DNA of 64,000 nt from Candidatus Saccharimonadota bacterium (GTDB taxonomy: Bacteria; Patescibacteriota; Saccharimonadia; Saccharimonadales; Saccharimonadaceae). Shown here one piece after another: positions 1 to 64,000 of the stretch (the first letter of the stretch is position 1; every line of letters starts with the position of its first letter). The position numbers were made by a program, and so were the translations under genes. Where the stretch lies: contig JAQGHF010000003.1 of the NCBI GenBank assembly GCA_028288995.1, positions 1 through 64,000 on the forward strand, written 5' to 3'. The notes beneath the pieces were generated by a model. It saw nothing but the letters and a program-made list of their open reading frames with translations, was not told the DNA's origin and ran no database searches.

Positions 1-545
1 GTTGGTCCAGTTGCTGAAGGAGAGACTGCCTGTACAACTTTCGAACCCCCAACCGAAGTATGTGCCGGAGAAGTTGACGGTGAAGATGAGTTTGTTACCA
101 CAAAATAGAATTTTGTATCACCTGTCGCAGGTGGATTGTATGTAACAGAGCTAGCAGCAGCATTGGTGTAATTGAGCGTTGCTGCCGATGAAAATCCAGC
201 TACACCAGTCAGCGCAGCCGCAATTGCAACAACTCTTGTTGCTGTTGCGGCTGCTCGTAAATAGACGCCCCCACTTACCGAAGACAGTACTGTAGAGTCG
301 GTAATTGCCATTCCATACGTCACAAACATACGGTTACTCGAGGTACCGTTCGCAGTTAATTGGGTAAAGCCAGTTGGGACGACTACCGTGCTGTTCCCTA
401 ATTCCTGTGCAAAAAAGACGCCAATAACAAGATAATCACCGACTGCGAGACCTGATGGCATTAAAATTTGCGATCCAGGCGTGGCTGTACTGTCTACGTT
501 ACCAACAAACGTGGCGGTTGAATATGATCGAACAGCAATCGCCAT
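1..545 (-). CDS. Phage-tail-fibre-like / low-complexity beta-rich protein, partial (C-terminus beyond left edge)
   Basis: Open reading frame on the minus strand from ATG at 545 to the window edge (MAIAVRSYSTATFVGNVDSTATPGSQILMPSGLAVGDYLVIGVFF...); start overlaps the stop of the upstream gene (TAATG-type overlap). Confidence 0.7.
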   Translation of the reverse strand, partial: MAIAVRSYSTATFVGNVDSTATPGSQILMPSGLAVGDYLVIGVFFAQELGNSTVVVPTGFTQLTANGTSSNRMFVTYGMAITDSTVLSSVSGGVYLRAAATATRVVAIAAALTGVAGFSSAATLNYTNAAASSVTYNPPATGDTKFYFVVTNSSSPSTSPAHTSVGGSKVVQAVSPSATGP

Positions 546-1036
546 TACGTTGTCCTGCGGAAATAAAGTCCTGCGGGTGAGCCGCTCGTTGGGTCTGGGT
601 CAGCTGGAGCAAGGATATATACACTAATTGTGCCAGCGGTAGCAGTTGCGATTTTCGAGTTAATCGCTGTTGTAGTTGAAGAAGTTGTCCCAATCAAAGC
701 AGCCGTTGACGAATCAAGGCTCGCCGACGTCAATTTGGCGTCCAATGCAGTTTGCGTCGCAGTCGAAATAGGCTTATTAACATCAGATGTGTTATCTACG
801 TTTCCAAGACCCACGGTTGACTTTGTTGCCGATTGAAGTGCCGTATCCGCTTTTCCGAGAGAGGTCTGAACACTCGATGCCAGTTTCGTTAACGCAATCG
901 TTCCATCAACAATTGTCGAGTTAGAAACAGTTCCGTCGACAAGTGTTCCTGTCGCTGTATGCGCAACAGACAAGAAATCGTTGAGGATAACCCCCCACGT
1001 ACCGTTGTCAGATCCTGGTTGAGGAAGTCGCGACAT
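545..1036 (-). CDS. Tail-fibre-like protein with WGxILNxFL N-terminal motif and VGLGNVDNTSDxNKPISTATQTALDAK motif
   Basis: ORF track; VGLGNVDNTSDVNKPIST is typical of phage tail fibre proteins; N-terminus resembles ORF 29639-30118. Confidence 0.75.
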   Translation of the reverse strand: MSRLPQPGSDNGTWGVILNDFLSVAHTATGTLVDGTVSNSTIVDGTIALTKLASSVQTSLGKADTALQSATKSTVGLGNVDNTSDVNKPISTATQTALDAKLTSASLDSSTAALIGTTSSTTTAINSKIATATAGTISVYILAPADPDPTSGSPAGLYFRRTT

Positions 1037-1149
1037 ATCTTACTATCTGTTTCAACCCTTATACTCTTATTTAACCTGTATTATGAACCACGAGCAGTAT
1101 CAAAGTCAATTCCAAAGAAAAAGACCCATACACGATGGGTCACTTTCCT

Positions 1150-1224
1150 TGGTGATCTCACGGAGAATCGAACTCCGATTGCCAGGATGAAAACCTGGTG
1201 TCCTAACCGTTAGACGATGAGACC
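1150..1224 (-). tRNA. tRNA-Glu (anticodon TTC), CCA encoded
   Basis: Reverse complement GGTCTCA TCGTCTA..CCAGGTTTTCATCCTGG..GAGTTCGATTCTC..TGAGATC A CCA folds as a cloverleaf. Confidence 0.95.
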
Positions 1225-1298
1225 ATAGTTTGACTCGACAAATTGTATCAAAAAAAGCCCACTTTGACTAGAGGCTTACAGATGCGAAGTTGAGTTGC

Positions 1299-1334
1299 CG
1301 CCAGGGCGGGAGCGCGAAGCTCCCGACCCTGGCG
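1299..1334. repeat. GC-rich near-perfect inverted repeat (CGCCAGGG-CGGGAGC / GCTCCCG-A-CCCTGGCG)
   Basis: Read directly; 15 bp stem with a 1-nt bulge, downstream of ORF 1359-1670 (-), no U-tract. Confidence 0.8.
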
Positions 1335-1358
1335 TTTGAGCTAATGCTGATCAGAACA

Positions 1359-1670
1359 CTAGCTCTTGTTTGCCTCCTCCCAGAGAGGCGATTTTCCTAG
1401 GGCGAGACGATGCACGCGAATACGTGCGACTTCCTGGCAGAGCTGCTTGGCACGATCTTGACCAATGCTTCGCAGGAGTGCTCCCAGGTCTCGAGCCCGT
1501 AGGGGGCTTTCGAGCAAGAAAAACTTTAGCACCTCCACCTTATCGGAGTCGGACGAGAATTTCTTGCAGATGGCTTCGACGATCTCCGGGGTTGGGAGAC
1601 CTTCGTGGCCTTTTAGGTGACGATTAATCACCTTGAGAAGATCGGGTGGTATACCATCATCACTTCTCAT
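1359..1670 (-). CDS. Hypothetical protein (GC-rich ORFan); ORF extends to 1769 but start at MRSDDGIPPD avoids overlap
   Basis: ORF track; follows ORF 1703-2005 on the same strand. Confidence 0.5.
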   Translation of the reverse strand: MRSDDGIPPDLLKVINRHLKGHEGLPTPEIVEAICKKFSSDSDKVEVLKFFLLESPLRARDLGALLRSIGQDRAKQLCQEVARIRVHRLALGKSPLWEEANKS

Positions 1671-1702
1671 TGACGGTCGGTTAACGACCTCCGTCACGGC
1701 GC

Positions 1703-2005
1703 TCACACGAACGCCGACTCGGTGGCGTTGCGGTACACCGACTTGGGAGCCCGATTGGGAATCCCGCATCGACGTCGCTTCGCCTCCTTCGTTTCGTAGA
1801 AGGTTTGCCCTTCCTTTTCGTACTCGAACAGTCGATCGCCAGCGAGTGCTTTTCGCAGGTGACAGACCATCTCTTCGATAGATCCACCACGGTGCTTACG
1901 ACGCAGATGTTTCGCGATGTCCACGAGCATGTCGGCCTGGATGGTCGAATTGCTACGAAGGTACGCGTCGACGATCTGCTTCGACTTGCGCGGCGTAATG
2001 TTCAT
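1703..2005 (-). CDS. Hypothetical basic protein (GC-rich ORFan)
   Basis: ORF MNITPRKSKQIVDAYLRSNSTIQADMLVDIAKHLRRKHRGG...; plausible AGGGGA Shine-Dalgarno upstream of ATG at 2005. Confidence 0.55.
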   Translation of the reverse strand: MNITPRKSKQIVDAYLRSNSTIQADMLVDIAKHLRRKHRGGSIEEMVCHLRKALAGDRLFEYEKEGQTFYETKEAKRRRCGIPNRAPKSVYRNATESAFV

Positions 2006-2033
2006 ATTATCCCCTTTCAGGGAGTCAGTGCTT

Positions 2034-2052
2034 GGTAACAGGTTACCGTAAC
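2034..2052. promoter_or_regulatory. Palindrome GGTAAC-AG-GTTACC followed by a third GTAAC half-site
   Basis: Seen in sequence about 30 bp upstream of the 2005 start codon. Confidence 0.4.
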
Positions 2053-2152
2053 AAAATTACCCAGTTTGTTCAATTTTGTCCATTTGCCTTAAAAAGGCGA
2101 AATGACCACCGTCCCATTGGTGATTAGCACTTAGCACGTGACTATACTCCCC

Positions 2153-2181
2153 TTGACAGGGGGTGTCAAACATTTTACATA
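2153..2181 (+). promoter_or_regulatory. Candidate sigma70-type promoter TTGACA-N17-TACATA overlapping palindrome TTGACA-GGGGG-TGTCAA
   Basis: Perfect -35 hexamer, 17-nt spacer; -10 weak. Confidence 0.4.
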
Positions 2182-2277
2182 TAGAGCCGTGTAGCCGTTC
2201 ACGACACCAGATCTAGCGCCTCTTGGTTCTTATTTCTTAAAAAGCTTGTGCTTTTACCATTTATATTGTTTACAGTA

Positions 2278-2306
2278 TTGACTTTTTATGCTTTATGTGG
2301 TACATT
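2278..2306 (+). promoter_or_regulatory. Candidate sigma70-type promoter TTGACT-N17-TACATT upstream of ORF 2597
   Basis: Hexamer match and spacing. Confidence 0.4.
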
Positions 2307-2421
2307 TATAACATCATTCACGGGTAAGGTGTGAGAACCTAACCAGGGTGAGGAGGTCATTAACAAGTCAGATCATTACAGTGCATGTCCTGAATGTGTT
2401 TTACATGTTTTAGACGCACTG

Positions 2422-2564
2422 AAAACTATAAGTTTTGATTACTCTTTTGATCAGAAGTGGCGCGTCAGTCCATCTATGTATAGGTAGGTTGGCGCGCTGC
2501 TTCTGACCTTGTGTCTGCAGCTGGGGAGCCTCCCCATTCTTAATTGATCTGGGGTTCTCCCCTA
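2422..2564 (+). promoter_or_regulatory. Structured 5' leader: AAAACT/AGTTTT hairpin, 14-bp stem with two G-U wobbles, and alternating GGGGA/TCCCC blocks
   Basis: Stem 2451-2464 (TCAGAAGTGGCGCG) with 2493-2506 (CGCGCTGCTTCTGA); hairpin TGGGGAGCCTCCCCA; hairpin GGGGTTCTCCCC. Confidence 0.5.
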
Positions 2565-2596
2565 ACCGACACTCGAACAGAAATGAGTACAACATC

Positions 2597-3358
2597 ATGA
2601 CAACCAGTAACGTCAAGTCCGTCAAGCAGACGACCGACGAACTCGTCAAGACTGCCGAGGAAACTCGTGCGCGGCGCAAGCTGCTTGCGACTTCCAAGAA
2701 AAGCAACGAGACGAAGCGCGCAGCGATCGACGAGACAGAGCAACTCGTTAAGGAGGGTACCCATGTGGTACTCATGAGCCTGAACGACAAGCGCGACTCT
2801 CTCGACGCGGCCGACGAGAAGGTGGAGGAAGAGCTGTCTCAGCTCGACCCGAACTACTTCGCGAAGGAACAGGCAACCACCCCGGTGGCTCCCGTTCCCG
2901 AGCCAGTACCGACACCCGAACCCGCTCCTCCGGCTCAGCCGACCGAGCCTGTTCAGGCAACTCCGACTGTGGTTCTCGAACCGCAGCAGGAGATCGGTGT
3001 TCCAGCAACCCAGGTTGTGACCACCGAGCGCCACTATCACTACCTCAACCCGCGAGGATGGGGGTGGCTGCGGTGGCTGCTCGCGATCATCCTGGGCCTT
3101 CTCGGCCTGTTCATCGGTCTTAAAACCGTGAACTGGGTGGTCTCTGACTGGAACAACGACTGGTGGACCTGGTTCGTAGTCATGCTTCAGGTGATCTTCG
3201 GATTCATCTGGATCGTGGCATGGACCGGCGTCGGCTTCTTCGGAGGATCCCTTCTGGGTGACTTCGTCGGTCGTCGTGTCACCACGATTCGTGAAGAGCG
3301 TCGCACCCGCGTCGCTCAACCCGTTCCGCCCGCTGTTCCAACCCCGCCCGCTGCCTAG
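2597..3358 (+). CDS. Hypothetical membrane protein: coiled N-terminus, Pro/Glu/Thr-rich linker, two TM helices, Pro-rich tail
   Basis: ORF track; hydrophobic segments LLAIILGLLGLFIGL and VIFGFIWIVAWTGVGFFGG. Chosen over the antisense 300-aa ORF. Confidence 0.75.
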   Translation: MTTSNVKSVKQTTDELVKTAEETRARRKLLATSKKSNETKRAAIDETEQLVKEGTHVVLMSLNDKRDSLDAADEKVEEELSQLDPNYFAKEQATTPVAPVPEPVPTPEPAPPAQPTEPVQATPTVVLEPQQEIGVPATQVVTTERHYHYLNPRGWGWLRWLLAIILGLLGLFIGLKTVNWVVSDWNNDWWTWFVVMLQVIFGFIWIVAWTGVGFFGGSLLGDFVGRRVTTIREERRTRVAQPVPPAVPTPPAA

Positions 3359-3362
3359 CAGC

Positions 3363-3431
3363 GAGCAGGACGTAGAGTTTGCTCTGTAAGACTTCGGTCT
3401 TACGGTAGGATCGTACCTACCACGTCCTCTC
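3363..3431 (+). other. Perfect four-way-junction (cloverleaf-like) self-complementary element, candidate structured RNA
   Basis: AGGACGT [AGAG-TTTG-CTCT][GTAAGAC-TTCG-GTCTTAC][GGTAGG-ATCGTA-CCTACC] ACGTCCT; four contiguous perfect helices with no unpaired junction bases. Confidence 0.75.
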
Positions 3432-3492
3432 AGCCCATCCACTTCTGGGGCTTTAAAGATTAGAAGCAGAATCCGACCCTTAGGAGGTCAAC

Positions 3493-4644
3493 ATGCACAA
3501 GCGCGTTCGCTGGCTCATCGCCTGCATCGTCGCAATTGTGGCCATCGCGATCGTCGCCGTCGTCCTCAGGGTCGGCATCGATGCTTCTGCGATCGTTAAC
3601 AAGAACGCTGGTTCGGGTACAGTTGCTTTCCACCCGGGAGTCGATAAGACTCCCGCGGATGCATTGTGCACGGACAACACCTACAACGGCATTTCGACCC
3701 AGACTCCCAAGCCTGGTGATCCGAATTCTCGTCAGTTTGCGACCGCCATTTCGAACCCCTACAAGGGTACGACTGACGCGGTCGTCTACACGGAGACTAG
3801 TTCTGAAGTCTGTGGCAACCCCACGGTACTCAAGGAGTCTCTCGACGAGATGACGTTGTGGAAGGGAGTCGTTCCCGGAGCCACCGAAAACATGGCCTGG
3901 ATCAATGAGATCCAGAAGTACATCACGAGCCACAAGCTTGGACTCGATCAGTTCTCCGGAACGACCGATGCGAGCAAGAAACTCGTGGTGAGTCCCCTGT
4001 ATCAGAAGTACGCCGGATGGGTTAACACCGTCCTGCTTCGCTTCAATGCCGAAGGCCTGCAATCGCTGGTCTCGACGCGAAACTGGGAACTGCCTGCAAC
4101 CGTCACTCCAGGGATTCAGCCCACCGCCGTTCAGTCGGCGGCTCCAGATGACAAGCCCTCATGGGTGCGTACTCTGCGAGACAAGAACGCCACGTGCCTC
4201 TACCGAATCGGCTTCAACGCCGAGGACAAGAGAATCGAGGTGTTCCCCTGTGCTGTTCCCCCCACGCCGGGTACGCCGCCAACGAGTCACCCGACTCCGA
4301 AGCCAACCCCGACACCCACGCCGACGCCGACGCCAACGCCGAGCTGCCCTCCCGGGAATTTGATTCCCGACTGTGCACCGAAGCCGGCCGACCCACATCA
4401 GTGGATCGCACCGTCAGGCAAGCCCACGGCACCGGCACCGTCTGGAGCACCCACTTCAACGGGTGACCCAGTAGCAACCACCCACACGGGTGGTGGCGGT
4501 GTCGTTGACAACTCTGGAACCAGCAAGCCCGGATCAGAAACAGGAACCACCTCCCCTGGTGTTACTCCTGCTCCGACCACTCCCGCGACTCCCCCTGTTA
4601 ACCAGGGTGGAGACAACGGAGCTGGTGATCCTGGCGGGTTCTAA
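3493..4644 (+). CDS. Hypothetical secreted/anchored protein with N-terminal TM helix and PT-repeat / Gly-Pro-rich tail
   Basis: ORF track; AGGAGGT Shine-Dalgarno at about 3482; N-terminal TM helix; PTPTPTPTPTPT run. Confidence 0.8.
   Translation: MHKRVRWLIACIVAIVAIAIVAVVLRVGIDASAIVNKNAGSGTVAFHPGVDKTPADALCTDNTYNGISTQTPKPGDPNSRQFATAISNPYKGTTDAVVYTETSSEVCGNPTVLKESLDEMTLWKGVVPGATENMAWINEIQKYITSHKLGLDQFSGTTDASKKLVVSPLYQKYAGWVNTVLLRFNAEGLQSLVSTRNWELPATVTPGIQPTAVQSAAPDDKPSWVRTLRDKNATCLYRIGFNAEDKRIEVFPCAVPPTPGTPPTSHPTPKPTPTPTPTPTPTPSCPPGNLIPDCAPKPADPHQWIAPSGKPTAPAPSGAPTSTGDPVATTHTGGGGVVDNSGTSKPGSETGTTSPGVTPAPTTPATPPVNQGGDNGAGDPGGF
4302..4341 (+). repeat. Tandem hexanucleotide-like repeat (CCGACGCCNACG) encoding Pro-Thr
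   Basis: Direct reading: ccaaccccgacacccacgccgacgccgacgccaacgcc. Confidence 0.7.
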
Positions 4645-4649
4645 ACCCA

Positions 4650-4684
4650 GGTGGGCGCGCAGCCTTAAAAACTGCGCGCCCACC
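4650..4684. terminator. 13-bp perfect GC-rich hairpin downstream of ORF 3493-4644, no U-tract
   Basis: GGTGGGCGCGCAG-CCTTAAAAA-CTGCGCGCCCACC. Confidence 0.6.
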
Positions 4685-4716
4685 GCTACTACTTATAGCT
4701 TTAAGTCGTTCAAACC

Positions 4717-4788
4717 GAGGAGTCTTACTCGCAGATGTGTGATTTATTTCACTATTCGCTTGAGTTTGACTCCTCGTGAGTCCTTTTT
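4717..4788 (+). promoter_or_regulatory. Alternative-pairing element: GAGGAGTC/GACTCCTC versus GACTC/GAGTC followed by CTTTTT
   Basis: Complementarity read from sequence; either a terminator of the upstream unit or attenuator-like. Confidence 0.4.
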
Positions 4789-4941
4789 GTTGATGTTCGC
4801 ATCCACCTTGGATTCGGACATGCACATGCAATGATCTGATTTGATAATGTTAACAATCCGGCAGTAATGTTTTCACACCCGTTCATAACTTATTAATAAC
4901 TTTGATTTCATCTGCGAGATAAATCAAAAAAAGGAGATCAT

Positions 4942-6282
4942 ATGAGCAAATTAACTTCACTCATTCGTCGTGCTCCTAAGCGTTTTAGCGCTGTCGTTGC
5001 TATGGTTGCTGCTGCAATCATTATCCCAACTGCAGTACTTGCTTGGGGACCAGACCGTCCAACGTTCACAATTGCACACCCTGCAGGCTACGTTACTTTT
5101 AACTCAATCACCGACAACCCAGTTCAAGGTGACGAACGAAACTTCGTTCAAGTAAAAGACGCATCTGCAAGTAACAGTACTTACTCAGAGAATGCTTCGC
5201 TGACTCCAGGTAAGCAGTACACAGTATTCGTTTACTACCACAACAACGCAGCAAGCAACCTTAATGCCAGTGGCATTGGTGTTGCTCACGGTGCTTACAT
5301 AAAGGCACAAATCCCTGCAGTCGTTGCAAAGGGTAGTACTGGAACGAAAGCCGTCGGCTACGTCGGTGCAGCAAACGCAACACCAACTGAAGTATTTGAC
5401 GACGTCACTTTCAGCAACTCAACCGCTGGTGACATCGCACTTCGTTACGTTCCTGGATCTGCAAAGATCTACAACAAGGGTGCGACTAACGGTTCAACCC
5501 TTCCAGACAGCATTGTTACGACTGGAACACCTCTTGGGTACAACGCCCTTGATGGTACAGTTCCTGGTTGTAATGACTACGCTGGTTACGTTACTTTCAA
5601 CATTACCGCTGACCAATCTAACTTCGACTTGCAAAAGCAAGTTCGTGTTGCTGGTACAACGGCATGGTCAGAAAGCGTTAACGCAGCACCTGGTACGACT
5701 GTAGAGTATCAACTTACCTACAAGAACACTGGTACAACTGAACAGAACAACGTCGTTCTTAAGGACACACTCCCTACGAACCTTTCATATGTTGCAGGTT
5801 CTACCTACCTAAAGAACGTCAGTAACCCAACACCTAAGCTCATTAACGACACCTTGACAACGAGTACTGGTATTAATATCGGTAACTATGCGCCAAACTC
5901 TGTCGCTTACGTAAAGTTTAGTGCAAAGGTTGCGAGCGAGACAGCACTTAGCTGTGGTACATCAACACTTCACAACGTTGCAACTGTTGAAACTAACAAC
6001 GGTTCAAAGCAAGATAGTGCAGATGTTGTTGTGGCAAACCCTAAAGACTGTGCCCCAGGTACAATCAACGTTTGTCAGTTAAGTACAAAGACAATTGTTA
6101 ACATTAAGGAATCCGACTTTGATGCTTCAAAGTACTCTAAGGACCTTTCTGTTTGTACAACAACCCCACCCGAACTACCACGCACTGGTATGTCAGAAAA
6201 CATTGTTGCCGTTATTGGTCTTGGTGCCATTGTTGCAAGCGTTGCTTATTACATCGCTAGCCGCCGTGCACTGAACCAGTAA
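4942..6282 (+). CDS. Secreted DUF11-type repeat surface protein with C-terminal LPRTG sorting-like signal
   Basis: Signal peptide; TTVEYQLTYKNTGTTEQNNVVLKDTLPTNLSYVAGS motif of DUF11-like domains; C-terminus LPRTGMSENIVAVIGLGAIVASVAYYIASRRALNQ; strong SD aaaaaaggaga. Confidence 0.85.
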   Translation: MSKLTSLIRRAPKRFSAVVAMVAAAIIIPTAVLAWGPDRPTFTIAHPAGYVTFNSITDNPVQGDERNFVQVKDASASNSTYSENASLTPGKQYTVFVYYHNNAASNLNASGIGVAHGAYIKAQIPAVVAKGSTGTKAVGYVGAANATPTEVFDDVTFSNSTAGDIALRYVPGSAKIYNKGATNGSTLPDSIVTTGTPLGYNALDGTVPGCNDYAGYVTFNITADQSNFDLQKQVRVAGTTAWSESVNAAPGTTVEYQLTYKNTGTTEQNNVVLKDTLPTNLSYVAGSTYLKNVSNPTPKLINDTLTTSTGINIGNYAPNSVAYVKFSAKVASETALSCGTSTLHNVATVETNNGSKQDSADVVVANPKDCAPGTINVCQLSTKTIVNIKESDFDASKYSKDLSVCTTTPPELPRTGMSENIVAVIGLGAIVASVAYYIASRRALNQ

Positions 6283-6330
6283 TCTAGAGTCTGACCGCTC
6301 GCTCTCACATTTCTGAAGCGATTCAGACAA

Positions 6331-6365
6331 ATAACCCCCGCCATTAAAAGCGGGGGTTATTTTAT
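6331..6365 (+). terminator. Rho-independent terminator
   Basis: ATAACCCCCGC-CATTAAAA-GCGGGGGTTAT followed by TTTTATTT. Confidence 0.9.
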
Positions 6366-6383
6366 TTGCTATAATAAGCGCAC

Positions 6384-6608
6384 ATGGCAAACAAGCAGAA
6401 GAAAAAGCGAAATAAAGTATACACCGGCGTCGACGCTGCGATTACTCGACCGATCGTCACAAAGATAAGTGCCGTCAATCGTAACCCTGTCGGTCAATGG
6501 TGGTTCGACCATAAACGAATTGCTCGTCCCATTATCATTGCCGTATTAGTTGCTGCTGCAGTCGTTATTCTTATTATCGAACTTGTCCGTATCGCGACGA
6601 ACGGCTAG
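6384..6608 (+). CDS. Small single-TM protein, basic N-terminus
   Basis: ORF track; IIIAVLVAAAVVILIIELV helix. Confidence 0.6.
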   Translation: MANKQKKKRNKVYTGVDAAITRPIVTKISAVNRNPVGQWWFDHKRIARPIIIAVLVAAAVVILIIELVRIATNG

Positions 6609-8761
6609 ATCTTCTTAATCGGAAGCCGAAATCCAAACGTACTTCCTTTTCCTTCTTGTGATTCAAAAACAATCTTTCCATCATGTGCATCAATCACTTT
6701 CTTAGCAAGAAAAAGTCCAACACCCGTTCCATCAGGTCGTTGCTTGCGTGCGTTTGTGGCACGAAAGAACTTCGTGAATAGCTGATCGCGTTCTGCGGCA
6801 GGGACACCAATACCGGCATCCTTCACTGTAAACTGAACATGATTATCAACCACTGCAAGCTCAACTTTTATCTTTGAATTGTCTTTCGAATAGTAAATTG
6901 CATTATCGCAAAAGTTCATAATCACCTGTTGAATCTTACTTTCATCAAGGTTCAGTTCTGGAATATTTTTCGGCTTTTTAAACGTGAACTTGAGCCCACG
7001 TGTCTCTGCATTTGTTTTCAAATTTTCGACTTCATTGCCAACAATTTTTCCTAGATCTACAGGATGTTTGTCGATGACAAATTTCCCTGTTTGCAAACGA
7101 GAAACATTCAAGAAGTCACCGATCAAACGAACCATACGTTCACTGCTTATGAATGCCTCTTCAAGTAGGTGTTTCTGTTCTTTAGAAACTTCACCGACAT
7201 CACCGTCCATCAACATACTGATGTACCCTTTGATGCTCGTCAGCGGTGTACGAAGCTGATGACTCGCCATGCTAATGAACTCGTCTTTTGCTTCATCGAG
7301 TTTCTGTAGCTGCGCATTACTCGCACGAAGTTCTTTTGTTGCAGCATCAATACGCTGTTGGAGTGTTGCGTTCAAGTTCTTCACTTCGTGTATAGAGAGT
7401 GCGTTCCGAATCGCAATTCCTAATTCATCAGCAATAGTATCAAGTGCAACGACATCCCGATTGGTATAACTAGAACTTTGATGCTCACCTAGAAATAAGA
7501 AACTTGAAAGAATATCGTCTTGAATAATAGGCAGTGCAAAAGCAACATGATACGACTTGAGCATGCGTTGAATCGCACGATCATCTGGCGTCTCACCCAA
7601 ATCATCAGTCATGACAGCCGTCGCATTCGTTGCCTTTACGTAGTCGCTGAGGAGCATAAGGTCATGCTGAGGAATCCCGGCATGTTTAGTCGTTGCTACG
7701 TATATAGGACGCTTGCCTGTTTCGTGAATAGAAAACGCCGCGAATTGAGCTTTAAGCGTACTGCTAATATCGGAACTTGCGTAGTGAAGTAACGTATACA
7801 GATCCGTAATCGCACTTGTCTTGCGGGTTATGCGTGCAAAGAACTCAGTTGCATCGTACGTATCACGGTAGAACGCTAAGTTCGTCAGGCGATCAAAGAC
7901 TCGCTTAATCGGCTGAAAAATAAAAGCTAACACCAATGCGAGTGAAGTGTTGATGGGGTTAAGTAGTACTGCCTGCGATTGAGCCTGTGTATGAAAAACG
8001 ATAGTTGATATAAAAAATGCCAAGAAATAGTAAATAACCGCTAACGTTGCCAATGTAAGTGCATAAGCAAACGTACGAACTGCCGCACGTCGAATATCAA
8101 ATAGACCATGACGTGCTATCGCATAAAAGACGACGATTACTAAAACGATAGTTGCGAGTGGACCAATATCAGTAATCTGCCAGTTAGTGCTGATGGACGG
8201 AATTATTGCATTCGTTGCGAGTCCTAGGCATGCCGTTATAACAAACGCCACTAGCACTAACCGTGCTTGGATTTTTGACTGATGGCTTACCCGCTTTGGA
8301 AGGAAGATCAAATTACGAACAATCAGGACGAGGGCAGCGAGAAATCCAACGACGTATAAACCCAAAAGTGGTCCATTCGTAAATACAAGCGTTCCGTTAT
8401 CACTGACGGTTCCAGCGATGAGTGACGTAAAAGAGAGACCTATAACAAAGAGTCCGAGCACGCCGGTAAGGGCGGCTTCAAGTTGACTCGCTACCCGTTT
8501 CACTGGGAAATTATAAGTGAACAAAAGCCCGGATAGCACAACGCCAAAACCAGCAGCAAATGCAATTCGATTCGCAACATCATTTATAGCAAGATCGACA
8601 TGTGACGAATTCGTTATATCACTCGAAATAATCCATACGCAAATAAATACTGTCATCGTCAGAAAAGCACGAGACATCACAGACTTCACATCGCGTGAGA
8701 ATATAAAAAGACCCAACGCCAGGTTGATGATACAAGTAATAAGTACGAAGCCTACTTCCAC
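6605..8761 (-). CDS. Multi-TM sensor histidine kinase (7TM-type N-terminus, GAF-like, HisKA, HATPase_c)
   Basis: FISMASHQLRTPLTSIKGYISML (H-box), VIMNFCDNAIYYSKD (N-box), VKDAGIGVPAAERDQLFTKFFRA (G-box); multiple N-terminal TM helices. Confidence 0.92.
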   Translation of the reverse strand: MEVGFVLITCIINLALGLFIFSRDVKSVMSRAFLTMTVFICVWIISSDITNSSHVDLAINDVANRIAFAAGFGVVLSGLLFTYNFPVKRVASQLEAALTGVLGLFVIGLSFTSLIAGTVSDNGTLVFTNGPLLGLYVVGFLAALVLIVRNLIFLPKRVSHQSKIQARLVLVAFVITACLGLATNAIIPSISTNWQITDIGPLATIVLVIVVFYAIARHGLFDIRRAAVRTFAYALTLATLAVIYYFLAFFISTIVFHTQAQSQAVLLNPINTSLALVLAFIFQPIKRVFDRLTNLAFYRDTYDATEFFARITRKTSAITDLYTLLHYASSDISSTLKAQFAAFSIHETGKRPIYVATTKHAGIPQHDLMLLSDYVKATNATAVMTDDLGETPDDRAIQRMLKSYHVAFALPIIQDDILSSFLFLGEHQSSSYTNRDVVALDTIADELGIAIRNALSIHEVKNLNATLQQRIDAATKELRASNAQLQKLDEAKDEFISMASHQLRTPLTSIKGYISMLMDGDVGEVSKEQKHLLEEAFISSERMVRLIGDFLNVSRLQTGKFVIDKHPVDLGKIVGNEVENLKTNAETRGLKFTFKKPKNIPELNLDESKIQQVIMNFCDNAIYYSKDNSKIKVELAVVDNHVQFTVKDAGIGVPAAERDQLFTKFFRATNARKQRPDGTGVGLFLAKKVIDAHDGKIVFESQEGKGSTFGFRLPIKKI

Positions 8762-8791
8762 GTCTATAGTGTAGCTTAAGCGTTTTGTTTT

Positions 8792-9628
8792 TTATAGTGA
8801 CTTAAGAATAATGGCTTCATCAGCAGTTCCCTCGACCAAGCGGTCGAGTGCATCGCCCAAAGCATATCGGGCAATCATGCGTCCACGAAACGATTCTCGA
8901 TGCTGACTCATCTTTTCGTAGAATTCTGGGACGAATCCATACACCGCGTGGCTTTTCTTTGAACCGAGATATGGTTGTGGTTTTGTTCCTGGCAATGCTT
9001 TGAATGGAATACCAACTCCCCGCCAGGTACTTCGCATTTTTATCAGTGGTTTGTGATCAACAATAGAGGTAAGTGCTTGGATATCATGCGCCATTGCCGA
9101 TAAGTACATTGCACGCTCGAGCAATATTGAAACCGCTCCCTCTTTTGCTCGATGCTCAGGTAGGACGGCAATCGTTCCGACATCCCAGATTTTATCTAAG
9201 TCCTGAAGACCTTTTTTTTCTGCCGCTTTTTCCTCCACAAACCTAAAAGAGTCTTTTGCATCGTCCCAAGATTTTAGCCCTGCTGAAGAGTTACGAATAA
9301 TTCGAAGTACTCCGGTCGCCTGCTGAGTTGTTTGATCGACAGAGATGAAGAAAGTGCTCGCTTTTTCATACGGACTATACTCTTCTGTCATTTGCTGAGC
9401 ATTGTTACCGAATTTCTGTTCAAAAACGACTCGCTCAACATGTCGGCCTATATTGGCAAACTGACTATCGCCAGGAACTTCTATCGCGACATAACGATAC
9501 TCATCCGCCGAAGGGAGTATTTCAGTATTCTCACGTAATAGTTGGCTCGTTAATTCTTGAATAAGCTCAGGCGCGGCATCATAGGTTGGTACCTCACCTG
9601 TCTCAGTTGGCTCGAGCTCCTCGCTCAC
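8792..9628 (-). CDS. GNAT / autoinducer-synthase-like (N-acyl amino acid synthase-like) acyltransferase
   Basis: VERVVFEQKFGNN..EEYSPYEKASTFFISVDQTTQQATGVLRIIR, fold pattern of LuxI/FeeM-type GNAT proteins; GTG start overlapping the upstream stop. Confidence 0.6.
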   Translation of the reverse strand: MSEELEPTETGEVPTYDAAPELIQELTSQLLRENTEILPSADEYRYVAIEVPGDSQFANIGRHVERVVFEQKFGNNAQQMTEEYSPYEKASTFFISVDQTTQQATGVLRIIRNSSAGLKSWDDAKDSFRFVEEKAAEKKGLQDLDKIWDVGTIAVLPEHRAKEGAVSILLERAMYLSAMAHDIQALTSIVDHKPLIKMRSTWRGVGIPFKALPGTKPQPYLGSKKSHAVYGFVPEFYEKMSQHRESFRGRMIARYALGDALDRLVEGTADEAIILKSL

Positions 9629-9969
9629 TCAAACTCCTTAAATTCAATAACATCGCTAGCAAAATATTGCTTTGTAAATGCAACTGCAACGTTTGGATCA
9701 AACGGCTTACAAGTATAAATATCGACACTAAAAAATAGCAGTGGACTCTCCCATGCGTAAAAGTGAGCACCAGATGTTTCCCAATGAATCCAGCCAGCCC
9801 ACCCGTAGATGTCGCTCCTGTGAGTAACGGGTTCGATTAAATCCTTCATGCCAGTTACACGTGATAGCTGCGATAAGTAGGTTTTTATATCTTGATCTGA
9901 AATTGCGTGTTTTGGATAGCCTTCGATAATAAGGCGTTGACGATAAATTGTGGGGGCTAGATCTTTCAT
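9625..9969 (-). CDS. S-adenosylmethionine decarboxylase (SpeD)-like protein
   Basis: WETSGAHFYAWESPLLFFSVDIYTCKPFDPNVAVAFTKQYFASDVIEFKEF aligns with the SpeD core [22 protein letters not shown]...DPxxAxxxLKxxL. Confidence 0.65.
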   Translation of the reverse strand: MKDLAPTIYRQRLIIEGYPKHAISDQDIKTYLSQLSRVTGMKDLIEPVTHRSDIYGWAGWIHWETSGAHFYAWESPLLFFSVDIYTCKPFDPNVAVAFTKQYFASDVIEFKEFE

Positions 9970-10001
9970 AGTGCTTTGTTTTTTTATAGTATCATGTAAT
10001 T

Positions 10002-10370
10002 ATGACAAAGATAGCCATTATTGAAGACGACCCTGTAATCAGCCAAATGTACCGCATGAAATTTGAGGCGGATGGATTTGACGTGCAGCTTGCCAATAAC
10101 GGGGAGCGCGGTGTCGATATGGTCGAGAGTTTCACTCCTGACATCATTCTTATGGACCTTCAAATGCCCGAAATGGGTGGCGCAGAAGCCCTCGCTATCA
10201 TCCGTAAAAGTGACTGGGGCAAAACTATTCCTGTCATTATTCTTACTAACCTCGGCGAAGAAGAAGCCCCAAAAGGTATTCGTGCATTAGGTATTCACAG
10301 TTATATCGTGAAAGCAGAGCTGACCCCGCGGCAAGTCGTTCAGCGCGTCAAAGAAGCCCTCAACGTCTAA
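10002..10370 (+). CDS. CheY-like response regulator receiver protein
   Basis: IAIIEDDPVISQMYRMKFEADGFDVQLANNGERGVDMVESFTPDIILMDLQMPEMGG...KAELTPRQVVQRVKEAL. Confidence 0.95.
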   Translation: MTKIAIIEDDPVISQMYRMKFEADGFDVQLANNGERGVDMVESFTPDIILMDLQMPEMGGAEALAIIRKSDWGKTIPVIILTNLGEEEAPKGIRALGIHSYIVKAELTPRQVVQRVKEALNV

Positions 10371-10375
10371 AGAAT

Positions 10376-11188
10376 CTAGCTCTTTTCAACAGTAGCGCGT
10401 GCTGCTTGAATCAGATTATCGAATAAAGCCGTCACTGTCAGCGGACCGACACCACCTTTTTTGGGTGTCATCGTAAGGTCAGATCGCTCACGAACATCAT
10501 CGGCAACATCACCAACAATCTTGCCATTTTCAGATGCAGTTCCAGCATCAACCACAGCGGCACCAGGTTGCACCATTTGGCTTGTAATCAGGCCAGGAAC
10601 ACCAGTTGCGGTCACGATAACCTGCGCTTTGCGAACTTCATTTGCAAGATTTTCCGTCGTATCATCATACACGCTCACATCAAGCCCTGCGCTCGCCCAT
10701 AATTTTGCAAGCGGCGCACCAACTAATCGTCCATTGCCTACGATAGCGATCGTGCGGTTCTTTAGTTCTACATTGTAACCCGCAAGCAGCCAATCGATTG
10801 CCATTGCAGTAGCAGGGGTAAGTGTTGCATTTTCGCCTAGTCCATCGACGTCTTTCGTGGGAATAACCATATTCACCGCCTTTTCGGTCTCAGAAGGATC
10901 GGCAAGTGGTAACTGAATAATAATACCGTGAACCGTATCGTCTTCGTTGAGTGACTGAATCGTATCAATAAGGTCAGCTTGATCAATCTTGTGAACAACC
11001 ACCTCTGCAAGAATGTCCTCAGCGTAGTTTTGTTTCAAACGAACATAACTATCAATCACCGGGCTATCGATAGTCTGCACGATTGCCAGCTTTGGAACAA
11101 CGCGAAAAGACTGACGTAGCGTCCGAATTTGACGTGCCTGACGCTCGGTAATATATTCTGAAAGTTCTTTTCCGTTAAGTATTCGCAC
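10376..11188 (-). CDS. folD: Methylenetetrahydrofolate dehydrogenase/cyclohydrolase; GTG start at VRILNGKEL preferred
   Basis: SYVRLKQNYAE, GIIIQLPL, KDVDGLGENA, IVGNGRLVGAPLAKL, PKKGGVGPLTVTALFDN. Confidence 0.93.
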   Translation of the reverse strand: MRILNGKELSEYITERQARQIRTLRQSFRVVPKLAIVQTIDSPVIDSYVRLKQNYAEDILAEVVVHKIDQADLIDTIQSLNEDDTVHGIIIQLPLADPSETEKAVNMVIPTKDVDGLGENATLTPATAMAIDWLLAGYNVELKNRTIAIVGNGRLVGAPLAKLWASAGLDVSVYDDTTENLANEVRKAQVIVTATGVPGLITSQMVQPGAAVVDAGTASENGKIVGDVADDVRERSDLTMTPKKGGVGPLTVTALFDNLIQAARATVEKS

Positions 11189-11226
11189 TCCACCTAGCTT
11201 AACAAATGATGTGATACAATCAAACC

Positions 11227-11736
11227 ATGAATACGTTATTACAATTTGCACAAAATTCATACGATTACACTTATACAACTAGTAATGTTGATGCGGGCAC
11301 TGCCGCAGGAATTTCAGCCGGTATTTTCCTCTTTGGTCTTATCTTTGTCGTGATCGCCTACGTGGTCAGCGCACTCTTTCTTGGGCGCATCTTTAAAAAA
11401 GCCGGCATAGAGTCTTGGATCGCATGGGTTCCTTTCTACAACACGTGGAAACTCCTTGAAATCGGTGGTCAGCAAGGCTTCTGGGCAGTGCTTGCGATCA
11501 TTCCTTTTGTCCAATATGTCTCAATCGTCTTTATTTTCATCGCAATGTATAACATTGGCCTTAAATTCGGTAAGCCGGGCGCCTTTGTTGTCCTTGGTAT
11601 TTTCCTACCAATCGTCTGGTTTATCTGGCTTGCAGTTGACGACTCGAAATGGAACGAATCACTCGGTGCGCCAAGTAAAGCGGTTGAACACACGGGTGGC
11701 ACAACTCCACCTACAGCACCAACCGCTGCAGTATAA
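11227..11736 (+). CDS. DUF5684-like multi-TM membrane protein
   Basis: FKKAGIESWIAWVPFYNTWKLLEIGGQQGFWAVLAIIPFVQYVSIV. Confidence 0.7.
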   Translation: MNTLLQFAQNSYDYTYTTSNVDAGTAAGISAGIFLFGLIFVVIAYVVSALFLGRIFKKAGIESWIAWVPFYNTWKLLEIGGQQGFWAVLAIIPFVQYVSIVFIFIAMYNIGLKFGKPGAFVVLGIFLPIVWFIWLAVDDSKWNESLGAPSKAVEHTGGTTPPTAPTAAV

Positions 11737-11816
11737 AAACGAGATTCAACAACGCTACCTCACACTTGTGACTAGAAAATCACCCTTTTATATGGTACAA
11801 TTACCTCTGTCGCTAT

Positions 11817-11893
11817 GCACCCGTAGCTCAGCGGATTAGAGCACTGGTCTTCGGAACCAGGTGTCGCAAGTTCGAATCTTGCCGGGTGTACCA
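11817..11893 (+). tRNA. tRNA-Arg (anticodon TCG), CCA encoded
   Basis: GCACCCG..CTGGTCTTCGGAACCAG..GTTCGAATC..CGGGTGT A CCA. Confidence 0.95.
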
Positions 11894-11906
11894 AAATGAT
11901 CTCAAG

Positions 11907-11927
11907 GACTTCTTCGGAAGTCTTTTT
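11907..11927 (+). terminator. Rho-independent terminator after tRNA-Arg
   Basis: GACTTC-TTCG-GAAGTC-TTTTT. Confidence 0.85.
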
Positions 11928-11963
11928 GTTTAGTCAGTAACGAGAGTCTATAATTGAGGCAAG

Positions 11964-12491
11964 ATGATTAATTTACTACGAGAAAAAGCTTGGGAAAAGT
12001 GGGACGAATTCTGGAATGAAGCAAATGACGAATTTTTTAAAGTTGAAGATATTCAAGACTATACGGCAGAAGACAACGATCAAAAGAGCTCCTTGCATCT
12101 ATGGCTAGAGGGTAACAAACAAGCGTCTCTTGATATGATTCGTAGTAACAAAAATGAATGGGCCGAACAAACAAGCTTAAAAAACATACGTAAGATCCGA
12201 GTACACATCGTTGACGAACCATATACCGAATACCTCAAATGGGAAATTGAACATTACAAAATAGTGAATATCCCTCTTGGCAAAGAACGAACCTATCTAG
12301 TCAATCGTAAAGATGTTCCCGATTATGACCTTGGAGATTTTATGATGTTTGATGGTAAAAAAGTCACAAGAAGTCATTATTCGACTGAGGGTCGTATGGA
12401 AAGTATGGATATATACGAGAATGAATCAATAGATAGATTCATTACCGCTAAAGCTCGGCTAATGCAATATGCGAAAGAAGTTACAGTCTAA
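11964..12491 (+). CDS. DUF6879-like protein
   Basis: IRKIRVHIVDEPYTEYLKWEIEHYKIVNIPLGKERTYLVNRKDVPDYDLGDFMMFDGKKVTRSHYSTEGRM matches the RVRVVxxPxxDYxRFE..N..AGExIxxLxR..xP..DFWLFD...V..M.Y pattern of actinobacterial DUF6879 proteins as I remember it. Confidence 0.7.
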   Translation: MINLLREKAWEKWDEFWNEANDEFFKVEDIQDYTAEDNDQKSSLHLWLEGNKQASLDMIRSNKNEWAEQTSLKNIRKIRVHIVDEPYTEYLKWEIEHYKIVNIPLGKERTYLVNRKDVPDYDLGDFMMFDGKKVTRSHYSTEGRMESMDIYENESIDRFITAKARLMQYAKEVTV

Positions 12492-12550
12492 TTTCTTGTT
12501 AACAAAGTTTTAATAGCAAATGGTATGCCGTACCAAGGAATTTACACTAA

Positions 12551-12580
12551 AGAGAGGCTTCACACCGAAGCCTCTCTTTT
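12551..12580 (+). terminator. Rho-independent terminator
   Basis: AGAGAGGCTTC-ACACC-GAAGCCTCTCT-TTT. Confidence 0.9.
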
Positions 12581-12634
12581 ACATGCAATCCACCAAAAGT
12601 GTTAAAATAGATATACAAGTAAAGGAGGGAATGT

Positions 12635-13030
12635 ATGTCAGAAGTAGAACAAACGACAGAAGTACATGAAACCACTACGGATCCTAATGGAGTACAGGTT
12701 CGGCGCCAAAACGTAAGTCGTACAACGCAACCATCAGGAGTTGTTGTTGCCCAAAGATTTATCTGGTTCATCGCCGGTGTAATCGACGCACTGATCGCGA
12801 TACGATTTGTCCTTCTCCTATTAGGCGCAAATCAAAGTGCTGGATTTGTCGATTTCATCTATGGCATCAGTAGCGTATTAGTAGCCCCTTTTGTTGGCAT
12901 CTTTGGAGAACCAATATACGGCCGCTTCCTGTTTGAATGGAGCAGTGTCTTAGCAATTATCGTGTATAGCTTAATTGCCTGGGGTATCGTGAGACTTATA
13001 ACGCTCACCCGTCCACAAGAAGAAATCTAG
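12635..13030 (+). CDS. YggT-family-like membrane protein
   Basis: IDALIAIRFVLLLLGANQSAGFVDFIYGISSVLVAPFVGIFGEPI..FEWSSVLAIIVYSLIAWGIVRLI. Confidence 0.75.
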   Translation: MSEVEQTTEVHETTTDPNGVQVRRQNVSRTTQPSGVVVAQRFIWFIAGVIDALIAIRFVLLLLGANQSAGFVDFIYGISSVLVAPFVGIFGEPIYGRFLFEWSSVLAIIVYSLIAWGIVRLITLTRPQEEI

Positions 13031-13072
13031 TCATTCGACGACGCAGAGCCAGGTAGTATACTAATCATAAGC

Positions 13073-13540
13073 ATGAAAAAACATGAAATTATTAGTTTAG
13101 ACCTAAAGCTTATAGAATATTTTAAGCGACTTTTCATTCCCGTCTCTCGTGTTGCTATTTTCTTGGTTTATTTCTGGTTTGGTATTTTAAAGATCTTCAA
13201 TCTCAGCCCTGCTGGTCCATTAGCGCAAGCACTGATCGATCGCACCATCGGGCATCAATATTTTGATTCTCTTTACGTTGTTTTAGCTGTTTTTGAATGT
13301 ATCATTGGTATTCTATTTTTGTTTCCCAAGCTGACGCGCATTGTTATTCCGTTGCTTTTCATTCACATGATTATCGTCTGTTCACCACTACTGCTTGTAC
13401 CCGATATTGCCTGGGTAGCTCCATTCGTCCCGACGCTCGAAGGACAATATATCATCAAAAATGGTGTCATTATCGCAGTGGCAATTGGCATCGCAGCCTC
13501 AGCAACACCGTTGCTTCACCGTCATAGAAACGCAAGCTAG
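13073..13540 (+). CDS. DoxX-like / DUF417-like membrane protein
   Basis: FLVYFWFGILKIFNLSPAGPLAQAL...FECIIGILFLFPKLTRI. Confidence 0.6.
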   Translation: MKKHEIISLDLKLIEYFKRLFIPVSRVAIFLVYFWFGILKIFNLSPAGPLAQALIDRTIGHQYFDSLYVVLAVFECIIGILFLFPKLTRIVIPLLFIHMIIVCSPLLLVPDIAWVAPFVPTLEGQYIIKNGVIIAVAIGIAASATPLLHRHRNAS

Positions 13541-13600
13541 TTTACAAAAGCACTATTTATTGGTATAGTCACTAAGGTTAAATCATCTTATTTAACATAT

Positions 13601-13677
13601 GGGCCAGTAGCTCAGCTGGTTAGAGCGTCTGCCTCTTAAGCAGAATGTCGTGGGTTCAAGTCCCACCTGGCCCTCCA
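13601..13677 (+). tRNA. tRNA-Lys (anticodon CTT), CCA encoded
   Basis: GGGCCAG..TCTGCCTCTTAAGCAGA..GTTCAAGTC..CTGGCCC T CCA. Confidence 0.95.
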
Positions 13678-13689
13678 AGAAATTATGAA

Positions 13690-13713
13690 AGACTTCCAAA
13701 TGGAAGTCTTTTT
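13690..13713 (+). terminator. Rho-independent terminator after tRNA-Lys
   Basis: AGACTTCC-AAAT-GGAAGTCT-TTTT. Confidence 0.85.
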
Positions 13714-13731
13714 GTTTGGTACAATAAAGCC

Positions 13732-14061
13732 ATGGTTAGCTTTTATGTTTGCGCGATAATCACGGCAGGAAGTGCATTTACTAGCTTTGGGTTTTCGATT
13801 GCAGCACTCATGCCAGCTCATGGTGAAACGCGTACAAATGCAATGTATGCAGCCGCTCGAAGCATAGCACTCGCCACAATAAGTCTCATACCATTTTTCT
13901 ACCAATCTATACCGTTTCTCATGGCAATTGCCTTAACTATGATCGTAGTCCAAACAGCCGATGCCATTATTGGTATCCGTTTACGGGATAACAAAAAGAC
14001 CTACGGTCCGGCAACAATTGCGGTTTTCAATCTCATGGCACTCATATGGTTACTACACTGA
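13732..14061 (+). CDS. DUF4267-like small multi-TM membrane protein (ORF-track start at 13645 lies inside the tRNA; ATG 13732 preferred)
   Basis: MVSFYVCAIITAGSAFTSFGFSIAALMPAHGETRTNAMYAAARSIALATISLIPFF...; start placed downstream of the tRNA terminator. Confidence 0.6.
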   Translation: MVSFYVCAIITAGSAFTSFGFSIAALMPAHGETRTNAMYAAARSIALATISLIPFFYQSIPFLMAIALTMIVVQTADAIIGIRLRDNKKTYGPATIAVFNLMALIWLLH

Positions 14062-14102
14062 AATCACGCATACATTTGGTTGCCAGTTTATTAACTTAGT
14101 GT

Positions 14103-14128
14103 CCCTCCAAGAAATTATCAAGACTTCC
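14103..14128 (+). repeat. Partial direct duplication of the tRNA-Lys(CTT) 3' end and terminator region
   Basis: CCCTCCAAGAAATTAT identical to 13671-13686, followed by related AAGACTTCCA. Confidence 0.75.
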
Positions 14129-14146
14129 ATCACGGAAGTTTTTTAT
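14121..14146 (+). terminator. Terminator-like hairpin (second copy)
   Basis: ACTTCC-ATCAC-GGAAGT-TTTTTATTT. Confidence 0.7.
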
Positions 14147-14568
14147 TTATTCTGCACAGCGAGCTTGATAATAATTGATTTAAATGAAGCGAGCTCTGCT
14201 TCAGTAAGATTTCCAAGGATCATATGATCGATCTCAGTAAAGCTATCGATAAGACGACCCTGTACGACAACGCCTTCGTCTGTAAGGAGAATCGTTTTTA
14301 CTCGACGATCCTCGGGATGTTCACCACGAAGGGCAAGTTTCTTCTCTTCAAGCCCGTCAATAATACCCGTGATATTTGAGGCATCGCAGTTATATAACTT
14401 CTGAAACGAGTTCATTGGTTTTGGATTGTCTTTATCCACAAGCGCGAGTGTCATTGCCTGGATAGGCGTGAGATCATATTCTTTCCCAACAGCTATTAAC
14501 CCCTGTTTAGCGGTCATTAAAAACTCAAGAAGCGCAGCATGAAATGGTGATAAAGATGATGAAGTCAT
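14143..14568 (-). CDS. MarR-family transcriptional regulator
   Basis: LTPIQAMTLALVDKDNPKPMNSFQKLYNCDASNITGIIDGLEEKKLALRGEHPEDRRVKTILLTDEG. Confidence 0.9.
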   Translation of the reverse strand: MTSSSLSPFHAALLEFLMTAKQGLIAVGKEYDLTPIQAMTLALVDKDNPKPMNSFQKLYNCDASNITGIIDGLEEKKLALRGEHPEDRRVKTILLTDEGVVVQGRLIDSFTEIDHMILGNLTEAELASFKSIIIKLAVQNK

Positions 14569-14589
14569 AATAACTCTTCCTTTCTAATG

Positions 14590-14604
14590 GTTGACAAAGT
14601 CAAC
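14590..14604. promoter_or_regulatory. Palindromic candidate MarR operator GTTGAC-AAA-GTCAAC
   Basis: Perfect inverted repeat in the marR-MFS divergent intergenic region. Confidence 0.65.
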
Positions 14605-14680
14605 TATTGAGCTTTATAATGAAACTAATCACTATTTTACAACAATAGGTTTGAATATACAAACTAAAGGAGGTCTTTCT

Positions 14681-16099
14681 ATGGCTCAAAAGATTAGAAG
14701 CCATTGGCTCATATTAATATTGCTTGCAGCAGCCCAGCTTATGGTCGTCCTCGACTCATCAGTCGTAAACGTCGCATTGCCAGCCGTTCAAAACACATTT
14801 AGCCTCACCAGTAGCGGACTACAATGGATTGTTACTGCCTATACACTCACCTTTGGTGGTTTCCTCCTTTTCGGTGGACGTGCAGCTGACCTATTCGGTC
14901 GTAAGCGAATGTTCTTGATTGGTATCGCACTATTCACCATTGCGTCCCTTATCGATGGACTTTCCCAAAATGGATCAATGCTTATTGTGCTTCGCGCAGT
15001 GCAAGGACTAGCCGCGGCTTTGATGTCACCAGCAGCCCTTTCTATCATCCTCATTACCTACAAAGAAGGTCACGATCGTAATACTGCCCTTTCTATATGG
15101 GGATCAGTTGGTGCCGGTGGGGCGGCGATCGGTGTTCTTCTTGGTGGCGTGTTAACGCAATACCTAAACTGGCGTTGGAACTTCTTCATTAACATTCCTA
15201 TCGGTATCGCTATCTTTACTGCTGCATGGCGCCTTCTTCCAAAGCACGAATCTGAAGAAAAGAATGCTAGCCTTGATCTACCAGGTGCAATCTCCGTTAC
15301 TGGTGCAGCGTTGCTCCTTGTGTCAGGTATTGCAGAAGGACCAACAAACGGATGGGGATCACTAACAACTTGGGCATACTTTATCGGATCAGCCCTCCTC
15401 CTTGCTTTCTTTATCTTTAACGAAAAGCGTGCAAAGCACCCACTTATCCCACTTGGCATTTTCAAAAACCGTAATCTGACTGGCGCAAACCTCGTCCTAT
15501 TCCCGGTTGTTGCCAGCATGTTCTCTACATTCTTTTTCGGATCACTCTATCTACAAAACGTACTTCACTTTGATCCAGTAAAGACAGGCCTTAGCTTCCT
15601 TATCACGCCTGTCGTAATCGCTCTCACTGCGATTAACGTTCCTCGACTTGTAAAGCGAATTGGCTTTAAGCCAATCATCGTTGCGGGACCGTTATTTATC
15701 GCAGCATCCCTCCTCTACCTGACACATGTTCCTGTAGACGGTAGCTACTTTACGCACGTTCTTCCTGCCCTTATCCTACTTGGAGTTGGTGCTGGCATGA
15801 GCTTCGTCAGTGGCACCATTGCCGCAACTTCAGGCGTGAAGCCAAACCAATCAGGTCTTGCTTCTGGACTCCTCAACACTTCACAGCAAATTGGTGGATC
15901 ACTTGGACTCGCTGTTCTGACTGGTGTCGCTACGGCTAAAGCTGCCGACTATGTAAAGCACCTGACAACGCTTCCGAACGCGCTCACCCCACTCGCTGCT
16001 GAAGTCGAAGGAATGCATGCTGCTTTCCTCGTTGGTGCCTGTATCGCATTCGGTGCATCACTCATTGCGTTCTTTGTCATCAAAGCGCCAAAGAAATAG
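14681..16099 (+). CDS. MFS drug-resistance transporter, DHA2 (EmrB/QacA)-like
   Basis: LDSSVVNVALPAVQNTFSLTSSGLQWIVTAYTLTFGGFLLFGGRAADLFGRKRMF; SD AAAGGAGG before ATG 14681. Confidence 0.93.
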   Translation: MAQKIRSHWLILILLAAAQLMVVLDSSVVNVALPAVQNTFSLTSSGLQWIVTAYTLTFGGFLLFGGRAADLFGRKRMFLIGIALFTIASLIDGLSQNGSMLIVLRAVQGLAAALMSPAALSIILITYKEGHDRNTALSIWGSVGAGGAAIGVLLGGVLTQYLNWRWNFFINIPIGIAIFTAAWRLLPKHESEEKNASLDLPGAISVTGAALLLVSGIAEGPTNGWGSLTTWAYFIGSALLLAFFIFNEKRAKHPLIPLGIFKNRNLTGANLVLFPVVASMFSTFFFGSLYLQNVLHFDPVKTGLSFLITPVVIALTAINVPRLVKRIGFKPIIVAGPLFIAASLLYLTHVPVDGSYFTHVLPALILLGVGAGMSFVSGTIAATSGVKPNQSGLASGLLNTSQQIGGSLGLAVLTGVATAKAADYVKHLTTLPNALTPLAAEVEGMHAAFLVGACIAFGASLIAFFVIKAPKK

Positions 16100-16151
16100 G
16101 ACTTTTCCTCATTTTCGTTAGCACCACATTAGCGGTATACTAATACCAGAT

Positions 16152-17174
16152 ATGGAAGTACACACAAACATACCGCTAAAAAACTTCACGACCATGAAAC
16201 TCGGCGGACCAGCCAAGTTCATGGTTGAAGTACGCACACCCGAAGAATTACAAGCAGTGTATGACAATGCCGCTGCTAAGAATCTTCCTATATTTATTTT
16301 AGGTGGTGGCAGTAATGTTATCGCAAGAGATGAAGGCTTTGCTGGTATTGTTATCCGCGTTCGTATTCCCGGTTTTGAAATTGTTGCTGATGACATAAAC
16401 ACAACAACAATAAAAATTGGGGCAGGGGAGAGTTGGGACAGCGCCGTGAAGCGAACAGTTGATATGCACCTCAGTGGCATCGAGGCAATGTCCATGATTC
16501 CCGGAACCGCCGGCGCAGCACCTGTTCAAAATGTTGGCGCGTATGGACAGGAGATTGCCGATACGCTTGTCTCGCTTGAAGCATACGATTCACAAACAAA
16601 ATCTTTCGTCGTATTACAAAACGAAGCCTGTGGATTCGCCTATAGAGATAGTATCTTCCGAGGTGACCAAAAAGGTCGCTACATCATTACCAACATCACT
16701 TTGAAATTATCTAAAAGCCTCCCCCAACCTCCATTTTATGATGCCCTTCAAGCATATTTCGATAAACTGAACATAAAAATCTTCACTCAAGAAACAGTCC
16801 GCGATGCAGTCACCGCAATCCGCACAGAGAAACTTCCAGATCCTACGATTACTCCAAATACTGGCTCATTCTTCAAAAATGCAATTGTTGAAAACTGGCA
16901 ACTAACAGAGTTACAGCAAACCTATCCAGATATGAAAGTATTCGACATGGGAAATGGCACGTCCAAGATTCCAACCGGGTGGCTTATTGAACAAACAGGT
17001 CTGAAAGGACAGGTCCTTCATGGCATGCGTGTTCATGACAAAAATGCCCTTGTTCTCATTAACGAATCAGCTACCGGATACGCTGATCTTGCTGCTGCTC
17101 GTGATGAAATCATTGGCGCTGTTCGTGACAAGTTTCGCATTCAAATTGAACAAGAGCCACTTGAACTAAGTTAG
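16152..17174 (+). CDS. murB: UDP-N-acetylenolpyruvoylglucosamine reductase
   Basis: LKNFTTMKLGGPAKFM, LGGGSNVIARDEGFAG, SMIPGTAGAAPVQNVGAYGQEI, YRDSIFRG. Confidence 0.96.
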   Translation: MEVHTNIPLKNFTTMKLGGPAKFMVEVRTPEELQAVYDNAAAKNLPIFILGGGSNVIARDEGFAGIVIRVRIPGFEIVADDINTTTIKIGAGESWDSAVKRTVDMHLSGIEAMSMIPGTAGAAPVQNVGAYGQEIADTLVSLEAYDSQTKSFVVLQNEACGFAYRDSIFRGDQKGRYIITNITLKLSKSLPQPPFYDALQAYFDKLNIKIFTQETVRDAVTAIRTEKLPDPTITPNTGSFFKNAIVENWQLTELQQTYPDMKVFDMGNGTSKIPTGWLIEQTGLKGQVLHGMRVHDKNALVLINESATGYADLAAARDEIIGAVRDKFRIQIEQEPLELS

Positions 17175-17210
17175 CTTGCGAATTACCCCCAAACCCCTTA
17201 TGCTAGTAAC

Positions 17211-17735
17211 ATGACACGGCGTGGGTTCACGATTGTTGAATTGATTATTACAATCACTATTATGGGTATTCTGCTCACTTTGGCAGTTGTTAACGTTGGG
17301 ACAACGCAGGCAAAGGCGCGCGATGATGCACGCAAATCCGACATAGAATCGATCTCAAGTAATCTTGAATCGTTTTACATATCGGGGACAGATAATTCCA
17401 TTACCTTTGCCCGCTATCCGTCGTTGGGCTTAACAGGATCGGCAGCCAACATCACTTCAAATTTACGTGATGCAGACCTCAACGCGTTCCTTCCTCCAGG
17501 GACCACCAATGTTGCACAGACCTTTTTACCCTCAACGAACTCAGGAACGTCCCCCAGTATTCAGACGACCGCGGGTGTGCTTCCTCAACCAACAATAAGC
17601 CAGTATGTCTACCAGCCAATAAAGTCAGACGGATCACTATGTCAGTCTGGTGATACTGATTGCCGCAAATATAATCTTTTCTATCGTTTAGAATCCGATA
17701 ACACTGTGTATAGATATACGAGCAAGAATCAATAA
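17211..17735 (+). CDS. Type IV prepilin-like protein
   Basis: RRGFTIVELIITITIMGILLTLAVVN class III prepilin signal. Confidence 0.9.
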   Translation: MTRRGFTIVELIITITIMGILLTLAVVNVGTTQAKARDDARKSDIESISSNLESFYISGTDNSITFARYPSLGLTGSAANITSNLRDADLNAFLPPGTTNVAQTFLPSTNSGTSPSIQTTAGVLPQPTISQYVYQPIKSDGSLCQSGDTDCRKYNLFYRLESDNTVYRYTSKNQ

Positions 17736-18766
17736 TGGCTACCTTGAACCGTCAATCAGGATTCACCGCAGTTGAACTACTTATTACGTTGTTCGTTGCA
17801 GCTGCTTTTTTGATTGCCTCCTATCAATTGTTCAATCTTGTCATAAAAGACGGAGGTGCGACCCGTGCACAATCACGTGCAGCCAACGTCGCTTATGATT
17901 ACCTCCGTCAATATGCAGCCTCTGCAACAACTATCCCCTGTACTGCTTCAAGTCCGCTGAATGCTGCCCCACTCTCAGTTGATGGGCTCACAAATGTCAC
18001 TATAAACGTGACTATTTCTTGTTTACCTGACGCAATTGCGAGCCTTTCAAAAGTAGAGGCTGACGTAACGTACAACAACCCTTCGCAAACTGTGGCATAT
18101 GCAACATACACGAGTTCAACTGGTAGTTCGAATACTGCCGATATCACCAATGGCATGGTTGCGTGGTGGAAACTTAACGGAAACGCAAATAACTCCGTCG
18201 GTAGCCCGAATGGTGTGATTACGAATGCAACTTCAACTCCAGGTCAAAATGGTACTGCAGACAATGCGTATGCATTTGGTGGTAATGCAAGTGGTGCTAT
18301 CATTAATACTTCGTCAAACTTTGGTATTAAAACAACAAACGCGACTATTTCCCTCTGGGTATACAATCCTACGGCTTCAAATTCTGGTGAATTTGTTCAT
18401 ATCGGTGTAAGTACTGGATTCGGAATTGGTATAGGAAACACACAAACCGACAACGTCGGAACAAAGCTTATCGTGATTTATGATGGCAACAGATGGATCC
18501 CGACGACGGCAAATCTCGGTACTGGCTGGCATCACGTTGTATTAGTTGTTGATGCATCAGGTACCCCAACAATTTATCTTGACGGTGTCTCGGCAGGATC
18601 CTATCCAGGTACGGGGATCGTTACACCTTCTGGTGGAACAAGTATAGGAGGTCTTAGTTACTCTTCCACAAACTACTTCAACGGCTCAATCGATGACGTC
18701 CGTGTGTATAACCGCGCATTACCACTTGCCGATATCCTTGCAATTTACTCAAAGGGTGCTCAGTAA
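17735..18766 (+). CDS. Prepilin-like protein fused to a C-terminal LamG/concanavalin A-like domain
   Basis: SGFTAVELLITLFVAAAFLIASYQ; then MVAWWKLNGNANNSVG..GWHHVVLVVDASGTPTIYLDGVSAGSY...FNGSIDDVRVYNRALPLADILAIY. Confidence 0.88.
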   Translation: MATLNRQSGFTAVELLITLFVAAAFLIASYQLFNLVIKDGGATRAQSRAANVAYDYLRQYAASATTIPCTASSPLNAAPLSVDGLTNVTINVTISCLPDAIASLSKVEADVTYNNPSQTVAYATYTSSTGSSNTADITNGMVAWWKLNGNANNSVGSPNGVITNATSTPGQNGTADNAYAFGGNASGAIINTSSNFGIKTTNATISLWVYNPTASNSGEFVHIGVSTGFGIGIGNTQTDNVGTKLIVIYDGNRWIPTTANLGTGWHHVVLVVDASGTPTIYLDGVSAGSYPGTGIVTPSGGTSIGGLSYSSTNYFNGSIDDVRVYNRALPLADILAIYSKGAQ

Positions 18767-20862
18767 TGAGATTACTTAAGAAAAGAAGCGAGAAAGGCTT
18801 TACACTTATCGAATTGCTCGTTATTGCTCCGATTGTTATTTTGACAATTGGTGCATTTCTTACTGTCATCATCAGTATGACCGGTGAAGTCCTCGCCTCT
18901 CGTGCATCAAATAACCTATCCTATAACGTCCAGGATGCTCTTAACCACATCGAGCAAGATGTAAAGATGAGTAACGGGTTCCTTGCAACGAATAACGTCA
19001 TGGGAACCAACCAAGGCTATAATGATGATTCGACAGCTTTCACAAACGTTGGTGGTGCAAGTGGGACAAGCCTTATCCTTAACATGGTGGCGACCACAAC
19101 CAATCCTGTGTCCACGAGTAGTTCGTATGTCTACTTAAAGAACAAACCAAACGATTGTTCAGCTCCACAAAATAACATTCCTTTTAGCTATAATATCGTC
19201 TACTTCCTAAAGACGAATGCATCAGGTGTCAGTAGCCTGTACAGGCGAATCATTATGCCAACCAACTACAACGACACGACAAATACCGTTTGTAGTACAC
19301 CGTGGCAACAACCAAGCTGTTCTCCAACGTACATGGATGCCCAATCTGGATCAGTGTTCTGTAAGACAAAGGATACCTTACTCGTTGATGGAGTAACAGC
19401 AGCCAACTTCTCGCTTCAGTACTTTAATGGTGAGGCCACGACGACAGTGAATGGTCCAGCAACTACCGCTCCCCTGGCAACTGATCGAAATACCGCTTTG
19501 CAATCTGCTACGACAGTTGGCGTCTCTATTGATGCACAGCAGACTGCGGCGGGACGCCCTATCGAACGTGCGGCTATTCTTCGCGTATCACGACTTGATT
19601 CAAATGCATCAGGCATTGCAACAATCACCTCTGACACTGCACCGGCATCACCAAAGGTCAGCTCGAGTACGAGTGAGCCAACGAACGTTACCTTTAGCTG
19701 GCCAAAGGTAACCACCGCAACTGGCTATACATTTGAGTACAAGATCAACAGCGGTGGTTGGAACACAGGATTCACTAATCAAACAACGCAAACGTTTACC
19801 GTCACTAACGCAACACACCAAGATGTCGTGAATGCGCGTGTTACTGCAATTAACAGTGCTGGTAACTCTGGATACGGAACATCGTCAGTGACCATCCCGC
19901 TATGGACCTCTTTCGCACTACAAAACAGTTGGACAGACTATTCCCCTCCGTTTGCTAGTGCTGCTTACACGAAAACATCGGGCGGGGTTATTTTCTTAAA
20001 GGGTATGATTCGTTCAGGAAGCGGTACCGTTGCGACCCTACCTGTAGGATATCGTCCGGCGATGAGTGTCATGTTCGAGACTAGTTCCAATCAAGCAGGT
20101 AGTCGTATCGATGTTCGTTCAGACGGAACGATAAATCTCGCCGTAGGATCTAACGCATGGGTCTCTCTGGATGGCATTGAATTTATGCCAGCCAGTGCGA
20201 CATTCACGACGCCGGCATTTGCGAGTGGCTGGGGTAACTATAGCCCGGCGAGTGGTGACCCGCAATGGCAAGGTGCAGGTTATGCGCTTGATGGTGCTGG
20301 TCGTGTACAGCTGACTGGATTGATACGAAATGGTGCTGACAACTCGGCCATGTTCAACCTCCCAGCCGGCTATCGCCCAGATGCATATATGCATGTCCTT
20401 AATAATACGGGAGGCTCGCCTACCCACTACAGTATAGATAGTAGTGGTAACGGCCAAGCAAAAGGATTTGGAACTAGCTACCTATCACTACAAGAAATGT
20501 TCTATCCGGCTGGTCGCGCAACTGGAGCAAGCTGTTCAACACAGTGGTGTAACCTGACAATGATAAATGGCTGGAAATTCTACGGTGGATTGTACTCAAC
20601 GCCTCAGTACACAAAGGGACTCGATAATATCGTGTTGCTCAAGGGGCTCATTAACGGCGGAAGTTCAGCCGGTGCACAGATCGCCATCCTCCCAGCTGGC
20701 TATTGTCCTACCGAGTCATCACTCCAGGCGGCGGCGTCAAATGGTGTCTGGTCACGAATGGATATCACCCGAAATGGCGATGGAACGTGCAACATTATAC
20801 CAAGTGCAGGGTCAACAGCCTGGATATCCCTTGATGAGATACGCTACATAGCCGAACCGTAA
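18766..20862 (+). CDS. Giant prepilin-like protein with FN3-like domain and three tail-fibre-like LPAGYRP repeats
   Basis: EKGFTLIELLVIAPIVILTIGAFLTVI; PASPKVSSSTSEPTNVTFSWPKVTTATGYTFEYKINSGGWN; three repeats GMIRSGSGTVATLPVGYRP / GLIRNGADNSAMFNLPAGYRP / GLINGGSSAGAQIAILPAGYCP. Confidence 0.88.
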   Translation: MRLLKKRSEKGFTLIELLVIAPIVILTIGAFLTVIISMTGEVLASRASNNLSYNVQDALNHIEQDVKMSNGFLATNNVMGTNQGYNDDSTAFTNVGGASGTSLILNMVATTTNPVSTSSSYVYLKNKPNDCSAPQNNIPFSYNIVYFLKTNASGVSSLYRRIIMPTNYNDTTNTVCSTPWQQPSCSPTYMDAQSGSVFCKTKDTLLVDGVTAANFSLQYFNGEATTTVNGPATTAPLATDRNTALQSATTVGVSIDAQQTAAGRPIERAAILRVSRLDSNASGIATITSDTAPASPKVSSSTSEPTNVTFSWPKVTTATGYTFEYKINSGGWNTGFTNQTTQTFTVTNATHQDVVNARVTAINSAGNSGYGTSSVTIPLWTSFALQNSWTDYSPPFASAAYTKTSGGVIFLKGMIRSGSGTVATLPVGYRPAMSVMFETSSNQAGSRIDVRSDGTINLAVGSNAWVSLDGIEFMPASATFTTPAFASGWGNYSPASGDPQWQGAGYALDGAGRVQLTGLIRNGADNSAMFNLPAGYRPDAYMHVLNNTGGSPTHYSIDSSGNGQAKGFGTSYLSLQEMFYPAGRATGASCSTQWCNLTMINGWKFYGGLYSTPQYTKGLDNIVLLKGLINGGSSAGAQIAILPAGYCPTESSLQAAASNGVWSRMDITRNGDGTCNIIPSAGSTAWISLDEIRYIAEP

Positions 20863-20969
20863 GGGTTAAATCGAATATGTAAACGATTAATAAAATGCTT
20901 GCGCTTAAGCAATTCCCGTAGTACATTAGTCTTAGAGTAATTACATTTTAAATAGGGGGCAAGCTCGAC

Positions 20970-21428
20970 ATGAGTTTCAACAATATCAAAACCAAATTGC
21001 GACAAGACCGCGGTTTTACAATCGTCGAACTCTTGATCGTCATCGTCGTCATCGGTATCTTGGCAGCAATCACGATTGTATCTTTTAACGGTGTCACTGC
21101 ACGCGCTAACACCGCAAGCGCACAATCAGCAGCAGAATCAGCAGTTAAGAAGATTGAAGCGTATAACGCTGAAAAAGCTAGTTACCCAGCCACTTTCGGA
21201 GTTCTACAATTAACAGCTAACTCTGGTACATCATACTACCTTACTGGAGTAACGTTTGCGACTTCAGCATACGCGGCACAACCCGGAACACCACAGACAG
21301 TCATGCTTTATAGCTGTACAACATCTGGTATGATTGTTAAATACTGGAAGTACGACGGTACCCCAGCTGTTCAATCAATGAACACAGGTGACACATCTGG
21401 TACCTGTACAACACTCGTAACAACATAG
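20970..21428 (+). CDS. Type IV major-pilin-like protein
   Basis: DRGFTIVELLIVIVVIGILAAITIVSFNGVTARAN; conserved C-terminal Cys pair. Confidence 0.92.
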   Translation: MSFNNIKTKLRQDRGFTIVELLIVIVVIGILAAITIVSFNGVTARANTASAQSAAESAVKKIEAYNAEKASYPATFGVLQLTANSGTSYYLTGVTFATSAYAAQPGTPQTVMLYSCTTSGMIVKYWKYDGTPAVQSMNTGDTSGTCTTLVTT

Positions 21429-21446
21429 TTCGAGAAGTTACTACAT

Positions 21447-21475
21447 AAAATAAGCGCCATAACGGCGCTTATTTT
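21447..21475. terminator. Bidirectional terminator between pilin and glyA
   Basis: AAAATAAGCGCC-ATAAC-GGCGCTTATTTT. Confidence 0.9.
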
Positions 21476-21491
21476 ATTAGCTAAGATTTTT

Positions 21492-22796
21492 TTACTGATC
21501 GCTCGGCAATGGAAAGTCCTGCACGAAAGCAGATACCTCTGCGCGCAGTTCATTCAACCGTTCAGGATTCTCTCGCGCATCAATCGCCTGCTTCATCCAT
21601 TCGGCAATTCGCTCCATGTGCTCTTCCTTCAGCCCACGTGTAGTCAGGGCCGGTGTTCCCAAGCGAATCCCACTTGGTCGAAATGGAGGTAACGCATCAT
21701 CAGGAATCGCATTCGCATTTAATGTCAGTCCAATAGCATCTAATGCCTCTTCAACGACCTTACCATCAACGCCAAAACTCTTATACACATCAGCAAGGAT
21801 AAGGTGATTACTCGTCCCACCAGTAATAAGGTGGAAGCCTCGTGCCTGCAAGGCACCAGCAAGAACTGTGGCATTCTTTACGATTTGCGCTGCATATACT
21901 TTAAACTCTGGTTGCATTGCCTCATGAAACGCAACCGCCTTGGCAGCAATCACATGTTCATGTGGACCACCTTGCATACCAGGGAAAATTGCTCGATCAA
22001 TCAGGGTTGGGATATTTTCGATCGTCTTCTCAGGTGCACGAAGTGGATTACCAACGATGCCTTTCGTTAAGATAAGACCGCCACGTGGACCACGAAGTGT
22101 TTTGTGTGTGGTTGTCGTCATAACGTGGAAACCGTGATCTAGCGGGTTCTCAGCCACGCCACCGGCGATTAATCCAGCAATATGGGCCATGTCGGCTACA
22201 AGAAGCGCGCCCACTTCGCTCCCAATAGCGGCAAACTTGTCATAATCAAGTTCGCGGGGGTAGGCACTAAAGCCTGCCAGAATAATCTTTGGCTTGTGTT
22301 CAAGCGCTAATGCTCGTAGTTGATCGTAATCGATCTCCCCTGTCGTGACGTCTTTCATCTTGTAACGCACAAAGTTATAGAGCTGTGCGCTCCGCGTCAC
22401 TGGCGCACCATGTGTCAGGTGTCCGCCATGGCTGAGATCCATTGCAATGACTGTGTCACCCGGCTCAAGCCAGGCACTGTAGACAGCCTCATTAGCTGGC
22501 GCACCAGAATGCGGTTGCACATTGGCATGATCAGCGTGAAATAATGCTTTGGCACGATCAATCGCAAGCTGTTCTACTTGATCAGTAAACTCTTGACCAC
22601 CGTAGTAACGTCGTCCAGGGTAACCCTCGGCGTATTTATTCGTAAAGATACTCCCCAGTGCAGTCAGCACATCACGACTGACATAGTTTTCGCTAGGAAT
22701 AAGCTCTAATCCATCACGCTCACGTTGTTCTTCGCCAGCAATGTATGCTGCAATTTGATCATCATGTAACACTTTTTGATTATTTTGATCAGCCAT
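21492..22796 (-). CDS. glyA: Serine hydroxymethyltransferase
   Basis: IPSENYVSRDVLTALGS, YAEGYPGRRYYGG, THKTLRGPRGGLIL. Confidence 0.97.
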   Translation of the reverse strand: MADQNNQKVLHDDQIAAYIAGEEQRERDGLELIPSENYVSRDVLTALGSIFTNKYAEGYPGRRYYGGQEFTDQVEQLAIDRAKALFHADHANVQPHSGAPANEAVYSAWLEPGDTVIAMDLSHGGHLTHGAPVTRSAQLYNFVRYKMKDVTTGEIDYDQLRALALEHKPKIILAGFSAYPRELDYDKFAAIGSEVGALLVADMAHIAGLIAGGVAENPLDHGFHVMTTTTHKTLRGPRGGLILTKGIVGNPLRAPEKTIENIPTLIDRAIFPGMQGGPHEHVIAAKAVAFHEAMQPEFKVYAAQIVKNATVLAGALQARGFHLITGGTSNHLILADVYKSFGVDGKVVEEALDAIGLTLNANAIPDDALPPFRPSGIRLGTPALTTRGLKEEHMERIAEWMKQAIDARENPERLNELRAEVSAFVQDFPLPSDQ

Positions 22797-22861
22797 AGTG
22801 ATTTAAAAACTCCTGTTTACGCGCTTCTTTCTTTTAATTATACACCAGGGGTAGCGTCTTG

Positions 22862-22887
22862 ACTATATACCATACATGATATATAGT
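22862..22887. promoter_or_regulatory. Inverted repeat ACTATATA-N10-TATATAGT immediately upstream of the HTH-murA start
   Basis: Perfect 8-bp arms, 7 bp from the preferred ATG. Confidence 0.5.
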
Positions 22888-22894
22888 ATTGCTT

Positions 22895-24427
22895 ATGCAA
22901 CCAAAAACCCATACATCGAAGATCGGTACCCTAATTCAAGAGACACGACAGGCTCGTGGCATGACACAAGCACAACTAGCTAAGGCATTAAACACCAGTC
23001 AGAGTGCTATAAACCGCATTGAAAAAGGTGGACAAAATATCAGTCTTGATATGTTAGCTCGTATTAGCGAGGTTTTGTCAAGTCAAATTGTCACGCTTAA
23101 TCAAACTGGTTCAGTGAACTTCCGCATCGATGGCGGACACAAACTTTCGGGACACATTGTCGCAAAGACCAGCAAAAACGCTGCCGTCGCGCTCCTCTGT
23201 GCATCTCTCCTTAACCGTGGCACCACTGTGCTTCGTCACGTTGCCCGTATTGAAGAGGTAAACCGTATCCTTGAAGTATTGAATAGTATTGGCGTGAAGA
23301 CTCGTTGGTTTGGTGATAACGACCTCGAGATCATCCCCCCTGCAAAACTAAAGCTCGAAAATATGGATGTTGAAGCTGCCCGTAAAACTCGTAGCATCAT
23401 CATGTTCCTTGGTCCACTCATGCACCGCTACAAAACATTTGAGCTTCCGTATGCAGGTGGCTGTACACTCGGTGAGCGAACTGTCGAGCCACACTTGAGT
23501 GGTCTCGAGCACTTCGGTCTGACTGTTGATACTGTGACCGGTCACTATGATGCTGTTTCAAAACCCATAAAACCAGAGAAAGCTATCGTTCTCTCAGAAC
23601 GCGGTGATACTGTCACCGAAAACATCATTATGGCTGCAGCGCTTAACGATGGCATCACTATTATTCGTAACGCCAGTCCAAATTACATGGTGCAAGACCT
23701 TTGTTTTTACCTTGAAAAACTTGGTGTAAAGATCGAAGGCGTCGGAACAACCACCTTGAAGATTCACGGACTTCGTGACATTAACAAGAACGTTGAATAT
23801 GCCCCTGCTGAAGACCCAATCGAAGTGATGAGCTTTATCGCTGCTGCCATTGTCACTAAGTCAGAGATTACGATTGAGCGTGCACCAATTGAATTCCTTG
23901 AAATCGACCTTAAGTTCCTAGAGAACATGGGCTTCCAATACGAAATGTCTGATGAATACACCGCTTTGAATGGCAAGACTCGCCTTGTTGATATCACAAC
24001 AAAAGTAAGCAAACTCAAAGCACCCATCGATAAGATTCACTCGATGCCATTCCCTGGTCTCAATATTGATAACCTACCCTTCTTTGCTGCTATTGCCGCA
24101 ACTGCAGAAGGACGGACGCTGATTCACGACTGGGTATATGAAAACCGTGCGATCTATCTGACGGAGCTAAACCGCCTCAATGCAAACGTGCAGCTGATCG
24201 ACCCACACCGTCTGTACGTGACGGGACCAACCAAATGGAAGCCGGCCGAAATCATCACACCACCAGCGCTTCGTCCAGCAGTCGTTATTATGCTTGGTAT
24301 GCTTGCTGCACCCGGCATTTCAACGCTCCGAAACATCTATTCAATTAATCGTGGCTACGAAGATCTCGCAGAGCGACTGAATACACTTGGTGCCAAGATC
24401 ACCATCATTCGCGACATTACAGAATAA
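22895..24427 (+). CDS. murA: XRE-type HTH domain fused to UDP-GlcNAc 1-carboxyvinyltransferase (MurA)
   Basis: N-term IGTLIQETRQARGMTQAQLAKALNTSQSAINRIEKGGQNISLDMLARISEVL (HTH_3) followed by MurA with YAGGCTLGERTVEPHLSGLEHFG (active-site Cys retained). Confidence 0.93.
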   Translation: MQPKTHTSKIGTLIQETRQARGMTQAQLAKALNTSQSAINRIEKGGQNISLDMLARISEVLSSQIVTLNQTGSVNFRIDGGHKLSGHIVAKTSKNAAVALLCASLLNRGTTVLRHVARIEEVNRILEVLNSIGVKTRWFGDNDLEIIPPAKLKLENMDVEAARKTRSIIMFLGPLMHRYKTFELPYAGGCTLGERTVEPHLSGLEHFGLTVDTVTGHYDAVSKPIKPEKAIVLSERGDTVTENIIMAAALNDGITIIRNASPNYMVQDLCFYLEKLGVKIEGVGTTTLKIHGLRDINKNVEYAPAEDPIEVMSFIAAAIVTKSEITIERAPIEFLEIDLKFLENMGFQYEMSDEYTALNGKTRLVDITTKVSKLKAPIDKIHSMPFPGLNIDNLPFFAAIAATAEGRTLIHDWVYENRAIYLTELNRLNANVQLIDPHRLYVTGPTKWKPAEIITPPALRPAVVIMLGMLAAPGISTLRNIYSINRGYEDLAERLNTLGAKITIIRDITE

Positions 24428-25489
24428 TTAGCGGATATCGTTGATGGCTTTAAAAGGAGAGCTACGATTGTAGAGCGCAACGCGTTCCGCAATTTGCTGC
24501 TCACGGCGCGCTTTTGCTTCTGCACGTAACTGTTCAACATTCACTGTGCCGGGTAATGGCTTTGCGTGTAAAGGAACTCCTGCATTCTTATGCATAACGG
24601 TCTGGATTGGAGTTGGTTCAACGATTTCAGCAATCGGCAAAGGCGCAAGCTCTGACAACTTACGCGAACGACTCGCAAAGAACTCAGTCACTAGTTGGTC
24701 ATCAAGTGCAATCTCTTCGGCAGTCAACGGAACGATAACTGGCAGCGCAACTCGTTTGTGGCGCGTTGCAAGATGACGAATAACAATCATCGCCACAGAT
24801 AAGTTGTAGAGGATAACGATTGGACTTGCGATTAAGAGACAGGTAGTAATATCCATCGCGAATGGCACAATCAAACTTACCAATAGTCCACCAAGCACGA
24901 CATACTTTTCTGCAGAGAACAACTTCCTTGGTGAAATCGGCTTAATGCGATCAATGATAACCATAAGGAGCGGTATTTGGAACACAATGATAAACGTCAC
25001 AATGGCATTAATCACAAAGTTCAAATAGTTATTGGCATCAATCAGCGCAGACAAACCTGCGACCTGGAACCCAGCGAAGAATTTCAATGCGCCTGGAAGG
25101 ATCCCATAAAAAGCGAATAACGCACCGGCGATTGCCAGAAAAATAGAAGCAATCGTGTAAAAAACAACTCGTCGTATTGAGAGCTTCTCTTTAAAAACCG
25201 GCTGTATGAACATGATGAGTTGGAAAATAATAAATGGTACCGCAGCAAGGATACCGACCATCGATGAAACTTTTAGGACGAAGTTAAAGCTGCCCGCAGG
25301 GGTACTGTAGTAAAGGTTTCCACCAAGTGGTGAACGAAGCCATTCAAGAATCGGGGTGTAAAATATATAGCCCAACGTTCCACCAACAATAAGAACAACT
25401 GCGCACACGATAATACGCGTACGCAGCTCGCGGATATGATCCATCAGAACCTGTCCGTCGGTCGGAACTGTAGTTGACCGCTTCTTCAC
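24428..25489 (-). CDS. tatC: Sec-independent protein translocase TatC
   Basis: DHIRELRTRIIVCAVVLIVGGTLGY..., six-TM pattern. Confidence 0.93.
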   Translation of the reverse strand: MKKRSTTVPTDGQVLMDHIRELRTRIIVCAVVLIVGGTLGYIFYTPILEWLRSPLGGNLYYSTPAGSFNFVLKVSSMVGILAAVPFIIFQLIMFIQPVFKEKLSIRRVVFYTIASIFLAIAGALFAFYGILPGALKFFAGFQVAGLSALIDANNYLNFVINAIVTFIIVFQIPLLMVIIDRIKPISPRKLFSAEKYVVLGGLLVSLIVPFAMDITTCLLIASPIVILYNLSVAMIVIRHLATRHKRVALPVIVPLTAEEIALDDQLVTEFFASRSRKLSELAPLPIAEIVEPTPIQTVMHKNAGVPLHAKPLPGTVNVEQLRAEAKARREQQIAERVALYNRSSPFKAINDIR

Positions 25490-25526
25490 CTTTACCGCTA
25501 AGCCCCTAAAGATTATTTTCTTTGAA

Positions 25527-25724
25527 TTATTTTTTCTTCGCTGTTGCAGCAGACTTTTTCTTAGCTTCTGGCTCTTCAGGAAGACCGTCGCTAAATCCTT
25601 TTTTCAGCTCTTTTGCTGACTGGCCAATACCACGTGCTAGTTCTGGCAACTTTCTTGCCCCGACGAATAGAAGAATGATGACCAAAACGATCAGCAGAAT
25701 AATCTCTATTTTTCCAAAACCCAT
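25527..25724 (-). CDS. tatA: Sec-independent protein translocase TatA/B
   Basis: MGFGKIEIILLIVLVIILLFVGARKLPELARGIGQSAKELKKGF. Confidence 0.95.
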   Translation of the reverse strand: MGFGKIEIILLIVLVIILLFVGARKLPELARGIGQSAKELKKGFSDGLPEEPEAKKKSAATAKKK

Positions 25725-25795
25725 GTTGTTTCCCTCTCTTTAATGCTGACTAAACTATAAGCGATATATAGTAATTATGCAATACACTCGACCTC

Positions 25796-28273
25796 TTAAC
25801 GACTCGTTTCAACGTAGAGACGATTGACACCTATCGTCAAATCCCCTGAGACTGTGTTGGTGCCACCTCCACAGTAGGCGACTGCCGTGAGCAACGTATT
25901 ACTCGTAGGAGTATCGCCGGTAACCGAGCCCTCAGCAAGCGTTGCGCCAGTATCTGTTCGCTCAAGTCGATAGTATATCGTACCGCTCCCAGATGGATTC
26001 CATATATACGCATCGTAGCCTGTGTTGTTTGTCGCAAGTGTTCCCTGCCCGGAAATCGCTTCTTTTGTTGCGGTTCCTGCCGCGTCATTATGCATAAAAG
26101 TAAACGCGCTGTCCGTTGAATCAAATCCAAATCCACACATATTGATCAAAGACGATGGTTCACTAGTTGTAATAACCGTGTTTGGAGTTAAGCCAATGAA
26201 CGCCCTGCCTCCAGTCTTTATTGAATCGAAGCCAAAGCGACATGTGTAAAAAAATCCACCAATTCCTTGGTCAAATCCCATCAGGAACATTACATCCGAA
26301 CTAAGTCCTGCCTGAGTGTTAGCTCCTGTTGTTGCAAAAGTCGAGCGACGCATTGCGGTATAGACATTAGTCGTTGTTGGTAGCACCTGAGCTGGTGATC
26401 CAGTGAAACTACCTGCTGAACCAGTCCATATACCCACGGTCGAACTTGGTGTCCAGCTTACGAAGCTATTTTGCCACAATGATGCCTGTACCGCTTCGTA
26501 ATCGCCACCTGGGTCTTGTTTCATAAGTTGCATTTTGCCACCAATACGTTGGGAATATAGCCCTAAGGTTGAGACTGCAGGTACCGTCGGTGTTGCACTG
26601 ACGATACCTAATTGTAGCCCTGGACCGTTTGATCCGGTGATACTCAGCGTGTCCTGAGCGCGCACCCAAGTAAGGTCAGTAGAACTTGAGATCGCACCGT
26701 TATTATTCGAGGCAATCTGCGCAGTATTCACACTTGGAGCAGCAAAATTCGCTTTTATTGTTGCGTCTGCTGCATAGAGTCGCCATCCAACTTTATCGTC
26801 ATACTGCAGCATTTCACCGGGCGCAAGTGGAGTAAGCGGCGTCAGCAGATAACTCGAACTCACTTGTTGTTTGCTTAACGACACGTTGTTAGTCTGTGTG
26901 CCGTTATTAACAACTGTTAGCTGTTTTAGTTCACGCTGCTGCGTACTGCTTAGGGCGATGAGTGCAGGCCACATAGCCTTCTGTGGATCTATCTGAAATA
27001 TAACATCAACAAAGTAAAGTGTTGTGCTATCGGAAGAAGCTGGAAACGTTCCACTCGTGGACGTATGCGTGAAACGACCGGGATTGCCAAAGCTTACACT
27101 AAGCGGACCTGAATGTTTAAAGTTACCGCCGAAGTATGAAGAGGGAGGTGTTCTCGAATAATTACCGTCAGGTGTGTAGTACGAGACGATGTAGTTACTT
27201 CCATTTGTCAGTGTGACAGGAGTGGACAGGTACTGTGTTTGCCAACCACTTGCTGTTTCGTTCACAAAAGTGACCGATGCAAGAAGCGTGCCACCACTTG
27301 ACCATAAATGCCCGTCTTTACTTGCGGTACTCGCTCCTACTCCTTTGTAATAGCGGATTGCCGTTACTGTTCCGCTAGCACCTGCGGTGAACGTGAGTCC
27401 CAATTCAAGTGAAGAAGTATCGGTAGGAGTATTTTCATTGAGCGGTGTTTCATCACTGAATATCGTCGATCCCACGCCTAGCTGCAGCTTTGTATCCCAA
27501 GCTGACATTACTGTCGTACCCGCTGAATTGATATCGATGTACGTCGCCGAACTATCAATCGAGACTGTTTTTGCCGCAGGTATCCCTATCTGTATGCCTT
27601 GTCCGTTATTTGCCTGCGCGTTCACGTAGGTAAAGCGTACGTCACTCGTCGCACCAGCAGGCGAAACGTCACGCACAACTCCAACGGCCGTCGTTTGAAT
27701 ATCTATTGTTCCATTTTGTGCAAAATATTTCCATTTCTGAGCACCTGTCATACTGACAATGTCCCCTTCATCTGGTGTCGTGCGTTCGGTAGCAAATGAA
27801 AGGACAAGTGTGTGATCAGTCGTCGTCGTGATTGACGGAGCAACCGTATCTGTTGACGTTGTTGGCGTAATTGAAGCACGTGCCATCGTTGTTCCGATAA
27901 TCCAACTGCTGACGACATCACTTCCAGAACCCCAAAATAGTGTGCCATCACTTGAAATAACACCTGCACTCAGTAGAACTGTGTACGAAGTGTCACCGAC
28001 TGCGCGTAATTTACCGTAAATGACAGTATTTTGAGTACCAGTCAATGTCATTGGTTGCAACACAGTCCACCCGCTGGGTGTTGTTGCAGTAATACCATTA
28101 AACGTGACGACAACAATGATCATCCAATCACCAACAGCAATCGTGCCATCTGGCGTCAATGTCACGCCTGTGCCCACCCCAACAGCATGCATAAAGCCTT
28201 TTCGTGTCGGCGCAGCAAGACCTGTTACGGTGTTTAACTGTAGTGTTTGAGTTGGGTCTTTAAGGATAATCAT
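25796..28273 (-). CDS. Large phage-tail-fibre-like modular protein (825 aa)
   Basis: N-term MIILK; C-terminal module GKMQLMKQDPGGDYEAVQASLWQNSF...GGFFYTCRFGFDS...RAFIGL...NRLYVETSR shared with ORF 28292-29626. Confidence 0.75.
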   Translation of the reverse strand: MIILKDPTQTLQLNTVTGLAAPTRKGFMHAVGVGTGVTLTPDGTIAVGDWMIIVVVTFNGITATTPSGWTVLQPMTLTGTQNTVIYGKLRAVGDTSYTVLLSAGVISSDGTLFWGSGSDVVSSWIIGTTMARASITPTTSTDTVAPSITTTTDHTLVLSFATERTTPDEGDIVSMTGAQKWKYFAQNGTIDIQTTAVGVVRDVSPAGATSDVRFTYVNAQANNGQGIQIGIPAAKTVSIDSSATYIDINSAGTTVMSAWDTKLQLGVGSTIFSDETPLNENTPTDTSSLELGLTFTAGASGTVTAIRYYKGVGASTASKDGHLWSSGGTLLASVTFVNETASGWQTQYLSTPVTLTNGSNYIVSYYTPDGNYSRTPPSSYFGGNFKHSGPLSVSFGNPGRFTHTSTSGTFPASSDSTTLYFVDVIFQIDPQKAMWPALIALSSTQQRELKQLTVVNNGTQTNNVSLSKQQVSSSYLLTPLTPLAPGEMLQYDDKVGWRLYAADATIKANFAAPSVNTAQIASNNNGAISSSTDLTWVRAQDTLSITGSNGPGLQLGIVSATPTVPAVSTLGLYSQRIGGKMQLMKQDPGGDYEAVQASLWQNSFVSWTPSSTVGIWTGSAGSFTGSPAQVLPTTTNVYTAMRRSTFATTGANTQAGLSSDVMFLMGFDQGIGGFFYTCRFGFDSIKTGGRAFIGLTPNTVITTSEPSSLINMCGFGFDSTDSAFTFMHNDAAGTATKEAISGQGTLATNNTGYDAYIWNPSGSGTIYYRLERTDTGATLAEGSVTGDTPTSNTLLTAVAYCGGGTNTVSGDLTIGVNRLYVETSR

Positions 28274-28291
28274 GTGCGTACCATCCAGATG

Positions 28292-29626
28292 TTATCGGTT
28301 AGTTTCGATATACATACGATTGATTCCAATTGCAGCAATACCCGCAGTTGCCGCAACGTTTCCAATAGCAGCAATTCCGTACAAGAAAGTTGTGTTGACT
28401 GGCAATGTGGTCGTCGTTGAGCTATCAACAATGACAGTCCCCGTGAGGGCATTCTCGAGTCGATAATACACAGTCGTATCATTTGGACGAGCATAGATAT
28501 ACGCATCGTATGCGTTGCCTGTCGCAAGTGCAGGTTGTCCGCCGATAGTATCTTTTGTCACTGTTGTCGTGCCGTCAACGTGCATAAAAGTAATAGCCGT
28601 ATCAGCGGTGTTAATACCAAAGCCAATCGTGTTTGCAACAGATGTTGGGTCGACTGTCACAATATTACCCGTATTACCACTCACCGAAGCTGTAAGACCA
28701 ATAAAAAGACGATTGGCCGTCGTCCAACTAGTGAATCCAAATCGACATGCAAAGAAAAAGCCGCCCATTCCTGCCGCTGCGCCTCTAAAGAACATCGGCT
28801 CCGTCGTAATACCAGATTGCTGGTTTGCTGTTGCAGTGTTTGTATATACCATCCGGCGCATCGCCGTATATGAACTTGTTGTTGTCTGGGCGGGAGATGA
28901 GGCTGTTGTTTGTACACCCGCTGTCCCCATAAAAGTACCGGCAGTTGTCGAAGGTCCACAGGTAAAAAGTATGAAACTGTTCTGCCACAAAGCTGCCTGC
29001 ACCGCCTCATTGTCGCCAGACGGATCTTGTTTCATAAGTTGCATTTTACCAGCGATAGCCTGTGAATAGATCTCGAGTGTACTTGCGGGTGGAACTGCAG
29101 GCACTGACGATACGGCGCCTAGCTGAAGTTGTGCATTGGAACCAGTAATCAAGAGTGTATCTGATGCATTCGTCCACGTGAGACCTGGGTCACCCGAAAG
29201 TGCGCCAGCATTATTAAACATCACCTGAGTTGTAGAGCCCGGTGCCGTCTGCGAAGTTTTCAGCGCTCCTGTCGATGAATAGTACAGCCAGCCTTGACCA
29301 TCAAGGTACTGAATTGTTTCACCAGCCAGAAGTGTTGCCGTTGGCAGCAAGGTATACGTTGTTGCGCTAATAAGTTTCTGTACTAAGACGTTATTCGAAA
29401 GTGTTGCATGACGATTCGTAATCGTCACAAGTTTTATCTGTCTCTGCGTCGCTGCGACAGGTGCAGCCACCATACTAGTTGTTGTTGCAGTCGAAATAGT
29501 GCCCTCACTCGAAGATGGTGAATACGTTGTCGTCGCAAGATCAGCGAAAGAAATCGAATAATCAATATTTGCTGTCGATGAAGTAACGATCTGCAAGCTT
29601 TCGGTGGTAGCCTTTAATATAATCAT
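28292..29626 (-). CDS. Phage-tail-fibre-like modular protein
   Basis: MIILKATTESLQI... N-terminus shared with ORF 38917-40290; C-terminus shared with ORF 25796-28273. Confidence 0.75.
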   Translation of the reverse strand: MIILKATTESLQIVTSSTANIDYSISFADLATTTYSPSSSEGTISTATTTSMVAAPVAATQRQIKLVTITNRHATLSNNVLVQKLISATTYTLLPTATLLAGETIQYLDGQGWLYYSSTGALKTSQTAPGSTTQVMFNNAGALSGDPGLTWTNASDTLLITGSNAQLQLGAVSSVPAVPPASTLEIYSQAIAGKMQLMKQDPSGDNEAVQAALWQNSFILFTCGPSTTAGTFMGTAGVQTTASSPAQTTTSSYTAMRRMVYTNTATANQQSGITTEPMFFRGAAAGMGGFFFACRFGFTSWTTANRLFIGLTASVSGNTGNIVTVDPTSVANTIGFGINTADTAITFMHVDGTTTVTKDTIGGQPALATGNAYDAYIYARPNDTTVYYRLENALTGTVIVDSSTTTTLPVNTTFLYGIAAIGNVAATAGIAAIGINRMYIETNR

Positions 29627-29638
29627 CTAATACTTATC

Positions 29639-30118
29639 CTAAATTCTCATTGAACTAATTACCATGACTTGCTGCTGGGTTAGTCCGCCACCGCCGCCGG
29701 CTGCAGGTGCCCATGTTGGCACACCACTCGAAACGGTCAGTACCTGTGAGGTTGATCCGACAGGAAGGCGCACCAAGTCAGCGGTACTATTACGGTAATA
29801 AAGATCACCGCTGGCACCCGAAGTATCGTCCACCGCAAGAATTGTCATACGAGTTGGGCCTGTTGTTTGCGTGTAATACAAACGATTTGTCACGAACTCT
29901 ACTGCTCCAACTTCAGCTGTCGTCAGGAGGCTTCCAGAGGTAAACTTTAATGGCGCAGTGTTAGCTGATGGCGTACCGGCACGAATTGTAATCGTCTGGT
30001 GACCACCGTTAACAGCGTTGTCGGTAGTATCATTGTAATGTTCTTTTCCAAGGAAATTATTAAGAATAGCCCCCCACTGACCATCATCACCATTCACAAC
30101 TGGAAGTCGCTGGACCAT
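29639..30118 (-). CDS. Small tail-fibre-like protein with RLPxxxxDxGxWGxILNxFL motif
   Basis: MVQRLPVVNGDDGQWGAILNNFLGKEHYNDTTDN; resembles ORF 545-1036. Confidence 0.7.
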   Translation of the reverse strand: MVQRLPVVNGDDGQWGAILNNFLGKEHYNDTTDNAVNGGHQTITIRAGTPSANTAPLKFTSGSLLTTAEVGAVEFVTNRLYYTQTTGPTRMTILAVDDTSGASGDLYYRNSTADLVRLPVGSTSQVLTVSSGVPTWAPAAGGGGGLTQQQVMVISSMRI

Positions 30119-30213
30119 CCCTGAATAACTCCTGAATAATTCCTATACTCTTGACTTTAGTATAGCCGTCCGGCACTAAAATGAAAAGATGATGATTATG
30201 GTAAGCTGTGAAT

Positions 30214-31104
30214 ATGAAATATAAGGTGAGAAGTTGGCTCCTCGCAGTGGTCGTATTGTCTGTGTCGGCGGTAATGCCAACACATGCAGCACCCTCACCT
30301 GAACGCAGTCTGGGTATCAGTCCACTTCGTAATGAGTTGACGATATCACCGGGTACTTCTTTTGATGGAAGATTAACACTCACCAACAGTGGTAAGAGCA
30401 CACTCTCAGTCACGATGGATGCCGAAGTGTTTTCCGTAACAGATGAAGCCTACAATTACTCATTTGATCCAGCAGGTAAAGGTGTTGACTGGGTGAGCTT
30501 TGGAGATACCTCTGTCACCATAGATCCCGGCAAATCAACCACCATTTCCTATAAAGTAGCAGTTCCTATCGACAGTGAACCTGGTGGTCGCTATGTAAGT
30601 CTTTTTGCCTCAAGTAGCCCAACTACAGCCGCAAGTGGCGTCATCTCGATCAACCGTGTCGCTTCTTTGCTTTATATCACTGTCGCGGGTGATGTCACTC
30701 GAACGGGAAAAGTGCTGACATTCAACAGCCCACTTTTGGCATTCGGCAATCCAACATGGACAGCAGCGCTACAAAATAGTGGATCGACTCATTTTCATAG
30801 TCTCTATAGTGTGAGTGTCACGTCGTTATTTGGAGGAAGCGCCCTTACCTCTACTCAAGGTGATTCGCTCATCCTGCCCTCGTCCGTGCGTCTTCTATCG
30901 CAAGTAATTCCCTACCCACAGTGGCTCGGCATCTACCGACTAGACTATACAATCGGCCTTGGTGACGTCCCTGCCCAGCAAGAAACAAAATGGATTCTGT
31001 ATCTTCCCCCAGTACAATCGCTCCTTATACTTGGGATCCTTGTCGGCTTATTTTTCCTTCGACCAAAACAAAAAAAGAAATCAACACCAAAGCACGAAGA
31101 TTAA
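30214..31104 (+). CDS. Secreted, C-terminally anchored Ig-like protein of DUF916/WxLIP type
   Basis: Signal peptide; LGISPLRNELTISPGTSFDGRLTLTNSGKSTLSVTMDAEVF; C-terminal TM then KKK. Confidence 0.65.
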   Translation: MKYKVRSWLLAVVVLSVSAVMPTHAAPSPERSLGISPLRNELTISPGTSFDGRLTLTNSGKSTLSVTMDAEVFSVTDEAYNYSFDPAGKGVDWVSFGDTSVTIDPGKSTTISYKVAVPIDSEPGGRYVSLFASSSPTTAASGVISINRVASLLYITVAGDVTRTGKVLTFNSPLLAFGNPTWTAALQNSGSTHFHSLYSVSVTSLFGGSALTSTQGDSLILPSSVRLLSQVIPYPQWLGIYRLDYTIGLGDVPAQQETKWILYLPPVQSLLILGILVGLFFLRPKQKKKSTPKHED

Positions 31105-31634
31105 GTCGTTTGGGGAACGGCTGTATATATGACTGTCGTGCTATAGCTCCCAGCAGCTTTTGACTGATCAATCATGACACCGTACGTTACTGTCGTTGTA
31201 TCACCGGTTTCAAATGGACCTGTGCCAGTTCGTATAAGAACATCTGTCGTCGTCATACCGACAAAGTTCGTGCTAGCATCTAGGTTATATCCCCAAGTAT
31301 TCGTTGCAAGTGCAGCAGCTGTTCCATTCGCTGATGCAGGTATAGTATTAGCACCGCTGGTCATAGTCGCAGAACTGAGTGCCCGTATGTATAACTTATA
31401 GCCAACCGCATCGGTTGAAACAACGGTGACTGTTCCGGAAGCTGTCCCTAAAGTTGCCGAGCTACTTGGCGTTATAGGAATCGAGACGTTACCGCTCGTA
31501 CTAATGGTTAGGGTCGTTTGTCCGCCGTAAGGAACAACGGCATTATATTTACCTGACCCATACGTCGCCGCATAGCTTGTGGGGGCAGCGATTGCCATTA
31601 TCCCAAATACAGCTAGTATTAATACTATTTTCAT
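31101..31634 (-). CDS. Secreted beta-rich surface protein (WxL-like / donor-strand-like C-terminus)
   Basis: MKIVLILAVFGIMAIAAPTSYAATYGSGKY...; ends VTYGVMIDQSKAAGSYSTTVIYTAVPQTT. Start moved from 31868 to the signal-peptide Met. Confidence 0.7.
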   Translation of the reverse strand: MKIVLILAVFGIMAIAAPTSYAATYGSGKYNAVVPYGGQTTLTISTSGNVSIPITPSSSATLGTASGTVTVVSTDAVGYKLYIRALSSATMTSGANTIPASANGTAAALATNTWGYNLDASTNFVGMTTTDVLIRTGTGPFETGDTTTVTYGVMIDQSKAAGSYSTTVIYTAVPQTT

Positions 31635-31710
31635 ATTGTTTATGTTATGATACCGTAAGATCACAACAAACAAAAGAATTACAACATCTGAAAGCAGAAA
31701 ACAAACCCGT

Positions 31711-32733
31711 ATGAGATCATCAACGAAACTGCAAAGACTTAATTTTCGAATTTTCGCCATCCTTGTCATCGGTGCTGTAATTCTAACATCATTCTCCTCA
31801 CTTGCCTCTGCCGCCCAAGTAACGGGTCGAACCCTGACGATTGGTAGCTCAGTTGCGAGCGCAAACACCAGCTATGCATTCACCTTTACTGTTCCTTCTG
31901 CAACGATCATCAAATCTGCTTCATTCACCGCTTGTACAACTGCCAGTGGTACCTGTACAACACCATCTGGATTCTCTATTTCCAGTTCAACACTTGCATC
32001 ACAACCGACTGGACTCGGTTCAGGAACTGGCTGGACTGCCAACACAGCAACAGCAGGGTCACTTCGTATCCTTAACTCATCGAATGCGACGACACCAAGT
32101 GGGAGCCAGTCAGTCACCTTCAGTACTGTTACAAACCAAAGCACCGCAAACTCAACCTTCTTCGTTCGTATGACTACTTACTCAGACGCAGCATGGACAA
32201 CACCAATCGATACGGGTACTGTTGCCGCTTCGACAGCTGGTCAGATTACCGTCACCGCATCGATTGATGAATCAGTTACCTTTACTCTTGCATCTGCGAC
32301 TGTTCCGCTCGGAACACTAACAACTAGTGCGACAGGTACAGGGACTTCTTCAATGACTGCATCAACGAATGCTGCAAGTGGTTACTCGGTGACAGTGAGC
32401 GGTACCACGCTTACATCTGGTTCAAACACAATTGCTGCACTCGCCTCACCTACAGCATCGACACTCAACACTGCACAGTTTGGTATTAACCTAATGGCCA
32501 ACACAACACCTGCAATTGGTACTGCGGCAAGTGGTAGTGGTACAGGTGTGGCAGCAACTGGGTACGGTACAGCAAACCAATTCAAGTTTGTCAGCGGTGA
32601 CACGGTTGCCTCAGCGACTGTTCCAACGAATAGCAACACATTTACCACAAGTTATATTGCCAACATTAACGGTGCTGCAGCGGCTGGTTCGTATGCAACA
32701 CTCCTCACCTACATCGCCACGGCTAACTACTAA
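31711..32733 (+). CDS. Secreted beta-rich surface protein, paralogue A
   Basis: Signal peptide; ends TTSYIANINGAAAAGSYATLLTYIATANY. Confidence 0.8.
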   Translation: MRSSTKLQRLNFRIFAILVIGAVILTSFSSLASAAQVTGRTLTIGSSVASANTSYAFTFTVPSATIIKSASFTACTTASGTCTTPSGFSISSSTLASQPTGLGSGTGWTANTATAGSLRILNSSNATTPSGSQSVTFSTVTNQSTANSTFFVRMTTYSDAAWTTPIDTGTVAASTAGQITVTASIDESVTFTLASATVPLGTLTTSATGTGTSSMTASTNAASGYSVTVSGTTLTSGSNTIAALASPTASTLNTAQFGINLMANTTPAIGTAASGSGTGVAATGYGTANQFKFVSGDTVASATVPTNSNTFTTSYIANINGAAAAGSYATLLTYIATANY

Positions 32734-32752
32734 TATGATTAGGAGTAACCAC

Positions 32753-33829
32753 ATGAGCACTCTAAGAAGAAAACTAAAATCACTTTCAAAAAGACTGATC
32801 ATGACAGTGAGTATTCTGGTGGTGGCTGCGGCACCGGCTCTCGCAATAGCAGGCGTTGCCGATGCAGCTCAAATGACTGGACGTTCAGTAACCCTTAGTA
32901 CCTCAGCACCAGCCGCAACAGGCGTGACATACGCACTATCAACTGCCGCGCTTCCTACAACAACAGCGGTTAAGTCTCTACAGATTCAATTCTGTACAAC
33001 GCCATCCGGCGCATGTACAACGCCATCTGGATTCTCAGCAAGTAGCTCAACGCTTGCAAGCCAACCAACAGGCCTTGGTGCAGCAACTGGTTGGACTGTG
33101 AACGCTGCAACAGCAGGATCACTTCGCATCGTGAATGCATCAAACGCAACAACAACATCTGGCGCCGTCACAACTACATGGAATGGTGTCGTTAACCCAA
33201 CAGCTACCAACACTACCTTCTACGGCATTATCACTACTTACTCGGATGCAGCATGGACGACTCCACTGGATTCAGGAACGGTTGCACTCAGTACTGCGAC
33301 ACAGATCCAGGTTGCCCTCACCGTCGGTGAAGCATTAACCTTCTGTGCAGGAACTTCGATTACAGGTCAAAACTGTGGCACGATTGCCGGGAACATCGTC
33401 AGCCTCGGTAACGGTTCAACCACTGCAACAGCAAGCGGTACATCAGTTCTTGCCGCATCAACGAATGCAACCAGCGGCTACTCAATTACCGTGAACGGTG
33501 CAACACTTACCTCAGGTGCAAATACAATTACCGCACTCGCAAGTGGTGCAGCTTCGACAGTTGGTACGAAGCAATTTGGTCTCAACCTCGTCAACAACTC
33601 AACTCCATCAGTTGGAACAGCTGTTTCTGGTACTGGTACTGGTGGTGCTGCAACAAACTACGGTACAACGAATACATTCCGCTTCGGAACAGGTGAGACA
33701 ATCGCAACAGTTGGTGTACCAACAAACGCTAACACTTACACTGTCAGCTATATCGCTAACGTTGATGGTGTCACCCCTCCTGGGTCCTACGCATCAAACC
33801 TAACCTACATCGCCACGGCTAATTACTAA
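32753..33829 (+). CDS. Secreted beta-rich surface protein, paralogue B (start corrected from 32516 to ATG 32753)
   Basis: Signal peptide MSTLRRKLKSLSKRLIMTVSILVVAAAPALAIAG; ends TVSYIANVDGVTPPGSYASNLTYIATANY; SD AGGAG. Confidence 0.82.
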   Translation: MSTLRRKLKSLSKRLIMTVSILVVAAAPALAIAGVADAAQMTGRSVTLSTSAPAATGVTYALSTAALPTTTAVKSLQIQFCTTPSGACTTPSGFSASSSTLASQPTGLGAATGWTVNAATAGSLRIVNASNATTTSGAVTTTWNGVVNPTATNTTFYGIITTYSDAAWTTPLDSGTVALSTATQIQVALTVGEALTFCAGTSITGQNCGTIAGNIVSLGNGSTTATASGTSVLAASTNATSGYSITVNGATLTSGANTITALASGAASTVGTKQFGLNLVNNSTPSVGTAVSGTGTGGAATNYGTTNTFRFGTGETIATVGVPTNANTYTVSYIANVDGVTPPGSYASNLTYIATANY

Positions 33830-34812
33830 TGACCCTCAAAGCGCCTTTAAAACGACTCCTTGTCACTATCGGGGTGATGGTGGCAATCTTCGTTCCAGCC
33901 ATTCTTCTACATAGTCCTACGTTTGCGCAGTCAGCAGATGCTGCGAATGGATTACAGATTAGTCCCGCACTTGTTCAACTGAACGGTGAAGCAGGAAAGT
34001 CCTACAACGTCGAGCTTAAAGTATTGAACGTGACAGGGAGTGATTTATCGTTTAAAACGGCAGTCAATGACTTCGCAGCAAAAGATGAAACAGGAACACC
34101 AAGTATCCTCCTTGACGAAGCGGCGCCAACACCTACGTCTATTCAGACATGGGTAACTTCTATTCCCGACTTTTCATTGAAGGCTCACGAAACCAAGACG
34201 ATTATTGCAGTCATTACAATTCCAGTGAGTGCTGAACCAGGGGGACATTACGGTGTTATCCGCTTTAGTGGTACGTCACCAACGCTTAATGGAACAGGGG
34301 TTGGACTATCTGCAAGCGCCGGGACACTCTTCCTCGTCCGAGTTGCTGGCACTGTTACTGAAAAACTCACCCTTGCGACTTTTGAAGCAACCGCAAATAG
34401 CAAGCAGTCAGCACTATTCGAATACGGACCAATTACTTTCGTTACCCGTTTCCAAAATACAGGTAACGTTCACGTTCAACCGACGGGAACGATCCTTATT
34501 GAAAACATATTCAAGAACAAGGTTGCAAGCCTTGATATCAATAGTGAGAAGGGTAATATCCTTCCATCAAGCACACGTCGATTTGAATCAACGCTTAACC
34601 AGAAATGGTTATTTGGACGATATACTGCGACAACCACCGTTGGCTACGGAACACAAGGACAGGCAATTGTTGAAACAATTTCATTTTGGGTAATTCCTTA
34701 CAAATTAATCCTGGTTGGTCTCGCGGTCCTAGCAACGTTAATCTATATTCTCCGCAAGGCAATAAAGCGCTATAATAAGTACATCATTGCGCAATCACGC
34801 AAGAAAAAGTAG
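33829..34812 (+). CDS. DUF916/WxLIP-like secreted protein with C-terminal TM anchor
   Basis: GLQISPALVQLNGEAGKSYNVELKVLNVTGSDLSFKTAVNDF...VSAEPGGHYGVIRF; C-terminal TM and KKK; start overlaps the preceding stop. Confidence 0.7.
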   Translation: MTLKAPLKRLLVTIGVMVAIFVPAILLHSPTFAQSADAANGLQISPALVQLNGEAGKSYNVELKVLNVTGSDLSFKTAVNDFAAKDETGTPSILLDEAAPTPTSIQTWVTSIPDFSLKAHETKTIIAVITIPVSAEPGGHYGVIRFSGTSPTLNGTGVGLSASAGTLFLVRVAGTVTEKLTLATFEATANSKQSALFEYGPITFVTRFQNTGNVHVQPTGTILIENIFKNKVASLDINSEKGNILPSSTRRFESTLNQKWLFGRYTATTTVGYGTQGQAIVETISFWVIPYKLILVGLAVLATLIYILRKAIKRYNKYIIAQSRKKK

Positions 34813-34822
34813 GTAAACACCT

Positions 34823-36016
34823 ATGAAAAAACAAAAAAAGACTATCAATAACAGCAAGAAAACGATCAAAGTTACAAAGGGTCTCCTCGCCTATCATATT
34901 GCAGCGAGCCTTGTTTCTATTGCACCGTACCCTCACACCGGACGATCTCTTCATCGTCGCCATACCTCTCACGGTGTCCTTTTTGTCGCCTTAATACTGA
35001 CGGGGGTATTGCTATTCAATAACCTCGGCACGCTGCGAGCATTCGGTCTCCAAGGCTCAGGGTCAACCACCGTCACCGTCAACGTTTCTGGTAATGCACC
35101 GACTGTAGGTGCGGACATTACTTTCCCAACAACAAATACAACGACGAAATCTTCAGAAATACAGGTAACTGGTACATGTCCAGCTCAACTGTTGGTTGCA
35201 ACGTATAACAATGGTATCTTTGCCGGTTCATCGATGTGTACGAATGCTGGTAACTATGCAACCACCATTCAACTCATCGTTGGAGTGAACATACTACAAT
35301 CACAAGATTATGATGGGCTTAATCAGCCGGGTCCAGCAACGAGTCAGGTACAGATTACTCGTGAACAAAATCCTATTCCGGTCACTTCAACCAACCCAGA
35401 AATACCGGTAATTGCAACGACTCCTGGCGATATTGCCCCAGATCTCACGCCGCCTGTTGTTGCTCCAGCGCCCCAACCAACTGTTAACCCATGTTTCGAT
35501 ACCTCAAAAACGGATGCATTGAACCCTGCAAACCCAACCATCATTACAAACTGTATTAAACGGAGTATCTTCTCTGGGGATACTATCACCCTTCCTATTC
35601 GAGTTACTGGCGGTACAGCTCCATACGCGCTCTGGATCGATTGGGGCGATGGTCTCACCGAACTAAAGACAGTTCTCGACACTGGATATCACAATTACCA
35701 GCACATCTACAAAACTGCGGGTATCATCAGTGTTTCCCTAAAGACAACTGACGCCAAGGGAGTTACTTCATTCCTACAAACCGTTGTCCAAGTTAATGGT
35801 TCAACGACACCAGAAACAACAACACCATTTAATAGCATTGCCAACGGGCTTGGCTCTATCTGGACCGAAGCTCCTGTACCACTCTACGTTGCTGCTGTGA
35901 CATTGGTCTTAGGATTCTGGGTTGGTGATATCTTCCAACGCATCTTTGCCAAAGATGGTAGGGGTATTAAGGGCAGGAAGCATCCATCAACATACAACCG
36001 ACGTCGTCACGCCTAA
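34823..36016 (+). CDS. Membrane-anchored PKD-domain surface protein
   Basis: GGTAPYALWIDWGDGLTELKTVLDTGYHNYQHIYKTAGIISVSLKTTDAKG (PKD); N- and C-terminal TM helices. Confidence 0.75.
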   Translation: MKKQKKTINNSKKTIKVTKGLLAYHIAASLVSIAPYPHTGRSLHRRHTSHGVLFVALILTGVLLFNNLGTLRAFGLQGSGSTTVTVNVSGNAPTVGADITFPTTNTTTKSSEIQVTGTCPAQLLVATYNNGIFAGSSMCTNAGNYATTIQLIVGVNILQSQDYDGLNQPGPATSQVQITREQNPIPVTSTNPEIPVIATTPGDIAPDLTPPVVAPAPQPTVNPCFDTSKTDALNPANPTIITNCIKRSIFSGDTITLPIRVTGGTAPYALWIDWGDGLTELKTVLDTGYHNYQHIYKTAGIISVSLKTTDAKGVTSFLQTVVQVNGSTTPETTTPFNSIANGLGSIWTEAPVPLYVAAVTLVLGFWVGDIFQRIFAKDGRGIKGRKHPSTYNRRRHA

Positions 36017-36033
36017 ACCATCACAGCTTTCAA

Positions 36034-37539
36034 TTAATATCCAATGAAATAATCTGTCTTAATATGCGTCACATGAAGCTGCTTTAATTGCTTCTTTACA
36101 CCGTCGATCATAAGTGGTGGACCCGAGATGTATGCAGTCCTCGTGTCAACGTCTGAAATATATGTTGCAAGCACTTCTTTTGTAATAAACGGCTCATTAA
36201 TATGTACCCAGTTTTTCGGAAGCGTCAGACGCTGATTCGTTTTTGTGATAATAAATACTTTTATACCAGCTGACTCAAGAATATCCTTATAAGCAAGCTC
36301 GTCGATGCTATTGATCGAATAGAACAAGACACTATCACGTGCCTCATTACGACGTTTAAGCGTCTGCAGGTGGCTTATGAACGGTGTGATGCCAATACCA
36401 CCAGCAACGTAGAGTAATGGCGTCAGCTTGTCTTTAGGCAGCGTGAAATCACCACTAATACCAGTCGATTCAATGACTGCACTTTTTTCGAGTGTACGAA
36501 GCGCCTTTTTGAATGAACTTGAGGGTTCGTAAAACTTTACTCCAAGTCGAAGCGTTTCTTCACCAGGTGCAGAAGTAATACTAAAACTCCTTCGGCTTCC
36601 TCTAAAGTCATCGTGTTTGTGTGGCACACGAATCTCAAGATACTGACCAGCCGCATACCGCAGTGGTGTACGCGGCGTAAAAATAAACTCATAGGTTGTT
36701 GGCGTCAGTTGCTTTTGTTCCACAAAGGTCAGTGTTACTTTTTGACGCCTTGTAAAACCGAATGCAATCAGGTTACCAATAACGAGCGCAAACGCAGGTG
36801 ACGTTGAAAAATCACCAATATTAATTGGGATCGCAAACAGAATCGCAACAACAGCTGCTTCAAGAATCTGTTGCCACTTTTTGCCCGGTAATGTCAAAGG
36901 CTCAGTCAGCATGAAGCTCGAGAAGAAAAGAACTGGCCACGAAAGCCACAAGACAAGACTCCCTCCTAGCGTTTCGCCTTCGACCATCAACACGATAATA
37001 ACAAGCACCGTTGCAAGTCCAATAAAGGTACCGCTTGATGGAACTCGACGTGTTTTTTGAAGCACTGCGAATCCCAGTAGGAAAGTCGGAATAATTAATA
37101 ACGGCGTTCCCACCCACCAAGATGCATGGGCAATACCAGTCAGTCCAATGATAAAGGCTGCGATGGCAGCAGGATTAAATATATGACGACCTTTGAAGGC
37201 AAGAATGAACTTGGATGCACCGGCGATCATACCTACCAGCACAAGTCCAAGCAGCCCAGATACTTCAAGTGTCGGTGTAAAGATGAAAAATAGAATAACA
37301 GCGGTAATAAACGAAGATTCTGTATGAACGCGAACACCAAAAATCAAACCGAATAGCATACTTGTCAGTAATACTGAAAATCCAATCACCGTGACGCTCA
37401 CGATCATCGCAAGTGGCGAATACGCAATCACACCAAGAAACGCCAGCACTAACGCTATGACAAATAGAATCGTTAATGACCCCGACATAACTTTATACAT
37501 TGAGTAGCGATTCAATAAAGGGTTTAAAAGTTTATCCAT
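36034..37539 (-). CDS. NqrB/RnfD-like membrane domain fused to FAD/NAD(P) ferredoxin-reductase-like domain
   Basis: GRHIFNPAAIAAFIIGL; YAAGQYLEIRVPH, SRRSFSITSAPGE, VAGGIGITPFISHLQTL. Confidence 0.85.
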   Translation of the reverse strand: MDKLLNPLLNRYSMYKVMSGSLTILFVIALVLAFLGVIAYSPLAMIVSVTVIGFSVLLTSMLFGLIFGVRVHTESSFITAVILFFIFTPTLEVSGLLGLVLVGMIAGASKFILAFKGRHIFNPAAIAAFIIGLTGIAHASWWVGTPLLIIPTFLLGFAVLQKTRRVPSSGTFIGLATVLVIIVLMVEGETLGGSLVLWLSWPVLFFSSFMLTEPLTLPGKKWQQILEAAVVAILFAIPINIGDFSTSPAFALVIGNLIAFGFTRRQKVTLTFVEQKQLTPTTYEFIFTPRTPLRYAAGQYLEIRVPHKHDDFRGSRRSFSITSAPGEETLRLGVKFYEPSSSFKKALRTLEKSAVIESTGISGDFTLPKDKLTPLLYVAGGIGITPFISHLQTLKRRNEARDSVLFYSINSIDELAYKDILESAGIKVFIITKTNQRLTLPKNWVHINEPFITKEVLATYISDVDTRTAYISGPPLMIDGVKKQLKQLHVTHIKTDYFIGY

Positions 37540-38396
37540 TAAAACAATTTTCCTTCAAAAGCAGGTGAGTAGTCAATAGATCCATCAGAATGCATACGAA
37601 CATACTCATAGTGGAATGATTTCCGGAGCACATTCGGATCAGTAAAAAAGAGGGAAGTCGCTACCCCATCAGCAACCATCGTCGAATCAGCCATCACCCA
37701 GGTCGCAATCACATCATTCGTTGGCTTCATCAGATCGGGGTCAAAAATGTGATGTTGCCCATTCCCCCACTGTCGTCGATTTGTTGCAGATGCGCACAAA
37801 CTCTTGTTTTGCACGTCGATGATGCCAATCACTTTGCTCGGATCAAGCGGATGTTCGAGCCCCACCTTATTCTCGCTCTTTCCCTTGTGTCGAAGGTCGC
37901 CACTTGCATCAACGATATATTCATTAATACCAGCTGCATCAAGTAGTTCACACACACTATCAACGAGGTAGCCCTTCCCTGCCGCTCCAACATCAAGCGT
38001 GATGGGCTTTTTTACTTCTAAAATAGTCCCGTTTCGCTGAAGTACTTCATTCAAAGTTGGAAGTTTTTCTTGTTTGCTTGGCAAAAATGAATAGGTTGCA
38101 TCGTAGCCTGCTTTTTCAAGCATACCGCCAATCAATGGCGTCACTTTTCCGTTTGTGACCTCATACAGTGTTTCATAAAACCCAAATAACTCATCCATAT
38201 CCTGCGGGAATGTATAGATGCCAACGTGACGCGAAATACGAGAAACGAGCGAATCTTTTCGAAAGCGAGAATACGTTTTATCGAACGTTTCAATCCTTGT
38301 CCGAATCGCAACTTCTAGCGATTCAGGCAGTGACGTATTGGTCTCAATTGACCAGTGCGTTCCGATAGCTTCAAACTCGAGGTTATGCTTTGGCAT
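37539..38396 (-). CDS. apbE: ApbE-like FAD:protein FMN transferase
   Basis: MPKHNLEFEAIGTHWSIE, LDVGAAGKGYLVDSVCELLDAAGINEYIVDASGDLRHKG. Confidence 0.88.
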   Translation of the reverse strand: MPKHNLEFEAIGTHWSIETNTSLPESLEVAIRTRIETFDKTYSRFRKDSLVSRISRHVGIYTFPQDMDELFGFYETLYEVTNGKVTPLIGGMLEKAGYDATYSFLPSKQEKLPTLNEVLQRNGTILEVKKPITLDVGAAGKGYLVDSVCELLDAAGINEYIVDASGDLRHKGKSENKVGLEHPLDPSKVIGIIDVQNKSLCASATNRRQWGNGQHHIFDPDLMKPTNDVIATWVMADSTMVADGVATSLFFTDPNVLRKSFHYEYVRMHSDGSIDYSPAFEGKLF

Positions 38397-38850
38397 TTGT
38401 TTTAATTTGGTCGAGCGCATCTTTAAATCCATTTGATGTCAGCGATGAACCTGCAACTCGTGAAAGTGCAACACGATCAATGTTCCTACCAACGACAAGA
38501 TCTTTATATCCTGATGCAAATTGTGCTTGATAATCTTTCGCGTTGCCACCTGTTGCATCCCCCACAAGACTCGTACTGGTAATGATGCCGTCCTTTAGTG
38601 TGACTGTCAGTTCAATAGATTCTTTTCCCTCTGGACTGACGTAACTTCCGGTTGCGTTGTACGTTCCGTCTTTATAGGTAGTTGAGGGAGCTGTATCCGC
38701 CGCAGTTATGGCAGTCTGTGTCGTGGTTGTTGAACCCGCCGACTTGTTCGAATTATTATGAATAACGATAACGGCGGTCGCTGCGATACCAATTAATACA
38801 ATAACAATAAGTGCAATAATACCTGGATGAAGTTTTCTCGCGGGTTCCAT
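38383..38850 (-). CDS. Membrane-anchored FMN-binding domain protein
   Basis: N-terminal TM; YKDGTYNATGSYVSPEGKESIELTVTLKDGIITSTSLVGDATGG...VAGSSLTSNGFKDALDQIK. Confidence 0.8.
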   Translation of the reverse strand: MEPARKLHPGIIALIVIVLIGIAATAVIVIHNNSNKSAGSTTTTQTAITAADTAPSTTYKDGTYNATGSYVSPEGKESIELTVTLKDGIITSTSLVGDATGGNAKDYQAQFASGYKDLVVGRNIDRVALSRVAGSSLTSNGFKDALDQIKTNAKA

Positions 38851-38916
38851 TGTGCTCCTTTTAGATGAATGGGTAACTTAGTAAACTAACTATAGTAAGT
38901 ATAGCTGATGAAACGC

Positions 38917-40290
38917 TTAATTGTCTGTTTCAAGATACAATGAACAAAGATCTATACCCACAGCAAGTGCCGTCGCATTATTCGTTGCCCAAGCATTCCA
39001 TGACAAGAGCACGGTAGAGACAGGAACCGTCGTCGCACTACCTGTAAATGTTTTTGTCGCGACGACACCAGTAGTGACATTCGTCAGCTGGAGATAAAAC
39101 GTGTTTGCTGCCCCATTCGGCGCATATATCGCCAGCTCCCAAGCAGTCGTCGAGTTACCTCCAGGTGCACCGATTGCCGTACCGACAGCAGTAGCAGTTT
39201 GTGCACTTGTACCCGCTCCCGCCCAGTACCACTGTGTTGCATCAGTTGATAGTTGGCATATCCCAACTTGGTTGAGTAACCCATTTACTTCAACATTTGT
39301 AAACGCTCCAGTTGTGACAGTCATACCATGAAACGCACGACGTCCAGTGACGGATGCTGGGTCGCTCTCAACCCAGCGCTCAATCAACATAAAGCCGGAT
39401 CCATCACTCGCACCTGAACCAGCACTGACCATTTGTGTCGCGAGTCGAATACCAGCAAATGTACCAGCAGTAGCTGTCGAAGGGTAGCCGATACGACGCA
39501 TTCGAGTTGCGAGGTTAGTTGTTGCAATAGTTCGGACTACTGGTGTTGTAGCGTTAGAAGTTAGTGCTGGAAGTCCAAATACACCCGGAACTATCACTGA
39601 TGCCCCAGGACCCTGTGGATTCCAATACCCGACTTTATTACGACCAAGGATCGGCTGATAGGAGGTTAATGTTCCAAACTGGTCTACTCCTGCAACAAGG
39701 CCTCTGTTCGCAACGGTACGAGAAAATATACTATGTGTTCCACTAGCAGGTGTTGCCGGTGCAACGCCGGCAACGTACGCTCCCATGCTGATTGAAGACG
39801 TTGCAGTATTCAGCCCCAGAATATCGTTTGTTGCGTCGTATGTTAACCCTGCATCACCTGTTAATGCGCCGCTCGCATTATATTGCAGCTGCGTATTTGA
39901 ACCGGCGGCAGTCTGAACATTCTTAATTTGTCCGGTACTAGAATAATATGTCCAACCGCTGCCATCCATGTACTGAAATGCTTCACCAGCAAGCAACGTG
40001 ACAATTGGCGTCTGCATATACGCCGTTGCAGAAATTAGCTTCTGAATATACACCTGATTTGACACTGTTGCGTGCGTATTTGCAATCGTAATAAGTTTCA
40101 CCTGGCGCTGCGTCGAAGCTGCCGGTGCAGCCAAGATAGATGTCGTTGTCGCCGTCGAAATCTTTCCTTCATTCGTAGAAGGTGTGAATGTCGTTGTCGT
40201 AATATCAGCGTACGAAATCGAGTAGTCCAAACCAGCTGTTGAGGAGGATGTAATCTGAAGTGACTCAGTCGTTGCTTTTAAGATAATCAC
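38917..40290 (-). CDS. Solitary phage-tail-fibre-like modular protein
   Basis: MIILKATTESLQITSSSTAGLDYSISYADITTTTF... strongly similar to the N-terminus of ORF 28292-29626; ends CSLYLETDN. Confidence 0.75.
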   Translation of the reverse strand: MIILKATTESLQITSSSTAGLDYSISYADITTTTFTPSTNEGKISTATTTSILAAPAASTQRQVKLITIANTHATVSNQVYIQKLISATAYMQTPIVTLLAGEAFQYMDGSGWTYYSSTGQIKNVQTAAGSNTQLQYNASGALTGDAGLTYDATNDILGLNTATSSISMGAYVAGVAPATPASGTHSIFSRTVANRGLVAGVDQFGTLTSYQPILGRNKVGYWNPQGPGASVIVPGVFGLPALTSNATTPVVRTIATTNLATRMRRIGYPSTATAGTFAGIRLATQMVSAGSGASDGSGFMLIERWVESDPASVTGRRAFHGMTVTTGAFTNVEVNGLLNQVGICQLSTDATQWYWAGAGTSAQTATAVGTAIGAPGGNSTTAWELAIYAPNGAANTFYLQLTNVTTGVVATKTFTGSATTVPVSTVLLSWNAWATNNATALAVGIDLCSLYLETDN

Positions 40291-40428
40291 AGTGGTCTTG
40301 CGGGCTTCCCTATTCTACTTCTTTATACCACAATCATAAGCTACATTACTTGATAAAACAATGACACCTCCCTGAGGAAATGGTCACTCTTGAATATGAA
40401 TCGACTGGAGATGCAAAAATTAATTATT

Positions 40429-41610
40429 TTAAATACCATCAGGTGTTGACCAGTCAGTCGCCAAGTCAAATCCGTCTGGATACCTCGCCGCAAAACCACC
40501 AGTGTCATATACTTTTCCTGTACCGAGGCTAGTTTCAACCAATGAACACTTTGGATATCGTGAATAATTTGCAGCGATCAATATATAGCCTTCAGCATCC
40601 ACCTTTGCCCCATCTGGACGCACAGAATAGTGTCCGCCCTGTCCGCAACTTTGCATCACAGCACTCATATTCAGGTCGTAGTACGTTTCGCGGTGCGAGA
40701 CACCTTTGCTATCGGTCCAGTACTGAGCGCCCTTTGATTTGGTCAAACCAGCGCCATCATTTCGAATACCAATGACCTCAGTTTGTTCGGTAGGATTACG
40801 CGCCACAATACTGGCTATTTTCACTCTTGAAATTTCGACGCCACCTTTTACCTCTAACTCGTACGTCACACTTCGGATACCTGGTATACCTGCAACCTGG
40901 ACTGCACGGTAGCCGATTGGACGGTCTGCATCATACACAATCGCGCTCGGAGACGGTATAGCTTCATCAATTGAGACTGTTTGCTTACCCTCTCGAGTCA
41001 CACGAACTTCCATGCCTGCTGATATCGGAGTATTTACTGGTACCGACACGCGATCGTTAACCCCAAGGGTAATCTTCTTTTCTTTGAGCATATCCCCAAC
41101 CGTTTTTGTTTGTGTATGGACCTCAGTGCTTTTGCCGTATAGATCAAGGACGAGGGGTGTTGCTCGCTTAATCACCAGTTCTAGTCCGGCGCCATCATTC
41201 ACGAAATCGGTTAACGGCTGAAGTGCCGTAATGTCCTCATCGTACACAGTGATACCAACATCTTTCGCAATTTGCTGAGCTGTCTGATACGGAGAGACGG
41301 TCTTTACACGAACACCACCATCAACTACCACTACTGGACGAGCACGATAAATATTCACTTGATATTCAGATGCGACAAGTTCCTCTTTAACTGAAGGTTC
41401 TACTGTGTCGTGCGTATCAAGCGCAATGTTTTTTGCTTTTAATGCTCCACCAAGCGTCTTCTCGGTGGTGAGAAATACTTGTTTCGTCCCTCGATCGTAC
41501 ACAGTGATAAGGTGTTTGTCACTATCCTGAGCATGTACAGAATGATGCAAGCCCACAATACAAACAGAGGCAACAAGAAGGATAAAGGTCAATACAAAGC
41601 GCCACACCAT
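40429..41610 (-). CDS. YabE/Rpf-like secreted cell-wall protein: DUF348 repeats, G5 domain, 3D-like C-terminus
   Basis: ITVYDRGTKQVFLTTEKTLGGALKAKNI (DUF348); YELEVKGGVEISRVKIASIVARNPTEQTEVIG (G5); YPKCSLVETSLGTGKVYDTGGFAARYPDGFDLATDW (3D-like). Confidence 0.85.
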   Translation of the reverse strand: MVWRFVLTFILLVASVCIVGLHHSVHAQDSDKHLITVYDRGTKQVFLTTEKTLGGALKAKNIALDTHDTVEPSVKEELVASEYQVNIYRARPVVVVDGGVRVKTVSPYQTAQQIAKDVGITVYDEDITALQPLTDFVNDGAGLELVIKRATPLVLDLYGKSTEVHTQTKTVGDMLKEKKITLGVNDRVSVPVNTPISAGMEVRVTREGKQTVSIDEAIPSPSAIVYDADRPIGYRAVQVAGIPGIRSVTYELEVKGGVEISRVKIASIVARNPTEQTEVIGIRNDGAGLTKSKGAQYWTDSKGVSHRETYYDLNMSAVMQSCGQGGHYSVRPDGAKVDAEGYILIAANYSRYPKCSLVETSLGTGKVYDTGGFAARYPDGFDLATDWSTPDGI

Positions 41611-41633
41611 TTCCTCAATTATAGCACCTGTGG

Positions 41634-41768
41634 TCAGCTTGGTGATTGAGAGGGTTCAAGTTGGGTACGAGACGCAAGGTCCTTCTCACGCTCACGCCTT
41701 ACCCTATGAAGAGAAAGCTTTGCGAGTGAGTTATACGGCACTTTAGTGAAAATGAGAACCTTACTCAT
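41634..41768 (-). CDS. Possible 44-aa basic protein whose ATG lies in a perfect hairpin
   Basis: MSKVLIFTKVPYNSLAKLSLHRVRREREKDLASRTQLEPSQSPS; no convincing spaced SD. Confidence 0.3.
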   Translation of the reverse strand: MSKVLIFTKVPYNSLAKLSLHRVRREREKDLASRTQLEPSQSPS

Positions 41769-41805
41769 CTCTATCACTTCAATAATTTGAAGTGATAGAG
41801 ATGAG
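41764..41805. repeat. Perfect 19-bp inverted repeat with 4-nt loop
   Basis: CTCATCTCTATCACTTCAA-TAAT-TTGAAGTGATAGAGATGAG. Confidence 0.95.
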
Positions 41806-41849
41806 AGCAGAGGAGATGAGACGCCTGCACTCACCTCCCCGCCGGGGGT

Positions 41850-42266
41850 TTAGTCGCCCCAAGCGTAGATGGCGTCATACTTGAACGTCAGAAGTTCGTG
41901 AAGATCATTCCAGCCCTCGTCGATCTCCTCGAGATGCACGAGAAGTTTTGCTGGATTGTCCTCTCCGAACCGGTGGTTAAGTTCAGCCTGGAGGTCGGAT
42001 CGGAAATCGCGTTCCTCAAAAACCTCTCGAACTTTGTCTAGCACATCGTACATGCTCATGATGGCGTCTCGCCCACCAACAACGTGACTGTATGAGCCCT
42101 GCTCGCCGAGCCAGACGAGGAATGATTTTGTTTCATCCCTATTCTGACGCTCGTAGCACGAGTAGAGATGATCGACGAAGTTGTTGATCAGCTGAACCTG
42201 CATGAGCTTCTTGATACCTCCATAGACCTCCGATAGTTCATCGTAGGTCTGTGATGTCTTAAACAT
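41850..42266 (-). CDS. Hypothetical acidic helical protein (GC-rich ORFan)
   Basis: ORF track; AGAGGAG Shine-Dalgarno upstream of ATG 42266. Confidence 0.7.
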   Translation of the reverse strand: MFKTSQTYDELSEVYGGIKKLMQVQLINNFVDHLYSCYERQNRDETKSFLVWLGEQGSYSHVVGGRDAIMSMYDVLDKVREVFEERDFRSDLQAELNHRFGEDNPAKLLVHLEEIDEGWNDLHELLTFKYDAIYAWGD

Positions 42267-42430
42267 ATTTCTCCTCTGCTAAAAATCGTCGTTCACCACG
42301 TCGGTGAGGACGTAGTTACTAGAACAAACTAGTTATAACAGGTGCGCGGGTATATATAAAACATGAACAGCATTGCAAAAAAGTTCTGACCTATCAATTA
42401 TGTGGCTTAAGACTGGGCATTGATAACAAA

Positions 42431-42455
42431 AGAGACCGATTCAACCTCGGTCTCT
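42431..42455 (-). terminator. Terminator for NUDIX gene
   Basis: Minus strand AGAGACCGA-GGTTGAA-TCGGTCTCT followed by TTTGTT. Confidence 0.8.
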
Positions 42456-42506
42456 AAAGTCCAAAATAATCTTTATTGGTACAGCGTTATTGCTGAGGTT
42501 AGAACT

Positions 42507-42998
42507 TTATTGGCTTATTAGCCGATTGTACTCAGCCATTGTATTAATGAATCCTCTAGTAAATCTATGTGGCTCATTATTCATTAGTTTAATTATTTCA
42601 GACAATTCCATAGGAATAATTTCTTCTACTTCGTCATTTGGAATAAAGACCCATGAACGATCTGCTACACACATATAAAGTCCAAACATATGCTGCATTT
42701 CAGTACCTTCATCAGAATAAAAGACACTTAATTCTTCGAGAGATTGAGTTATGCCCAATTCTTCTTCCGCCTCTCGCTTTGTTCCTACTGCGTACGTTTC
42801 ACCTTGAGATATATGACCACCTACAGAATGATCGTAAAGACCTCCACTCTTTTTGTGCACCTGAACGTATAACTTGCCTGTGTCGTTAAAAACATACACA
42901 GCACCAACGCGGTGCAGCTTTCCTGTCGTGTGCGCCTCTTGCTTGTGGGTAACACCGATTACGTTGTCGTTGATATCTACTTCGTCAAATAATTCCAT
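42507..42998 (-). CDS. NUDIX hydrolase (IPP isomerase-like subgroup)
   Basis: VGGHISQGETYAVGTKREAEEELGI (NUDIX box); N-term ELFDEVDINDNVIGVTHKQEAH. Confidence 0.9.
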   Translation of the reverse strand: MELFDEVDINDNVIGVTHKQEAHTTGKLHRVGAVYVFNDTGKLYVQVHKKSGGLYDHSVGGHISQGETYAVGTKREAEEELGITQSLEELSVFYSDEGTEMQHMFGLYMCVADRSWVFIPNDEVEEIIPMELSEIIKLMNNEPHRFTRGFINTMAEYNRLISQ

Positions 42999-43093
42999 AT
43001 TGTTATCATAGCAAACAAGTTGGTTTCTATTTCCAATCTGGTCTCTAAATATCGGAACCGAATTAACGGTGTGTAAAATAATAATGTCGAATG

Positions 43094-43170
43094 TGGTACC
43101 CCGGGCAGGATTTGAACCTACGACCTTAGGCTTAGAAGTCCTCTGCTCTATCCAGCTGAGCTACCGGGGC
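43094..43170 (-). tRNA. tRNA-Arg (anticodon TCT), CCA encoded
   Basis: GCCCCGG..GAGGACTTCTAAGCCTA..GTTCAAATC..CCGGGGT A CCA. Confidence 0.93.
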
Positions 43171-43231
43171 ATGTCGTTATTATAACAAAACGTCCCATCA
43201 TTCGTGTGACCGGACGCTTTATCTATAATCT

Positions 43232-43306
43232 TGGTGCGGGCGGAGAGAATCGAACTCTCATCGTTTGCTTGGAAGGCAGACATATTAGCCATTATACGAC
43301 GCCCGC
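43232..43306 (-). tRNA. tRNA-Gly (anticodon TCC), CCA encoded
   Basis: GCGGGCG..TCTGCCTTCCAAGCAAA..GTTCGATTC..CGCCCGC A CCA. Confidence 0.95.
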
Positions 43307-43394
43307 GAATAGGACTCATTATAGCATATTTTCTTCTGGGGTCTAATCTGTTAGAATAACTAAGCACAACATTCAAACGCAAGTACAATATCGT

Positions 43395-43472
43395 GGCGGA
43401 TGTAGCTCATTTGGTTAGAGCGTCGGGTTGTGGTTCCGAAGGTAGAGGGTTCGATCCCCTTCATTCGCCCCA
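43395..43472 (+). tRNA. tRNA-His (anticodon GTG), extra 5' G, CCA encoded
   Basis: G GCGGATG..TCGGGTTGTGGTTCCGA..GTTCGATCC..CATTCGC C CCA. Confidence 0.95.
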
Positions 43473-43484
43473 AGCAATTATGAA

Positions 43485-43508
43485 AGACTTCTTACGGGAA
43501 GTCTTTTT
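43485..43508 (+). terminator. Terminator after tRNA-His
   Basis: AGACTTC-TTACGG-GAAGTCT-TTTT. Confidence 0.85.
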
Positions 43509-43526
43509 GTTATACTAGGCATAATT

Positions 43527-43952
43527 ATGCAGAATAACGTACGGGTCGGAGTCGGAGTATTCGTTTTCAAAGATGGTAAATTTATCATGCAACAGCGTCA
43601 GGGTGCGCATGGTGCAGGTACGTGGTCGCTTCCAGGTGGTCATCTTGAATTTGGTGAATCGTTTGAGGAAACAGCCCGTCGTGAGGTAAAAGAAGAAACA
43701 GATCTTGCTATTACCAACGTACGGTTCGGTGCCGTCACCAACGACAATTTTGTTGATGAAGACAAACATTACGTCACCGTGTGGATGATCAGCGAGTGGG
43801 AAAGTGGCACGGAATACATTACCGAGCCAAATAAATGTATCGCACAGGAGTGGCACACATTCGATGACCTTCCATCAAATCTGTTTTTGCCTTGGAACCA
43901 ATTACTCGATTCTGAATTTATTGAAAAAATTAAACAACAACTTGCGGTCTAA
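43527..43952 (+). CDS. NUDIX hydrolase (MutT/NUDT15-like)
   Basis: GAGTWSLPGGHLEFGESFEETARREVKEETDL. Confidence 0.93.
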   Translation: MQNNVRVGVGVFVFKDGKFIMQQRQGAHGAGTWSLPGGHLEFGESFEETARREVKEETDLAITNVRFGAVTNDNFVDEDKHYVTVWMISEWESGTEYITEPNKCIAQEWHTFDDLPSNLFLPWNQLLDSEFIEKIKQQLAV

Positions 43953-43962
43953 ATACGCCCAG

Positions 43963-46371
43963 TTACTTATTTTCGATGATTTCGTCTGCCCGGCTTTTCT
44001 TATCAAGTATTTCTTTCACCTGATCTAATGTGATCTCGATAAGACCCCCGGCTTGTACTTCTTTCGCGAGCATCAGCTTCGCAACCGTGTTTTCGACTGA
44101 TCGCTGAACAACCCGGCGCATTGGTCGTGCACCAAGCCGTGGATCATAGCCAACCTCAACCAAATACTCTTTAGCGTCCTGCGCAACTGTGACGGTAATC
44201 TTTTGCTCTGACAAGTTCTTATTTACATCAACAAGAATCAAATCAACAACCTTCAACAGTTCAGCTTTATTAAGTGGCGCAAAGACCACAATCTCATCAA
44301 AACGGTTTAAGAATTCTGGGTGAAATAGGTTACCGCTAATTAGCTCATCAACAAACTTATCTTCGAACTGTTCTAGGTTGTAGCCACGGTGCAAGTATTC
44401 TTGAATACGATCTGCACCGGCGTTACTCGTTGCAATCACGATAGTGTCACGGAAACTCACCTCACGACCCTTTGCGTCACGCAGGATTCCCTCATCAAGT
44501 AGTTGCAGTAATGTTGTCAGCACACTCGAGTGTGCCTTCTCAATCTCATCCAAAAGAACGACGCTGAATGGCTGTTTCATGACCTGTGCAGTCAGGCTGC
44601 CGGCATCTTCTGTGCCGTCAGCGATAAGGCGTGCGACATCATCACTGGAAACAAACTCATTCATATCTAAACGAATAATATTCTGCTCACCGCCAAAGTA
44701 TACAGCCGCAAGTGATTTAGCGAGTTCGGTCTTACCAACCCCAGTTGGACCAAGGAACATGAACGTTCCAACCGGTCGTTTCTGATTTCGAATACCAGCT
44801 CGTGCCCGACGAAGTGCATCTGCAATCACGCTGACCGCATGTTCTTGCCCAATCATTCGTTCGTGAATTAAAGTCTCGAGATTCAATAATTTGTCACGCT
44901 CGGTCTCATCGTCAACAATATTCGTTTTAACACCAATCGTTTTTTCGATAGCCATGTTCACTGATCGTGCCGTCACCAATCCAGACTCTGCATAATCCGC
45001 GGCCCCGTCCAGCAAACTAATCGCTTGTCCAGGCATCGCAATGTCATAGACGTAGCGGGCACTCAATTTGTATGCCTCACGTATCGCTTGATACATGTAG
45101 GTTACTTTTCGTTTGAACTCAATATTCGGGAGTTGTTCTTCAAGCACTGAGAGTGTTTGCAGCTCGTCAGTCGGGCGAACGTTAATGCGATTCACCGCAG
45201 CAGCAAGGGTTGGTGTTCGTTTGCTAATTTGGAGAAATTTTTGCTCATCAACTGCCAAAATAATCGGAAGCCGACCAGCTTCTAGGATTGGAAGCAGCAA
45301 ATTTGTCACATCAACCGATCCAACACCTTCTTCAAAGAATACCTGTGCGTTATCAAGACAGATGATAATATTTTTTGCAGTATACGCCTCTGATAACAGT
45401 GTTTGGAGAAGCCCTTCGAGTTCGCCTCGTCCACTCGCCATCGAGATTAGCCTCGTTGCATCAAGCATAAAAATCTGGTGGTAACGGAGTGCATCCGGAA
45501 CATCAGCCGAAGTACTCATTAATTCACTCGCAAGTTCATACACTACCTGTGTCTTGCCGACACCCGTTAGTCCAACAAGTGCAACCGCACCTCGCCCGCT
45601 ACTCATTGCTTTCATAATCTGATTCAGTGTTTCCGCTCGTATGTCAGTTCGGCGAAAATTAAGCTCAGAGATATTTTGTCCAAAACGAGAAAGGTTTGGA
45701 ATCCAACCAAATGACCAGTCACGTCCGACTCCACCAGGTTTACTCGGTTTATTTTTAGACGTATTAATAAGCTCGCGCAAATGATGGTACCAATTAATAC
45801 CTCGGAGCAAGTCGTCCTCATCAAGCTGCAAGTGACCAAGCAGTGTTTGTTTACCTGGAAGCTGCCGTACCATTGCAAGCATCAATACACCAGCCGATAT
45901 TTTATTTCCAACGGTGGGCGAAATCCGAAGCGCCTCCTCAAAGATACCTTTTGTATCGTCACGATTGGTCGAAACAACTTGTTCAAGAAAGCCACCACTC
46001 ACACCGAAACGCACCGCAAAGAATTGCCCGCCAGTTACTTTAGAAAGAATGCTTGCGATATCATGTGGTGTTGGTTGATCACCCAGCAGTCCCAAGATTT
46101 CCCCATCGAGAATATCGTCGATTCGTTTACCGTCTTTCGTCACCGACACATCACGAAGCTCGTACTTATACCATTCAACGATCATTGCCGGAATAGCGGC
46201 AAGTCCAATCGCCGCCCAACCAACTGCAAAACCATACGCGGCTAGTGTCAATCCCCCAATGATCAAAAGGACGACGCTTATCTCTAGTGTCAGTGCCCAT
46301 GGAGAAAGCTGACGACCAAGTCGCGCCTTCATTGCCCTAAGAGACTTGTGATTGAACAAACTTACATCCAT
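43963..46371 (-). CDS. Membrane-anchored ClpB/ClpC-like double AAA+ ATPase
   Basis: N-terminal TM helices; D1 GLTGVGKTQV; D2 GPTGVGKTELAKSLA, VVLLDEIEKAH, HPEFLNRFDEIVVF; start chosen at MDVSLF. Confidence 0.9.
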   Translation of the reverse strand: MDVSLFNHKSLRAMKARLGRQLSPWALTLEISVVLLIIGGLTLAAYGFAVGWAAIGLAAIPAMIVEWYKYELRDVSVTKDGKRIDDILDGEILGLLGDQPTPHDIASILSKVTGGQFFAVRFGVSGGFLEQVVSTNRDDTKGIFEEALRISPTVGNKISAGVLMLAMVRQLPGKQTLLGHLQLDEDDLLRGINWYHHLRELINTSKNKPSKPGGVGRDWSFGWIPNLSRFGQNISELNFRRTDIRAETLNQIMKAMSSGRGAVALVGLTGVGKTQVVYELASELMSTSADVPDALRYHQIFMLDATRLISMASGRGELEGLLQTLLSEAYTAKNIIICLDNAQVFFEEGVGSVDVTNLLLPILEAGRLPIILAVDEQKFLQISKRTPTLAAAVNRINVRPTDELQTLSVLEEQLPNIEFKRKVTYMYQAIREAYKLSARYVYDIAMPGQAISLLDGAADYAESGLVTARSVNMAIEKTIGVKTNIVDDETERDKLLNLETLIHERMIGQEHAVSVIADALRRARAGIRNQKRPVGTFMFLGPTGVGKTELAKSLAAVYFGGEQNIIRLDMNEFVSSDDVARLIADGTEDAGSLTAQVMKQPFSVVLLDEIEKAHSSVLTTLLQLLDEGILRDAKGREVSFRDTIVIATSNAGADRIQEYLHRGYNLEQFEDKFVDELISGNLFHPEFLNRFDEIVVFAPLNKAELLKVVDLILVDVNKNLSEQKITVTVAQDAKEYLVEVGYDPRLGARPMRRVVQRSVENTVAKLMLAKEVQAGGLIEITLDQVKEILDKKSRADEIIENK

Positions 46372-46745
46372 GTTGGTGCCCATCCAATAACAAATGCGAT
46401 TAATCCAACAATAGGAAATACAGGGAGTGTCAGCCAAATAACCAAAATAATGAGCTCAAAAATAGATTGAAATAACAATGAAATAATACCTGCAAGAATA
46501 GTACATAGCCTGACGACTGCACCGATGACCCGTGAAAGTGTCTTATCAAAGAAGGCACGAAACTGTACTGCAGCAGAACCATGTATATTTTCAGCCGATA
46601 TCTGACGGAATGGTGAGAAAAGAGTTGCGAACAATTGACCAATCGAAAAGTAGCCAGCCGTTGCCGCTAACCGATCACGAACCCGTCGTAGTTGCCCCTT
46701 CCAGCCACTGCCATACCACCAAGAGATTATTCCCACCAGAAACAT
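46362..46745 (-). CDS. Multi-TM membrane protein, overlaps the Clp-like gene
   Basis: ORF track; hydrophobic C-terminal half. Confidence 0.7.
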   Translation of the reverse strand: MFLVGIISWWYGSGWKGQLRRVRDRLAATAGYFSIGQLFATLFSPFRQISAENIHGSAAVQFRAFFDKTLSRVIGAVVRLCTILAGIISLLFQSIFELIILVIWLTLPVFPIVGLIAFVIGWAPTWM

Positions 46746-46764
46746 AGCCTCATTATACGATATA

Positions 46765-48045
46765 ATGGTCTATATGCCCCACCCCTTTATTATCATCTTA
46801 GGAAAAGCTGTTCGTTATGCCGCTCGTCTTCGGGGTGGCGGATCGGCGCTTCCTGGATTATTCGTTGAAAAAATTAGCCCAGACTTTATTAAACAAACGC
46901 TTGGTCAACTTCCAAGAGGTGTCGTTGTTATTAGCGGTACCAATGGTAAAACGACAACCACCAAGATGGTCGTTGCACTCCTCGAAGCACATGGTTTAAA
47001 AGTATTCACCAACCGAACAGGTAGTAATTTTACCCGGGGGGTTGCTGCAGCCCTTCTTGGTGATATTGATATTAAAGGGAATCTTGATGCAGATATCGCC
47101 GTGCTCGAACTTGATGAGGCCCACGCTGTGAAATTTGTTCAAGCCGTTCCACCGCGCTTTAGCCTTCTCCTGAACGTGATGCGCGACCAACTTGATCGAT
47201 TTGGCGAAATTGACGCAACCGCAAAGATGCTTGAAAAAATTGCTATCGCAACAACCAATACAGTCGTCCTTAATCGTGAAGACACCCGCGTGCTTACGAT
47301 TAAAGATGTATTGAAAGATCAAAAGGTTGAATTGTTCGGATTAAGTGACGAATTACTCGGTGACTTCCCTAGCGATGACGACATGCGAGGCGAAAGTGTG
47401 AAAAAGACACAACGACCAGCTGCAAGTGTCGTTTTGAAAAAGTATTCCGGCAATGAGGCTACCTATGAACTGGGTGGTCGGGAATTCTCTACAACCCTCA
47501 AATTAAACGGGGTTTATAACGTCTTCAACAGTGCGGCGGCAATTGCACTTGCGCGTGCCGTCCTTGGTACAGAGATGAAGACAGACATTATTCTTGCAAC
47601 GATTGCGGTCGTGGCACCCGCTTTCGGAAGAGGTGAGGAACTTACTGTTGGTGGAAAACCGCTCGAACTTGTCCTTGTGAAAAACCCATCCGGCTTCCGT
47701 CTTGGGTTGAAATCTTTTTCTCCAGAAGGCTATGCAACAATGATTGCCATCAACGACAATTACGCAGATGGACGCGACATGTCATGGCTATGGGATGTTG
47801 ATTTTGAAAGCCTTTCAGAAGAAGGTGTTTCCCAGGTAGCCGGTATTCGTGCGTATGACATGGCGCTTCGTTTGCAATACGACGAGGTCACTATCGGACA
47901 CATTGAGCGTGACCTTGTCACCGCACTCCGTCAATTTATCGATAATAATGCCGATAGACCAAAACGGATCTACTGCACCTACACTGCAATGCTCGCGCTT
48001 CGCCGTGAACTCGGAAAAATTACCAAAGTGGAGATTGTCTCATGA
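46765..48045 (+). CDS. murT: Mur ligase-family lipid II isoglutaminyl synthase subunit MurT
   Basis: VVVISGTNGKTTTTKMVVALLEAHG, LLNVMRDQLDRFGEIDAT, C-terminal MurT domain; followed by gatD. Confidence 0.93.
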   Translation: MVYMPHPFIIILGKAVRYAARLRGGGSALPGLFVEKISPDFIKQTLGQLPRGVVVISGTNGKTTTTKMVVALLEAHGLKVFTNRTGSNFTRGVAAALLGDIDIKGNLDADIAVLELDEAHAVKFVQAVPPRFSLLLNVMRDQLDRFGEIDATAKMLEKIAIATTNTVVLNREDTRVLTIKDVLKDQKVELFGLSDELLGDFPSDDDMRGESVKKTQRPAASVVLKKYSGNEATYELGGREFSTTLKLNGVYNVFNSAAAIALARAVLGTEMKTDIILATIAVVAPAFGRGEELTVGGKPLELVLVKNPSGFRLGLKSFSPEGYATMIAINDNYADGRDMSWLWDVDFESLSEEGVSQVAGIRAYDMALRLQYDEVTIGHIERDLVTALRQFIDNNADRPKRIYCTYTAMLALRRELGKITKVEIVS

Positions 48046-48764
48046 CCAAGCAAATCATCACCGTATTGCAACTCTATCCAAAAGACATGAATATCTATGG
48101 AGATTATGGCAATCTTCTCGTTATCCAACGTCGCCTCGAATGGTACGGCTACGACCCAAAAGTCATTCACTACAATGTTGGTGATGTATTCCCTTCTGAC
48201 GTTGATATCGTTATTGGCGGTGGAGGTCAAGATAGTGGTCAAGAAGTCATCCATACAGATCTCATAAAAATTGGACCACAGCTAAAAGCACTCGCAGAAA
48301 AAGATGTCCCGATGCTGATGGTGTGTGGACTCTACCAACTATTTGGCAATTTCTTTAAAACCCTCGGCGGTAAGACCCTCACAGGAATTGGCGTGTTAGA
48401 CGTTGAAACACATGGAACTCATGAACGTCTCATCGGTAATATCGTGACAAACAACGAAGAGTTTGGCGATATAATCGGCTACGAAAACCATAGTGGTCAA
48501 ACCTTCCTTGGCAAAAATGCCGAGCCGTTTGCAACCGTCATTAAAGGTGCCGGAAATAATGCAAAAGACGGATATGAAGGCGCCCGTTACAAGAACGTCA
48601 TTGGAACCTATCTCCATGGTTCGATTCTTCCAAAAAATCCAAAACTTGCCGACTTTCTTATTCATACAGCCGTGACGAAAAAGTACGGCGACTTCAGTAC
48701 CGATATTGTCGATGACCTACTTGCCGACCTCGCCCGCGAAACAGCAAGTGACCGCCCACGATAG
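48042..48764 (+). CDS. gatD: Glutamine amidotransferase subunit GatD
   Basis: LQLYPKDMNIYGDYGNLLVIQRRLEWYGYD, PMLMVCGLYQLFG, GTYLHGSILPKNPKLADFLI. Confidence 0.94.
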   Translation: MTKQIITVLQLYPKDMNIYGDYGNLLVIQRRLEWYGYDPKVIHYNVGDVFPSDVDIVIGGGGQDSGQEVIHTDLIKIGPQLKALAEKDVPMLMVCGLYQLFGNFFKTLGGKTLTGIGVLDVETHGTHERLIGNIVTNNEEFGDIIGYENHSGQTFLGKNAEPFATVIKGAGNNAKDGYEGARYKNVIGTYLHGSILPKNPKLADFLIHTAVTKKYGDFSTDIVDDLLADLARETASDRPR

Positions 48765-48765
48765 T

Positions 48766-50211
48766 TTATTCAACAATATTCACACCACGCAAACTAAACT
48801 TCGTTTTTCGTTGCATATAAACACATACCACAATGAGTACAACGACATACGCCGTAATCATCCACCACGTAGGGCTTATCTTTGTTTGTGCCCATGGTAA
48901 TCCAGCAAGATACTGCGACGTAAACGTCATATAGTGCAGTAGCCAACTTGCCGGTAAGCCAACAATCTCCGCAATCGACGGAACTGCCAGCGCCGTTACC
49001 CCCACAATGAACGTCAGGAGCATCGCTATCGGCACCAATGGCACAATCAGAATATTTGCGGGGATAGCGACATTCGAAAGTAGTCCAAATGCTGGAACAA
49101 CAATAGGTATCGTCACAACATGTGCCGCAACTGTTTCACCTAATACCTGTCGTACTATTCCTGGTTCTTTCTCACCAAAGAAATAGTTTTGAAATAGTGG
49201 TCCCACAATCATGACAGCTGCAAATGCTGCAAAACTGAGCTGCCAGCCCAAATCACCCCATGCGTAACTTGGCTGAAACAGGACTGTGATTGAAGCAGCA
49301 AAAGGTAATAAAACGAATGGGTGAAACTGGCGGCCGTAATACCACGTCAGCAAACTCAAACTCGATACCAACCCTGCTCTCGTCATACTCGGACTGAGCC
49401 CTGTCATTGCAATGAACCCGGCAATCATAATCCCAGATGAAAATACCGCGAGGAATTTCGAAGCTTTTATAAATGCCCGTCTTGCAAGCCGCACCAGAAT
49501 TGTAAGGTTATAGCCACTCGCGACAACAATGTGACTCAACCCTGCGATCTGTAAGGCGGTCGCAAGATCTGGCGGTAGTGCACTTTTTTGCCCCGTTAAA
49601 TACCCAATTCCTAAACTCGCCTCTGGCTCTGGAATACCCTTTCGAATCGCATCAGCAAACCAGTCGCGAACAACACGACCAATATCCCCAGGATGTGGAT
49701 GGCTAATGGAAATAACTTTCGCTGTAAACATAGTTAAAGCCAATGTGCCAAATCCAGCCGTCGCTTTTCCAGAAACAACCACCCTATCCCCTCTTTTTGC
49801 GTCTGGATGCCCCAGCACGCTCACCCATACCGCGCCTGGCATATCTTTTGACTCATAGCGAACATGGTCTATCTGCAACACAACCAAGCCCTTAGCTGTC
49901 GTTGAAAGATCTTCCTTTACAGTTCCCTCAAGACGAATCTTCGCACCGACAAGTGGTTTATACACCTCCAGACCACTCGATACTATAGATCCATAACACA
50001 TGCCAAACACGACGCCCGAAACGACAACACACGGTACTATAAATAGTTGCCTCCTCCATACGCCAAGGGCTGCCAATGCAGCCGCAACTAGCATCCACCA
50101 CGTGCTCAATGGTACGTACTGCGCTAACCACACGCCAACAACAAAGAACGAGCAACCAAGGGCGATTATCCACGACACATGTATTCGTTGCCGTAATCGC
50201 CATAGCTGCAT
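48766..50211 (-). CDS. ComEC/Rec2-family competence membrane protein (no metallo-beta-lactamase domain)
   Basis: GLSHIVVASGYNLTILVRLARRAF, MTGLSPSMTRAGLVSSLSLLTWYYGRQ, SYAWGDLGWQLSFAAFAAVMIVGPL. Confidence 0.9.
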   Translation of the reverse strand: MQLWRLRQRIHVSWIIALGCSFFVVGVWLAQYVPLSTWWMLVAAALAALGVWRRQLFIVPCVVVSGVVFGMCYGSIVSSGLEVYKPLVGAKIRLEGTVKEDLSTTAKGLVVLQIDHVRYESKDMPGAVWVSVLGHPDAKRGDRVVVSGKATAGFGTLALTMFTAKVISISHPHPGDIGRVVRDWFADAIRKGIPEPEASLGIGYLTGQKSALPPDLATALQIAGLSHIVVASGYNLTILVRLARRAFIKASKFLAVFSSGIMIAGFIAMTGLSPSMTRAGLVSSLSLLTWYYGRQFHPFVLLPFAASITVLFQPSYAWGDLGWQLSFAAFAAVMIVGPLFQNYFFGEKEPGIVRQVLGETVAAHVVTIPIVVPAFGLLSNVAIPANILIVPLVPIAMLLTFIVGVTALAVPSIAEIVGLPASWLLHYMTFTSQYLAGLPWAQTKISPTWWMITAYVVVLIVVCVYMQRKTKFSLRGVNIVE

Positions 50212-50289
50212 GCAAATTACTATAGAGATGAAAAATTAAATCCAAATAAAAAACACCCGAGGTAGCGATCGTCGGATGTTCTTTATTCG

Positions 50290-50317
50290 AGGGTCAAGCT
50301 TATGAAGGCTTGACCCT
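50290..50317. terminator. Hairpin AGGGTCAAGC-TTATGAAG-GCTTGACCCT
   Basis: Perfect 10-bp stem between comEC and tRNA-Lys. Confidence 0.65.
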
Positions 50318-50336
50318 GTTCTATGAATTCTATGCT

Positions 50337-50413
50337 TGGAGGGTCCGATGGGGCTTGAACCCATGACACCCTGCTTAAAAGGCAGGTGCTCTAACCAGCT
50401 GAGCTACGGACCC
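50337..50413 (-). tRNA. tRNA-Lys (anticodon TTT), CCA encoded
   Basis: GGGTCCG..CCTGCCTTTTAAGCAGG..GTTCAAGCC..CGGACCC T CCA. Confidence 0.95.
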
Positions 50414-50468
50414 GTAGTGTGCATAAAAGCTTTTAACACTATACTTCAACAGAGGTGATGTGTCAATG

Positions 50469-50951
50469 TTAACGATGCTTCTTCTCGGATTTATGAACTG
50501 TCTTCGAGAGAAGGAAATCAACAATAGTGAATGTGACACCGATGCTGATAATCAACTCGTGGTTAGATACAACCCACTGATAGGCATTTCCTGCAGGACC
50601 GGTAAGTGTTAATGCAGACCCGATTGGTCCAACCAAGAATGCAGCAGCAAGCAGTGTAAATAATAACGATCCGATGACACGTCCGAATATATGCTTGTAA
50701 CGGTACCCATGGAACATAAAAAGTACTGCAGGTACAAGAATGAGAGCCGAGAGTGCAATAGCATTGACCAGTGGTCCTTCCGCAACAAGTCCCGTACTTG
50801 AGACAACAAAGCCGGCATTATCACCCCAAATTGGACTGATGATAGCACCCGCAGTGAGTCCTAACCCAAGCACCCCAAATCGACGCTTTGACAAGAATGC
50901 ACCCGCAAATAACGCGAGTACCAGTGCTAATAGAATCACGACAACAATCAT
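50469..50951 (-). CDS. Multi-TM membrane protein
   Basis: ORF track; repeated hydrophobic segments. Confidence 0.65.
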   Translation of the reverse strand: MIVVVILLALVLALFAGAFLSKRRFGVLGLGLTAGAIISPIWGDNAGFVVSSTGLVAEGPLVNAIALSALILVPAVLFMFHGYRYKHIFGRVIGSLLFTLLAAAFLVGPIGSALTLTGPAGNAYQWVVSNHELIISIGVTFTIVDFLLSKTVHKSEKKHR

Positions 50952-50952
50952 G

Positions 50953-51435
50953 TTACTGAACCTCCGTTATGCTAAATGTAGCAGTAGTATCAATCTTAAT
51001 CCCAGCACTCTTCACTGTCCCTGCCGGTATCTCCAGCACATATCGAGCAGGAACTTCAGGTTTGAATGTCTTTGACGTTCCCAGATCTGGCGATGCATTA
51101 GTCACGATATAGATAACTTTTTTATCATTATTCATCCATATAATATCCAGTGGGATCTTCATATCCTTCATCCAAATATCCCATTTGTCGTCACTCTGGA
51201 ATATCATAAGCAACCCACTGTTCGCATCAAGATGATCGACTCCAGAAAGTCCACGTATTCGAGCAGCGTCAGTAGCCGCAACCCGAGTGCTAAATACGCC
51301 AGATCCCAGTCGCACTTCTGTTAATGGCTGAAAATTTCTCAACATATAGGATACAACGAGTGCAACAAGAATTAAGACTAACCCACCGATAACAATGCCG
51401 GTTGTATGAGGTCGCCACTTATTCGTATTACTCAT
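50953..51435 (-). CDS. DUF192-family protein with N-terminal TM
   Basis: ARIRGLSGVDHLDANSGLLMIFQSDDKWDIWMKDMKIPLDIIWMNNDKKVIYI...VPARYVLEIPAG. Confidence 0.9.
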   Translation of the reverse strand: MSNTNKWRPHTTGIVIGGLVLILVALVVSYMLRNFQPLTEVRLGSGVFSTRVAATDAARIRGLSGVDHLDANSGLLMIFQSDDKWDIWMKDMKIPLDIIWMNNDKKVIYIVTNASPDLGTSKTFKPEVPARYVLEIPAGTVKSAGIKIDTTATFSITEVQ

Positions 51436-51488
51436 GATACACAGATTACCATGAGCATATTATAGCAGTGTCTGAGAGTGTCTGAAAC

Positions 51489-52400
51489 TTAGGCGCCGAC
51501 TTTGTCTTTTTTGCTACCGCGCTTGGCGTTTTGTTCGATGTATTCAATGATTGGACCAGCAACGTTGCGACCAGTCACTTTTTCAATACCAAATCCAGGG
51601 CTTGAGTTTACTTCAAGCACAAGTGGACCGCGTTCGCTACGCATAAGGTCGACACCAGCGATGTTCAGTCCCATTGCTTTGGCAGCCTTGATTGCCATCT
51701 TCGTTTCTTGCTCTGTCAATTTGATGACGGTTCCTTCACCACCTTTGTGGAGGTTTGAACGGAAGTCATCGTCGAGGCTTTGTCGTTTCATACTTGCAAC
51801 AACGCGACCACCGACGACGAAGGCACGAATATCAGTACCAGCAGATTCTTCGACGAATTCCTGTAGCAGTACGTTCGTTCCGTCTTCATTTGTAAGGTAG
51901 AACGCCTGAAGTACAGACTTTGCTGCCTTCTTTGTTTCCGCAAGCACAACACCGTTGCCGTGTGTACCACGAGCAAGCTTGATGATAACTGGTGTGCCAC
52001 CAACTTTATCAATAAGGTCGTCAATATCAGTTGAGTTACGTGAGACGATTGTCTTTGGAATACCAACCCCAGAACGGGCAAGCAGCTGAAGACTACGCAG
52101 TTTGTCGCGTGAACGGTTGATTGCAATGGAGCTTGAGACAGTGTAAACACCTTGCATTTCAAGCTGACGAACGATAGCTGTACCGTAACGTGTCATATTA
52201 GCGGCGATACGAGGAATAATTGCATCAAATTTTGCGAGATCCTCACCCCGGTAACTTACCGTTGGCTTGTCCTGTTCAATGAAAGCGTAGCAGTCTCGAT
52301 ACTTGATAACTTGCACTTCGTGACCACGAGCAATCGCCTCTTCTTTGAGACGCTTTGTCGAGTAATTTCCTGGTCCATTTGATAGGATTGCTATTTTCAT
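51489..52400 (-). CDS. rimK: RimK-family ATP-grasp alpha-L-glutamate ligase
   Basis: VIIKLARGTHGNGVVLAETKKAAKSVLQAF, LLQEFVEESAGTDIRAFVVGGRVVASMKRQS, GPLVLEVNSSPGFGIEKVTG. Confidence 0.93.
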   Translation of the reverse strand: MKIAILSNGPGNYSTKRLKEEAIARGHEVQVIKYRDCYAFIEQDKPTVSYRGEDLAKFDAIIPRIAANMTRYGTAIVRQLEMQGVYTVSSSIAINRSRDKLRSLQLLARSGVGIPKTIVSRNSTDIDDLIDKVGGTPVIIKLARGTHGNGVVLAETKKAAKSVLQAFYLTNEDGTNVLLQEFVEESAGTDIRAFVVGGRVVASMKRQSLDDDFRSNLHKGGEGTVIKLTEQETKMAIKAAKAMGLNIAGVDLMRSERGPLVLEVNSSPGFGIEKVTGRNVAGPIIEYIEQNAKRGSKKDKVGA

Positions 52401-52855
52401 CGGGTATTCTCCCCTTCATCATCAAGTTCACTATTTTTTCGTACATCCACTATGATGCCGTTCTCTCTCAAAAATCGGCGTCCAATGAGTGCTTCTCGTC
52501 GCATATCAGAACGATCGGATAAGCCAATTTTAATCTTATAGCTTTGTCCGTCGTACACGATAGTCGTTGTGATCACAAAGCGTTTTACGCGATGTCCTGT
52601 TGCACTTCGAACGTAGGTTTCATCAAATTCATCTGTTTCCTGAGCCAGTTTTGTTTTTCCAAGTGGCTTATACTTCAGGATTCGACGTCTATCTTTACCT
52701 CTTCGAAACACTTTGATGTCGGTACAATGTATAGCTCCAGAAAACGCTCCAGTGTCTACCTTAGCTAAGATGTTATCCAAGCCTAGATCAGGAAAACTGA
52801 CATATTCTAAACAACCAATTATTTTCGCTTGATCTATCATAGTACGTAGCTCCAT
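52397..52855 (-). CDS. RimB-like retropepsin-fold protease (ATP-dependent zinc protease family)
   Basis: AKVDTGAFSGAIHCTDIKVF, RSATGHRVKRFVITTTI, RREALIGRRFLRENGIIVDV; overlaps rimK. Confidence 0.85.
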   Translation of the reverse strand: MELRTMIDQAKIIGCLEYVSFPDLGLDNILAKVDTGAFSGAIHCTDIKVFRRGKDRRRILKYKPLGKTKLAQETDEFDETYVRSATGHRVKRFVITTTIVYDGQSYKIKIGLSDRSDMRREALIGRRFLRENGIIVDVRKNSELDDEGENTR

Positions 52856-52991
52856 TATCTCACGTCCGGACGCTATATGGCAGTACCCGAGTCATGAGTG
52901 TCAAATTCAGCGTTATTATAACACGAAAGATTAAAAAATGCAATACCTTATGAGTTGACTTTTCCTCTGTTAGCATCGATACTAGAGGGCA

Positions 52992-54221
52992 ATGAACCTC
53001 TCATATATTTACATTGTTGGACAACCAGATCCTTCGTCCGACGTGCTTTCAATCATTCGTCGTCTAGGTTATAAAGCCGGCATTCTCATAGACAGTAAAT
53101 TATCCCTTAAAAACCCTGAGGAGTATGACCGTGTTGTAACGGTCGAGTACGACAATCTCGACGAGGAACTCTTGCGCCTCGATACGCTTGATCTAAATAT
53201 TGCAGGTCTCCTTTGTACGTACGAAAACTACATCGTCGCAAAGGCAAAGCTTGGTGAGCATTTCAAAGTTCCAGCCCCTTCATTACTGTCTGCCAAACTT
53301 GCAACTGATAAGTCTTTGATGCGCCAAGCATTCCTTGATGCTGACCGATCCATATCGCCAGACTTTACGACAGCCGATTCGCTCGAGGAAGTCCTGACTT
53401 TTGCACGTGAGCATGCTTATCCCCTGATCCTCAAACCAACTAATCTCGTAAAAAGCTTGCTCGTCCTTCGTTCCAACGACGAAGCTGAACTTATCGAGAA
53501 CTTCACCTATGCACAAGAATCTATCCTGGCGCTCTACGAGAAATATCATATTTACGAACGCGCACCACAGTTAATTGTTGAGGAATTTATTGTTGGAAAA
53601 CAGTGCTCTATTGCTGCTTTCGTTGACGCTGACGGCACCCCTCATTTCTGTGACGGTGTTGTTGCACTCACAAACGCACAGGATATTAATGTTTCTGATA
53701 ACTATCTATACCGACGCGGGCTCCCAATGACGGTAGATGCGAACCTCACAGCCAAAATGTTTGATGTTGCCGAAAAAGGTATACGTGCATTACAGATGCG
53801 TTCCGTCCCTGCGCATGTTGAACTTATGTATACCGAAAATGACGTAAAGATTATTGAAATTGGTGCGCGTATTGGCGGGTATCGTCCTCGAATGTATAAA
53901 TACAGCTACGGGCTTAACCTAACCGAACAAGAAATCCGCCTTGCACTCGGTCAAACGCCCGAACTACAAGGTACATTCCAAAACTACTGCGCTGTGTATG
54001 AATTGTTCCCAGAAAAAGAAGGCGAATTTACTGAGGTTATTGGCGAAGAAAATACCGATGCGTTTACCTATTACCGCGTTACCGCAAAACCAGGCAAACA
54101 AGTCGGACCTGCAAAAAACGGCTACAAGGCCAGCGTTATTATTATCGTCGTGCAAGATAACCAGGAAAAGTTTGACGAACTTTGCGCAGCTGTCGACCGC
54201 CTAAAGGTTGTAGTCGCCTAA
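52992..54221 (+). CDS. ATP-grasp ligase
   Basis: YPLILKPTNLVKSLLVLRSNDEAELIENF, LIVEEFIVGKQCSIAAFVDADG, VKIIEIGARIGGYRPRMYK. Confidence 0.9.
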   Translation: MNLSYIYIVGQPDPSSDVLSIIRRLGYKAGILIDSKLSLKNPEEYDRVVTVEYDNLDEELLRLDTLDLNIAGLLCTYENYIVAKAKLGEHFKVPAPSLLSAKLATDKSLMRQAFLDADRSISPDFTTADSLEEVLTFAREHAYPLILKPTNLVKSLLVLRSNDEAELIENFTYAQESILALYEKYHIYERAPQLIVEEFIVGKQCSIAAFVDADGTPHFCDGVVALTNAQDINVSDNYLYRRGLPMTVDANLTAKMFDVAEKGIRALQMRSVPAHVELMYTENDVKIIEIGARIGGYRPRMYKYSYGLNLTEQEIRLALGQTPELQGTFQNYCAVYELFPEKEGEFTEVIGEENTDAFTYYRVTAKPGKQVGPAKNGYKASVIIIVVQDNQEKFDELCAAVDRLKVVVA

Positions 54222-55231
54222 TGAATATCGCACACCTCCTTCCAAGCTCAGCGGTTTTTCCCCTCAGAAAACATAATGGTCGGTACGAGTGGGCACTCCG
54301 CCTTGCACGTATTCAAGCAGCAGCAGGTCACAAGGTAACGGTGTATGCAGGCGAGGGATCAAATGATAGCTCGGATATAATTTGGCAAAGTACCGCCGCA
54401 ACTACAGACGACAAAAAAACTGCAAATCTCGCACTTCTTTCAGAAGCCTTTGAAAATCCGGAACACGACATCTATCACAGTCATTTTGACCATCTTCACT
54501 ACCTTATTGCTGATCTTACGGATAAACCTATCGTCGTAACGCAACATTGGTTTCCAACCGAAGAAATCGCAAAGGCAGTTTCACTGAATACAAAACGAAA
54601 CGTCATTAACGTCCCCGTCACCGACATGATGAAGACGGAAGACGAACGACTGGGGATTCCAGCGACGCAACGTATTTATCACGGCATCGATCTTTCGCTT
54701 TTTCATCCAACAACTGAATACGGTGATCGATTTCTTTTCGTTGGACGAATCCATCCAGGAAAAGGTATTGCAGAAGCAATCCACTATGCAAAATCAGCTG
54801 ATGTTGCCCTCGACATTATTGGCAAAGTGAATGACTCAGAAAAAGCATTTTGGGAGAGTCTTTCGGGCAATATTGATGGCGAACGGATTCGCTACCTAGG
54901 TCCACAACCACAACCGGTCGTTGCAGAGGCGTTTGCGAAAGCAAAAGGATTCATCTTCCCCAGCCGGATTGAAGAGGCATTTGGTCAAGTAACTGTTGAG
55001 GCCCAAGCTGCTGGCACTCCTGTCATTATTAGTAATGTCGGTCCTTCAAGTGAACTTGTCATTACAGGAAAGACTGGTTTCGTCTGTAAAACTGATGATG
55101 AATTTATTAACGCCATTAAAAACATCGATTCTATTGATCGCACCGAGTGTCGCCGTCATGCTGAGCAATTTGACCTGACAAAAATGGTTGATGCTTATGA
55201 CAAGCTCTACCATTCACTTTTACACAGTTAA
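54221..55231 (+). CDS. GT4-family glycosyltransferase (start corrected from 54182)
   Basis: FLFVGRIHPGKGIAEAIHYAK, YLGPQPQPVVAEAFAKAKGFIFPSRIEEAFGQVTVEAQAAGTPVI; TAATG coupling to the ATP-grasp gene. Confidence 0.93.
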   Translation: MNIAHLLPSSAVFPLRKHNGRYEWALRLARIQAAAGHKVTVYAGEGSNDSSDIIWQSTAATTDDKKTANLALLSEAFENPEHDIYHSHFDHLHYLIADLTDKPIVVTQHWFPTEEIAKAVSLNTKRNVINVPVTDMMKTEDERLGIPATQRIYHGIDLSLFHPTTEYGDRFLFVGRIHPGKGIAEAIHYAKSADVALDIIGKVNDSEKAFWESLSGNIDGERIRYLGPQPQPVVAEAFAKAKGFIFPSRIEEAFGQVTVEAQAAGTPVIISNVGPSSELVITGKTGFVCKTDDEFINAIKNIDSIDRTECRRHAEQFDLTKMVDAYDKLYHSLLHS

Positions 55232-57021
55232 TTCGAGAGCACGTCCTGAATATATGGCGCTACTTTTTGAAGGACAATACGTAGCCAGTCTACTGCATCG
55301 TTTTCAAGTTCAGGGAGTAATCCGAATCGATGAAGTCTTTCTTGATCATCAAGGTCGAGGCTAGTAATCAACGTCGCGCGTCGACGAACATCGGGTGATG
55401 CAGTCGCCAACTCTTCATTCATAATATTTTCTTCAGCGTATGACATAGGCTGAGAGTTGGTACCACCTCCCAAAATCAGTCGCAGTACGCGATCAGAAGC
55501 TTCTTTGGCTGCGCTCACATTGCCAACGTCAGAGAATGTGCGGACCTTTTCATCGTAAAAAGCCTTCGTCGCATCATATATACTTTCGCCATGTTCGAAT
55601 GCCTGAATGGCGCGTGCATACGTGAGTGCCACCGGTCCACTGACGCCGAACAGCTCAACCTCTGCCTTACGCTGTGAAATATTAGCACCCGTTTCTCGTA
55701 ACATACTGATACGACGACCCTTAATTCGTCCAATCTTGAGTTTCTCACCAAGTTTTTGATCAGCCTGATTTTGATTGATATGCTCAAGTTCATGAATCGC
55801 GACAGTTAAGATTCTATAGAGTGAAACTGGTGCGCCGGGAATCATTAAAACACCATCGACACCGTTTACCGCAAATCCGTCTTTCGTTGGGTTTGTGACG
55901 ATTTGAAAAAGTTTATCAGCCGCACGATGACCACGTCCCGGTGCCCACATACTTGCATCTTCACTGCTGAGAAGATTTGCTTCATGTAAGATTTGTGTAA
56001 AAAGCTCCCTCACCGTTTCGGCAGACAATTCAACATTCATCAACCTATCGCGTTGCTCTAATGTGTATACCGGTGGTTCACCATTTTCGACTCCCTGGCT
56101 TGGTTCCTGTAGCACTTCCTGGTCAACGGCGCTCGCGTGACCTTCGGCATCGAGCCCCATTCCATTGCGAATATAATCAAGACGTTTATAAAGTCGACCT
56201 CTGCTTTCCGGCGTCTCTGTCGCTTTAAGGAGCCCACGAGGCACAACGGCTTTTGCGCCATCAAGTGTTTCCTCGTCTCCAATCATTTCAGACTGTGTCA
56301 TTAAATATTCCATGACAGGAATGTCAGATGCAATAAGCCCATTTACTCTTTTCAAATAGATATCAGTAAATGCTCGCTTCGCACCATCAAGCCCACCAGC
56401 ACTCGATGTATATTGATTACGTAGTTCGATCAAATATTCACGTCCTGCAATCTCGGCGCGTGAGTAACGAAGCGCCTTTTGTGGATCAACGACAATCGAC
56501 ATGTGGTCGGCGACAGCAGGTAGTGGCGCTTGGTCGCGAAGGAGCGCCTGTGTCGATTCGCCAATATAATATGCCGAACTCTGCTTTGCCATGTCACGTA
56601 ATTTCGTCGGATTAATACCATCATCGCCATTGAGGGCACTCTGTGCCAACCATGTATATACATCTTCATGAGTTTTTAATTGACGAAGCACGCTTTCAAG
56701 CCCATCAACATGAACCTGACCTTTTATAAACGCTTCAGCAAAGAATGCTGGTGCTTCAAGTGCTTCACTTTTATGTGTAAGGAGCATTTTTTGAAGTGAA
56801 AGTTCACTATCGACAGGAAAATCACAGATCTCATCTTCGAAATCTACCGCTGCAACAAGTTCAATGTCGCTTAAAGGTTCTTTAGGTGGTGCAAGAAGTC
56901 GCTCAGCGATTTCTTGACTACCTTTGCCAGCGCGTTCCATGTATATGTTGGGTTGAACGGAAAGTCGTTCGTCATCAGTCATGCTCCTATTAAACCATAC
57001 GGGCTCCGTAGTAGCGAACAA
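55228..57021 (-). CDS. Putative metalloprotease-like protein with HELEH motif
   Basis: RILTVAIHELEHINQNQADQKL...MLRETGANISQRKAEVELFG; rest unrecognised. Confidence 0.65.
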   Translation of the reverse strand: MFATTEPVWFNRSMTDDERLSVQPNIYMERAGKGSQEIAERLLAPPKEPLSDIELVAAVDFEDEICDFPVDSELSLQKMLLTHKSEALEAPAFFAEAFIKGQVHVDGLESVLRQLKTHEDVYTWLAQSALNGDDGINPTKLRDMAKQSSAYYIGESTQALLRDQAPLPAVADHMSIVVDPQKALRYSRAEIAGREYLIELRNQYTSSAGGLDGAKRAFTDIYLKRVNGLIASDIPVMEYLMTQSEMIGDEETLDGAKAVVPRGLLKATETPESRGRLYKRLDYIRNGMGLDAEGHASAVDQEVLQEPSQGVENGEPPVYTLEQRDRLMNVELSAETVRELFTQILHEANLLSSEDASMWAPGRGHRAADKLFQIVTNPTKDGFAVNGVDGVLMIPGAPVSLYRILTVAIHELEHINQNQADQKLGEKLKIGRIKGRRISMLRETGANISQRKAEVELFGVSGPVALTYARAIQAFEHGESIYDATKAFYDEKVRTFSDVGNVSAAKEASDRVLRLILGGGTNSQPMSYAEENIMNEELATASPDVRRRATLITSLDLDDQERLHRFGLLPELENDAVDWLRIVLQKVAPYIQDVLSN

Positions 57022-57027
57022 TGAGAA

Positions 57028-58107
57028 TTATTTACCGCCGTTGAACTCTTGTAAAAGTTCGCGCTGTTTCTTGGAAAGCTTTGTCGGCGTATCAACAACA
57101 ATATTCACGATGTGTGGACCACGTCGATCAGCATTGTTCATATGCGGAATACCATGTCCAGACAGCTTAAAGTCAGTACCCGACTGTGTTCCAGATGGAA
57201 CCTTCATGCGCACGGTACCATCGACGGTTTCGACATCAATTTCAACACCAAGGGTTGCATCAACCATACCGACGTGTGCCTCAGAAAGAATAATATCGCC
57301 TTCTCGAGTAAATTTCTTGTGTGCTTTGACACGAATATTTACGTACAAGTCACCTTTTTGACCATCGGTAATTGCTTCACCGCGACCAGAAAGACGAATG
57401 GTTGATCCATCATCGATTCCTGCAGGAACTTTTAGCTTAATAGACTGTTTTTTACGCTGAGTTCCCTTACCGTGACAAACGGTACATTCCTTTTCAGGAA
57501 TTTTTCCGCGACCGTTACAGGTTGGACACACCACACTCTGCTGAATTGCACCGAACATTGTGTTCATGACACGGGTTTGCTGACCAGCACCGTGACAAGT
57601 CGGGCAGGTCTTCATATCGTGACCAGGTTCAACGGTAGTACCGTGGCAATGTGGACATTCATCGTCAATATCAAGGTCGATAGTTGTTTCAAGACCGAAG
57701 ACAGCCTCCTCAAATGTCAACTGCAGCGTGACTTCAACATCGCGACCACGTTGTGGGGCTTGTTGACGCTGACCGCCACCACCAAAGAATTGACTAAATA
57801 TATCGCCAAGTCCATCACCAAAGTCAAAGCTCTGACCATTAAAGCCTTCGAATGGAGCGCCGCCGCTGTAGCCTCCACCGCCACCAGATCCACCAACACC
57901 GGCGTGACCAAACTGGTCATAGCGCTGCCTCTTCTGGGCGTCTTTCAGAACATCATAGGCTTCATTTACTTCTTTAAACTTTGCCTCGTCACCACCCTCT
58001 TTATCTGGGTGATATTTAACAGCAGCCTTTCGGTAGGCCTTCTTTAGTTCATCGGCGCTAGCACCCTTGGCTACACCTAATACTTCGTAATAATCGCGTT
58101 TGCTCAT
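57028..58107 (-). CDS. dnaJ: Chaperone DnaJ
   Basis: [37 protein letters not shown]; four CxxCxGxG zinc motifs. Confidence 0.98.
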
Positions 58108-58126
58108 CTGTTACTAGTATATAAAA

Positions 58127-58153
58127 CTAGCACTCAATTGTCTAGAGTGCTAG
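58127..58153. promoter_or_regulatory. CIRCE (HrcA operator) upstream of dnaJ
   Basis: CTAGCACTC-AATTGTCTA-GAGTGCTAG, 9-N9-9 inverted repeat. Confidence 0.93.
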
Positions 58154-58193
58154 TGATAAAGAGCGTCATGACGAAGCTCTTATATGGATTGGA

Positions 58194-58469
58194 TTATGCA
58201 ACGGTTTTTCGACCGCCAGTAATTGCCCGCCAGATGAAGAGGACAACGACAGCCCCGAGCAATGCAACAACAAAGCTCCAAAAGTCGAATCCGGTGACAC
58301 CAACGCCACCAAATAAGCTGAGGATAAACCCTCCAACAAATGCACCGATAATGCCGGCGACAATGTTACCGAGTAATCCTTGCCGTTCATTTGTTCCGGC
58401 GATCATTGAGGCAACCCATCCGGCTAACCCTCCAAGTACTATCCATCCAATAATTCCAAGTCCGCTCAT
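58194..58469 (-). CDS. GlsB/YeaQ/YmgE-family small membrane protein
   Basis: GIIGWIVLGGLAGWVASMIAGTNERQGLLGNIVAGIIGAFVGGFI. Confidence 0.93.
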   Translation of the reverse strand: MSGLGIIGWIVLGGLAGWVASMIAGTNERQGLLGNIVAGIIGAFVGGFILSLFGGVGVTGFDFWSFVVALLGAVVVLFIWRAITGGRKTVA

Positions 58470-58486
58470 GCTAACCCCTCCTTCTT

Positions 58487-59038
58487 TTATGGTTTCGTAC
58501 TTCTATTATACGCCTGTTTGCGACTGAGGGCGATGGCCCTATTTGCTTGAAATCGAGAGAGGTTATGCGCTGCGCGAATGCCATCAGTTAATGCGCTTAG
58601 GCTTAGTTTTGCTTTTTCAATTGGAGTAAAGATATTCATATCATTTGCTTCATCTCCCTCAAATAATTCCAAGATGTGCTCGACACCCGTCTTTTCGGTG
58701 TTATCAATTTCAGGTGGTATCACGGGAGCAAAGATTGCTGAGTAGCCAATCGCACGAAGTGAGATATCGAGCCGTGATGCAGAGCCTACGCTTTCATGAG
58801 ACTTCCGTTGTTGATCTTCAAGAAAATCTAGTTGATTCACACATGTACTTATTGCGTGTGCAGCTAATTCAATACGACCTTTCGTCGTTACACCATAGCT
58901 ATCTTGAAATATAGCGTCAACTTCTTCGCCCAGTGGGCGTTCTCCTTTTGCATCTGAATTCATGATTTGGCAATTATAGTCCAGGTCTTGGAAAAATACC
59001 ACCGTAAACGGTTTGGTTTTAATTGGTGATGTTTTCAT
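58487..59038 (-). CDS. Hypothetical helical protein
   Basis: ORF track. Confidence 0.55.
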   Translation of the reverse strand: MKTSPIKTKPFTVVFFQDLDYNCQIMNSDAKGERPLGEEVDAIFQDSYGVTTKGRIELAAHAISTCVNQLDFLEDQQRKSHESVGSASRLDISLRAIGYSAIFAPVIPPEIDNTEKTGVEHILELFEGDEANDMNIFTPIEKAKLSLSALTDGIRAAHNLSRFQANRAIALSRKQAYNRSTKP

Positions 59039-59105
59039 TGCTGTCTCTGTTACGCTGATACATTCTTATATACACAAGCACAATCACAATATATACTGAC
59101 ACATA

Positions 59106-60212
59106 ATGAAACCTCTTATTAGAACGGTGGGCAAAGTTCTTGGACTCATACATGCTGAGTCTCGACAACTATATAACCGCTACTTTGGGACAATCGAACG
59201 ATTTGAGGGATCTGCGAAAGAAATCAGCCATCAAATCATTGATAGACTGTGGGAGGGAAACTTTTACCGCACGAGCCTCGGGCACTTCAATTTCTTTTGG
59301 ATGCGTGATTTTGGAACTGTCGCAGAGTCACTTGTGAAATTAGGTCACCAAGAAAAAGTACACCACACATTACATTGGGCGCTTCAAAGATATCGCCGCG
59401 CTGGTACTATTACACTATGCATCGACCACGCTGGAAATACGTTTAACGCACCTGCAAAACGAAGTGTTGATGCACTGCCTTGGCTTCTGCACTCATTAGT
59501 TGTGAGTGACTATGAATTAAATAAAGGCGAGCGTAAATTTCTCGATAAACAGCTCATTACATACATAAAGTCATACCTTGATCCGCTCACCGGAGAACTA
59601 CAACAAGGGAGTTATGCGGAAATGCGAGACGCCGTTCACTATGACCGAAGCGCTTATAGTATTGCGCTTATAGCTCGCATGGCTCGATGTGCCGAGCTCT
59701 TGAAGCTGACTGGATTCCCCTTCCATCCACAAATTTACCAAGCAGAATTAATGCACAATTATTGGAACGGTCGATACTTTAAAGCCGATAGGTCAACCGA
59801 TGCATATAGTTCAGACTCTGCCCTCATGCCCTTCTTTCTCGATGTCATCAATGATTCGCACATGGTGAAGCGAACTTGTGATTATATTACCCATGCAAAG
59901 CTTAATAGTGTCTATCCACTGCAATACGGCGAACGAGATCGAGAGTTCAAACACCGTCTCGGCATGGGAACAATCTTAATGCCAAACTACACAGGGACGA
60001 CTATTTGGACGTGGCATGCAACCTTCTACCTCCATATTTTGAAGCGATTTAAACGACCGGAATATAAAGCGCAGTATGCCAAGCTTGCTGAGCTCATCGA
60101 AAGACACGGCACGTATCCTGAACTTGTGAATCCTGATGGATCTTGGTACTACGTACCTATTTATCGTGCCGATCCGGGGATGGTCTGGGCTGCACTTTTC
60201 GAAGAACTATAA
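59106..60212 (+). CDS. Six-hairpin (alpha/alpha)6 glycosidase-like protein
   Basis: GHFNFFWMRDFGTVAESLVKLG, LQQGSYAEMRDAVHYDRSAYSIALIARMARC, DAYSSDSALMPFFLDV. Confidence 0.65.
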   Translation: MKPLIRTVGKVLGLIHAESRQLYNRYFGTIERFEGSAKEISHQIIDRLWEGNFYRTSLGHFNFFWMRDFGTVAESLVKLGHQEKVHHTLHWALQRYRRAGTITLCIDHAGNTFNAPAKRSVDALPWLLHSLVVSDYELNKGERKFLDKQLITYIKSYLDPLTGELQQGSYAEMRDAVHYDRSAYSIALIARMARCAELLKLTGFPFHPQIYQAELMHNYWNGRYFKADRSTDAYSSDSALMPFFLDVINDSHMVKRTCDYITHAKLNSVYPLQYGERDREFKHRLGMGTILMPNYTGTTIWTWHATFYLHILKRFKRPEYKAQYAKLAELIERHGTYPELVNPDGSWYYVPIYRADPGMVWAALFEEL

Positions 60213-60219
60213 AAGTTTA

Positions 60220-62112
60220 TTACTTCTCTTTTTTCTCGTCGACAACTTCGCCTTCAACAGGCTCATCATCCTTCTTCTCAGCATCTTCAGAGGCAGGTGC
60301 TTCCTCTTTAGCGGCTTGTTCATACATCTTTGCACCGATTGGCATGATAGCATCGTTCAAGGCTTTTGTTGCAGCCTCTAGCTCGTCTTTATCTTCAGCA
60401 TCTTTGTGCTTCTTCGCCTCTTCGACAGCATCAGTGATAACTTTCTTGTCGTCATCGCTGATCTTGTCTTTGAATTCATCAGGCATTTTTTCAGCTTGGT
60501 AGATTGTACTTTCGAGACCGTTTCGAGCGTCAATTGCTTCGCGCTTTTTCTTGTCTTCGTCGGCGTGTGCTTCAGCATCCTTTGCCGCCTTTTCAATGTC
60601 TTCCTTCGAAAGGTTTCCACTATCAGCGATCGTAATACTTTGCTCTTTGCCAGTACCCTTGTCTTTCGCAGTCACGTTAAGGATACCGTTGGCATCAATA
60701 TTAAAGGTAACTTCAACCTGAGGGACACCGCGAGGAGCTGGCGCAATGCCATCCAGTACGAATCGTCCCAATGACTTGTTGTCAGCAGCAAGCTCACGCT
60801 CACCTTGAGTCACGTGGATTTCTACCTGTGGCTGATTGTCGGCTGCAGTAGAGAATGTCTCAGACTTGCTGGTTGGAACGGTCGTGTTTCGCTCGATAAC
60901 CTTTGTTGCAACTCCGCCCATCGTCTCGATACCGAGTGAGAGTGGTGTCACGTCAAGAAGGAGCACATCCTTCACGTCGCCGGCAAGTACACCACCTTGA
61001 ATTGCAGCACCAATTGCTACAACTTCGTCAGGGTTTACGCCCTTTAGTGGGTCTTTACCAAAGATAGCCTTCACTTTTTCAACGACTGCTGGCATACGAG
61101 TCATACCACCAACAAGAACGATTTCGTCGATATCAGTTGTCTTGAGACCAGCATCTTTCAAGGCATTTTCAACAGGTTTCGCAACACCATCAATAAGATC
61201 CTTTACAAGTTCTTCGAGCTTGCTCCTGGTTAACTTGTACTCAAAATGCTTTGGACCGTCAGCATCCGCCGTAAGGAACGGTAGGTTAATTTCAGTTTCA
61301 TTCGTAGAAGAAAGTTCTTTCTTTGCCTTTTCAGCTTCGTCCTTAAGACGTTGCATTGCAGCCTTGTCAGACTTCAAATCGATACCTTGCTCGTTCTTAA
61401 AGACATCGAGGAAGTGGTTAACGATGCGGTTATCGAAGTCTTCACCACCGAGGTGTGTGTTACCGTTAGTAGATTTCACTTCAAAGACACCATCGCCAAG
61501 TTCAAGAACAGAGACGTCGAATGTACCACCACCAAGGTCGAAGACAACGATCTTTTCATCCTTTTTGCTTTCAAGTCCATAAGCAAGCGCAGCCGCAGTT
61601 GGCTCGTTAATAATACGCTTTACTTCAAGTCCGGCAATCTTACCAGCGTCTTTCGTTGCCTGTCGTTGTGAGTCATTGAAGTACGCAGGAACGGTAATCA
61701 CCGCTTCAGTGACTTTTTCACCAAGAAAGGCTTCGGCATCAGCTTTGATCTTTGAAAGAATCATTGCAGATACTTCTTCTGGGCTGTAATCTTTGTCACC
61801 CATTTTTACCGCAACGCCATCGCCCTTTTTAACAATTTCGTACGGCATGATATCTAGGTCCTTTTGAACCTCATCATCATTAAATTGACGACCAATCAAA
61901 CGTTTTACGCCATAGATAGTGTTCTTTGCATTCGTGACACGCTGACGCTGTGCAACTTGTCCAACAAGTCGTTCGCCAGTTTTATTAATAGCAACGACGC
62001 TTGGCGTGGTTCGGTTACCTTCAGCGTTTGCAATGACTTCCGGCTTACCGGCGACCATATAGGCAACCGCACTGTTAGTGGTACCAAGATCGATTCCAAT
62101 GATTTTACCCAT
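60220..62112 (-). CDS. dnaK: Chaperone DnaK
   Basis: [57 protein letters not shown]. Confidence 0.99.
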
Positions 62113-62216
62113 ATATTACTCTCCTATTAGATTATTCAACTAGAATTTGCACGTATTTCTTATCTTATTTTAGCACTCTAAGCACTAGATTGCCAAGTAC
62201 TCTTATTATAAATAAA

Positions 62217-62243
62217 TTGGCACTCTCATGTCAAGAGTGCCAA
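62217..62243. promoter_or_regulatory. CIRCE (HrcA operator) upstream of dnaK
   Basis: TTGGCACTC-TCATGTCAA-GAGTGCCAA, perfect 9-N9-9. Confidence 0.95.
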
Positions 62244-62410
62244 TATACATTTTTACATTGATTTTTTATAGAGTCAGGACTATTATTACTCTATCTTAAA
62301 GGAACAGCGTCGCCAATCGGGCATAAACACCCAAATGAGAGATACACACCCCTAAGAAGCAAATCCGACGAGTGATCGACGGTTTTTCATATTTCAGGAA
62401 AGGTTCCAAA

Positions 62411-62845
62411 ATGTCACTCGCTGTCGCAGAGACTCCGACCCTTGTACGACCACCGATTGCAACACCTGAGGAGGTCTTGGCCTTCAGGGAACTTCACGGA
62501 CCGGAAGTGGATGCAGCCATCAAGCTGATGCTGCGCAAAATCCACCCCGGCGTGAAGTTTCGTCAAGTCATCACTCCTCTCCGCACTGCAGTTCACGATT
62601 CGTGCATCTCACCCGTCCGAGAGGATTTCTCGAAGATTGGGTGCGCGAACAGCGTCCTCATGCGAGCTCTCTTCCGGGAGACGTGCCCGAAGGGGATCGA
62701 CATCCAGTTCGACTTCGAGACCAGTGAGTTGTGGATTCCCAACGAGGATGATCCTCGGGATCACCACAAGGAGACCGTCATCCAGATGATCGTCTATTTC
62801 TTCATCTCGCAGAAGAAGCCGCGTATTCCCAGGCAGAAGCGTTGA
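62411..62845 (+). CDS. Hypothetical protein (GC-rich ORFan); start at MSLAVAETP preferred over 62372
   Basis: ORF track; GAAAGG Shine-Dalgarno-like sequence upstream. Confidence 0.65.
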   Translation: MSLAVAETPTLVRPPIATPEEVLAFRELHGPEVDAAIKLMLRKIHPGVKFRQVITPLRTAVHDSCISPVREDFSKIGCANSVLMRALFRETCPKGIDIQFDFETSELWIPNEDDPRDHHKETVIQMIVYFFISQKKPRIPRQKR

Positions 62846-62862
62846 ACAAACGCGACTTCCAA

Positions 62863-62925
62863 GCGGACAGGAGCCTTTCCTGTCCGCACCAAACTCCATT
62901 TATAAAAATGAAGCTTGGTGCGGAC
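62863..62925 (+). other. Two overlapping, mutually exclusive hairpins downstream of the ORFan
   Basis: GCGGACAGGA-GCCTT-TCCTGTCCGC (62863-62887) and GTCCGCACCAA...TTGGTGCGGAC (62882-62892/62915-62925) share GTCCGC. Confidence 0.8.
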
Positions 62926-62931
62926 TCAATA

Positions 62932-62963
62932 AAAAAAGCACTCAGTTATATGAGTGCTTTTTG
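62932..62963 (-). terminator. Bidirectional terminator, AAAAAGCACTC-AGTTATAT-GAGTGCTTTTT
   Basis: Stem flanked by A-run and T-run downstream of grpE. Confidence 0.85.
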
Positions 62964-62976
62964 ATATGCAGTACAA

Positions 62977-63483
62977 TTACTGTTTCGTTACTTTGACCAT
63001 CGCATGACGAATCACGTGACCATTCAGCATGTAACCAGCTTGCAGTTCCTCAGCAACAACATCATGCTCACCTGTTGCGTCTTCGTCGAATTGAATTGCC
63101 TCGTGCAGTTCTGGATCAAACGCCGTACCTGGCTTTGCATCAATGCGTGTCAGGTTTAAACTGTCGAGTGATTTCTCTAAATGCTTCACTAGTCCAGCAA
63201 CGCTTTGTACCCAACTGTTATCTTTCAGGTCTTCAGGCGTGTACGCAATTGCGCGTTCGATATTATCAATGACAGGAAGAAGTTTTAGGATTGCACTCGC
63301 TTGTCCTGATTCACGAGCAGCAACTTTTTCTGCATCAACTCGTTTACGATAGTTCTCAAAGTCTGCCCGAGTCCGCTGTAAGTCAAGCGTTAACTCAACA
63401 ATCTCTTGATCGCGGGTGTCTTCGTTTATCCTTTCTTCTGGGGCTTCGGGTGCTTCTTTTTTTGGTTTCTTCGCATCTGCCAT
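62977..63483 (-). CDS. grpE: Nucleotide exchange factor GrpE
   Basis: RADFENYRKRVDAEKVAARESGQASAILKLLPVIDNIERAI...GTAFDPELHEAIQ...LNGHVIRHAMVKVTK. Confidence 0.96.
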   Translation of the reverse strand: MADAKKPKKEAPEAPEERINEDTRDQEIVELTLDLQRTRADFENYRKRVDAEKVAARESGQASAILKLLPVIDNIERAIAYTPEDLKDNSWVQSVAGLVKHLEKSLDSLNLTRIDAKPGTAFDPELHEAIQFDEDATGEHDVVAEELQAGYMLNGHVIRHAMVKVTKQ

Positions 63484-63485
63484 AA

Positions 63486-64000
63486 CTATAAAATCTCCTC
63501 TAACATTGCGCCGGTGTGACGGACAAGGCGCATTACTTTTTCATAACTTTGACGAGTTGGACCGATAACACCAATGTAACTGCTGTCACTATACGGTGAT
63601 CGGAAGCGACTAATGATAAGTGTCGCACCACTCGATTTACCAATTGGATTCTCAGAACCAATATACACGTTGAGCGGCTCATTTAGCTTCGCTTCACGAA
63701 GCCATGGTTCCAGATCATCGAGTAACCTTGCGACGCTTTGTGCGTGGTTACCTTGCAAGAACTCAGGTTGTGAAAACAGGTTTCCAATACCAGCCATGTA
63801 CAGCTCATCACCAATTGTTGCAATGCCCATATTCTGAGTTAGTTCAACCAGGCTATCAACCGCACTTCGAATTGCACGATCTGCTCGGTCTGAATGATTG
63901 TGCACTCGAGCCTCGATTGCTCTCTCGCTGCGATCTGGGAGCATTGGCTGTAATTCATTAGCGTGCGCATCATTTAATGTGTTGACGTAAAAACGGTAAC
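63486..64000 (-). CDS. hrcA: Heat-inducible transcription repressor HrcA, partial (N-terminus beyond right edge)
   Basis: Frame open to the edge (YRFYVNTLNDAHANELQPMLPDRSERAIEARVHNH...); C-terminus YIGVIGPTRQSYEKVMRLVRHTGAMLEEIL. Confidence 0.92.
   Translation of the reverse strand, partial: YRFYVNTLNDAHANELQPMLPDRSERAIEARVHNHSDRADRAIRSAVDSLVELTQNMGIATIGDELYMAGIGNLFSQPEFLQGNHAQSVARLLDDLEPWLREAKLNEPLNVYIGSENPIGKSSGATLIISRFRSPYSDSSYIGVIGPTRQSYEKVMRLVRHTGAMLEEIL

Follow-up and report, generated by a model that had tools for sequence, protein, structure and literature searches.

A perfect four-way junction between two GC-rich open reading frames of a Saccharimonadota genome is probably one part of a folded, end-closed bicistronic message

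What is a perfectly paired four-way junction doing between two GC-rich open reading frames of a bacterial chromosome? The element lies in the first 64,000 nucleotides of contig JAQGHF010000003.1 from a Candidatus Saccharimonadota bacterium, a stretch that we refer to as the window. Analysis of positions 3363 to 3431 with RNAfold reproduced the four perfect helices (7, 4, 7, and 6 bp) with zero unpaired junction bases that the first-pass annotation had described at 3367 to 3428, together with the GAG/CTC extension over a 1-nt bulge outside the closing helix, P1. P1 is the 7-bp helix AGGACGU/ACGUCCU, and the inner arms are a 4-bp AGAG-UUUG-CUCU hairpin, a 7-bp GUAAGAC-UUCG-GUCUUAC hairpin, which carries the UUCG tetraloop noted earlier, and a 6-bp GGUAGG..CCUACC helix. 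The fold has a minimum free energy (MFE) of -33 kcal/mol and a z-score of -4.66, with 0 of 200 shuffles as good. The structure was likewise better than larger sets of shuffled controls, as a four-way junction free of unpaired bases was formed by 0 of 4,000 dinucleotide shuffles of the element and equal stability was reached by 1 of 4,000. In the background, such junctions appeared in 9 of 100,000 shuffles and in 1 of 2,500 real windows of the region; z-scores of -4.5 or lower were seen in 0.8% of background windows, and, ranked by energy, the junction falls within the top 0.3% of windows of 69 nt. The GC-rich block from 1.3 to 4.7 kb holds several folds that are as stable as the junction or more so, which was a first hint that the junction is not alone.

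The two neighboring genes, ORF1 and ORF2, are 60% GC in a region of about 45% and have no Pfam or NCBIfam family above cutoff, in agreement with their earlier description as GC-rich ORFans. The reported lack of a tRNA signature was also borne out, since Rfam models locate seven tRNAs in the window and none at the junction, and a tRNA or tRNA-like RNA was rejected because no covariance model with T and anticodon arms matched. No terminator site was called at 3363 to 3431 and the sequence continues CUCAGCCC, with no U-tract, as first stated; an intrinsic terminator was rejected on these grounds. Rfam searches at gathering and permissive thresholds gave no match at the element, and none was obtained in 2270 to 3500 up to E=1. 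We rejected a known Rfam family or riboswitch, as no curated covariance model matched in the operon or at the corresponding gaps of relatives. A discrete small RNA is not suggested either, because the element follows a stop codon and precedes an SD sequence inside the transcript of an operon. This predicted unit consists of a leader, ORF1, the gap, ORF2, and a 3' hairpin (approximately 2340 to 4850), and its features are as follows.

2278 to 2306, + strand: promoter-like site TTGACT-17-TACATT with TG before the second hexamer (consensus scan; the stretch before the leader is conserved among members of the genus)
2364 to 2389, + strand: 5' closing arm CAAGTCAGATCATTACAGTGCATGTC, pairing with the 3' arm (one inverted pair per genome; covariation in 20 genomes)
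2440 to 2589, + strand: closing helix on the ORF1 SD region, TACTC (2440 to 2444) with GAGTA (2585 to 2589), around the leader hairpin and another branched domain; the helix is weak in the window itself
2451 to 2507, + strand: long covarying leader hairpin (double changes in 9 species)
2597 to 3358, + strand: ORF1, a membrane protein that begins coiled-coil-like, is P-rich in its middle part, and has hydrophobic segments at the C-terminal end; family "type A," of sporadic occurrence
3367 to 3428, + strand: perfect four-way junction, P1 of 7 bp and arms of 4, 7, and 6 bp (fold, shuffles, pair probability)
3433 to 3466, + strand: H-type pseudoknot, S1 3433-3436/3448-3451 and S2 3442-3446/3462-3466 (covariation in 5 genomes)
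3475 to 3489, + strand: hairpin GACC..GGTC holding the ORF2 SD, GGAGG (sequence; equivalents in relatives)
3493 to 4644, + strand: ORF2, a secreted or membrane-anchored P-rich protein (codon-position substitution pattern, synonymous-shuffle z-score)
4650 to 4684, + strand: perfect 3' hairpin of 13 bp immediately behind ORF2, lacking a U-tract (equivalents in relatives, shuffles)
4716 to 4776, + strand: second 3' hairpin, GAGGAGTC..GACTCCTC
4817 to 4843, + strand: 3' closing arm GACATGCACATGCAATGATCTGATTTG, pairing with 2364 to 2389 at a probability of up to 1.0 in the whole-transcript fold
4942 to 6282, + strand: downstream conserved surface protein with a DUF11 repeat and an LPXTG anchor, normal GC

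The exact junction was found in the window genome only, where it is single copy (836 kb), and was absent from every other genome examined; support for its three inner arms is thus a single-sequence fold from one genome. When the element was searched at the DNA level against 60 relatives, only its 3' half was matched, in G004, at 74%. When the predicted 2,548-nt transcript (2313 to 4860) was folded without constraint, the junction had a mean pair probability of 0.82; P1 was paired differently in the MFE structure and was retained in the centroid. The energy models used ignore pseudoknots and proteins.

We therefore turn to the ORF1-ORF2 gap of relatives. Ten operons have the ORF1 family of the window, and all ten have a structured gap, of about 102 to 169 nt in the nine that could be measured, the tenth (G006) being broken by Ns; gaps in operons with other ORF1 families are mostly 10 to 30 nt. 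G465 has a closing helix GGACGUA/UACGUCC around one long branched arm, and closing helices around two hairpins are present in G459 (GGACGUG/CACGUCC), G475 (GGGCGUG/CACGUCC), and G006 (GGGUAUG/CAUACCC). A P1 of GGACGU/ACGUCC is common to the window, G465, and G459, the interiors of which differ. G462 has a 12-bp hairpin, and the gaps of G045 and G057 each fold in a different way, outside both of the subclasses described here, that of G057 with another pseudoknot recognized by eye. On the 3' side of the 5' domain, an H-type pseudoknot occurs in the window, G004, G050, G465, and G462. Its stem is GYCC/GGGRC and its loop helix varies (CUUCU/AGAAG, CCCUU/AAGGG, CUCUU/AAGAG, or CCCCU/AGGGG, with one mismatch in G004). 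In the alignment of these five genomes, 97.8% of cells in the 9 pairs are paired, and each of the four pairs that vary does so through double changes; covariation was 0.444 versus 0.228 for shuffles and at most 0.244 for slid versions, and 1 of 500 shuffles did as well on the covariation score. The second subclass comprises three relatives, in which the closing helix P1 and P3 have 100% of cells paired and 6 pairs with double changes, against 0 to 1 such pairs in slid versions; the two alignments comprise only 5 and 3 sequences, and the shuffle statistics ignore relatedness. Since interiors vary while the closing helix and pseudoknot recur, the 5' domain appears to be a plug-in part, of which the four-way junction of the window is one version.

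The hairpin that holds the ORF2 SD also differs in its stem among relatives (GACC/GGUC in G004, G465, and G462; ACACC/GGUGU in G050; CACC/GGUG in G045). Whole-gap z-scores are modest, with a mean of -2.1 and two gaps near zero; coding pieces of the same operons score as low (mean z-score of -2.3), and the rest of the window is at about -0.3. Separately, the gaps of loci L092, L093, and L094 (the last in G006) contain an invariant UAGGAGCCUAG able to pair with the SD region GGAGGUUCU, and this pairing is a possible on/off switch in the second subclass. A pattern scan of genome contigs, able to match only the G462-like form, gave 26 matches, about the number estimated by chance, of which L102 alone was recognizably true. 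A tRNA-like reading of the gaps in G050, G459, and G006, which have an adjacent T-arm-like hairpin, was dropped, as it had no covariance-model support.

The operon is a chromosomal single-copy locus in a 369-kb contig. ORF1 and ORF2 encode products of 253 and 383 amino acids, and third codon positions concentrate substitutions in most of the species pairs compared, indicating that both are protein coding. The downstream surface protein was matched in 125 of 151 genomes of the family. Relatives have the same locus layout with other ORF1 and ORF2 families; the families of G050 and G057 contain one genome each, and a protein scan of the genome contigs with ORF1 confirmed no relative. Loci L057 (G015) and L061 (G014) have near-identical leaders and flanks around unrelated ORF1 and ORF2 families, and by sequence comparison this difference is a cassette exchange at the surface locus. 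Runs of N lie within the GC-rich folded cassettes of L094 (G006) and L063 (G010), as if assembly fails there, and loci with folded cassettes may be underrepresented in metagenome-assembled genomes. At L075 (G248), an ORF upstream of the operon has a start resembling a serine recombinase, an observation that bears on the DNA-site explanation considered below.

The larger object at this locus, which the first-pass annotation missed, is a predicted folded operon with closing arms. Inverted arms of about 26 bp, 1.2 to 2.6 kb apart (about 2.4 kb in the window), close the unit in 20 genomes, with at most one arm pair per genome and no further copies. In these genomes, 337 of 340 arm core cells are paired, two columns exchange C-G and U-A, and the -1 pair is G·U in 14, A-U in 5, and G-C in 1; the G·U evidence rests mainly on that one column. 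The orientation of the unit relative to the downstream surface gene was constant in the inspected loci that contain this gene. Within the 5' arm, CAGTGC (2379 to 2384) can alternatively pair with GCACTG (2416 to 2421), a local hairpin present in most leaders; because it uses bases of the 5' arm, the local and end-to-end pairings compete. Farther into the leader, 17 of the 22 pairs of the long hairpin show double changes across nine species (0 of 500 shuffles). A partner for the ORF1 SD, about 90 to 210 nt before the ORF1 start and mostly 115 to 160 nt upstream, was found in 19 of 20 genomes; the pairing beats shuffles in roughly half of them, and the 5 bp of the window are not above chance. 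Directly 3' of ORF2, perfect or near-perfect hairpins of 11 to 17 bp, varied in sequence and free of a U-tract, occur in 16 of 22 operons (0 of 200 shuffles each). The unconstrained fold of 2313 to 4860 includes the closing arms, the leader hairpin, the 3' hairpins, and most of the junction.

The coding sequences are predicted to be folded as well. Against shuffles of synonymous codons, which preserve protein and codon usage and not dinucleotides across codon borders, the mean z-score was -6.3 for ORF2 (17 operons, down to -11.5) and -3.3 for ORF1, compared with -0.6 for 12 control genes; the values for the window itself are -4.7 (ORF1) and -4.2 (ORF2). With shuffling confined to 50-codon blocks, the sense and antisense strands gave -5.6 versus -3.6 for ORF2 (P = 0.0026) and -3.1 versus -2.0 for ORF1 (P = 0.011), and this stronger excess on the sense strand points to RNA. 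Compensatory double changes at predicted coding pairs exceeded partner-permuted nulls in most, not all, comparisons among three species pairs (for example, 5 versus 1.3, P = 0.003, and 12 versus 5.7, P = 0.004). Other sequences in and near the locus also fold strongly. The surface-protein gene beats synonymous shuffles at normal GC (mean z-score of -3.2 in 5 genes, that of the window and relatives), as does a small, divergent, GC-rich gene upstream (1359 to 1769, - strand; z-score of -3.4); similar divergent genes in G462, G465, and G014 have weaker signals. Elsewhere in the window, 62870 to 62950 and 41730 to 41830 form extremely stable folds (z-scores of about -6 to -10).

The original proposal of a selected RNA fold that is not a terminator is supported for the gap as a class, on the basis of pseudoknot and closing-helix covariation in relatives, sense-strand G·U pairs, and the sense-strand folding excess. 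The exact junction was found in no other genome examined, and conservation in relatives is a property of the covarying gap and not of the junction. The other half of the proposal, a DNA cruciform, is disfavored, as relatives carry pseudoknots or other folds at the site and the strand bias favors RNA.

These observations suggest, with a probability that we put at about 0.6, that the junction forms the 5' domain in a structured leader of ORF2 inside a compact, translation-throttled bicistronic message, in which folding extends over the whole length and a long-range stem joins the 5' leader to the region after ORF2. The gap would serve as the leader of ORF2 in the order branched domain closed by P1, pseudoknot, and SD hairpin. 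The fold would make the message compact, nuclease resistant, and long-lived, and translation would occur only once the ends or SD helices open, by processing or ribosome traffic, at a rate set by helix opening. The junction may insulate ORF2 initiation from ORF1 and keep the gap compact and not a weak spot. As the local 5' hairpin and the closing stem share bases, a folding order in which the local hairpin forms first and the end-to-end stem later is plausible.

We weighed this model against four others. Long stalks surround the rRNAs in pre-rRNA, and the closing stem could mainly serve protection or processing, as an RNase III-type stalk parting the ORF1-ORF2 message from the surface-protein message while hairpins shield the ends. 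Like such a stalk, the long-range stem encloses a large folded RNA, its size and span are comparable, and strong 3' hairpins lack a U-tract; however, the enclosed RNA is an mRNA, and the proposal leaves the folding of the coding regions unexplained. We consider it unlikely.

Still less probable, in our estimation, is that the arms act at the DNA level, as terminal inverted repeats or recombination sites, with hairpins aiding cassette exchange at a hypervariable surface locus and RNA structure a by-product. Inverted repeats do flank the unit, as at a DNA transposon or inversion site, the arms of a DNA site would likewise stay mutually matched, ORF1 families are sporadic, and G014 and G015 carry unrelated ORF1 and ORF2 within shared leaders and flanks. 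However, neither multiple copies nor both orientations were found, the unit having one orientation wherever the locus includes the downstream surface gene; moreover, the -1 pair of the arms is mostly G·U, the folding excess is stronger on the sense strand, and pseudoknots and SD-centered helices have no DNA role. An equally doubtful proposal limits the role of the gap to ORF2, as a ligand-sensing riboswitch or a leader that binds a protein, and treats the other folding as unrelated. The gap does resemble translational riboswitches and ribosomal-protein leaders in placing a pseudoknot and SD hairpin before an ORF, one subclass has a conserved AUCCAC pseudoknot loop with the SD hairpin, and the other has the invariant, mutually pairable UAGGAGCCUAG and GGAGGUUCU. 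Unlike them, it has no Rfam family and no known ligand, and its interior is not conserved but swapped wholesale between relatives, unlike a ligand pocket. Chance, a GC-rich block yielding one nice-looking fold, would fit the other stable folds of the block and the unconserved junction but is very improbable given the shuffle counts for such junctions, the covariation of the corresponding gap, and folding beyond composition-preserving nulls.

The model of a folded, end-closed message has partial precedents. In type I toxin mRNAs, a 5'-3' interaction silences the full-length message until its 3' end is trimmed (PMC6733600). Like the hok and aapA mRNAs (PMC6733600), the operon message is predicted to be compact, with ends that pair (covarying arms in 20 genomes and the whole-transcript fold, for predicted ends) and a local 5' hairpin that competes with the end-to-end stem. 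For the SD, a partner at a similar distance is present in 19 of 20 leaders, with pairing above chance in only about half of them and not in the window. In contrast, the operon is about 2.4 kb and bicistronic and encodes two sizable proteins rather than a small hydrophobic toxin, its closing arm is not itself an anti-SD, its coding regions are predicted to be folded, its cassettes are exchanged, and no antisense antitoxin is known. By analogy, it resembles the 5'-3'-closed type I toxin mRNAs and is not a member of them. As in the genome-scale ordered RNA structure (GORS) of RNA viruses, the coding sequence folds beyond synonymous shuffles over kilobases; unlike GORS, the operon is bacterial and chromosomal, not an RNA genome, with a single locus per genome and no replicase in the unit.

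The model suggests that the fold itself controls the making of two fast-changing envelope proteins. We advance more tentatively, at somewhat less than even odds, the idea of a new message class: a hypervariable chromosomal operon whose 2- to 2.5-kb mRNA has been selected, via synonymous codons, untranslated regions, and gaps, for one end-closed compact fold that is kept through protein-cassette swaps, and whose folded RNA may itself, in a protected or even exported state, have as much of a function as the proteins. A limited search of the open-access literature found no description of such a folded operon and nothing relevant on structured RNAs of Saccharibacteria or CPR bacteria. Should the model be true, the thorough folding of some viral RNA genomes would have a match in an mRNA encoded on a bacterial chromosome, in a lineage with small genomes and at a surface-protein locus that is conserved. 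The locus would then offer a natural test of how global mRNA folding sets message lifetime and translation, and of how synonymous sites are retained for the sake of RNA structure when the encoded proteins diverge or give way to others.
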